Shown: positions 1-42,760 of the stretch, piece after piece | Position numbering within the stretch: the first letter of the stretch is position 1 | Layout of the letters: each line of letters opens with the position of its first letter | Assembly (NCBI GenBank): GCA_007129405.1 | Contig: SKVN01000072.1 | Span: forward strand, 1-42,760 | DNA length: 42,760 bases | Direction: 5' to 3' | Source of the DNA: Kiritimatiellia bacterium | GTDB taxonomy: Bacteria > Verrucomicrobiota > Kiritimatiellia > UBA8416 | Made by a program: the position numbers and the translations under genes | Notes under the pieces: generated by a model | The model's database searches: none | The model's input: only the letters and a program-made list of their open reading frames with translations | Told to the model about the DNA's origin: nothing

Positions 1-855
1 GCGCACCCCATGTTTCGTCGTGATGTGCCCGGGCAGAAGTCGTTTTCCAAATTGCGCAGTGCGATCGCTGGTTTGTACGCGCATCGCGGCATGATGCGTG
101 AAGCAGAAATTGCGTTTCGCGAGTCTCTTGATCTGTATCCCTTATCTCCGGAAGCACACTTTCGTTTGGCAGAGCTATATTTGCGGCGTACCCGCTTCGA
201 AGATGCCAAAGAGTTGATTGAAAATTTTATTGCATTTGATCCGGCCAATGAGCGTGCAGAGAACTTTTTGGATCAAATCCATCATTTTGAGCGTATGCAC
301 TTACGTGTGCTGGAGCTCGAACAGCAGTTACGCGATGGTACCATCACGGCGCAGGATGCTCTTTCGCTGGCAGATGCTTACCGCCAGCGCGGGCAAACGG
401 ATCGTTTTCGTGGGTTGGCGGAGAGTATTGCCACGAATCCAGATTCGCCTGCCTTTTTGCTTCTTCCGCTAGGGCAGTTATATGTACAAGCGGGTATGTA
501 TGCGCAGGCTGGAGAAGTTGTGCAAACGGCACTGGATCGTCTACCGCCTCATGCACCTCCACAAGCATTTCACGAGGCTTTGGCTACGCTACGTGCAATT
601 GGAGATTATGATAGAGCTGCTGCTGTTCTCTCGCGGTTTTTGGAACAGCACCCCGAGGCTTGGGAAAGTTGGATTGCGTTAGCAGAATTACATGCGGCGC
701 GTAATGCGTTCGATGCTGCAGGGGTGGCGCTTGGAGCCGCGATCCGGCATGGGGGTAGCGAGGCCCGATTGGCCATCGAAACGAATCCGACGTTACGCCG
801 GATTCAACAGGAGCGCACAGAGCATCGTCAAGGTGTATTTGGCGTCGGTCGATGA
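1..855 (+). CDS. TPR-repeat protein, C-terminal part (5' truncated by window edge)
   Basis: Frame is open from base 1 (A-H-P-M...). Repeated helical TPR-like units, e.g. AEIAFRESLDLYPLSPEAHFRLAELYLRRTRFEDAKELIENFIAFDP. Confidence 0.8.
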   Translation, partial: AHPMFRRDVPGQKSFSKLRSAIAGLYAHRGMMREAEIAFRESLDLYPLSPEAHFRLAELYLRRTRFEDAKELIENFIAFDPANERAENFLDQIHHFERMHLRVLELEQQLRDGTITAQDALSLADAYRQRGQTDRFRGLAESIATNPDSPAFLLLPLGQLYVQAGMYAQAGEVVQTALDRLPPHAPPQAFHEALATLRAIGDYDRAAAVLSRFLEQHPEAWESWIALAELHAARNAFDAAGVALGAAIRHGGSEARLAIETNPTLRRIQQERTEHRQGVFGVGR

Positions 856-873
856 GATGCGACGAGGTGTGAC

Positions 874-1506
874 ATGGCAACGATTCACAGTCGCGATTTG
901 CAACAATTTCATGATGTGGAGCGTGCATTGTGGAAGCTGTTCTCCGTTTTTGGGCCCTTATGTGGCAGGTGTGCTCGCAAAACATTACGCGAACATGCTG
1001 CTGGCAAGCGGGATGATCGTGCGTCGTGGTGCTGTTGCATGATTGATAACCAAATACATGATCACTGGGACACCTTGAATCCCGTGCAGTCTCATTTTGA
1101 CCGTAAGTGGTATGATAAGTTGACGCCCTTATCGATGGGGCGAATGCCAGGTAACGGACCATGCCCTGCGCTTGGTGCGCAAGGATGCCGTTTGCGGAAA
1201 TGCCGCCCGGTTACGTGTACCACGCAGCTTTGTTCCAAAATGCTTGCGGTCTTGCGATGCGTCGGGTTATACGATGGGCGCACAACGGCTGCGCGTCAAA
1301 TCGAGGAATTGCTGCCTTTACCGGATATTCTGCATGCGCTGTATCGAACGGGTGGCAAGGGGCGTAAAGTGACGCGGGATGAGGTTGCCCAATATATTGG
1401 GATGATTCATGCGTATCGTGCAAAGTTCGAAGCCGTTGCCGAGGATGCACACTGTGCTGCGATTGATGCGGTATTGCCAGATGATGGTCAGGATGAGGAG
1501 ATGTGA
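874..1506 (+). CDS. Cysteine-rich YkgJ-like putative metal-chelating protein
   Basis: 210 aa with CGRC...CCC...CPALGAQGCRLRKCRPVTCTTQLC, a YkgJ/UPF0153-like cysteine pattern. Confidence 0.6.
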   Translation: MATIHSRDLQQFHDVERALWKLFSVFGPLCGRCARKTLREHAAGKRDDRASWCCCMIDNQIHDHWDTLNPVQSHFDRKWYDKLTPLSMGRMPGNGPCPALGAQGCRLRKCRPVTCTTQLCSKMLAVLRCVGLYDGRTTAARQIEELLPLPDILHALYRTGGKGRKVTRDEVAQYIGMIHAYRAKFEAVAEDAHCAAIDAVLPDDGQDEEM

Positions 1507-2288
1507 CGATGCGTATTGGGATTGCGCAGATAGCTGCTGATACGATTGACCCATTCGAAACAAGTCATTATGAACGCTTTGTGGCGCGTGCATGTGCTGC
1601 TGGCTGTGCATGGGTGCTATTTCCTGAATTGTCAGATAGTGGGTATGACTTGGAGACCCGTGCGGCGATGACGAGTTCGCATCAGGCTGCGTTGGCAGAT
1701 ATGGCCCGAGATGCCCGGTTGTGGATTTTTGCGGGATTACGAAAAAAAGAGGAAACGGGAGAGCAAAATACGCTCATGGTTTTTTCGCCTGATGGGCGAA
1801 GTTTGCCGTACTACAGCAAGATGCACTTGTTTTCACATGAGACCTTGTGTGAGGATGCAATATTTGTAGCAGGGTCAAGTCCTGTTGTTGTCAAGCTGGA
1901 TGCGTTTTGTGTAGGTTTATCGATCTGTTTTGATTTGCGATTCGCTGCACTCTATCGTGCATACGCACATGCGGGTGCTGATATTTTTGTTGTCGCTGCG
2001 GCTTGGCCGGAAGCGCGTATTGCCGATTGGCAGTTGTTACTGCAGGCGCGCGCCTTGGAGAGTCAGGCTTTTGCGATTGGTGTAAATTACAGTGGTAAGA
2101 GAGGTGCCGTGACTTTCGGGGGAAGATCGATGGTTTGTGGTCCAGATGGAAAGGTTCTCGCTACGGCATCCGCAGATGCATCTGCGCTGCTTGTGTGTGA
2201 TCTGGATCTCGAAGAAGTTGGTCAAATACGCCAAGATTTTCCTGTTTTGCGACATGATCGTGAAATTGGAATGATCGTGAAAGGGTAA
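1503..2288 (+). CDS. Carbon-nitrogen hydrolase (nitrilase superfamily)
   Basis: Candidate Glu-Lys-Cys triad: FPELSDSGYD, YSKMHLFSHE, SICFDLRF. Likely real start is the ATG at 1509 after GAGGAG. Confidence 0.9.
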   Translation: MTMRIGIAQIAADTIDPFETSHYERFVARACAAGCAWVLFPELSDSGYDLETRAAMTSSHQAALADMARDARLWIFAGLRKKEETGEQNTLMVFSPDGRSLPYYSKMHLFSHETLCEDAIFVAGSSPVVVKLDAFCVGLSICFDLRFAALYRAYAHAGADIFVVAAAWPEARIADWQLLLQARALESQAFAIGVNYSGKRGAVTFGGRSMVCGPDGKVLATASADASALLVCDLDLEEVGQIRQDFPVLRHDREIGMIVKG

Positions 2289-2302
2289 AAAAAGGGGGGG
2301 GC

Positions 2303-3580
2303 ATGGAAAAAGCACAATCCGAAGAACTGCGTTATAAGAAGACGCTTCAATATGGTATTTATGTGTTTCCTGTATTGCTGTTGTTGGTGGGACTTTTTAG
2401 TGCCTCTCCCGCCACGGTTTGGAAGGGGTTACGAAGTATCATCGCTTCTCCCAGTGTTCTCTTGCACGACTATTTGTATGTTGGTGGGTTGAGCGCGACG
2501 CTGGTCAATGCGGGGTTGTGTGGCATTATTTGTTGTGTGTTGCTGGCTTTGTTGCGGGTTGAGCTGAACGGCCCTTTCGTGGCTGCGGTTTATACGGTCA
2601 TAGGATTCGCATTTTTCGGTAAGAATATTTTCAATATCTGGCCTATTTTCATCGGAATTGCACTTTTTGCCAAGGTGCAGGGCGTGCCTACGCGTAATTA
2701 TGCTCTCGTGGGCCTGTTTGGTACCACTCTGGCGCCTTTGGTCAGTGCAATTGCGTTTGGTTCGCATCTTTCCGGGGGCATTGCGGTCGCCTTGGGTGCA
2801 GCCTTAGGTGTGCTGGCGGGGTTTGTGCTGCCACCACTAGCATCGCATATGTTGCGCTTTCATGATGGTTACAATATCTACAATACCGGTTTTACAGGGG
2901 GGATTGTCGGATCTTTTCTCACTGCGTGGCTGCGTAGTTTTGATTTCACCGTGGCTCCGACGTCGCGGTTATCAGATCAATATGACGTTTTTCTGAAAGT
3001 GCTGTTGTTAGGCTTCTTTGTGTTTCTCATGCTTGCGGGGTATGTGATCGATCGGCTTGGTGCTCGCGTTATCGCGGAAAAGATGCGCTTGATTCATGCT
3101 TCATCCGGCCGGCTGATTAGCGACTTTATGCGCATTGGGGATGTCCCGTCTTCAATCTTTAACATGGGGTTCATGGGGCTCATCTCTTCTTTCTTTGTGA
3201 TCGCCTTGAATGGACGTTTCAATGGACCCGTCATTGGGGGGATTTTGACGATTGTCGGGTTTGCGGCTTTTGGTAAACACGTGAAAAATTGCGTGCCTGT
3301 CTTGCTTGGAGTGTATCTGGCATCCTTGTTAAAGGTGTGGGATGGTGGTAGCACGCCGGTGATCATTGCGGGTCTTTTCGGTACCACGCTTGCTCCTATC
3401 GCGGGGCAGTTCGGTGCACTCGCTGGCGTGTTGGCGGGATTTTGCCATTTGTCGATCGTGATGAATGTGGGGGTATTGCACGGTGGGGTGAACTTATACA
3501 ACAATGGTTTTGCGGGGGGCTTTGTGGCATCGTTTCTGGTGCCGATTATCAATTCCCTGAAAAAGGAGGATAAGGCATGA
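2303..3580 (+). CDS. DUF1576-type polytopic membrane protein
   Basis: 425 aa, many TM segments; two homologous halves with repeated NGPF/VxGxxxTxxGFAxFGK and GLFGTTLAP motifs. Confidence 0.75.
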   Translation: MEKAQSEELRYKKTLQYGIYVFPVLLLLVGLFSASPATVWKGLRSIIASPSVLLHDYLYVGGLSATLVNAGLCGIICCVLLALLRVELNGPFVAAVYTVIGFAFFGKNIFNIWPIFIGIALFAKVQGVPTRNYALVGLFGTTLAPLVSAIAFGSHLSGGIAVALGAALGVLAGFVLPPLASHMLRFHDGYNIYNTGFTGGIVGSFLTAWLRSFDFTVAPTSRLSDQYDVFLKVLLLGFFVFLMLAGYVIDRLGARVIAEKMRLIHASSGRLISDFMRIGDVPSSIFNMGFMGLISSFFVIALNGRFNGPVIGGILTIVGFAAFGKHVKNCVPVLLGVYLASLLKVWDGGSTPVIIAGLFGTTLAPIAGQFGALAGVLAGFCHLSIVMNVGVLHGGVNLYNNGFAGGFVASFLVPIINSLKKEDKA

Positions 3581-3930
3581 AGCATGAATTAAAAAAGGTT
3601 CTTAAGATTGCTGACGAAGTGATGACGGTTTGTATGTACAAATTTGATCCTGTAAAAGCTTATTTTACCACGGAAAAGTGTGAGACAGGCTATGAGCTGT
3701 TTTTTCGATTTGAATCTGTCACGGTCAGCGACAAAGAGCTGGATGACTTACGCGAAAAATTGTCCGCTGAGCGGAATCCTGAATTAGAGGATTACTATTG
3801 GCAATTAGCGGGCGAAGTGGAGAATAGCAATGAATTGTATCTAGTGGCACTCATGAGTGATTTGTCTGAAGTCTGCTATGATGGGAATGATCTCGCAATT
3901 CATCTTTCTCGTAAAGCAGAACAAGCCTAA
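3577..3930 (+). CDS. Small conserved-type hypothetical protein, coupled to the upstream membrane protein
   Basis: 117 aa ORF with ATGA overlap with the preceding stop; codirectional; AGGAGG-like RBS (aaaaaggaggataaggcATG). Confidence 0.75.
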   Translation: MKHELKKVLKIADEVMTVCMYKFDPVKAYFTTEKCETGYELFFRFESVTVSDKELDDLREKLSAERNPELEDYYWQLAGEVENSNELYLVALMSDLSEVCYDGNDLAIHLSRKAEQA

Positions 3931-3939
3931 GGTGTTGAT

Positions 3940-4992
3940 TTGATGATGCCGCAGGCGCCATTCTCTCCAACCGTGCCTGACGATGTGGCTGGTATTTTTG
4001 ACGCTCTCGGCTTGACGCTGCTGGGAATTGCCGATGCCATGCCGGACGCTGCCGCGACTGCGAGATATCAAGCGTGGCTGCAGGCCGGACGGCATGGTGA
4101 TATGGTCTGGATGGAACGACATGCTGTAGGAAAGTATGACCCATCGCAGATATTGCCGGGGTGTCGGTCTGTCTTGGTTACAGGGCTTTCCTATTATCAG
4201 CCTGGCGCGTGCGGTGTTGGGCAGGGGCGTATTGCGCGCTATGCCTGGGGGCGCGATTACCACAGGGTGCTTGGTAATCGGTTGCGCAGGGCGGCGCGCC
4301 AATTGACGGATCGCTATCCGCAAGATCGCTTCAAGGGGTATACCGATGCTTTGCCATTAGATGAGCGTTATTATGCCTGTGCAGGCGGTGCCGGTTTCAT
4401 CGGTCGTAATACCCTGCTCATTCATAGTGCTTTGGGAAGTTGGTTTGTGATTGGCGAAATCTTATCCGCGCGCCATTGGCCTGCCACACCACTGCGAGAG
4501 CCTCGGCATGGTGCTTGCCCGACGGGCTGCCGCAAATGTCTCGATGTATGCCCTACAGGTGCGCTTACAGATTTTGGAGAGATCGACGCCAGTCGTTGTA
4601 TTTCTTATCTGACGATCGAAAATAAGGGACCGATTCCGGCGGAGTATCGTAAAGCGGTAGGTGCCTGGCTTTTTGGATGTGATTTGTGCCAGGAGGTTTG
4701 CCCGTTTCAGTTACGCAAGCAGGTTACAACAGAGCGCGATTTTCTGGCATGGCGTGCGGGGCCTGGTGTTTCGCCATCTGAAATTCTTGCGATGGACGAG
4801 GATGCGTTTGCCGCACGCTTTGCAGGTACTCCGATCATGCGTACAGGATTATGGCGCATGCAGAGAAATGCTTGCATTGTGGCTGGTAATTTGCAGGATG
4901 CACAAAGTTTGCCTGCATTACACCGTATGCGGATCGGAGCAGATCTGATTCTTCGCGAGCATGCGGCGTGGGCGCTGGCCCAATATACTTGA
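3940..4992 (+). CDS. queG: Epoxyqueuosine reductase QueG
   Basis: Two 4Fe-4S motifs, CPTGCRKCLDVCPTGAL and CDLCQEVCPFQ, with CISYLTIENKGPIP and a C-terminal helical tail. Confidence 0.93.
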   Translation: MMMPQAPFSPTVPDDVAGIFDALGLTLLGIADAMPDAAATARYQAWLQAGRHGDMVWMERHAVGKYDPSQILPGCRSVLVTGLSYYQPGACGVGQGRIARYAWGRDYHRVLGNRLRRAARQLTDRYPQDRFKGYTDALPLDERYYACAGGAGFIGRNTLLIHSALGSWFVIGEILSARHWPATPLREPRHGACPTGCRKCLDVCPTGALTDFGEIDASRCISYLTIENKGPIPAEYRKAVGAWLFGCDLCQEVCPFQLRKQVTTERDFLAWRAGPGVSPSEILAMDEDAFAARFAGTPIMRTGLWRMQRNACIVAGNLQDAQSLPALHRMRIGADLILREHAAWALAQYT

Positions 4993-4996
4993 AGGA

Positions 4997-6265
4997 ATGT
5001 ACATGTCTCCCCCTTTTCTCCAACATCTTGTTGCGCTGCGAACCATTCTGGGTACACACATATTGTTTACTGTGGGTGTCATGTTACTGATGGGGTATTG
5101 TATCGGTATTCTGTCGCGTCGGATTCGATTACCTGAAATTACGGGGTTTATCTTGGCGGGTGTCATGTTGGGGGATAGCTTGCTGGGAGTGGTGCCGCTG
5201 CAGATGACGGGTTCGATGAAAATGATTACCGAAATTGCCTTGGGCCTGATTGCCTTGACCATTGGCAGCGAGTTCTCGCTTGTGAAGCTGCGGCGGATGG
5301 GGAAGACCGTTGTCTGGATCTCGGTCATACAATTGTTGGGCACGTTTGCCGTTGTATTCGGGGCGATGAGGTTGGCTGGGCTTGCGCTTCCGTTTGCGAT
5401 GGTCATTGCTGCCATCGCAACGACGTCGTCTCCAGCCGTGGTTGTTGCCATTGTGCAGTCGTTGCGTGCAAAAGGATTCTTTGTCGATTGTCTATATGGA
5501 GTGGTTGCTCTGCTCGATGCAGGGGCTGTTATTTTGTTTGGGATTTGCTTTTCCCTGGCAGCCGGCATGCTGGGATGGGTTGGGGGAGATGCTGGTCCGG
5601 GGAGTTTGTTCTGGGCGGCCGTAGTGGAAGTTGTGGTGTCGATTGTTGGCGGGCTCATTATGGGAACGATTCTGCATTTGGCGGTATGTCGAAAAAACCA
5701 TCCCAACGAGATTTTGTTGATCGTTTTGGGTGTTACCTGCTTATGCACAGCCATTGCCATCGTGTTTCATCTGTCGCCTCTTCTGATGAACATGGTCGCG
5801 GGAGCTGTCATGATCAATCTGTCGGCCCGCCACCATCGGATTTTTCGTATGTTAGAGCCACTCACTCCTCCGATTTATGCGCTGTTTTTTGTGCTGGCCG
5901 GGAGCGAATTGCAGCTATCCTTGCTCACGCGTCCTACGGTTTTGTTGTTGGGGGGCGTCTATGTTTGTAGCCGGAATCTGGCAAAATGGGCAACGACGTA
6001 TCTGGGGGCACGTCTCGCGCATTGCCCGCCCCCGATTCAGATGAATCTAGGATTGTGCATGTTGCCGCAGGCAGGGGTTGCCCTCGGGTTAGTATTGTTG
6101 ATACAGGCTTCTCCGCAAGCAGCCAACATGACACCGTTGCAAGCGGAAGTGACAGAAACACTGGTCAATGTTGTTTTGTTGTCCGTGTTTATCAATCAGC
6201 TACTGGGTCCGCCTTTGGCGAGGGGGGCGGTAATGCGCGGGAATGACATGGAGGAAGATGAATGA
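4997..6265 (+). CDS. Cation:proton antiporter (CPA2/KefB-like), membrane domain only
   Basis: About 12 TM segments; LPEITGFILAGVMLGDSLLG and ALGLIALTIGSEF motifs. Start at 4997 follows the queG stop with AAGGA upstream (ORF track begins at 4961). Confidence 0.88.
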   Translation: MYMSPPFLQHLVALRTILGTHILFTVGVMLLMGYCIGILSRRIRLPEITGFILAGVMLGDSLLGVVPLQMTGSMKMITEIALGLIALTIGSEFSLVKLRRMGKTVVWISVIQLLGTFAVVFGAMRLAGLALPFAMVIAAIATTSSPAVVVAIVQSLRAKGFFVDCLYGVVALLDAGAVILFGICFSLAAGMLGWVGGDAGPGSLFWAAVVEVVVSIVGGLIMGTILHLAVCRKNHPNEILLIVLGVTCLCTAIAIVFHLSPLLMNMVAGAVMINLSARHHRIFRMLEPLTPPIYALFFVLAGSELQLSLLTRPTVLLLGGVYVCSRNLAKWATTYLGARLAHCPPPIQMNLGLCMLPQAGVALGLVLLIQASPQAANMTPLQAEVTETLVNVVLLSVFINQLLGPPLARGAVMRGNDMEEDE

Positions 6266-7086
6266 TTTTGCTGGATGCTATATATGCCGACTGTTGTTGT
6301 GTGGATTTTCATGCCCGAAATAAGGATGAGGTGCTGCGTAAGCTTGCTGACTTGATGGCGAGACATCCTGCGGTGGCGGCGATCGGGGCAGATGCGGTCT
6401 ACCGGTTGCTTTCCGATCGGGAGGCCAAGGGAACCACCGGGCTGGGGCGCAGTGTGGCTTTGCCACATGCCCGCGTTCAGGGATTGAAACAGTTTGTTGT
6501 GGGCGTGGCCGTAGCACCGAAGGGCGTAGATTTTGGTGCGATTGATCGCCGCAAGTGCCGGCTCCTATTTGTGGTTCTGGGGCCTGCAGAAGAACCGAGC
6601 GGGCACTTGAAGGCATTGGCTGGCATATCTCGCATCACAGGTTCGGCGCGTCGCCGACGTACCCTGCTGCTGGCAAAAACATCCGAGGCACTATATGAAG
6701 TCATGGTGCAGCATTGCGATCCAACCGCGTCTCCTTCTGCACAGACCCAGAAAATGCGTATTTTGCTCATGATTCTTTACGATGAAGATTTATTATATGA
6801 TATTCTACAGTATTTTCTGGAGCAGGGGGTCGAGGGCGCAACGGTGCTGGAGGGACTGGGGATGGGGCATTACATTTCGAACGTACCTGTTTTTGCTGAA
6901 TACATAGGTTTTATGCAGAAGCGCAAACAGCATAGTCAGACCATCTTTACACTCATTCCGGCAGAACGTGAAGCGGCCTTGCTGGAAGGTCTTGAGTTGA
7001 TTACGGGCGATATGCAGACGCGCCAAGGCGCGATGGTGATAACGGTGGATACGGCATTCCATAAGGGAAGTATGCGCATGCTGTAA
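6262..7086 (+). CDS. PTS EIIA (PtsN/fructose-type) domain fused to a PII-like C-terminal domain
   Basis: EIIA: REAKGTTGLGRSVALPHARV with the active-site-type His. C-terminus MRILLMILYDEDLLYDILQYFLEQGVEGATVLEGLGMG resembles PII-like folds. ATGA overlap with the antiporter stop. Confidence 0.82.
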   Translation: MILLDAIYADCCCVDFHARNKDEVLRKLADLMARHPAVAAIGADAVYRLLSDREAKGTTGLGRSVALPHARVQGLKQFVVGVAVAPKGVDFGAIDRRKCRLLFVVLGPAEEPSGHLKALAGISRITGSARRRRTLLLAKTSEALYEVMVQHCDPTASPSAQTQKMRILLMILYDEDLLYDILQYFLEQGVEGATVLEGLGMGHYISNVPVFAEYIGFMQKRKQHSQTIFTLIPAEREAALLEGLELITGDMQTRQGAMVITVDTAFHKGSMRML

Positions 7087-7100
7087 AGCGCGGTTGCGGG

Positions 7101-7943
7101 CTAGCGACTTTGGATGGCTTCGAATTCCTGCGTGTAGAGATGCGCGATGGTGTCGGAGTAGATGACAACGGCATTTTCGTAACTCTGGGTAGCGGCCGTA
7201 ACCGTGAAATTGAACGATCCGGTAAAAACCACGGCCTGATCCAGTATCGCGAATTTATGGTGCATGGATGCAAAGCGCCCGCGCATTTGAATAGGTGTCG
7301 TGGTGATGTTGCGGTGCGCACCCAGTGTCGTGATGATTTTAGACATTCTGCCGACTTCGATCTGGCCTTCATCGTATTTGATATGGATCCGAACACCTCG
7401 CTGGGCAGCCTCTTGTAAGGCTTCTGTGATGGGGAGGCTGGTTATGGTATAGATCGCAATTAAAATCTCGCGTCTGGCCTCGTTAATGGCATCCGTGAGG
7501 AGGGATTCGCAATCGGGTCCAAAGGTGGCAATCACGCGTGCGTCGGATTCGCGACGTCCCTGCAGTACATTTCTGCGACTCGTTGATAATGGCTCTGTGC
7601 CACGTTGGCCGGACAAACGCCTTGCGATGATCTGATCGCGCCATTCCAGGCGGTGCATCGGAATCGCGATCCTCTGATTGTCACGTCCTTTGAGTATGAC
7701 TTGATTCTGCTGCAAGTTGATAAAGGCGGCTTCGATTGACTCTCCAGCTTCACTATTCCAGATGCGATAAGAGAGCGGAGGAGTGGTCGTGTCATCCGTT
7801 TCATTGGCAACCGCGAAAAGGTTGCATAAAAGCAATATGAGAACCGCGTTGCAGAATCTGACACCAGTTTTGCCGCGTCGGGATATTTTGCTCTGTGAAA
7901 CTGTCATGCTGTGCATCATACTGTGTTTAGATATGGTTCGCAA
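7101..7943 (-). CDS. Secreted phospholipase D-like nuclease with N-terminal SHD1-like domain
   Basis: Single HKD motif HHKFAILDQAVVFTGSFNFT; N-terminal SYRIWNSEAGESIEAAFINLQQNQVILKGRDNQRIAIPMHRLEWRDQ resembles SHD1; hydrophobic N-terminal segment. Confidence 0.85.
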   Translation of the reverse strand: MRTISKHSMMHSMTVSQSKISRRGKTGVRFCNAVLILLLCNLFAVANETDDTTTPPLSYRIWNSEAGESIEAAFINLQQNQVILKGRDNQRIAIPMHRLEWRDQIIARRLSGQRGTEPLSTSRRNVLQGRRESDARVIATFGPDCESLLTDAINEARREILIAIYTITSLPITEALQEAAQRGVRIHIKYDEGQIEVGRMSKIITTLGAHRNITTTPIQMRGRFASMHHKFAILDQAVVFTGSFNFTVTAATQSYENAVVIYSDTIAHLYTQEFEAIQSR

Positions 7944-7947
7944 CTTT

Positions 7948-8150
7948 TAGAATTGTGGTCGCCTCCGCATCACCGACCACGGCACTCCGTGCCAACCCAA
8001 AGCGGCGATTCGGATCGCCGCAGTCCAAAAAATAACCACAACCCCAATATGGAGTGCGGTGATGTCTTCGTCCCTACTCCCTTCGGGGCACGGGGCTACG
8101 GTGGCACAGGCGCGCGACAGCGATCTCGCCGCTTTGGAGGGAGCGAGAGA
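7948..8150. repeat. Intergenic modular palindromic repeat, copy A
   Basis: Hairpins GGCACTCCGTGCC (7981-7993) and GCGGCGAT-TCGG-ATCGCCGC (8002-8021); ATATGGAGTGCGGTGAT at 8047 onward; reverse complement closely matches 39431-39475. Confidence 0.85.
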
Positions 8151-8175
8151 TAAGAGATAAAGACTCGTGGATATG

Positions 8176-8616
8176 CTATCTTGAAGAAGGTTGGGATTCC
8201 AAGGCTTCTAGCCGTTTTTCCAGTGCGGTGATCCGATCGTTGCTGTCTTCATGTATACCTTGCAAGGTCGCCAACAGAAATCCGTTGATTTCGTTTTGCT
8301 GCGACCAGAGTCTGTAGGTGTAAAAACGGAGCATACTCCAAATGGCCTTCTTGAGGGCCACCAGCGGTTTGCTCCAACGCTGGCGGCGTTCGATGATTTC
8401 AAAATCGCTGATGTCTACGAAGGCGGTGTCGTTTAGTGTCGCCAGAAGCGTTTGGATGAACTCGGTGTTACTTGCAAACCCCGCAGGTGATTGCACTTTG
8501 CTTTCCAGCAGGCGTTGCATGGGCAGTTGGGCTGTTGCATGGCGACTGGCGGCATCATGCATCATTCGTTGCGCTACTTCATCCGTATTGATTCCTGCGG
8601 CAAATATTTTAAGCAT
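8176..8616 (-). CDS. Hypothetical protein with C-terminal coiled coil
   Basis: 146 aa; C-terminus LLATLQGIHEDSNDRITALEKRLEALE. Resembles N-terminal regions seen in some methyltransferases/glycosyltransferases. Confidence 0.7.
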   Translation of the reverse strand: MLKIFAAGINTDEVAQRMMHDAASRHATAQLPMQRLLESKVQSPAGFASNTEFIQTLLATLNDTAFVDISDFEIIERRQRWSKPLVALKKAIWSMLRFYTYRLWSQQNEINGFLLATLQGIHEDSNDRITALEKRLEALESQPSSR

Positions 8617-8622
8617 AGTGCG

Positions 8623-9267
8623 TCATTCCGATTGTTGCGCGTTTTGTAAAAAGGGGTTTGTGTGCATTTCTTCTTCCAGTGTGGAGGTTGGGCCGTGTCC
8701 GCTGCAGATCACGGTTTTCGGTGGCAATGAGAGGAATCGTTTCAGTGAGTTGTGCATATCGGCTGGGTTACCTCCTGGAAAGTCCGTCCGTCCCGCAGAG
8801 CCCGCCAGTATCGTATCGCCAGTAAAAATCGTATTCTCTTCTGGAAAGTACAGGCATACTGACCCTGGCGAATGTCCGGGGGTTTCAAGGACATCAAAAC
8901 GCAGTCTGGCAATTTCATTATCACGAGATTCCGTAAGATCAGCTTTCAGGAGTTCGTCCGGAGGGGGCTGTGGGGGTGCATAATACGGTGGCATCTGGTT
9001 GGATGGAGAAAAGGCCCATATGGCGTCTGAAGGGTGTATTCGTATGGGGGCCGGGTATTTTGTGCTCAATGCGGCCAGTGCGGATATGTGGTCCATGTGT
9101 CCGTGCGTGATCAGGTATCCTTTGATATCGAGACGCATTTTTTGGATACAGTTTTCAATGAGCGGAGCATCTGCGCCTGGATCAATGATGATTGCTTCTT
9201 GATCTTGGTTGGCCAGCAACCAACAATTTACTTCGAAAGCACCAACAGGAATGGATTGAATTTTCAT
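8623..9267 (-). CDS. MBL-fold metallo-hydrolase (glyoxalase II-like)
   Basis: THGHMDHISAL, GHSPGSVCLYFPEENTIFTGDTIL and ICSGHGPTSTLEEEMHTNPFL. Confidence 0.93.
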   Translation of the reverse strand: MKIQSIPVGAFEVNCWLLANQDQEAIIIDPGADAPLIENCIQKMRLDIKGYLITHGHMDHISALAALSTKYPAPIRIHPSDAIWAFSPSNQMPPYYAPPQPPPDELLKADLTESRDNEIARLRFDVLETPGHSPGSVCLYFPEENTIFTGDTILAGSAGRTDFPGGNPADMHNSLKRFLSLPPKTVICSGHGPTSTLEEEMHTNPFLQNAQQSE

Positions 9268-9458
9268 AGCATGTATAAGCCTATCGGTTAGGAGATTAAA
9301 GATTCAAGCTCATAATGTAGAAGTCGGCTTGACATGTGTGCCGGAGAAGTGTAATGCCCCGCTGGGGCAAAAGTTTTTCTATGCGAAAGCAGCGTTCGAA
9401 TTGAAAGAGTAAAAGATTGTGAATTCCCGATGAGAATTCTCTGCGAGGTGGACAAGAA

Positions 9459-10631
9459 ATGGAATACAAGCTTGCTGATCGGATGGGGCGGATAAATCCA
9501 TCCATGACCTTGGCGATTGATGCCAAGGCAAAAGAAATGATCAAAAGTGGCATTGATGTTGTAGGTTTTGGGGCTGGAGAACCGGATTTTGATACTCCAG
9601 ATCATATCAAACAGGCCGCAGTGGATGCTTTGTCGTCGGGATTTACGAAATATACGCCGGTGGCGGGGATTGTTGAATTACGTCGTGCGATCACACATAA
9701 GTTCGAACGGGATAACCACGTCTCTTATGCGCCTGAACAAATTGTGGTTTCCTGCGGCGGAAAGCATACCTGTTTCAACATTATCCAAGTGCTTTGCCAA
9801 CAAGGAGATGAAGTTATTATATCCTCCCCGTACTGGGTGAGCTATCCTGAAATGGTCAAACTCGCGAACGCCGAACCCGTTTTTGTGGAGACGGATGAAT
9901 CAACTGGTTTCAAAATGACGCCAGATCAGCTTCGGCAGACGATTACGGCGCGCACACGATTGGTCATTTTGAATTCTCCTAGCAATCCCACGGGGGCGGT
10001 TTACACGCCATCGGAACTGCAGGCTTTAGCCGATGTTTGCTTGGAAAAGGGCGTGTATATATTAAGTGATGAGATTTACGAACACTTGATTTATGGGGAT
10101 GCGTGTCACCGAAGCCCCGCGTCTTTTGGTCCAGAGTATAAAGCAATTACAATCATTGCGCATGGATTTGCGAAAGCGTGGAGCATGACGGGGTGGCGGT
10201 TGGGGTTTTGTGCGGCACCTTTACCGATCGCCAAAGCCATAACAACGCTCCAGAGTCATAGTACGAGTAATCCTGTCAGTTTTGCGCAAAAGGGTGGGGT
10301 GGCTGCGCTGGAGGGACCGCAGGATCATTTGTTGGAATGGCGTGCGGCTTTTCAAAAGAGGCGCGATTACGCTTTAGAACGCTTACAGGCTATGCCGGGC
10401 GTAATTTGTTGTCAACCGGAAGGGGCGTTTTATCTATTCCCGAATATCTCGGGAACAGGGCTTGATTCCATCCAGTTTTGTGAATTGCTGTTGGAGGAGC
10501 AGAAGGTAGCCGTTGTTCCTGGTATTGCATTTGGTTCGGATGCTAATGTTCGGATTAGCTATGCCACCGACATGTCAACGATTGAAAAGGGGCTCGATCG
10601 CATGGATGCCTTTTGTCGATCGCACGCGTAA
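9459..10631 (+). CDS. PLP-dependent class I/II aminotransferase (aspartate aminotransferase-like)
   Basis: GAGEPDFDTPDHIKQAA, NSPSNPTGAVY, SDEIYEHLIY, AHGFAKAWSMTGWRLGF (PLP lysine). Confidence 0.93.
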   Translation: MEYKLADRMGRINPSMTLAIDAKAKEMIKSGIDVVGFGAGEPDFDTPDHIKQAAVDALSSGFTKYTPVAGIVELRRAITHKFERDNHVSYAPEQIVVSCGGKHTCFNIIQVLCQQGDEVIISSPYWVSYPEMVKLANAEPVFVETDESTGFKMTPDQLRQTITARTRLVILNSPSNPTGAVYTPSELQALADVCLEKGVYILSDEIYEHLIYGDACHRSPASFGPEYKAITIIAHGFAKAWSMTGWRLGFCAAPLPIAKAITTLQSHSTSNPVSFAQKGGVAALEGPQDHLLEWRAAFQKRRDYALERLQAMPGVICCQPEGAFYLFPNISGTGLDSIQFCELLLEEQKVAVVPGIAFGSDANVRISYATDMSTIEKGLDRMDAFCRSHA

Positions 10632-10652
10632 TTTCTTGTTAAGGGTGGTTCT

Positions 10653-11870
10653 ATGCAGATTCGCGATATGGTTTTCATTTTCCACTTAAAGCGTTGGGCG
10701 ATGCTTGTTGCTGTATTCCTGATGCAGACCTGTTTGGGAGGACTGTATGGGTGGAGTGTTTTTGTTCCGGTTTTGCAGAAAGATTACGGGTTTACACGCA
10801 TGCAGACCCAGATTGTATTTGGGCTCACGATTGCGAGTTTTACCATAGCGATGATTTTAGCGGGGCGACTACAGTTGCGCATAGGTGCACGGTTGAATGG
10901 GCTGATTGGTGGTGTGTTGTTTGGAAGCGGATATGGGATTGCTGTCTGGCAGCAGGGACAATTTTGGGGTCTGGTCATGGGAATTGGGGTTGTTAGTGGG
11001 GCTGCGATCGGATTCGGTTATGTTGCAGCTTTGAAATCAGGTATGCTTTGGTTTCCTGCTCATCGTGGACTGGTAACGGGTGTAGCTGTGGCGGGATTTG
11101 GCGGCGGAGCGATATTGTTATCGCAAGTTTCTGCGTTCCTTCTTGGTCGGGATATAGGTTTATTGGACATATTTAGTATGGTTGCATTCGGATATGGTGG
11201 ATTGATTTGCCTTTGCGCTTTGTGTCTCTTTCGTCCTCCGGAGAGCCGTGCGGTGCCGGTTCCGCAGCCCTCTTTGCGAAAATTACTATATGACAGGCGA
11301 TTCTGGCTTTTAGGACTGGGGATCTTTTCGGGTACATTTGCAGGATTGCTTGTTGTGGGCAACCTCAAGCCGCTTGGGCTAGCACATGGGGTGTTGGAAA
11401 CGACGGCGATACTATCGATTAGTTTCTTTGCCTTTGGGAATGCTGTGGGGCGGCTGACCTGGGGTTGGGTTTTTGATCGAATTGGGTATCGTTCCATACC
11501 TGCTAACTTATTGATAACAGCTGTAGTGATTCCGGCTATGTTCTTGTTGCGCGGATATACGCTCGCGTATTTAGGTTTTGCAGCGTTTGTAGGATTTGCC
11601 TTTGGAGGTTGCTTTGTGGTTTATGCTGCCGAGGTTTCGCGGGTGTATGGTTTGGAAGGCGTGAATTGCGTTTATCCACTTCTATTTCTTCTATATGGCA
11701 TTTCTGCTCTGTTGGGGCCTGCTTTTGGTGGGTGGGTCTATGATTGGATGGGGGGATATGGCGCTGCCATCTGGTTGAATGTTGCCGTGTTATTCGTGGC
11801 GGCTTTTGCTACCTGGTCTCGCCGTCGCGATATGGTGCTTGCCGAGGCTGAACTGGCAGAGGAAGCCTGA
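10653..11870 (+). CDS. MFS transporter, OFA (oxalate/formate antiporter)-like
   Basis: About 12 TM segments; GGLYGWSVFVPVLQKDYGFTRMQTQIVFG; GRLTWGWVFDRIGYR loop. Confidence 0.87.
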   Translation: MQIRDMVFIFHLKRWAMLVAVFLMQTCLGGLYGWSVFVPVLQKDYGFTRMQTQIVFGLTIASFTIAMILAGRLQLRIGARLNGLIGGVLFGSGYGIAVWQQGQFWGLVMGIGVVSGAAIGFGYVAALKSGMLWFPAHRGLVTGVAVAGFGGGAILLSQVSAFLLGRDIGLLDIFSMVAFGYGGLICLCALCLFRPPESRAVPVPQPSLRKLLYDRRFWLLGLGIFSGTFAGLLVVGNLKPLGLAHGVLETTAILSISFFAFGNAVGRLTWGWVFDRIGYRSIPANLLITAVVIPAMFLLRGYTLAYLGFAAFVGFAFGGCFVVYAAEVSRVYGLEGVNCVYPLLFLLYGISALLGPAFGGWVYDWMGGYGAAIWLNVAVLFVAAFATWSRRRDMVLAEAELAEEA

Positions 11871-12009
11871 TGTATAATTTGCATTACGCGAGTTGGTTTT
11901 GTCTAGAAAGTTAGCCTTGACTAAAGAAGTTGTATCTATTAAACAAGCTCCCGTTTTCCGTTTATAGCGGTACTGAAGAAGGCGTCAAAGTAATAGGTGA
12001 GGGAGTCAT

Positions 12010-14076
12010 ATGTATTCGCATTACAGGTTGAAATGGTTGAGCTCGGTTATGATGGGTGCGTTATTAACTGGTACATGCTGGAGCGATGCAGAGCTTCCAC
12101 ATGTGTTGGCTCCCCTGACGGTGCTTGGAAGGCAGGATGATGCTGGGCTTCAGCCCGGGGCGGTATCTGTCATGAAAGAAGCTGAGATTCAGCAGCTGCA
12201 GCCTCGCTCAACGGAGGACGTATTGCGCCGTGTTCCGGGGATTTATATTAAAGGCGAAGAGGAAAATGCGGTTGTTGTTAATGTCGGGGTACGAGGGTTG
12301 CCGGCCGGTGACTATAAAACACTCGTGTTGGAGGATGGGGTGCCTGTCCAGCCGGGTATTTTTGTGGGCAATTCGCGCTACTATAACCCTCGTGTGCAAC
12401 GCATGGAAGGTGTTGAGGTACTCAAGGGCGCGGCTTCGTTGCGTTATGGGCCGAACACGATTGGCGGTGTGATTAATTATCAAACGAAAACACCGGATGA
12501 TGGTATTTCCATCCGCGCACGTTACGGTTCCTGGAATACGCGCGAAGCCACGATTACGTTAGGCGGAAATATTCCTGGTGAAGGATCCCGTTACGGGGTG
12601 ATTGTAACCCGCGCGAGAAGTGATGGCTTTATGGATCGGGGCGTGGATATGACCGATATGATGGTTAAGACAGGGACTGCGATTGGGGAAGATCACTTCA
12701 TTACACTCAAGTTTTTGTATCACGAGACGGATGCAAATATTTCGTATCGTGGATTTTTCCCTGATGCCTACAAGGCTGGTGCCCAGTTCAATCCCGCCCC
12801 AGATGACTGGTTTTTGACAGAACGTAAGTCGTTTGATATCAGCCATGATTGGCAGATCACTCCGGACGTATCGTTGTTGACCTTAGGCTACTGGAGCGAT
12901 ATGAACCGGGATTACTGGCGCTTCGGTCTGGTCAGCGGGCAACCCACGACGTTGAACGCGGATGGCTTCCGGGTATGGAACTACAGCGATGAAGTACAGG
13001 GGAATAATCGTTCTTTCGAGCGTTTTGGGTTAGACACACGATTGGTTGCCGGACATGGTGCATTGGGGCTTGAGAATGAAGCCCAGTTTGGTGCACGCGT
13101 GATGCGTGAGGAGATGTTGGATCAGACTGTTCGCGCGGATCGCACTGCACCCAGAACGCCTACGCAAGCGTTCCTTCGCGATCGGGTTGACTCTGCTGGC
13201 AGTTTGGCTCTATTTGCCCAAAATCGTTTTGGATTTACAGAACGATTAGCGGTAACAACGGGACTGCGCATGGAGACGTACGAACAGAAGCGTGATAACC
13301 GGCAAAGTGCTGCATCCCCTGATCGTTACACGAATACCGAAGTTATGCCTGGTATTGGGGCAACGTACCAAGTTACGTCTTTAGCGCAGGTTTTCGGTAG
13401 TGTGTATCGTGCTTTTGCTCCACCCCTTGTTGGCAGTGTGGTAGGTGCAGAGCAGCCGCCCACGGATGCAGAGACGTCGATCAATGTTGAATTGGGGGTG
13501 AGGGGTGCAGATGGCCGTGTGCAGTACGAGGTGACTGCGTTTCAGATGGACTTTTCGAATCAAGTGGATCCGGGTGTTTCCGGAATCCGTAACCCCAATG
13601 AAGGAAGTGCACTCATTCAGGGGGTAGAAGGTATGCTCGGGTACGATTTCGATAATGGATTTCGCGTCAGCGGGAATCTGACGTGGATTCCTACTGCTGA
13701 GTATGGCGAGGATCGGCCAGGTGTCGCTGCTAAAGGTAATCGTTTGTCCGACTCGCCAGAGCTTACCGGAAATCTTGTCGTGGGCTATCAACAGGGTCGT
13801 TTGCAAACGGCAGTTTTGTTTAACTATGTCGGAGAGGCATTTGGTGACGGATCGAATGTCAGGGAGCTGACGACGGAAGAAACCGGTACATGGGGTGGCG
13901 AAATTCCAAGCTACTACACCATTGATGTGACGGGGCAGTTTACAGTGAACGAATCAATGGATGTGTTTGGCGCGATCAAGAATCTTACGGACGAACTATA
14001 TATATCTGGTTTGCGGCAAGGTATCTATGTGGGGCCGGAGCGTAGCTTTGAATTGGGTGCGAAGGTGCGTTTCTAG
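12010..14076 (+). CDS. TonB-dependent outer-membrane receptor (FecA-like)
   Basis: Signal peptide, plug VLRRVPGIYIKGEEENAVVVNVGVRGLP...VEVLKGAASLRYGPNTIGGVINYQTK; barrel ends in VRF. Confidence 0.93.
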   Translation: MYSHYRLKWLSSVMMGALLTGTCWSDAELPHVLAPLTVLGRQDDAGLQPGAVSVMKEAEIQQLQPRSTEDVLRRVPGIYIKGEEENAVVVNVGVRGLPAGDYKTLVLEDGVPVQPGIFVGNSRYYNPRVQRMEGVEVLKGAASLRYGPNTIGGVINYQTKTPDDGISIRARYGSWNTREATITLGGNIPGEGSRYGVIVTRARSDGFMDRGVDMTDMMVKTGTAIGEDHFITLKFLYHETDANISYRGFFPDAYKAGAQFNPAPDDWFLTERKSFDISHDWQITPDVSLLTLGYWSDMNRDYWRFGLVSGQPTTLNADGFRVWNYSDEVQGNNRSFERFGLDTRLVAGHGALGLENEAQFGARVMREEMLDQTVRADRTAPRTPTQAFLRDRVDSAGSLALFAQNRFGFTERLAVTTGLRMETYEQKRDNRQSAASPDRYTNTEVMPGIGATYQVTSLAQVFGSVYRAFAPPLVGSVVGAEQPPTDAETSINVELGVRGADGRVQYEVTAFQMDFSNQVDPGVSGIRNPNEGSALIQGVEGMLGYDFDNGFRVSGNLTWIPTAEYGEDRPGVAAKGNRLSDSPELTGNLVVGYQQGRLQTAVLFNYVGEAFGDGSNVRELTTEETGTWGGEIPSYYTIDVTGQFTVNESMDVFGAIKNLTDELYISGLRQGIYVGPERSFELGAKVRF

Positions 14077-15440
14077 CTACTGGGCAGGGCGGGGAGGCTT
14101 GCGGCAGCTACGGCTTGGCCATGGCGTTTCATGGTTTCATCCGGTATGTGCAACTGGAGCGCCGCGGCAAGTTGTGGATAGTGTTGTTCCAAGCATTGGC
14201 GTGTTTGGGATAGCATGAGATCCCCACCGCTGCCACTCGTCACACGCCCCAGTATCAAGACATGCTCCAAGTTGTAGAAGCTGGACCAATGTGCCAGAGT
14301 ATGGCCAAAGGCGTTTCCGATTGTGGTGTAGATCTCTTGTGCCAAGGGGTCGCCCGCTGTCATGTGCTGCTGAACCTCAATCAATTGTTCCGGAAGCGGC
14401 ATTTCCGGGGGCAGATTCATGCCTACTTCCCGGGCAAGCCGGGCTACGCCTTGCTGGGAAAAAAATTGTACCGCACAGCCTCGATCGCCTGACCATTCGT
14501 CTACGGGGGCTTGATCGCTATAATCCACCGGCACAAAGGCGAGTTCATTCAGCCAGTTGGTGAGGTGCCCATCGGGGGTGACATAACCTGCTGCGGTGCT
14601 GGTGCCCATGGATACCCCTAGTAATGCAGATACTTGTAATGACATCGCACCGGCCAAGGCGGTGACCTCACCGTCGTTAATCACAACAAAGGGTACGTTG
14701 TTCCAAACTTTCTGCACACGCTGAAAGATGTGTCGGACCGATTGGTCAAAATCTGCAGTGGCCACACCACGGAAGAGCGAGGCTACGCGGACTTCGTTAT
14801 CGACATAGACACCAGCGGCACTACCACCAATGGCATCCACGCGTGGTAGATGTTTGGCGGCGCGGTTGAGTGAGTCCATAATACCGTCAAAATGATACTG
14901 CGGGTCTTTTTGAAAATATGGATCCCACGGGATCTCCTCGGAGAAAACGACTTTTCCGTCAATCAGCGCAGCTGCCTTGCGGTCGCTACCGCCCAAGTCG
15001 AATCCTATCCGGCATCCATCGAGATGTCCGCCCATGGTCTGGGACTCCGTGTTGACTTCAGGGATTTCGTGCTCGGATACCGCCTCAATGCGAATGGGGG
15101 CACCATAAATTTTTTCTCCAATCAGGTCGGAATCGAATTGTCCTGTTGGCGCACTCTTAAAGTGATCTGAGAGTTTCTGGCGCAGGATTTGTGGGCCTGA
15201 GAAGAGGATCCGGTTTCCGCCGTAGATCCAAAGCAGCGATTTGATGTGGCGTTCCATGTATTTGCATGTTCGTTCGATGTGGGATGGTTCGCTAAGAATT
15301 TGAAGATTCGTGCGTGCAATGGTGGTGCCTGCCCGTAGAATGGCAATCGTTACCGATGCAGTAGCTTCTCGCGTATGCTTTACTTCCCGCTCGTACTGCT
15401 GGTTCCATTGCGCAGCGGCTTCAAATTGGTTTGGCATCAT
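14073..15440 (-). CDS. ROK-family sugar kinase-like protein with about 140 aa N-terminal extension
   Basis: CRIGFDLGGSDRKAAALIDGKVV, VVINDGEVTALAGAM, LGVSMGTSTAAGYV. Confidence 0.8.
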   Translation of the reverse strand: MMPNQFEAAAQWNQQYEREVKHTREATASVTIAILRAGTTIARTNLQILSEPSHIERTCKYMERHIKSLLWIYGGNRILFSGPQILRQKLSDHFKSAPTGQFDSDLIGEKIYGAPIRIEAVSEHEIPEVNTESQTMGGHLDGCRIGFDLGGSDRKAAALIDGKVVFSEEIPWDPYFQKDPQYHFDGIMDSLNRAAKHLPRVDAIGGSAAGVYVDNEVRVASLFRGVATADFDQSVRHIFQRVQKVWNNVPFVVINDGEVTALAGAMSLQVSALLGVSMGTSTAAGYVTPDGHLTNWLNELAFVPVDYSDQAPVDEWSGDRGCAVQFFSQQGVARLAREVGMNLPPEMPLPEQLIEVQQHMTAGDPLAQEIYTTIGNAFGHTLAHWSSFYNLEHVLILGRVTSGSGGDLMLSQTRQCLEQHYPQLAAALQLHIPDETMKRHGQAVAAASLPALPSS

Positions 15441-15475
15441 GCTTGTTTCTCCGTGTCGTCGATCATGGTTCGTGT

Positions 15476-16429
15476 TTAACGGAAAAAGGAAAATCGATCA
15501 TGTGATTCTTTTTCAATGTGTGCGAAGTCTGCGGGGCCACGCCGATAAGGGGGCGGGCTAATCACTACGGTTTCATCATCCGGGGGGATTTCGTGAAACG
15601 CCTCTGTCCCGGTAGGTCCATGGCGGGGTGAAAATCCACGCTGTTGCATAAGTGTTTCGATTTGTACTTGGCGATATTCCCGGTTCCCCATGATGTAGAT
15701 AAACCCGGCGATGATGATAAGGATAAAGGCTGTATGGGGCGTGAGCCACCTTATGCGTTGCGTAAGGTGCAAGATGCCCAGTAATCCGAAGGCAATGGCG
15801 AAACCGCGTCCCAGAAGCATGGCGATGCGTGTGGCGCGCAAGCGGCCGAATCGCGGAGTCAAAAGCGCTCTGACGATACGTCCTCCGTCCATGGGAAAAG
15901 CTGGTAGCAGATTGAACAACATCAGCAGAGCATTGCCCCAGGCGATTACCTGAAGAAAAAGACCGATCCAAGCCCGGAAATTTTCTGCATCGAGAGGAAA
16001 CCAACTTGCAAGAATACCGAATGTGATTGCAAGTGTGGCGCTCACGGTGGGTCCGGCAATTGCCATTGCGAATTCGTCTTTAGGGCGTTTGGGGATATTT
16101 TCCATGACGGCTGCGCCCCCCGCGATCATCAGAGTGATTTCGCGCACTTTACAGCCTTTACGCATGGCGACGAAAGAATGCCCCAGTTCATGGAGTCCAA
16201 TGCTTGCGAATAAACAGGCCAGTAGCAGGGTCGCTCCTGACAGTGCTACAATTGCAAACCCAAAGCCATAGGTCTGAAGGCCAATCCGAAAGGTCTGCAG
16301 GGCAATATACCCAATCAGAAAGAATAGTGAGATATGGATTTTAAGCGGAATGCCCCAGATGGTTCCGATGCGATAGGAATATTTCATGATACTACATTTT
16401 ATAGATTCAAAATCAGACCCGTAAAGCAA
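15476..16429 (-). CDS. Site-2 protease family (M50) membrane metalloprotease
   Basis: HELGH zinc motif in IGLHELGHSFVAMRKG and NLLPAFPMDGGRIVRA. Start may be the internal ATG at 16387 (MKYSYRIGTIWGIPLKI). Confidence 0.92.
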   Translation of the reverse strand: MLYGSDFESIKCSIMKYSYRIGTIWGIPLKIHISLFFLIGYIALQTFRIGLQTYGFGFAIVALSGATLLLACLFASIGLHELGHSFVAMRKGCKVREITLMIAGGAAVMENIPKRPKDEFAMAIAGPTVSATLAITFGILASWFPLDAENFRAWIGLFLQVIAWGNALLMLFNLLPAFPMDGGRIVRALLTPRFGRLRATRIAMLLGRGFAIAFGLLGILHLTQRIRWLTPHTAFILIIIAGFIYIMGNREYRQVQIETLMQQRGFSPRHGPTGTEAFHEIPPDDETVVISPPPYRRGPADFAHIEKESHDRFSFFR

Positions 16430-16474
16430 TATTGCCTATACTATAGGCCAGAAATCTACGAAAAGCGAGCAGGG

Positions 16475-17233
16475 TCAATCATCCTTTGTTTTTCTTTGAT
16501 ATAAAGCAATGACGGGAGAACCCAGCCATCTCGTTAAGCCACAGAGTCTGGCAACTCTTTCCATGAGTTGACTCAGGCGTTTGCACCGTAATAAACGGTG
16601 CAATGCCATGGGGAGGAAGAACTGTTTGTATGTTGCAACACGTGCAAAGCCTTGTTTGTAAAAAACCTGGTCTACTTCTTTATGGCGGAAAGAGCGCCAA
16701 TAGCGCGTGTTTTTTTCAACTTTCTTTTTGGCATCAAACAATGCAGGGGCTATCGCGTTAATACTTTGCGAGGTTGGGTAGTCTAACAGGACATAGGTAC
16801 GGGAAACTTTGCAAAGTTGTTCAACCAGACGTTCCCATTCCTTGCAGTGTGTTAATAAGCGAAAGGATGACACCAGATGAAAGTGTTTGTGGGGGAAGGG
16901 GAGTTGGAGTAAATCTGCTGCTATATAGCTGCAATTCGGATGCTGAAGGGCCTTCTCTAGCCGCGTGCCAGGCGTAGGGGCACTGCCTACGACCATGACT
17001 TCGTGGTCTTTTTCAAGATAAACATGTGTCAACTGTGCATGTCCGCCGCCGACATCCAGAATGGTGTGTACATTCTTTGTGCATGCAAGTACATGTCGTG
17101 TTCCCTGCTCTTGCACCCAAAGGAGCCATTGCCCTGACGGACCGGCGAAGCGGGTCGCATAATCATCAGATGCCGTCTCAATGTCGGCCAGGGGAGGCGG
17201 TATATTTGGCTGGCGATCCGTTTTCTTGCTCAT
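16475..17233 (-). CDS. SAM-dependent class I methyltransferase
   Basis: TILDVGGGHAQLTHVYLEKDHEVMVVGS and LLQLPFPHKHFHLVSSFRLLTH; AGGAG upstream of start. Confidence 0.85.
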   Translation of the reverse strand: MSKKTDRQPNIPPPLADIETASDDYATRFAGPSGQWLLWVQEQGTRHVLACTKNVHTILDVGGGHAQLTHVYLEKDHEVMVVGSAPTPGTRLEKALQHPNCSYIAADLLQLPFPHKHFHLVSSFRLLTHCKEWERLVEQLCKVSRTYVLLDYPTSQSINAIAPALFDAKKKVEKNTRYWRSFRHKEVDQVFYKQGFARVATYKQFFLPMALHRLLRCKRLSQLMERVARLCGLTRWLGSPVIALYQRKTKDD

Positions 17234-17432
17234 TTGGTTTTTCTCCTATTCTTACACCCATCATCTCAAAACTGGCCGCAACATGTTTGCGTGATTCTGT
17301 AGCGAGAGTACTCAAGTGTGTGTCGATTGGAACCCCAGCCCGCGGCCTTGAAAAATCATCAAAAGAGGTAGGCGTTGCTATCGGGCAAAAGCGTTGTTGG
17401 TCGCGATCACGTGTAGATCTTTCTTTCATGTA

Positions 17433-18467
17433 TTACAACAGGTTATGTTCTCGATACCAAGTGCCCATTTGGGATAGCGCCTCAAAAGGTGTGATATGTG
17501 GTATGTAGCCTATTAACTCGCGGGCTTTGGAATCGTCGTAGGCACGATGCTTGGTAAAGAAATCTACACGGCGCGGATATAATGGTGGGGTAATGCCCAT
17601 ACGCTTGCAAATCCTGTCGCAGAGATAGGCCGCTATTTTCACAGGAAGGACAGGTATGTGCAACCGGGGTTGCGGAGCATCAAGAATCTGGCAGATATTC
17701 TCTACCATTCGATTGAGTGAAATGGATTCCGGTCCGGCAAGAATGAAAATTTGACCCTCGGCGTTCTTGTTTTCGGCTGCTTGGATGAATCCTTGTGCCA
17801 AATCATCAACGTGTACAAAGTGGTAGTGGTGATTGCCCTTTCCTATCATGACGAAACGGTGTCGATGAATAGCGCGAAACAGTTTGAGAAAGCGGGTGTC
17901 GCCGGGCCCGCATATGGCGGTTGGACGTATGATGGTGACGGGAAGATCGTGTGTTTGCCCCCAATGCAATACAAGGTTTTCGCCTTCCAGCTTGGTCTCC
18001 TGATACCAGTCGCCGGGCCGGAAAGGCGCATTTTCCTTGGCAGGGGCATCGGGATCGATCCAGCCGTGTACACCTGCTGTGCTGCAGTGTACAAAACGTT
18101 TCACGCCAGCGGTCGTGGCTTTTTCTAATATACGCCGTGTACCGTTGACATTGATATTATGAAAAGCCTCTCGATTCGCACCTTCCTGCCGATACATGGC
18201 GGCAATATGGAACACCGTATCGACATTTTCAAAGTCGGCTAGGTTGATGGCTTCATCCTGCCCGATATCGCCGCGCACGATTTGAACATCAAGACCTTCT
18301 AATCGCTCCGTGGATGCCCCGGGGCGGACCATGGCCTTGACTCGATAGCCATGCAGAACAAGATTGCGACAAAGATTGCTTCCGGTAAACCCTCCGGCTC
18401 CGGTCACGATGGCCTGCTGCATAAATGTTGACTCCAAAGATTCACTGTTCATGACAACATTTGTCAT
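17433..18467 (-). CDS. NAD-dependent epimerase/dehydratase (extended SDR)
   Basis: AIVTGAGGFTGSNLCRNLVLHGYRVKAMVRPG Rossmann motif and YQETKLEGE active-site motif. Start may be the internal MQQAIVTG. Confidence 0.9.
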   Translation of the reverse strand: MTNVVMNSESLESTFMQQAIVTGAGGFTGSNLCRNLVLHGYRVKAMVRPGASTERLEGLDVQIVRGDIGQDEAINLADFENVDTVFHIAAMYRQEGANREAFHNINVNGTRRILEKATTAGVKRFVHCSTAGVHGWIDPDAPAKENAPFRPGDWYQETKLEGENLVLHWGQTHDLPVTIIRPTAICGPGDTRFLKLFRAIHRHRFVMIGKGNHHYHFVHVDDLAQGFIQAAENKNAEGQIFILAGPESISLNRMVENICQILDAPQPRLHIPVLPVKIAAYLCDRICKRMGITPPLYPRRVDFFTKHRAYDDSKARELIGYIPHITPFEALSQMGTWYREHNLL

Positions 18468-18478
18468 AAAAGACTACG

Positions 18479-19771
18479 ATGCCATATTCAATCATGCCGT
18501 GCATCCTAAGGCAAAACACCTTGCTGGTGCAAACTAAGTATTCCTTTCGCATCGTCTTTTTGATATGTCACTCTTTTGAAAGTGAGCATTTTGTTATGGC
18601 GGGCGATAATCAGCGAATCTTGTTTATTGTTTCACAACCATTTTTTCAATGGCGGGGTTCTCCCATTCGTGTGGGGTTTGATGTGCAGGCACTTGCAGAA
18701 TTAGGGTATACCGTTGATTTGCTTGTGCCACCTTTCGGAGACGATCGTGTGGTGCCCGGTGTTTGTGTTCATCGTGTTCGTCATATTCCCTGGGTACGCA
18801 GTCTGCCAATAGGCCCTTCGTTTCCTAAGCTGTTGTTTGATTGTCTGCTTTATTTGCGTGCCCGCGCACTATTACGTCAACATGATTTCGCTGTTCTCCA
18901 TGGGGTGGAAGATGCAGGCGCGATTTGTGCTTTGTTGGCCAAACGAGCCAAGGCAAAATTTGTTTTTGAAAAGCATTCGGATCCTCGATCCTACCGAAAT
19001 GGTTTTGTTCGGAATGTTCTAATGGGGGTATATGCTTTTGTTGAACGCAGAATGATTCGCAGTGCTGATGCTGTAATTGGTACGGGGCCGGAATTAGCAA
19101 AATATGCAGCGCAGGTGTGTCCTGATAAGCTCGTAGTGGAGATAGCCGATATTCCCTCATCGTTGGAGGGGAGTACGCCTGAAACTGCGGCTTTGGCGCG
19201 CCAACGGTTCGTGCAAAAAACGACGGATATTTTAATTACATATGTTGGTTCGTTCGCGGTGTATCAAGGCATTGATCTCCTATTTGAAAGCATATCGTTT
19301 GTTTGTGCATCATCACCGGATGCCCGTTTTTTAATCATCGGCGGAGACCCCGCGCAGATTGCCAAGCGTAAACAGGCTTTAGAGGCCGCAGGTTGTGCAG
19401 ACCGTGTCTATTTTGCAGGGTTGATTTCACCGGATGCCTTGCCGGCGGTACTTGCTGGCTCGGATATTCTTTTGTCGCCACGCATTGCTGGCGCAAACAC
19501 GCCCCTGAAGATATTGGATTATCTCAAAGCGTGTCGACCGATTGTTGCAACGGAAAATGCGGCTAATCGGCAGATATTAGATGAGGCAACAGCGGTTTTT
19601 GCGTCGCCTGATCCGCAAAGCTATGCCGCTGCGATATTGCGCTTGATTGGCGATGCCGCTTTGCGTCAGAAGTTGTCTGCCGGCGGGCAATCGTTAATCG
19701 ATACGAAATATAATTTTGTAAACTTCAAGCAGGAACTTTTTGCCATCTATCGTCAATGGAGGGAAGAATGA
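18479..19771 (+). CDS. Glycosyltransferase family 4-like
   Basis: FEKHSDPRSYRNG, ITYVGSFAVYQGIDLL, LIIGGDPAQI, SPRIAGANTPLKILDYLKACRPIVAT. Likely start about 18596 (MAGDNQRILFIVSQ). Confidence 0.88.
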   Translation: MPYSIMPCILRQNTLLVQTKYSFRIVFLICHSFESEHFVMAGDNQRILFIVSQPFFQWRGSPIRVGFDVQALAELGYTVDLLVPPFGDDRVVPGVCVHRVRHIPWVRSLPIGPSFPKLLFDCLLYLRARALLRQHDFAVLHGVEDAGAICALLAKRAKAKFVFEKHSDPRSYRNGFVRNVLMGVYAFVERRMIRSADAVIGTGPELAKYAAQVCPDKLVVEIADIPSSLEGSTPETAALARQRFVQKTTDILITYVGSFAVYQGIDLLFESISFVCASSPDARFLIIGGDPAQIAKRKQALEAAGCADRVYFAGLISPDALPAVLAGSDILLSPRIAGANTPLKILDYLKACRPIVATENAANRQILDEATAVFASPDPQSYAAAILRLIGDAALRQKLSAGGQSLIDTKYNFVNFKQELFAIYRQWREE

Positions 19772-22335
19772 GTTGTGTTGCCAAGAAGATTTTTGTGCCG
19801 GTCTGTGTGGCATTTGTTATCGCGTTTGTTTCTGGTGTGATAACCACTTGGCCACTGGCGCGGCATGCGGGGGAGGGGATTTCTGCTTTACATCGTGCTG
19901 AACATGGGAGTTTACGTATTTCCATTCCTGGCGATCATCTTCAGTTGATGTATTTTTTTCAATTGATGCGCGATTTTGTTGCCGGTGAAACACCATGGTT
20001 TCATAATCTTTATGAATTTAATGAGGGGGATGACGCGGCGCGTTATCGTGTTGATTTTTATTATGTCCCATTTTCGCTGGTATTCAGTGCGGTTGATCTT
20101 TTGACTGGGAATGCTGCGTTAGCGTGGAATGTTGCCGGATTCGTATCCTTGTGGCTTGGTACATTGGGTGTTTTTTTACTGGTACGGCGGTTTACATCTC
20201 ATTGCTGGGTTGTGGTCGCTGCTACGGTGGCCGGAACCGTGCTGCCATACCGCCTAATCACGTTTTTGCATGGAAGCCCGACAGGTTTTGGCATTGCATA
20301 TGTTCCTTTTATGCTGCTTGGTCTTGACTATGCCATTCGTGCGAAAAAAGTGGCGGGCGGTTTGCTTGCCGGACTCGTATTTTTTCTGGCAGAATGGGCC
20401 GATCTGCATGTGTATTTCTTTCTGGCCTTGGTTACGCCTTTCTGGTGTGTGTTTGTCTATTTATACGAAGGCTTTTCATTTGATCGTAAACGTATTCGTA
20501 AGATATTTGTTGCGTTACTTCCGCTCTTGTTTTTTGTTTTCGCAGCGGGTGTCCGGGTTCTTCTTATCCGTGAGGTACTCAAGGGGTCCGTGATGGCGGA
20601 CGGACGAACGGTAACAGAGGTTGCTCAATTTTCTCCTTCTCCCGATTCCTATTGGTCGCTCAATCCGGATCATCCGAGCAGCTATGTCTACTTGACCTTT
20701 TTGATTCCGCTGATGATTGTTACTGGATTTGCGCATGCAATTCTAGGGGTGCGAAGGGATTTTTCACGTGAGAGATTGCTGCATTTTCTGTTATTATGCG
20801 GTTTGCTGGTTGGTATCGGCTGTATTTTGTTGCTTGGGCTAGGACCGCGGATGCCGCTTCCGCGGTCGGATCGCTTGTGGGAACTCTTTGTTCGTGTCGT
20901 GCGTCCGTATCGAATGATTCGTCAACCTGCGAAAGTACAGGTTTTGCTCCCGTCTTTGTTGGCAGTTTGCATAGCCTTGCCATTTTCCTCTGTCTATTTG
21001 AAGAAAGCAACTGTGCGAAGTAACTGGATTTTCGGGGTTCTGGCATTGCTTTTGCTCGGGGAGGTTGCATGGCGAATTGACCCTGCTATTTCCGTTTTGG
21101 ATCAAGAGCAAAAGGCCTATGCTGCCGTGGTTGCCGATGCGAAAGCAAACGGTGAGGTTCCGCGCGCCGTCGCCGTTGTCCTCTGGCCGGGTGATTCTCA
21201 CTGGTCTTCTCTAAACCAGTATTATGCTATGAAGTACCGAATACGCATGCTCAACGGCTATAGTCCAATTGTGTCGGCCACGTATTTTGATGATGTCTTT
21301 TTGCGGTTTTTCAGTTTGAATCGTGGATACGCCAGTGATGCGCAGTTGGATGAGCTGCTTGCCATGGGCATTCGCCATATTCTGATTCATGAAGATGCCT
21401 TTCCCGAAAGAGTGAGCCCTTTTGGCGTGGCGCAGACATTGAAGGGATTCTTGGAGAATCCGCGTGTGCAATTTTTGCATCAGGATCGGGCTGTTTGGGC
21501 TTTTGCCATTCTTGATCGTGCCGATGAGGCGCCTCATACTTCGATAGCGTGGAATACCGCTTCGGTGACGTTCAGCTGGCCTGCAACGTGGCTGGTGGCA
21601 GAAAACGTTTCGATTCTAGGGGATAGCCATGATGGATACGACGGTCCGTTCTTGCGTTTATCAAAGCCAGAAGCATACATTGAAATTCCAGACTGGGGTA
21701 TTCATTATGTCGAAAGTTTACGATTATCGGCACGTGTACGCGGACAAGGTTTGCTTGCATTGCAGATGCATATAGATGGAGAATTTTACGAGCAGGAATA
21801 TGCGGTTGATGCGGATACGTGGCAATGGGTGGATCTTCCGTATCCTGCATTTGAGAGTTTTCAAACCAATCTACAGGGGCGATTACGTGTCCTGCAAGGG
21901 GGGCTGGATGTTGATCATCTCTATGTGGCACAGGGAGAGGTGCCCGCAGATATGTCTGTCGGGGATGTTTTTCGGATCCCTTCACCAACATTGTTCCGTG
22001 CGGGGTACACAGATTTATCGGAAAATGCGGTCATTTTCCGCCCGGAATTGGTTCCATCTGCATACGTTTTGTATGGACCGCGCCTTCCGTTGCCAGTGGG
22101 TGACTATGTTTTTCGGCTTATCTACGAGTCCGAAGTAGAGGGAAGCATAGGAGAAATCGGTTTTCGTGATCCGGGTCGACATGATAACCCGGAAACGGTT
22201 GTTGTTATGGGGGCAGATGGTGTTGTGGAAATGCGATATAAACAAGTTGCCAATCTTCCCGTGACCATAGAGTTTTTCTACAATCGATCTGGTACTGTAT
22301 TGATTCGGGATCTTGAAATTGAACGCCTGGAATAG
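19756..22335 (+). CDS. Large polytopic membrane protein (GT-C-like) with C-terminal soluble domain
   Basis: 859 aa, multiple TM segments then about 300 aa soluble beta-rich-looking C-terminus. Likely start 19768 (ATGA overlap with the upstream GT4 stop). Confidence 0.82.
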   Translation: MEGRMSCVAKKIFVPVCVAFVIAFVSGVITTWPLARHAGEGISALHRAEHGSLRISIPGDHLQLMYFFQLMRDFVAGETPWFHNLYEFNEGDDAARYRVDFYYVPFSLVFSAVDLLTGNAALAWNVAGFVSLWLGTLGVFLLVRRFTSHCWVVVAATVAGTVLPYRLITFLHGSPTGFGIAYVPFMLLGLDYAIRAKKVAGGLLAGLVFFLAEWADLHVYFFLALVTPFWCVFVYLYEGFSFDRKRIRKIFVALLPLLFFVFAAGVRVLLIREVLKGSVMADGRTVTEVAQFSPSPDSYWSLNPDHPSSYVYLTFLIPLMIVTGFAHAILGVRRDFSRERLLHFLLLCGLLVGIGCILLLGLGPRMPLPRSDRLWELFVRVVRPYRMIRQPAKVQVLLPSLLAVCIALPFSSVYLKKATVRSNWIFGVLALLLLGEVAWRIDPAISVLDQEQKAYAAVVADAKANGEVPRAVAVVLWPGDSHWSSLNQYYAMKYRIRMLNGYSPIVSATYFDDVFLRFFSLNRGYASDAQLDELLAMGIRHILIHEDAFPERVSPFGVAQTLKGFLENPRVQFLHQDRAVWAFAILDRADEAPHTSIAWNTASVTFSWPATWLVAENVSILGDSHDGYDGPFLRLSKPEAYIEIPDWGIHYVESLRLSARVRGQGLLALQMHIDGEFYEQEYAVDADTWQWVDLPYPAFESFQTNLQGRLRVLQGGLDVDHLYVAQGEVPADMSVGDVFRIPSPTLFRAGYTDLSENAVIFRPELVPSAYVLYGPRLPLPVGDYVFRLIYESEVEGSIGEIGFRDPGRHDNPETVVVMGADGVVEMRYKQVANLPVTIEFFYNRSGTVLIRDLEIERLE

Positions 22336-22355
22336 CAGCTAGCATACCCCGAATA

Positions 22356-22916
22356 TTAATTGGTTGGTCGCCACTGACCGATAAAACCTCGCTGTGGGCT
22401 GTCTGTCATAATGGCCCGTTCGACCGTGTAGTTGCCTGCGATGCTTAAAATTTCATTGCCATTCAAGAAAATGCGCAATGCGCCTTCGCTAGACTGCACG
22501 CGCCATCGCGCGACACCTGAAATCGGCACGCTGAATCGTCCATCCCAAAAACCGCCACCAGGTCCTTCTAGTAAGATTCGTGATGGATCCCTGGCTCCTC
22601 CGCCTGTATCCATCGTCATAATCAATAAGCGGGAAAAGCCTTGCCCTTCAACACGAGCAATAATCCATTCAGCATCTCCTGGTGTATTCAGTCCTGGAGG
22701 AACTTCAACATTTTGGGTCTCCCATTTTACCACACCGTTAGAAGCTTCGATTATGCCTACATCGCGCCCATCACGCCATTCGCTACCGGTCGCAGAACCA
22801 TTGGCCGTGGTTTCATCGGTTTGCGGCGCAGTGTCAGGATCGGCGAGTTCACAACCGCTGGACATCGCGAGACCGCATAGTAGTAGTACAAAAAATATTG
22901 GAAATTTCATGATCAT
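22356..22916 (-). CDS. Putative lipoprotein, unknown function
   Basis: Signal peptide with lipobox-like LAMSSGC, low-complexity linker, then beta-rich-looking domain. Confidence 0.78.
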   Translation of the reverse strand: MIMKFPIFFVLLLCGLAMSSGCELADPDTAPQTDETTANGSATGSEWRDGRDVGIIEASNGVVKWETQNVEVPPGLNTPGDAEWIIARVEGQGFSRLLIMTMDTGGGARDPSRILLEGPGGGFWDGRFSVPISGVARWRVQSSEGALRIFLNGNEILSIAGNYTVERAIMTDSPQRGFIGQWRPTN

Positions 22917-23180
22917 TCTCTCCGTTGTTCAAAAAATCTTGATTTCAAGGCGAATTCTTTAAACCTACCAGTTCTTATGATGAAGTGCAACTATGGAGTT
23001 TCATGTATACGCGCACGAATGCTGTGTGCTACGGTCTTTTCTTTTCCGTTCCACACCGGTGGACTAGGCTTTTTATGGATTTTGTTTTTAGTGGTATTTG
23101 TTTGTTTCCTGCATCAAGTAACGTATCATTATTGCGCTGCATGCTGATGTAGTTGACATACATGAACGCATTTTGATGAG

Positions 23181-24083
23181 GTGCGATTGAGGGGTTGCAT
23201 GGCCGATGACAATACATATGCGAATTTGACTGCTATGGACAGGGTGCCGTTGGAGACGGCGTCGCGTTATTACTATTTCAAGCCTATGGCTGTTTTTTTT
23301 AATGCGTTGCATTTGCGTGCATTCCAAACTGCTGGCCTCTGCTGGAAGACACCCGTTTTAGACATCGGTTGCAGTGACGGTTCGTATGGCTTGCTTATGG
23401 CGGAGGTGCTAGGTGCACCAGATCATATCCTCGGTATTGATGTTGATGAAAAGGCGATCTCTTGTGCGCGCACGGAAGCGAAAATGCTATACGATGACAT
23501 GCTCGTCGCGAGTGCTGCGCAGTTGCCTTTTGATGATAACGCCTTTGAAATGATCATCGTTAATGCGAGTCTGGTTTCCATTCAACCTGGTTTGGAAGCA
23601 TCCATGCGCGAGGCATATCGCGTATTGAAAGCCGGCGGACGTTTTTACGCGACGGTTTGCACGGATGCCTATGAAAAACAGTATTGGATTGCGCGTCTGT
23701 TGCGTGGACTGGGGCTGGGGGCTCTTGCGCGCCATTACATGCACGCGATGAACCGGAGAATGCAGCAAGCGCATCTGCTCTCATGGGAAAACTGGATACA
23801 ATTATTTGAGGACAACGGTTTCAGGGTAGTCCAGCACTTTGGTTTTTTGCCTTTGCGTCTGGTTCCGCTATGGAGTTTTCTGGCGTGGACACCGTTGCGT
23901 ATTATTGGCATATCTAAACGTATTCCCTGGCCTTGGCTTCATAAAAAAATGGCTGTGTTGTGGACACATGTGTTTGCAGGTATTTACACAAGGACTGAAA
24001 GCAAGTTGGATTCCCAAAAGAGCGGGTATATCCTCATCGAGGCCATCAAAGTTTCACCGGAGCACTCTGTTCCGATTTCTTGA
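23181..24083 (+). CDS. SAM-dependent class I methyltransferase
   Basis: VLDIGCSDGSYGLLMAEVLGAPDHILGIDVDEKAI; MREAYRVLKAGGRFYATV. Start may be the internal ATG at 23199. Confidence 0.9.
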   Translation: MRLRGCMADDNTYANLTAMDRVPLETASRYYYFKPMAVFFNALHLRAFQTAGLCWKTPVLDIGCSDGSYGLLMAEVLGAPDHILGIDVDEKAISCARTEAKMLYDDMLVASAAQLPFDDNAFEMIIVNASLVSIQPGLEASMREAYRVLKAGGRFYATVCTDAYEKQYWIARLLRGLGLGALARHYMHAMNRRMQQAHLLSWENWIQLFEDNGFRVVQHFGFLPLRLVPLWSFLAWTPLRIIGISKRIPWPWLHKKMAVLWTHVFAGIYTRTESKLDSQKSGYILIEAIKVSPEHSVPIS

Positions 24084-24125
24084 GCAAACGCTTTTTCCCA
24101 TAATGGATTTGCAGATATCCATACG

Positions 24126-25721
24126 TCACCTTGCGTGATATGCATACAAGTGCTTCATTTGATAGACTAGTGCGCCGGATACGACGATAAGAAGTGCTGC
24201 AGTTATAGGGAGTGGCAAACCCGCCAGGTGGTGGATGGTAGGTATTGCTGCGACTGCAAGGCAGGGCAGAATGAGAGGAATGATTCGGCGGGCGGTATGG
24301 CGAATGGGACTGCACAATAGTTGTGTCATTCCTAATGCGCACAAAACGGCCTCGCTGGCAACAGTAGCGATGGCTGCACCCAAGGCTCCTAAACGAGGTA
24401 TGAGTATTAGGTTGATCAGAATATTCGTACCTGACGTTATTAGCAGGAGTGGTGTTAACGTTATTTCACGCTCCGTGGTCAGCAGGTATGTCTCTGTCAC
24501 CGTGTTAAACATGTTGAGAGCAAGCCCGGGAAGCAGCACGGCGAGCAGGCTGACGGAAACAAGAAAGGCGTTGCCAAATAGCAGGGGCATGGCAATCGGT
24601 TGAATAAATCCGGCAATGATCAGGCATGGTAGAATCAAGACAAAGAGCGTGCGTAGAGCTTTGACGATCTGTTTGGGTAATTGGTTCGGATCCGTTGCAT
24701 GGTACTTGGCAAATCTGGTGAAGGCAACGAAGAAGACAACCCTGGGTAGAGCCGCAAAAATTTCCATGACGCGATATGCAGCTCCGTAGAAGCCGACTTC
24801 CGCATCAATTGCGAGTGCTTTAAGCATGATGATATCGATCTGATAGTAGACGATCCACAGGAGCCCATGCAGTGCGAATGGTAACGCTTTTTTGTAGGTA
24901 TTCCGCCAGCTTTCCGGCTGTTGATTATGGGCGAGCGGGAAATGTCGTGCTAGGTAAAGGCCGGTGCCGGCATTGTCGATCAATCTGGATAGAACAAGCG
25001 CTACTGTGGTCAGGATGAGGCTGCCCGTTATAAACAAGATGATGCTGGTTAGCACCACGGTAAAAAGACGTTCGATAAAAACACTGACAGATTCTTTATG
25101 AAACCAGTTCTTTCCTTTCATAATGCCGCGCCAGCTCATTTTGATGCTTCGGCAGAGCTCGGCTGCAATCATAAGATAGCATAGAATCATACCCTCACGG
25201 GAGAATCCTATCCAGTGTGTGATGAGAGGCAGAAGCGCAAAGATCGGAATGGTGTTTAATATTTGGATGAGCAAAAAGCGCAAAGTCGGTCTCGTTCCGT
25301 CTTGCGGGTTTGCTGCCACTGTGCGTGTCAGCAACATCGGCAACCCGAATTGTATAAAAACGCCTAAGATACCGCCTAAGGCGACAGCAGCCGAAAAAAC
25401 GCCATACTGTTCCGGTCCTACCACGCGGGCAATGAAAACATAGAGTATGAACATGAGGCCCAGCGTGGATTCACCCAATAGCGCGTATATATAGGAAAAA
25501 TCTTGTTTTCCGAGCCATGTAATCCATTTTTTCATGCTGAAATTACGTAGATGTTGTGCGTTGGGAATGGGCGACCAAGGCGTCGTTTGCGAAAGGTATG
25601 TTGCGAGCAACGAGCGGGTCTGATGCAAGCGCCTGACAGTTGCACCTGTTTTCATCAGAAGTAAGCAGCCGATGCGGGGCAATCTGGCTACGCACTCTAT
25701 ATGCAAACGATTGCAAAGCAT
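24126..25721 (-). CDS. Polysaccharide biosynthesis flippase (Wzx/MOP-like)
   Basis: 12-14 TM segments; VVGPEQYGVFSAAVALGGILGVFIQFGLPMLLTRTVA. Real start probably about 25533 (MKKWITWLGKQDF). Confidence 0.88.
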   Translation of the reverse strand: MLCNRLHIECVARLPRIGCLLLMKTGATVRRLHQTRSLLATYLSQTTPWSPIPNAQHLRNFSMKKWITWLGKQDFSYIYALLGESTLGLMFILYVFIARVVGPEQYGVFSAAVALGGILGVFIQFGLPMLLTRTVAANPQDGTRPTLRFLLIQILNTIPIFALLPLITHWIGFSREGMILCYLMIAAELCRSIKMSWRGIMKGKNWFHKESVSVFIERLFTVVLTSIILFITGSLILTTVALVLSRLIDNAGTGLYLARHFPLAHNQQPESWRNTYKKALPFALHGLLWIVYYQIDIIMLKALAIDAEVGFYGAAYRVMEIFAALPRVVFFVAFTRFAKYHATDPNQLPKQIVKALRTLFVLILPCLIIAGFIQPIAMPLLFGNAFLVSVSLLAVLLPGLALNMFNTVTETYLLTTEREITLTPLLLITSGTNILINLILIPRLGALGAAIATVASEAVLCALGMTQLLCSPIRHTARRIIPLILPCLAVAAIPTIHHLAGLPLPITAALLIVVSGALVYQMKHLYAYHAR

Positions 25722-25782
25722 GTTGGATCATACCTGGTATCGTTTTATGATTCCGCTGATCGGTGAGGTGCAGCATAGATAC

Positions 25783-26754
25783 CTATGATTCGGATGATGG
25801 GTGTAAAAAAAGATGTGGTTCCGGTGGTATGATTCGCGGGCTAATGGTTTCCTGGAATCTTGGGAATTGTATAAACAGGAGGATAGAGCACAGGGCAAAG
25901 GTTGTGAAGACGGTAATCATCAGGCCTTTTTGTCGCCAGAGATGTTCTGGGAATTGCACGGGACTATTGGGTTTGAAGCCAATGCGAAAATAGTATGCCA
26001 TCGTGAATGCCACAGCCGGCGCGGCTAGAATGAGTTCCACCTTGTACCGTGCAATAAAATAGCCAGATAGTAATGCAAAGAAAGCAACATAAAACAGTAC
26101 GGAGACCAGAAGTCGCTCCTCATTGTAAAAGCCGAAGGATTTACGGTAATCTGCAGCCGTTTGTTCGTTGGCAATTGTACGGTATTCGGCAAAACGTTTG
26201 AGGGCCATGAGGAACCCCCCGAACATCCAGTAGGCGAGCAGTGCCGAGGCAGGAGGGGCCGCGCCGAAGCCTGTGCTGTACCAACCGAGCAACAATCGCA
26301 ATGGATTGTTGATTGATTCACTCAAGACATCCAAATAGGGTTTGTCTTTAGTGCGCACAGGAGGAACGTTATAAGCGCATCCTGCCACCCATAACCCCAG
26401 CAGCGCGGTAAAAAAAGGCATGCTTATCATGATTCCGAGAAGCAGGCCGGAAGCGGATAGTATGCCCCACCAAAGCCATCCCAGAGAAATCTTGACCTGC
26501 CCGCTTGGGACGGGTCGATGCTGCTTGACGGGATGGTGGCAATCTTTCGGAGCATCCAAAATCTCGTTCATGACATAATTGGAGGATGCAATCAGACACG
26601 TTGCCATAAACCCCGTCAAAATGGGTACCCACGTAAAGCTATCCCGCATCTCGGGATGAAAAAAGAAATAGAGTAATATGCCTGGAACCATGAAGATATT
26701 TTTAAACCAATGGTCAGGTCGCGCAATCTGGATATACGGGTACCATTTTTTCAT
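25783..26754 (-). CDS. UbiA-family prenyltransferase (decaprenyl-phosphate phosphoribosyltransferase-like)
   Basis: RPDHWFKNIFMVPGILL and NYVMNEILDAPKDCHHPVKQHRPVPSGQV, the N-x4-D-x3-D-type motif. Confidence 0.85.
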   Translation of the reverse strand: MKKWYPYIQIARPDHWFKNIFMVPGILLYFFFHPEMRDSFTWVPILTGFMATCLIASSNYVMNEILDAPKDCHHPVKQHRPVPSGQVKISLGWLWWGILSASGLLLGIMISMPFFTALLGLWVAGCAYNVPPVRTKDKPYLDVLSESINNPLRLLLGWYSTGFGAAPPASALLAYWMFGGFLMALKRFAEYRTIANEQTAADYRKSFGFYNEERLLVSVLFYVAFFALLSGYFIARYKVELILAAPAVAFTMAYYFRIGFKPNSPVQFPEHLWRQKGLMITVFTTFALCSILLFIQFPRFQETISPRIIPPEPHLFLHPSSES

Positions 26755-27635
26755 TTTACCTTTCCGGATAAGAGTTTCGCGTAACTGTTCTTGTAGCGAG
26801 TTCTGAGGATTTTGTACAGTGATTCCCTGCCAACACCTGGGAGGCGACGAACAAATTCACCACTGATGCGGACGATTTTGTGTGGGTCATGACCCGGTGT
26901 AATAATGGGGAGGTGCGGCAAGGTTCCTGTCCAGAATGCTGTGTATCCAGCTTGCACGGCAATATCAATCGTATGGTTTTTACTGTAGTAGCAGGGCCAG
27001 GCAAGATGTTGTATGGGTTTATGGAAGTGTTCTTCGAGTGTTTTACGAGCCAGTAGGAGATCATCGTACATGTTGCGTGGCACGGCACGTCGTCCTTCCA
27101 GGTGCTCGTGAGAAACACCGGTCAAGGGTAGCGGAGTAGGCCAGGTTTGTAGCGATCGATGCTCCCATGTATGGGATTGCAAGTCGACAAGGCCGGATTG
27201 ATGCATTTCCGTCAGTTCTTCCCATGTGCAAGGCCGATTTGCATGCCAGGGTTCTTCGCTTGCAACGCGGTGAAGTCCGGGGGCAACAAATAGCACGGCG
27301 GTTTGCTGATATTGCTGCAACAAGGGATACGCCACCCGGTAAAAGTTATCTGCGCCGTCGTCAAATGTGAGCACAATGCTGTTTTTCGCAAGTGCTTTCT
27401 TTCCGTTTATCCAATCCAGCAAATCGTCTGCCGTCGTTGTGTGGTAGCCATTCTGTTCCAGAAAAAGCAAGTCAGCTTCAAACGATTGTTTTTCAACGAG
27501 ATGGTAACAAAAGACGGGAATGGCCTCCTGTAAGGGGAAAGGTCTACGAGCCGTGACAAAATACGGTAGGCCGCCCGTAGCGAGAGCATGTAATTCAGGG
27601 CCGTTTTTTTTGATTCTGTCGGAAAGTAAGCTCAT
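26751..27635 (-). CDS. Polysaccharide deacetylase (NodB-like)
   Basis: IVLTFDDGADNFYRVAYPLLQQYQQTAVLFVAP and LQSHTWEHRSL. Confidence 0.92.
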   Translation of the reverse strand: MSLLSDRIKKNGPELHALATGGLPYFVTARRPFPLQEAIPVFCYHLVEKQSFEADLLFLEQNGYHTTTADDLLDWINGKKALAKNSIVLTFDDGADNFYRVAYPLLQQYQQTAVLFVAPGLHRVASEEPWHANRPCTWEELTEMHQSGLVDLQSHTWEHRSLQTWPTPLPLTGVSHEHLEGRRAVPRNMYDDLLLARKTLEEHFHKPIQHLAWPCYYSKNHTIDIAVQAGYTAFWTGTLPHLPIITPGHDPHKIVRISGEFVRRLPGVGRESLYKILRTRYKNSYAKLLSGKVK

Positions 27636-28834
27636 GTTTCTTGCTTATGTTTTGCATCCGTGTTTGCTGATCTTGTGTCACAAAAGGCGCGAAAAATATT
27701 GCGGTACAAGTCTAGCAGCTTCTCAATATGTTGATCGATCGCAAATGAAGCCGATCTTCTGCGGGCCTCGCATGCAAATTGCTGGTTCTTTTCCTTGTCA
27801 AATATGAGCTCTCTGGTGGCCTCGCATAGAGCTGTCAAATCTCCCTTGGGAACGAGAATACCACATGTATTATGTGTATTATGCACGACGACCTCCTTCA
27901 GACCGCCGGTTGCATAAGCAACGACCGGTACTCCGGCAGCAAGGCTTTCCATGGCACTGAGCCCGAGTCCCTCACTGTATGATGGCATAAGCATTACCGC
28001 AGCCAATGTCAATAAATCGGGAATATCGCTGCGTTGCCCTGCAAAGACGACCGGCAGACCTTGTGCTTGTTCACGCAGATGTTTTTCTTCGGGCCCTTCC
28101 CCGACTATCAGCAGCCAAATCTTTGGGTTGCGAATGTGTCGTAGGACATTGATGCTGTCAGAAAATCCTTTGACCGCATGCAGTCTGCCAACAGAAATGA
28201 TTACCGTCGCATCTTCGGGTATGCCGAGTTGCTTTCTCAATTTGAGGCGTTTCGCTGGTGAGGTGGGTACACAAAACGGGGAAAGGTGCACACCATTGCG
28301 AAGAACGCTTATCGTTGCAGGTGGAGTTTTGAAATAGGCTGCTGCGAATTGGGCAACCGCGTTTGATATGGCAAGGGTCAGCTCCGACCAATGCCGCGTC
28401 AGTCGCATCATTTGACGGATGGGAACGGGCGGTGGAAGCATATCATGTAGATGTGCGATACAGGGAATCCCGGTTATACGGGCAGCGATGCGACCCGATA
28501 ATATTCCTTTCATTCCGGCACAGTGCAAAATCGCGATTTGGTCATTCCTGATGCGTTGTACGATGTCCAGAACCGCACGCGGGTCATATTTGGCGCGCTG
28601 TAAAAAAGTAACTTCGACCCCTTGTTCCTCAAGCAGTTGTGCCATCTTGTGATACCTGCGCAAAAAGACAACATGCAACTCGACCGCAGCCGATTTCTCA
28701 AGTTGTGGCAGAACATCGAGAAAATAGCGGGTTGCACCATGTATGCGGCCGCCCTCGTGACCGAGATGATCGCTTACAAAGAGAATGTGTATTGGTGATG
28801 TATCCATGAATATCTGATTGGCAATCGGAAGCAA
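27632..28834 (-). CDS. Glycosyltransferase family 4
   Basis: IISVGRLHAVKGFSDSINVL, LLIVGEGPEEKHLREQA, MPSYSEGLGLSAMESLAAGVPVVAYATGGLKEVV. Confidence 0.93.
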   Translation of the reverse strand: MLPIANQIFMDTSPIHILFVSDHLGHEGGRIHGATRYFLDVLPQLEKSAAVELHVVFLRRYHKMAQLLEEQGVEVTFLQRAKYDPRAVLDIVQRIRNDQIAILHCAGMKGILSGRIAARITGIPCIAHLHDMLPPPVPIRQMMRLTRHWSELTLAISNAVAQFAAAYFKTPPATISVLRNGVHLSPFCVPTSPAKRLKLRKQLGIPEDATVIISVGRLHAVKGFSDSINVLRHIRNPKIWLLIVGEGPEEKHLREQAQGLPVVFAGQRSDIPDLLTLAAVMLMPSYSEGLGLSAMESLAAGVPVVAYATGGLKEVVVHNTHNTCGILVPKGDLTALCEATRELIFDKEKNQQFACEARRRSASFAIDQHIEKLLDLYRNIFRAFCDTRSANTDAKHKQET

Positions 28835-28840
28835 CAGTAC

Positions 28841-31285
28841 CTACTGTGGAAGCGTGAAGCGTTGTTTGGCGGAGCGTGCCTGCGGTCGATAATCGTTTCC
28901 ACCTCCTGGATCATATACCCTTACCCGAACATATTCTGCTTCGGGGGGTGGGGGGGCAATAATCTTACGCACTTTCAGGATGCCTTTTTCTCTCCAGGCA
29001 GATAGATACTTTTCGTCGTGATACACTACGTTGCGTCGATACAGATTCAAGTCAAAATCATCTTGTCCCAGTAAGCTTTTCCCGTCGCTTGCCATATAGT
29101 GGACGGCCATGGCAAAGTTTCCTGGAAAATAATGCACATAGAGATCCGTGGCAAGCGTAAGCTCCTTCGATTGCGGCTCATAGGTCAAATGTGTATTCTG
29201 CATATATCCGATTGCAAAGGGGATGTCGGTCTTTTCGATCTTGTGATTCCGGTATTTTGCGGTGCTCAGATAGGCAAGCAGCAAAAGGCAGATCAGGAAA
29301 ACCAAGCGCATGGCGATCAAACATCTTTTTCCTACGGGGTTTTTATTAAAAAGTATGATCACAAAATAGCCGACCGCAAAAAGTGCTAAAGCAATCATGA
29401 TGGGAACCTGCAGACCGCTCGTTTGGTAATAGGGGACAAAAGGCGGAAACCGAATTTTCAGGATGTCGGGCCACATCGTATTTGTAACAAATCTGGCTGG
29501 ATGTACCCTCAAGTACCACATGCCCGGTTTCAGTATGGCTTCTATTCCCATAGCAATAGACATTGTCCATAATATGATGGATATGCGATTGCGCATTTGT
29601 ACTGTAAATAGGGCCGCGGTAAGTGTGACGACGGGAACAAGCGGTAACATGAAACGATTTGGTGGTGCAAATCCACCCCACCAGCACCACCACGTTCCGG
29701 TGATGATGGTCGTGGCGGCCACAACGGTACAAATCGATGAAAGCAACATGGTCCTAAAAACGAGGTTTGGATGATAGGATTTGAGTGCTCTATTGATACT
29801 GATTATGCCAGCCGGTAAAAGGAGTGTGACGGGAGCGAGCATTACAAGACCATATTCCCAGTCCAGCCAGATGCCGGGAATTCCTTGGCGCAAGGCATCA
29901 TCAAGGGGTAGAAACGACCCTAAGCTATCTGATGCAGGCAGGATTCTTCCGTAAAGTAGCATGTTAAATTTGATCATACTGAAAGCCGAAAGGGCAAAGG
30001 GCAGCGCAGGTAGAATGTAGGCCTTCCAGTTAGGCCAGAGCATAATGATACGCATGATCACAAATGGGAGACACCATAGCCCGTACTTATCCTGCAACCA
30101 GGGGGAGAGGGAAAACCATAATGAGATTTCGAGGTTCCGATACCATTTCAAATTGTTTTCGAATGCAAGGCGCAGTAGTCTGGCTACGATGAAAAACATG
30201 ATGGTTTCGGAATAAACGGCCACAGACATTACGGAAACGGGGAGCAACATCGTGCCCCCCATGCCGAATAACATAGCCATTGCCGTATTTGATGTGAGGT
30301 ATTGCACGATAATCGCGATTTCGCGGGCGGCACATGCAACAAGGATGATGAGAAACATTGCGATCCAGGCTCTGTGATAGTCTCCCATCAAGTGTCCGAT
30401 GGCATAAAAAGGTGCAATCAGAATAGATGTTCCCGGTCGATGGGTAGAGTACATTGCATCACCAAACGCTTTTGCCCGCGCCTCGTACTCGGCTGAACCG
30501 GCGCGTAAATGCGGGTTGTGGCGTGTTGGGCCACCCGCATGTTTGCCGTCCTCTCTTCTGTAAACCGAAACCGGTAAGATGTTGGTTGCAACGTTGAGAC
30601 TTTGATTCCGTACCAGGCTGTCGGCCATATAGAAATAGGCTGGTTGATCTCCCGTCAAAAGATAGTCGCGGCTATTTTCGTTTATAGGTAAGGCCACCTT
30701 GAAGAGGGCGATACTGTGGAAGAGTATCGAAAAAACGAAAACCCACAGAAAAGGATGGGGCATTCGTTGCGCAAGACCAGCAATGATTTGCGCCGTCGAT
30801 TTGAACGCATGCTGATAGACGGGAAGTATTACCCGAAAGATGAGGTGGTATAATGTCCAGATCGTGCTAAGGGGCAGGAGAAGAGGCGCGAAGGCTGTAA
30901 AGGGAGGTACGGCAAATGCAGCCAGCCAGCCAGCAATACCTGCGTAAAGCACAACACGGAAACATTTTCGAAAGGCAAAGATCGCATCCTTATGGGAAAG
31001 TTTATAGCGCAACAAAATCCATGTGAGAATTTGGAAAAGAAGGAAAACAAGCGCTTTTTGTGCGGCATACCTATATTCGCTCGTTACGATGTTTGCAAGG
31101 GCACTATGCGGATCTTGTTTCTGCGCGCCAATCCACCAGATACGCTGCAAGAGAAAGATCGGGAAACTAGAGATGGTATAAACACAAATCCATAAACAGA
31201 GACTTAGAATCCCCATTATACTGGCCTTTATTTTCATATTATTCCTCAATGTCCGGTTATCTCTTATCGTCATATGCCGTTGCAT
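28841..31285 (-). CDS. Large polytopic membrane protein, putative GT-C glycosyltransferase
   Basis: 814 aa, many TM helices; extracytoplasmic loop YSTHRPGTSILIAPFYAIGHLMG; soluble C-terminal tail. Confidence 0.8.
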   Translation of the reverse strand: MQRHMTIRDNRTLRNNMKIKASIMGILSLCLWICVYTISSFPIFLLQRIWWIGAQKQDPHSALANIVTSEYRYAAQKALVFLLFQILTWILLRYKLSHKDAIFAFRKCFRVVLYAGIAGWLAAFAVPPFTAFAPLLLPLSTIWTLYHLIFRVILPVYQHAFKSTAQIIAGLAQRMPHPFLWVFVFSILFHSIALFKVALPINENSRDYLLTGDQPAYFYMADSLVRNQSLNVATNILPVSVYRREDGKHAGGPTRHNPHLRAGSAEYEARAKAFGDAMYSTHRPGTSILIAPFYAIGHLMGDYHRAWIAMFLIILVACAAREIAIIVQYLTSNTAMAMLFGMGGTMLLPVSVMSVAVYSETIMFFIVARLLRLAFENNLKWYRNLEISLWFSLSPWLQDKYGLWCLPFVIMRIIMLWPNWKAYILPALPFALSAFSMIKFNMLLYGRILPASDSLGSFLPLDDALRQGIPGIWLDWEYGLVMLAPVTLLLPAGIISINRALKSYHPNLVFRTMLLSSICTVVAATTIITGTWWCWWGGFAPPNRFMLPLVPVVTLTAALFTVQMRNRISIILWTMSIAMGIEAILKPGMWYLRVHPARFVTNTMWPDILKIRFPPFVPYYQTSGLQVPIMIALALFAVGYFVIILFNKNPVGKRCLIAMRLVFLICLLLLAYLSTAKYRNHKIEKTDIPFAIGYMQNTHLTYEPQSKELTLATDLYVHYFPGNFAMAVHYMASDGKSLLGQDDFDLNLYRRNVVYHDEKYLSAWREKGILKVRKIIAPPPPEAEYVRVRVYDPGGGNDYRPQARSAKQRFTLPQ

Positions 31286-31296
31286 GCGACCGAGAA

Positions 31297-31932
31297 TTAA
31301 CGGATTGATATTCGCATCATAAATGATATGGCGATAAGTCGCATACCTTCTGGTGTCGGGTGCAACCCATCGACGCTTATCAAATCTCGGTTATTTCCAA
31401 AGTCACGTTCAATATCAGCGAGGCGGATACCGTTTTCACGTGCTATTTTTCGGATACGTTGGTTGAGCAGCTTGGTTTCATTATTATGCGCGTCGTCACG
31501 ATAGGCAGGTAGCAGTGTGCCAATGACGGGAATCATTTGTAATTCACGGGCACGATTGGCGATCGCGAGAAGATGGTTGGGCGTGTTCTGCGTTTGTCGA
31601 TAGGATACATCATTGGCACCAAACAGGATCAGCACATACCCAGGTTTGGAACGACGTACGTGACTCTCAAACATGTTGAGACCTTCCCAACTTAATGCAC
31701 CGGATCTTCCGCCGTTTATAACATGGAGTCCAGTCATCTGCTCTAATTGGTACGGATAGGATTGATTCGCTAGTACACCGTATCCTGCGGTGATACTATC
31801 ACCTACTGCAAGGACCAGATTGGGATCGTTATCGCCAAAATCGTGGCTTTTCTCCTTGCTTTCGCAACCAGAAAACAAAAAAACAAATGTCCAAATGGCA
31901 ACAAAAAGCAGCGATCGTCTTAGCACGGTCAT
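31297..31932 (-). CDS. SGNH/GDSL hydrolase, lipoprotein
   Basis: GDSITAGYG, GGRSG, GANDVSYRQ, DGLHPTPEG blocks; lipobox-like FLFSGC. Confidence 0.93.
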   Translation of the reverse strand: MTVLRRSLLFVAIWTFVFLFSGCESKEKSHDFGDNDPNLVLAVGDSITAGYGVLANQSYPYQLEQMTGLHVINGGRSGALSWEGLNMFESHVRRSKPGYVLILFGANDVSYRQTQNTPNHLLAIANRARELQMIPVIGTLLPAYRDDAHNNETKLLNQRIRKIARENGIRLADIERDFGNNRDLISVDGLHPTPEGMRLIAISFMMRISIR

Positions 31933-31970
31933 GTTACATACTCTTTCTCGATGTTGTTTTTGTTATACAT

Positions 31971-32708
31971 TTATCTCCTCCGAATGGGGCATGCGGGGGT
32001 ACCAGCACAGAAGGTGTGAGCTGGTAGATCTTGCAGTACTACGGAGCCAGCACCAACCACGCAATGCGACCCGATTGTTACACCATCCGTGATCGTGGTG
32101 TGGGCTGCCAGCCAACAATTGGAACCAATGCGGGTTGGCCCCTTGGACAACATCCCGGATTGTTGCGCAAATGGTGCGGCATCCTTGGATGTGTTATAGC
32201 TTCCCCCGTTTAGCAAATAACAGAAGGCTGCGATCATGGTGCCTTCACCGATTTCCAAATCACCAGATGAGAAGATTTGGCAGTTGGATGAGATGTTGAC
32301 GTTATCGCCGATGCGGATATTGCCGTTTTTCGTGTAGAGAATGGTGTTTCTACCAATGTAGACGTTATCACCGATATAAATACCTTTGTTGGTATCTCCC
32401 TTGGCGTCAAGCACAACGCCATCATCAATGATGACATTAGAGCCTATCTGAATTTTGTGGGGGTGACGCACCGTAAGGTTACGACCAAAAATGGTTTTGG
32501 AACCGGTTTGGGCAAATAACCCGGGATAGAAAATATTTCGTAAAGCCAAACCCGCTGCACCAGATATGGAACCAAAAAGAAAAGTTGTCGATTCCGTTCT
32601 TAATGCGCGTCCCAATGAAACATTTCCGAAACAAAGTTTTCGGTAGGTGTACCACGCTGATTTGCCGCGAGCTTCTTTTATTTTGTATTCAGTGTTATCT
32701 TCAGACAT
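31971..32708 (-). CDS. Left-handed beta-helix acyltransferase (WbbJ/LacA-like)
   Basis: Hexapeptide repeats IQIGSNVIIDDGVVLDAKGDTNKGIYIGDNVYIGRNTILYTKNGNIRIGDNV. Confidence 0.93.
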   Translation of the reverse strand: MSEDNTEYKIKEARGKSAWYTYRKLCFGNVSLGRALRTESTTFLFGSISGAAGLALRNIFYPGLFAQTGSKTIFGRNLTVRHPHKIQIGSNVIIDDGVVLDAKGDTNKGIYIGDNVYIGRNTILYTKNGNIRIGDNVNISSNCQIFSSGDLEIGEGTMIAAFCYLLNGGSYNTSKDAAPFAQQSGMLSKGPTRIGSNCWLAAHTTITDGVTIGSHCVVGAGSVVLQDLPAHTFCAGTPACPIRRR

Positions 32709-32969
32709 ATCTATTTGCCCAAGGTGTTTGTATGCATTGCTTTATGGGTATCATCCTTTATGCTATCTATATGTCAAGCATCGTTGTGATGGCAGAAAAT
32801 AACATATTTTAAAAGCGTCTGTGTTAGAAAATATACAAAATAATGCTTGCGAGCAAAAAAAAAAGGGTTACTATCGGATTGTGAAAGGGGGTAGCGCACT
32901 AGCGATCTTGATCGGATCGGTGCATCAGTTGATTTATATATTGATCCCATAGCAGAACAGGGGGGCGCA

Positions 32970-34604
32970 ATGAGACCATCGTTCCATTCAGAGCACGATG
33001 AAGATAGTGCTACCAGTGGACAGTTGAAGTTGTTTCGACAGTTGCTGGAGCATTTCCCTGAAACAATATATTGCGCACACGTTTCCCCGCAACGAGAAGT
33101 TGTTTTTATTTCTGGTGGCGTAGAGGCACTAACTGGATATCCGCCAGATCACTTTATCGGTTCCTCGGCCGCACCGCTACAAGATTTCATACATCCAGAT
33201 GATCGTGAGCGCGTGAGACAGATTGTCGGAGAAGCTGTTGATAAAAATGCGTCCTTCAAATGCGAGTATCGGATCATTACAGCGGATAACGTTGTAAAGT
33301 GGGTATGGGAACATGGTGCTGCCCTTCAAGCTACAGAACAAACGGGATGTATGCTGCTGGAAGGGTTAATGATTGATGTTACTTCCATCAAGCAGAGACA
33401 GCAGACCGCAAGAGAGTATCAGCATTTACATAATCGTTTGGATGCGCTGCAGAAGGAGGATAGTCTGCATCGCGTAATGGGGTCTGTTGCGCATTTGTTT
33501 AACAATAAGCTTCATGCGGCTTTAGGTTTTTTGGAGATGGCTGAGCTCGAGCAACGGAACTTACATCGATTTGACGTGATCCGTTCGTTACAGCCTATTC
33601 AAGCTAGTCTCATGGAGGCAGCGCGCATTAGTTCGCGTATGCTTGCTTGTGCGGGCGAGATACACAATGCAAAAGAGATTGTCGACTTGGCGTCGTTTTG
33701 TAACGCGTTACATGATGAGTTGAAGCGATCTGAGCCTCCACAAATTGATTTTTCCTGGAAGTGTAATGTGTCGGCCGCTGCCGTTATTGGAGATCCGAAT
33801 GGTTTGCGGGAAATGATCAAAGCCATGGTTTTCAATGCATTTGAGTCTTCTGGGGTGAAAAATGTAATGTTACATTTAGACTACGCTCAAAATCTCGTGT
33901 GTTCAAAAGATGTAATATGTTTACCAGAGGACTGGAAAAGTCAGCATCAGACCAGTGTGTGCATATCTGTGCGAGATGATGGAGAGGGCATGTCGCCGAC
34001 GATGATGCATCAGATATTCGATCCCTTCTTTAGTACGAAATTTGTTGGACGTGGAATTGGATTAACGGTCGCGCTAGAGCAAGCCCGATCCCATGATGGT
34101 TGTATGTGCGTGCACAGTACAGAGGACGTTGAAACATGTTTTTCGGTATGTTTGCCCGTATTGCCATCTTCTGATGCTTTGGAGGATGCGGTTCAGGATG
34201 TAGATGTAGAAAGTCGTGTGAAGACGAAGCCGTGTGCAAGTATATTGGTTGTAGATGACGAGCAGCCGCTGCGTCAAATGGCAGCTATACAGGTTCGCAG
34301 TTTGGGATATATACCTTTGCTAGCATCCAATATGTCTGAAGCTTTAGAGCTTCTCAAGCGACATGCAGGGGAAATAGTCGCTGTGATTAGTGATATTCGA
34401 ATGCCCGGCAAAAGCGGGTGGGAATTGCTCATGCGGATACGTCAAAACCATGCCGATTTGCCGGTCATCCTGATGAGTGCATATGAAAAACCGACAGCTT
34501 CGCCATCTCCAGAGCATCCGCTACCAAACGGTTTTTTACGCAAACCCTACCTTACTGCTGAACTTCGCGCTCTTCTCTCGCAATTTGTTGGTGAGTCTGT
34601 ATAA
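32970..34604 (+). CDS. Hybrid sensor: PAS - histidine kinase - response regulator receiver
   Basis: PAS (FISGGVEALTGYPPDHFIG), H-box SVAHLFNNKLHAALGFLEM, ATPase DDGEGMSPTMMHQIFDPFFSTK/GRGIGL, REC VVDDEQ/SDIRMPG/LMSAY/LRKPY. Confidence 0.93.
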   Translation: MRPSFHSEHDEDSATSGQLKLFRQLLEHFPETIYCAHVSPQREVVFISGGVEALTGYPPDHFIGSSAAPLQDFIHPDDRERVRQIVGEAVDKNASFKCEYRIITADNVVKWVWEHGAALQATEQTGCMLLEGLMIDVTSIKQRQQTAREYQHLHNRLDALQKEDSLHRVMGSVAHLFNNKLHAALGFLEMAELEQRNLHRFDVIRSLQPIQASLMEAARISSRMLACAGEIHNAKEIVDLASFCNALHDELKRSEPPQIDFSWKCNVSAAAVIGDPNGLREMIKAMVFNAFESSGVKNVMLHLDYAQNLVCSKDVICLPEDWKSQHQTSVCISVRDDGEGMSPTMMHQIFDPFFSTKFVGRGIGLTVALEQARSHDGCMCVHSTEDVETCFSVCLPVLPSSDALEDAVQDVDVESRVKTKPCASILVVDDEQPLRQMAAIQVRSLGYIPLLASNMSEALELLKRHAGEIVAVISDIRMPGKSGWELLMRIRQNHADLPVILMSAYEKPTASPSPEHPLPNGFLRKPYLTAELRALLSQFVGESV

Positions 34605-34738
34605 AGAGATTGTAGCGTCCTTTTTTGCTACTGTAGTGAAGGTTCGCGCTATGGTATTTTCTGTACCTGACGGTCTAAACGTTGTAGGAGTGTGCGAGAA
34701 CCAACGTAAATCTCTAGCACCGTCCCCTACAGGTTTTT

Positions 34739-37372
34739 ATGAAGTATAGAAAAAGCATTATACCCTGGTTACAGAAACTCTTTTTTCTTTTTGCTTTTGT
34801 TGCGATATGGAAGACAAATGCAGAGTTAGCCGATATGTCCACCGGTGGTCCCTATGATCCGGAGGAGGAATATCGGTTATCCATAACGGGCATTATTGGA
34901 ACCGTTGCTGATGATCATATATTGGTCACGCGTGTAAAACGAGGCTCTCCCGTAGATAACGTCGTGCAGTCTGGTGATCGAATTATCCGCATACAGGGCG
35001 TTAGCTTATCCCGCGATTTGTCAGCAAGTATCCGCCGGCATATGTTGCGCCTTTGGCGAGAAAACAATGGGCGTCTTGCTCTGACGCTTGTACGGCCCGG
35101 GGAAGATAAGCAGGAAGATCTTGTGTTTGGGGTACAGTTGCATTTGCCGGCACCTTCCGGGACGATTCAGCACTTTGGTCCGATGGGAATCTTTGCGGCA
35201 TTACAGGAAGATCACATCGAGATTACGGAAGTGGTCAAGGGGTCTCCTGCTGACGGGGTATTACGAGCTGGAGACCGTATACATAAAATCGGTGGCAGAC
35301 CTTTGCGAGGGGACTTTTACAAGCTCTTTACCGAAAGCATAGACCAGGCAGAGACGGAAGCAGCAAACGGGGAGCTGTCGCTTGGGGTATTTCGCACACG
35401 AGAGGGCGATGCGGACGAGCAGTCAATCGATCTGACGCTCGTGTTGCCTGTTACCGGAACGCGCACCGAATCGAGTCCGTTTGCATGCCCGAAAACCGAC
35501 GCTTTGATTGATCGAGCAGCGGAATATCTCCTTGCCAGTGGTGATATGGGCCGCTTGAACATAGGCTTGTTAGGGCTGCTTTCAACAGGCGAGGAGCGCT
35601 TCATTGCATATGTCGGAAAACGTTTGCGCGAAGCGGATTTTACCCGGCCGGATCTGGATATTTCCATGTCGGCGTCCATGACGAGTTGGCCATGGTCCTA
35701 TCAGTTGATTACGCTTTGCGAATATTATCTGCTAACGGGGGATACCTATGTGTTGCCAGCCATTCGGACGGCTGCATTGACCTTTGCGCGTGGTCAGGAT
35801 ATTGCGGGCTTGTGGAATCATCGCATGGCGGATCCGGAGGCCAATCGTGGCCAGCTTCACGGCAGGCTTTATGGGTATGGCGCGATCAACCAGACTTCGG
35901 CACCGATCTGGATCGGGCTGATACTGGCGGAGAAATGCGGTATCGATGAGCCTGAGATCCGCCGTGCGATTGAGAAAACCCGCGCGTTATATGCAAACTG
36001 GGCAGGCAAGGGAGGATTGCCGTATGGCAATCACGCCGCCATGGAACACATTCTTACGAATAATGGAACAAGTGGGAGCGTGGCCGTGGGGTTCGCCTTG
36101 CTAGGGGACAAGGAGGCCGCAGCGTTTTATGGGAAGCTTTCCGCGGCATCGCATGGCGATATCTTTACAGGGCACACGGGGCCCTTCTTCAACTATTTAT
36201 GGTCTGGTCTTGGTGCAAATGTGTTAGGACCGGAAGTGTGGGCGGCCTACGAGAATCAGATTCGCTGGTTGCGGACGTTGACGCGCGTCTGGGATGGCAG
36301 TTTTCAATACATGGAGCAGCGTGGTGACATTTTTTCCTATAGCGAATTAAGTTCAACAGGGGCAAACCTCCTGAATATGGCGGCGGGTCGTCGGGCTTTA
36401 CATATTACGGGAAAAGGGATGGATGAAAACCTGTGGCTCCGAGGGGATGCGGTTCAATCTGCGATTTATCGACCAGAGCCAAATGAAGAAATGGCTTTGT
36501 CCGCGCTGTTAGAGCTTGTAGGTCATGTCTTGCCGCCTGTGCGGCTCGAGGTAGCCCGATCCCTCGCAGGGCATGCGGCAGATGTTGAAGAGGGTATTAG
36601 GGATATGCTTTATGAGGGCACGAGGGAACAGCGGATTGGTGCCTTACATACGTTGCGACATATCGAGATAGCGCATGTGGCAGATTCTTTGATGTCTATT
36701 ATTATGGATGATTCGGAAGATCTTTGGATTCGCGAACTCGCCATAGGTACCGTGGCACAGATAGATTCTGCTGATTCACTTGCGGGTGCGCTACTGCGTC
36801 TGATCGTATTGGATAAGCCCTACGATCGTTTTGGTAATTTGGATTTGGCATTAGGGCGTGCGCTAGTCAACATGCTCTCTCCTGATCCGTATGCGCACGA
36901 TTTGGATTGGGATGTATTCTATGCTGCCGTTTTGAAACTATTAGATCATCCACATATGTGGGCGCGGGGTGCAGGAATGAGATTGTTGGAGAACATTCCG
37001 TTAGATGAATTCTATCGGGTCGCAGACCGCGTTTTGCATGTGATTCGGGACGAAGATCTTTCGTACACCGCGTATCATGCAGATGGGCCTCGCCAAGCGG
37101 GGCTTGCTTTGCTGAATCGCTTGCAGATCGAAGAGGTTCTTGCATTGGCGATTCGAACGATTGATGCACCCACGGGGCAGCAAGGTGTTCGCAGGCGCAA
37201 CCGGATAAGCCTGATCCGTTCCTTTGGACGTGAAGCAGAGCTCGTAATTCCTTTGTTGGAGGAAGTGCTAGGCGATGCTGCGGTGCCGCTCGCCGAGTCT
37301 ATCCGGGGATCAGAAATGCGGCGTGAAATGATTCCTCTGGCGGAAGTGACGCAAGGAGGCGACGCGCCATGA
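34739..37372 (+). CDS. Secreted two-PDZ protein with DUF6288-like toroid and HEAT-like C-terminus
   Basis: N-terminal hydrophobic segment; PDZ-like repeats ending SGDRIIRIQGVSL and AGDRIHKIGGRPL; alpha/alpha repeats (LYGYGAINQTSAPIWIGL); HEAT-like units. Confidence 0.75.
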   Translation: MKYRKSIIPWLQKLFFLFAFVAIWKTNAELADMSTGGPYDPEEEYRLSITGIIGTVADDHILVTRVKRGSPVDNVVQSGDRIIRIQGVSLSRDLSASIRRHMLRLWRENNGRLALTLVRPGEDKQEDLVFGVQLHLPAPSGTIQHFGPMGIFAALQEDHIEITEVVKGSPADGVLRAGDRIHKIGGRPLRGDFYKLFTESIDQAETEAANGELSLGVFRTREGDADEQSIDLTLVLPVTGTRTESSPFACPKTDALIDRAAEYLLASGDMGRLNIGLLGLLSTGEERFIAYVGKRLREADFTRPDLDISMSASMTSWPWSYQLITLCEYYLLTGDTYVLPAIRTAALTFARGQDIAGLWNHRMADPEANRGQLHGRLYGYGAINQTSAPIWIGLILAEKCGIDEPEIRRAIEKTRALYANWAGKGGLPYGNHAAMEHILTNNGTSGSVAVGFALLGDKEAAAFYGKLSAASHGDIFTGHTGPFFNYLWSGLGANVLGPEVWAAYENQIRWLRTLTRVWDGSFQYMEQRGDIFSYSELSSTGANLLNMAAGRRALHITGKGMDENLWLRGDAVQSAIYRPEPNEEMALSALLELVGHVLPPVRLEVARSLAGHAADVEEGIRDMLYEGTREQRIGALHTLRHIEIAHVADSLMSIIMDDSEDLWIRELAIGTVAQIDSADSLAGALLRLIVLDKPYDRFGNLDLALGRALVNMLSPDPYAHDLDWDVFYAAVLKLLDHPHMWARGAGMRLLENIPLDEFYRVADRVLHVIRDEDLSYTAYHADGPRQAGLALLNRLQIEEVLALAIRTIDAPTGQQGVRRRNRISLIRSFGREAELVIPLLEEVLGDAAVPLAESIRGSEMRREMIPLAEVTQGGDAP

Positions 37373-37397
37373 TCGTATCCATGCATGAGGGGCGAGC

Positions 37398-39380
37398 GTG
37401 AGTGCAGTACGGGCTGTGATCGCAGTCTGTGTGGGCTTTTTCTTGTCCATCTTCATCTGGGTCGTTGTGCCGTATAACAATTTCCTGCTGAATAATAGCT
37501 TTGTCAGCGATGGATATCTGCCGGAAATTGTGATGCTCCTACTGGTCCTGCTTGTTCTCCTTGTCAATCCCGCGCTTGCACGCATATCTCCGGCGGCGGC
37601 TTTTTCACAGCAACAGATCATTATCATTGTCAGCATGCTGCTGTTTGCAGCCGTTATTCCGAGTAATGGCCTGATGCGGTTTTTCCCACATAGCCTTGCC
37701 ATGGCAACGCAACAGATCAATGAATCCGATGTTGTGGCGAGCGCGGTTTCTGCGTCTCGCTTGCCGGCAGCATTATTTCCCGATGCGATAGGCCCCGGCT
37801 TGGATACGCCGGTTGTCGATACATTCCTTGATGAATTGCATCAGGATGAAGCCATACCCTGGGGCAGTTGGATCGCGCCGATGTTATCATGGGGGGCACT
37901 GATTGTTGCATTCTGGACTTTAATGATCGGACTAGGCTTTATGGTTTTGCCGCAGTGGATGAACCATGAACGTTTGCCATTTCCTTTGCTGCGCATTTAT
38001 GGGGCACTCGTGGAACCACCGGCGGAGGGACGTGCTGTGGCACCTTTGTTTATATCACGGTTGTTCTGGATCGGGTTTGGGGCCGTGTTCTTGCTCTATA
38101 CAACGAATGGATTGTCGATCCTGACGGGAGGAGGTTTTCCTGCATTTCCCTTGCGGTGGGATATTTCCTATCTCTTTAAAGATGGCGTATGGGTTCACGC
38201 CCCTGGATTTCTGCGAGGTTCGCGTCTCTTTTTCCTGTTTCTAGGGTTAGCATACTTTATGCCGAATCGCTACAGCTTCTCCATTTGGTTTATGGTGCTG
38301 GCGTATGGCTTGTTTATCATGTTCGCACGCACCTATATGCCCTTATTTCAACCGTTGACGATTTATGATCAGACAAGTGGCGCTTTCATTGCCATGGCGG
38401 CATGGGTCGTTTGGTTAGGTCGAAGCACATATTGGCGCTTGTTCTTGTCGGCAGTAGGTATGGGAAGCAGTGAAGAGATTGATCCCGTGGGACGGCTGGC
38501 AGCCAGACTGTTTCTCGGCGGGGCCATGGGGATGTTGGTTTGGTTTATGTGGGCAGGAACCGGTTTTATTGCTGCGGTGGGCTTCGTGTTGCTGGCAATC
38601 GTCATCATGATTATGGTCGCGCGGGTCGTGGCGGAAACCGGAGTCGCATATATTTGGATCATTCCGCTGACGGCAACGCGTATCTTCGGTCTGTTTCCCA
38701 GTCGGTTTTTTCATATTGCCACGGTGTTGATGGAACGTGCCCACTACGTGGTGGCGAATCGCGCTTCCGCAGTCAGTGCGGCCGTCATGGCCATGCTTGC
38801 GTTAGGACTAAATCGCAATGCATCCGTCAAACACAAGGAGGGACTGGCCTGGTTAGGTCTGGGTGTTTTGGTGATCGGTTTTATCGTGTGCGGGGCGGTG
38901 CATCTTCATATGGGATATCATCATGCTACGTCTCTAGATGGAATCAATATGCCGGTTGCGGGAAGAGGGGCACAGATGATGAGTATTGATCCCATGCGGC
39001 GGTTACTAACTGCACGTGAAACCGGCTTTGCTTTCGGACCATTGCGTACGATGGTGGGCGGCGTCGTGTTTGCCATTGCCTTGCTCATGCTGTGTGCGCG
39101 CTTCCCGTCATGGCCGTTGCACCCTGTAGGGCTGCTGTTTGTATATTCCTCCATTGGGCTTCGTATCACGGTAAGCATCTTTTTTGGGTGGCTGATAAAG
39201 TCGCTTATGTTGCGATATGGTGGCAACAGAGCTTATCGGGCATGCATCCCGCTGTTTTTGGGGATCATGTTCGGTGAAATATTTGCGAATGCATTTTGGA
39301 CCCTGGTGCCTGTTGTGCAGATTCTCTTCGGTGCCGATCCGGTGCATTTGCAGCGTCTGATCATATTCCAGTATACGTAA
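37398..39380 (+). CDS. DUF6785/DUF6784-type polytopic membrane protein
   Basis: 660 aa, about 14 TM; WGSWIAPMLSWG, QWMNHERLPFPLLRIYGAL, VVAETGVAYIWIIP, ARETGFAFGPLRTMVGG. GTG start. Confidence 0.78.
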   Translation: MSAVRAVIAVCVGFFLSIFIWVVVPYNNFLLNNSFVSDGYLPEIVMLLLVLLVLLVNPALARISPAAAFSQQQIIIIVSMLLFAAVIPSNGLMRFFPHSLAMATQQINESDVVASAVSASRLPAALFPDAIGPGLDTPVVDTFLDELHQDEAIPWGSWIAPMLSWGALIVAFWTLMIGLGFMVLPQWMNHERLPFPLLRIYGALVEPPAEGRAVAPLFISRLFWIGFGAVFLLYTTNGLSILTGGGFPAFPLRWDISYLFKDGVWVHAPGFLRGSRLFFLFLGLAYFMPNRYSFSIWFMVLAYGLFIMFARTYMPLFQPLTIYDQTSGAFIAMAAWVVWLGRSTYWRLFLSAVGMGSSEEIDPVGRLAARLFLGGAMGMLVWFMWAGTGFIAAVGFVLLAIVIMIMVARVVAETGVAYIWIIPLTATRIFGLFPSRFFHIATVLMERAHYVVANRASAVSAAVMAMLALGLNRNASVKHKEGLAWLGLGVLVIGFIVCGAVHLHMGYHHATSLDGINMPVAGRGAQMMSIDPMRRLLTARETGFAFGPLRTMVGGVVFAIALLMLCARFPSWPLHPVGLLFVYSSIGLRITVSIFFGWLIKSLMLRYGGNRAYRACIPLFLGIMFGEIFANAFWTLVPVVQILFGADPVHLQRLIIFQYT

Positions 39381-39426
39381 AACATTCGTGAAAGTGCATC
39401 ATTGCGCTCCATATTTTCGTGGGTGA

Positions 39427-39639
39427 GTATGGAGTGCGGCGATCTGAATCGCCGCTTTGGGGGGCACGGAGTGCCGGGGGACGGTGATGGGCTTAGCGCG
39501 ATTGATGAATCGATGGTTTGCTATGAGTCGAGTAGGCTGTGGGGGGGCGCTCCGCTTGGATGAAAGCGGTGAGATCGCTTCGCTCGTCACCGCACTCCAT
39601 ATGGATTGGTGGTGGATATGGAGTGCGGCATCATTCTGA
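39427..39639. repeat. Intergenic modular palindromic repeat, copy B
   Basis: GCGGCGAT-CTGA-ATCGCCGC (39436-39455), GGCAC-GGA-GTGCC (39463-39475), opposed TATGGAGTGCGG copies at 39428 and 39590-39601, a further one at 39617. Confidence 0.87.
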
Positions 39640-39649
39640 CGCCAAACGC

Positions 39650-42646
39650 TTAGTTTAGAATAGTCTTGATGATTTGAGGCGAGAGCTCTTGTAGTGGCTT
39701 TTGGGTTGCGCCGTCTGCGTAAGCATAGAGACACTTGAGCAGTTGACGTGCTTCGGGATGTTTCTGTAAACCCATTACGTCTATTGTGCAGACAATCAAA
39801 CGGCCTTTGCCGACTTTTGCCTCGAGAATGAGGCCCAACTTATGATTGCGGTCGAAACCATCGATCACTTGTACGACCGGACGGAATTTGTGCGGTGTAT
39901 CATTCAGGATCATCGGGTCGCAATGCTTGACCAGTTGCCACCATTGCCAGTTGGAATGGAACTCCGTTGGAAAATCCTTGAAGAGTGGATGCTTCGGGTC
40001 GAGCAGAATTCCTTGTGTTCCTGGAAACTGCTTGCCATCCGGAGTTTTTTTGTTGCCTATACGGAACATGGGTGACCAGAATCCCGTCTGGAAAGCCATC
40101 CGAACGGTTCTCTTGAGAGCACCGGGTCTGGTCAAAAGCAGTACGGTTGCGCCTGCCTCCAAATCGGTTTGCACTTTGCGGTTCAGGCTCCGTGTAACCG
40201 TGACTCCTTTTGGTGCTGCAATGATATTCTGACCTTGAAGATTTTTCAAACCCTTAGCAGCGGCAAGGGATTGCCGCCCTCCATGTTCATATGACATTTT
40301 GGAGGGACGCAATCCTTTGCGTCCGCTACCAAGGTCTTGTTGTATCGTGATATCCGGGTATACCCAGATATCGTAGCTATTTTTGTACGGCGTGCCTGGA
40401 ATCGCAATTGTAACCTGTAGTTTCTCGGCTTTTTTAATGCCGCTGAGATCGGCGGAGAACAAATCGACATCGGTTACATTGCCTGTGGGAATGTCCATTG
40501 TGCGGGTCTGTCCCTTGGCAACGACTTTCTTGTTGGCTGTAATGGTCCAGGTCAGATGTTTCTGGATAAAATCTTTGGGGCCATAATGCGCAATGCGAAT
40601 GCGGCCATGGAAGGTTTCCGTATTGGTCCATGTGTATTTCGTCATCCAGAGTAGGGGCACCGTTTCGCAACAGAATGCTCGCCATGCTGCGGGGGAGATA
40701 AGGCCTTTTGAATCCATAAATGCGTCTAGAATGCCGACCAGAGCAGTACCTTGACCGCTGAAGTCCATGAGGTCGAGGAGATGAAATCCACCATGGCCGG
40801 CGGTTCGCAAGCAGGCCTCGATATCCTCGCGATGGCAAATTACAGATAGTGCGCCAGATGCCTTGAGAAAGTCCCGTGCTTGATTGAGCATTCCCGCGGC
40901 TTTGAGTCGTTCCCGGAATATTTCAAAATTGCGAGCACGTAAGACACCCGTGTACTTTTTGATTTCGCGATAGTCTGGGTATACTTCGAATTCACCATTT
41001 TCGTGGGTGATAACGGGAATCGGTACCCCTTGGATGGCTGAACCATATTCGACGGTTGTGGATGGGGCTTGGTGGTCAATGTGGAGATTCGATTCAAACG
41101 ATGCTCCCCGCACGGGACGTTTCCTGGATGTGCCACGTGTGACCCAGAAATCGTCTCCCTCCCGGCGGCCGATATCCCAATGGAAGTGCCCCGAGCCCAT
41201 GGCATACAAATGACGATTGTCAATCGAACGGAAGTGATCGCAAATACCCTTCATGACGCTCTCATCACCACCGAGTTCGTTGCCGAGCGTTAGCATCACA
41301 AATGAGGGGTGGTTGCCGTAGGCTTTCAGAATACGTTCTCCTTCTCGCAGCAGATAGGCGGTCCGGATGGCAGGGGGACCGCCATCGCCCTCCAGCTCGT
41401 CCAGCGTTTCATAAGCTTCTGCAGGGGGGCGATAATCCTTGTTGTCGGGGGCGGTGATTTCGCGTTTGTTGGGGAGCTCCGCCAACAGGTACATGCCTAG
41501 TTCATCTGCCGCTGCAAAAGCTGCTTCGGGTGGACACCAGGAGTGGAACCGGTAATGATTCAGTCCGTATGATTTGGCAATAGAAAGCAACCGCATCCAT
41601 TCTTGCTTTTCCATGGGGGCATATCCCGTAAGCGGGAAGATGGCACTGTCCACGCGCCCTCGCAGGTAGGTTGGGCGGCCGTTAATCACAAACTGACCGC
41701 GGTCCGTAGCAAAGTTGCGCAAGCCGCACACGACACTGCAAGTATCTTGCCGCCACGTGGCGACCGGCATGGCCTTTGTTTCCAGCGTGACGCGCAGCAA
41801 GGCTGGGTTGAACTCGTCCCAGCAACAAATGGAGTCGGGAATTCCGATGGTTGCTGCTGTTTGGGTGACGCGTTCCCGTAACAATGTGCCACTCTCTACC
41901 GCAGGAATTGCCGGGGCCTTCTTTCCTAAAAACTCGGCTTTCCAGATGAAGTCAGCAGCACCACTCCAGTTCGTTTCGTTGATGATTGTAGCTTTAACCT
42001 GAATTTTACGTTCTGCTGCGTTTGGATATGCTTGCAGACTCTGAATCCAGATGGGCTCCCTTGCGGTGAGGGTTATCTTCCCAAGGATTCCGTTCCAATT
42101 GGTTTGGGTACGCTCATCCACTTGGTGGCAGGGACCTACGGGAGGCAGTTTCGCGTTATCAATCAAAATGGTAATGGTATGCTTGCCGGGTGTCAGCAAT
42201 TTGGATAAATCGAATTCATGGGGGGTCGACAAGGAGTCATCACTACCGGTCCATTTTTCATCCACCCAGACCTGACTGTTTTTGGTGCGTTCCAGAAAAA
42301 GAAAGACTTTTTTGTTTTTCCATGCTGCCGGAATATCAACTTCCTGCTGATACCATGCGGGGCCGATCCAGCGGTACAAACGCGAAAGCCTATCGGCACA
42401 GGCTTCGTTCGTGACCTCGCCATAGCCGGCTTCATCGGTGGTTCCGGGGAGAGAGATGGTGTCGGGCAATTTCTTGTTGAACCAGCGCTGTTTAATGCCT
42501 TGGTTCTGTGGATCCAGTTTGAACCGCCATGTACCTGCGAGCGAAAGCGTGTTTTCAGAAGTAGCCATCCTAGTCGTCCTTTTACTATTTTGAGCAAAAA
42601 TACTATTGCAATAGCTGCATCCTAAACGGCATTGTTTATAACTCAA
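39650..42646 (-). CDS. Glycoside hydrolase family 2 (beta-galactosidase/beta-glucuronidase-like)
   Basis: SLAGTWRFKLDP start of sandwich domain, NHYRFHSWCPPEAAFAAADELGMYLLAELP, VMLTLGNELGG (acid/base NE). Real start probably about 42568 (MATSENTLSLAG). Confidence 0.92.
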   Translation of the reverse strand: MSYKQCRLGCSYCNSIFAQNSKRTTRMATSENTLSLAGTWRFKLDPQNQGIKQRWFNKKLPDTISLPGTTDEAGYGEVTNEACADRLSRLYRWIGPAWYQQEVDIPAAWKNKKVFLFLERTKNSQVWVDEKWTGSDDSLSTPHEFDLSKLLTPGKHTITILIDNAKLPPVGPCHQVDERTQTNWNGILGKITLTAREPIWIQSLQAYPNAAERKIQVKATIINETNWSGAADFIWKAEFLGKKAPAIPAVESGTLLRERVTQTAATIGIPDSICCWDEFNPALLRVTLETKAMPVATWRQDTCSVVCGLRNFATDRGQFVINGRPTYLRGRVDSAIFPLTGYAPMEKQEWMRLLSIAKSYGLNHYRFHSWCPPEAAFAAADELGMYLLAELPNKREITAPDNKDYRPPAEAYETLDELEGDGGPPAIRTAYLLREGERILKAYGNHPSFVMLTLGNELGGDESVMKGICDHFRSIDNRHLYAMGSGHFHWDIGRREGDDFWVTRGTSRKRPVRGASFESNLHIDHQAPSTTVEYGSAIQGVPIPVITHENGEFEVYPDYREIKKYTGVLRARNFEIFRERLKAAGMLNQARDFLKASGALSVICHREDIEACLRTAGHGGFHLLDLMDFSGQGTALVGILDAFMDSKGLISPAAWRAFCCETVPLLWMTKYTWTNTETFHGRIRIAHYGPKDFIQKHLTWTITANKKVVAKGQTRTMDIPTGNVTDVDLFSADLSGIKKAEKLQVTIAIPGTPYKNSYDIWVYPDITIQQDLGSGRKGLRPSKMSYEHGGRQSLAAAKGLKNLQGQNIIAAPKGVTVTRSLNRKVQTDLEAGATVLLLTRPGALKRTVRMAFQTGFWSPMFRIGNKKTPDGKQFPGTQGILLDPKHPLFKDFPTEFHSNWQWWQLVKHCDPMILNDTPHKFRPVVQVIDGFDRNHKLGLILEAKVGKGRLIVCTIDVMGLQKHPEARQLLKCLYAYADGATQKPLQELSPQIIKTILN

Positions 42647-42654
42647 CGATTTTT

Positions 42655-42760
42655 TCAGTCACTGCGTTGGGTGGTGCGCCTCGTCGCTTCGCTCCCCCCA
42701 AAGCGGTGCGGTCGCTATCGCTCGCCTGTCGCGCCGTAGCGTATTCGCGAAGGGGGAGCA
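42655..42760. repeat. Intergenic modular repeat, copy C (truncated by window end)
   Basis: Reverse complement CTACGGCGCGACAGGCGAGCGATAGCGACCGCACCGCTTTGGGGGGAGCGA aligns to CTACGGTGGCACAGGCGCGCGACAGCGATCTCGCCGCTTTGGAGGGAGCGA in copy A (8095-8145). Confidence 0.78.

Follow-up and report, generated by a model that had tools for sequence, protein, structure and literature searches.

The inverted hairpin pairs of the window

The window analyzed here is a whole contig of 42,760 nucleotides (C187) from a 1.97 Mb Kiritimatiellia bacterium assembly of 203 contigs that is 76% complete. It carries two copies, A (7981-8132) and B (39431-39598), of a family of inverted hairpin pairs that is dispersed in the genome and lies mostly between genes, and a third copy that runs off the contig end. 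The copies are built of REP-type units of two subtypes, p and q (see below), arranged as follows:

7981-7993, minus strand: copy A, second hairpin GGCACGGAGTGCC behind the p-type REP (direct reading; folds with the REP hairpin, z = -4.2)
8002-8026, minus strand: copy A, p-type REP unit (unit scan; fold z = -4.4)
8027-8050, no strand: copy A, spacer of 24 nt that separates the feet in a feet-inside (TT) arrangement (20-24 nt in the seven TT pairs of the genome)
8051-8132, plus strand: copy A, q-type REP unit with a 63-nt loop (unit scan)
39431-39455, plus strand: copy B, p-type REP unit with foot TATGGAGT (exact pattern; fold z = -5.1)
39463-39475, plus strand: copy B, second hairpin GGCACGGAGTGCC (direct reading; fold)
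39566-39598, minus strand: copy B, q-type REP unit (unit scan; fold z = -3.2)
42679-42760, minus strand: third copy, q-type REP with a long loop, truncated where the contig ends (repeat finder; overlap with contig C43)

The sequence-only reading had matched the reverse complement of 7981-8026 to 39431-39475 with two substitutions and a short length difference, and direct reading bears this out: the differences are GGAC/GGAG, CCG/CTG and a TT/G length change, and the repeat finder aligns copies A and B at 94% over a 32-nt core. The two tandem hairpins that it saw in each copy are real, with the two-hairpin stretches folding as single-stranded DNA at z = -4.2 and -4.5 and the p-REPs at z = -4.4 (8002-8031) and -5.1 (39427-39460). 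Equally real is the second, divergent unit that it placed near 8047, a forward REP with its GGAG at 8051 that extends through to 8132 and encloses a 63-nt loop against the usual 4-15 nt. This loop holds another dispersed sequence, CTTCGTCCC...GGGGCTACGG, which has matches on its own on contigs C111, C8 and C86. The p-REP of copy A has its foot mutated to GGAC and retains an 8-bp stem (GCGGCGAT/ATCGCCGC); copy A as a whole folds at z = -2.5, and its q-REP alone folds no better than shuffles (z = +0.26). In copy B, the p-REP at 39431 and the q-REP at 39566-39598 form a 168-bp feet-outside (HH) pair (whole pair z = -3.6), and the copy occupies most of the gap (39381-39649) between two convergent genes. 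An 8-nt direct repeat, GCATCATT, lies on either side of copy B (39396-39403 and 39628-39635); partial outward-facing REP feet are also present on both sides of it, and these features could be due to chance or be a trace of insertion.

The final 121 nucleotides of the window (42640-42760) are identical to the start of contig C43 (G000:C43:1-121), where a TT pair completes the third copy. The two contigs are thus probably neighbors, with the assembly broken inside a repeat, and the overlap is a break of this kind rather than an independent copy.

A genome-wide family of paired units

The assembly contains no fewer than 46 REP units, spread over 27 or more contigs: 43 curated units from fetched loci on 24 contigs, and those on contigs C93, C106 and C120 recovered with the exact pattern. 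A BLAST search of the genome with 7948-8150 gave 34 matches at E<=1e-3, far above chance, and the exact pattern GGAGTGCGG-N4..34-CCGCTTTGG occurs at 27 places, against none for its reversed control. The units share the layout T[T/A]T-GGAG-T-GCGG...CCGC-TTT, i.e., a foot T[T/A]TGGAGT, a stem and a trailing TTT. In the p type, a second hairpin (GGCACGGAGTGCC or GCGCGGAGCGCG) comes after the REP, whereas the q type usually displays a GCGAAGCG-type loop followed by a GGAGCGAAGCGACGGGG-type sequence or a variant thereof. All 16 pairs found in the genome are inverted and join a p to a q unit; nine have their feet outside (HH; length 149-244 bp) and the other seven have them inside (TT; feet 20-24 nt apart). 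The scan of the 43 curated units recovered no tandem pair. Unlike halves are also known for some other REPs (PMC3733652). In another genome, a tandem array was seen, with six REP units on one strand set roughly 97 or 193 nt apart (G154:C91:23-822).

The units are depleted from long reading frames: 10 of 43 lie within an ORF of at least 150 aa, whereas randomly drawn positions in these loci do so in 79% of cases; the figure is approximate because the ORFs are mechanical. Among the feet-outside p-REPs with a readable neighbor, 13 of 15 are placed past the 3' end of a same-strand gene. With many copies that are paired, inverted and depleted from long ORFs, the earlier suggestion of a genome-wide repeat dispersed over unrelated intergenic sites holds.

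Nesting and a second dispersed repeat

Five q-type units, including that of the window, have a long loop with an inserted module in the unit scan. One module, CTTCG...CTACGGCG, occurs both inside REP loops and alone, at 20 places that are in part due to chance, as the reversed control gives 9 (e.g., window 8051-8132 and 42732-42752, and contigs C29, C38, C40, C43, C91, C132 and C193). REP dimers inserted into palindromes have been reported in other bacteria (PMC3733652), and the nesting seen here fits, short of proof, a preference for hairpin apices.

We also uncovered a second dispersed repeat, a cassette that runs from CTAG-NN-TGTAACTTCA to GCATCATCT-TGGC-GCCCAAGTGCCC...CTAG, with 46 matches to its parts in the genome (e.g., at loci L167, L171-L173, L177-L184 and L190-L192, among others). 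The cargo between the same ends varies and is mostly palindromic, with GAGTAAGTGT words, ACGAGAACGGCGACGAGAACGG words, TTGGATATTC words or REP pairs. That the ends form an inverted repeat of each other finds weak support, with 25 of 1000 shuffles doing equally well. A minimal element, one palindrome with feet at both ends (GGAGTGCGGTGACGAGCGAAGCGAACTCACCGCACTCC), was seen mid-cassette at L184 (G000:C150:3394-3471); it resembles the "double foot" REPs of PMC6006769.

Linkage of the repeat to a distinct clade of RAYTs

The earlier proposal of a RAYT or Y1 transposase bracketed by the same hairpin is borne out in relatives; in the window's own genome, as far as it is assembled, no such locus was found. 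In the family-mate G025, a 176-aa RAYT (L072) lies between two REP dimers with a foot identical to that of the window repeat, and in the family-mates G026 and G023 the homologs are flanked by REPs on either side, some of them in feet-inside pairs that closely resemble those of the window. Such a RAYT with its own REPs (a REPtron) is seen in these three genomes and in most members of the clade. No clade RAYT was found in the assembled own genome at E<=1e-30. The four Y1 transposase genes found there were rejected as the cognate enzyme: none has a REP in the flanks that were fetched, and their identity to the L072 RAYT does not exceed 30%.

Across genomes, the association is specific to one group of enzymes: GGAGTGCG is present within 300 bp of 37 of 39 clade members (on both sides in 27), as opposed to 1 of 31 other Y1 loci. 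This first set consists of 38 loci obtained from named genomes by a protein-only search, minus a duplicate of L072 and one weak match, plus L072 itself and the loci of G026 and G023. In a second, phylum-wide set, 29 of 30 clade RAYTs are flanked by GGAGTGCG; the two sets seem to share one genome or more, as L150 and L211 look identical. At the level of whole genomes (n = 289), at least three REPs are present in 27 of 33 with a clade RAYT versus 24 of 256 without one (Fisher p 2e-18, which is optimistic because the genomes are related). The REP pattern occurs 76, 56 and 31 times in G249, G214 and G039, respectively, genomes with no clade RAYT at E<=1e-30; these may be orphan families or reflect missing sequence.

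The REPs flanking these RAYTs also preserve their hairpins through compensatory changes. Among those picked by foot and trailing TTT, and not by pairing, 352 of 378 stem cells are paired against a shuffle mean of 285 (maximum 301), other registers pair at most 46% of stem cells, and in stem pairs 4 to 7 both sides have changed.

By motif, model and fold, the clade enzymes are RAYTs. The NHYH form of the HuH motif and Y125 of the Y---NP motif are invariant; L072 scores 83.2 bits with the NCBIfam model REP_Tyr_transpos (NF047646; cut-off 80); the E. coli TnpA_REP structure 4ER8 is the sole sequence match of the clade profile in the PDB and the top match by fold of an AlphaFold model (pLDDT 89.7). 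In the phylogenetic tree, all 31 clade rows group together (support 88/96; 90% of bootstrap trees), and the named rows come from 13 phyla, namely Verrucomicrobiota, Kiritimatiellota, Lentisphaerota, Caldifarciminota, Hydrogenedentota, Pseudomonadota, Fidelibacterota, Zixiibacteriota, Latescibacterota, Chloroflexota, Sumerlaeota, Ignavibacteriota and Armatimonadota. Single phylum cases among these could be binning errors, since most rows are metagenome bins; Chloroflexus islandicus is a named strain among them.

A predicted passenger of the NHYH-clade RAYTs

Given that the same hairpins bracket one particular RAYT in relatives and in about a dozen other phyla, they are most likely passengers of that enzyme. 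Accordingly, we hold it very probable that the window sequence is a non-autonomous REPIN-like element that is moved in trans, with a RAYT of the NHYH clade as its cognate enzyme. The guess of RAYT mobilization made from the window is thus supported by the linkage to the clade, but the four Y1 transposases of the own genome lack the repeat, and mobilization is predicted from the linkage. The element consists of two inverted REP-type hairpins, each with a foot T[T/A]TGGAGT directly 5' of a GCGG...CCGC stem. In the mechanism that we consider most likely, the RAYT (TnpA_REP, a HuH single-strand endonuclease) of the distinct NHYH clade would recognize the foot and stem base on folded single-stranded DNA, e.g., on the lagging-strand template. 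It would then nick this DNA and transfer the hairpin pair in trans, with copies landing intergenically, often just past the 3' end of a gene and sometimes within other dispersed repeats. The RAYT that spread the copies in the own genome has presumably been lost since or is encoded in the missing quarter of the assembly. Comparison with G024, G023, G025 and G026 yielded no clean empty site, as only one flank is conserved and gene order differs.

The recurrent position of the feet-outside p-REPs downstream of same-strand genes, together with the effects known for REPs of other bacteria (PMC6006769), could alternatively mean that the repeats are kept mainly for a role at the RNA level, such as 3'-end protection, termination or attenuation, with the transposase link reflecting origin only. 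We consider this unlikely, as unit composition, loops and neighbors vary, the same-genus genome G024 (68% complete) has no exact copy of the hairpin pattern, and the tight linkage to a single transposase clade would be left unexplained. Less likely still is that the CTAG...TGTAACTTCA...GCATCATCT...CTAG cassette is the mobile unit and the REP pair merely its cargo: several REP copies do lie inside the cassette (C91, C31, C49, C135 and C150), yet copies A and B of the window lack its ends, it also carries other palindromic cargo without REPs, and the RAYT link concerns the REP and not the cassette. A conserved structured-RNA gene or coding sequence is largely refuted and highly improbable; the strong secondary structure and the ORFs of 80 aa and 111 aa that overlap copies A and B, respectively, would suit it, but no Rfam family is detected in the window at gathering cut-offs, and the repeat occupies many unrelated intergenic sites, has variable loops and is depleted from long ORFs.

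Relationship to known REP-RAYT systems

Canonical REPs bear a 5' tetranucleotide GT[AG]G at the foot of the hairpin (PMC3686654, PMC6006769), the tag that the RAYTs studied so far recognize. The repeat lacks this tag: in the 136 hits that flank clade RAYTs, the predominant bases at the three positions before GGAG are T (105), T or A (91/27) and T (118), and T[T/A]T likewise precedes GGAG in the window's genome. Other features of canonical REPs are present, i.e., a palindromic stem downstream of the foot that varies in sequence (as seen in the folds and compensatory changes) and a high copy number at mainly intergenic sites, and the two inverted REPs that form the repeated unit are the hallmark of REPINs. 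As the foot differs from GT[AG]G while the other REP/REPIN features tested, save movement, are displayed, we classify the repeat as a REP/REPIN variant. Of the earlier label "REPIN/MITE-like", the first half stands, but the second fits only loosely because the pair ends in hairpins and the link is to a HuH/Y1 enzyme. MITEs of DDE transposases have terminal inverted repeats and target-site duplications of constant length; of the latter kind, the 8-nt direct repeat around copy B is the one candidate seen.

The repeat resembles the REP/REPIN and RAYT systems of Pseudomonas, Stenotrophomonas and E. coli (PMC2817692, PMC3116915, PMC3686654) in being a short intergenic palindrome with a conserved foot, in forming inverted pairs and in flanking the RAYT gene. 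The REPs of Pseudomonas and Xanthomonas even have GGAG after the tag (GT[AG]GGAG...). Unlike those systems, it has T[T/A]T rather than GT[AG] before GGAG, every pair joins unlike subtypes and includes an additional hairpin, and the loops are sometimes very long. The GTAG-tagged REPs of Opitutus terrae, of the same phylum according to that paper, and of other genomes (PMC3733652) likewise form HH and TT dimers and heterodimers, and in some species the dimers are inserted within other palindromes; however, their tag is different, and the term GGAG is absent from the text of the paper.

Among enzymes, the closest described group, compared by description and motifs only, is TnpA_Y1 subclass 2.8 (PMC6006769), which shares the NHYH and Y---NP motifs, a similar length (199 aa on average there) and REP-flanked genes. 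That subclass comes from Cyanobacteria in the sample studied and is reported with GT[AG]G feet, whereas the clade described here spans multiple phyla and is associated with T[T/A]TGGAGT. E. coli TnpA_REP, in spite of being the best structural match, is only 14% identical in the structural alignment, belongs to a subclass with DHLH in place of NHYH and has another foot.

In the open-licence literature, which covers part of the journals, we found no paper with both RAYT and GGAG as whole words, and among the matches listed, the papers that contain the letters GGAGTGCGG are unrelated to the subject. We put at about an even chance that the repeat and its enzymes form a branch of REP-RAYT systems not described before. 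In such a branch, the NHYH clade and the eight bases of foot and stem base, GGAGTGCG (usually after T[T/A]T), would have remained paired across 13 phyla while the remainder of the hairpin drifted, and the REPINs would tend to nest in other palindromic repeats. REPs have been described as species-specific and have been searched for via the GT[AG]G foot, and the finding that a foot lacking GT[AG]G follows a single RAYT clade through many phyla suggests that such searches overlook a widespread branch. It also offers a candidate enzyme-substrate pair for testing recognition rules, and it adds a record of REPINs from uncultured lineages, in which these elements have received little study so far. 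The window's own genome also encodes a different RAYT of 229 aa (L010, G000:C23; NF047646, 96.5 bits), whose flanks seem to bear repeats of their own on both sides (translated NATLQRG / ALPWERHAPAW), perhaps a second REP family.
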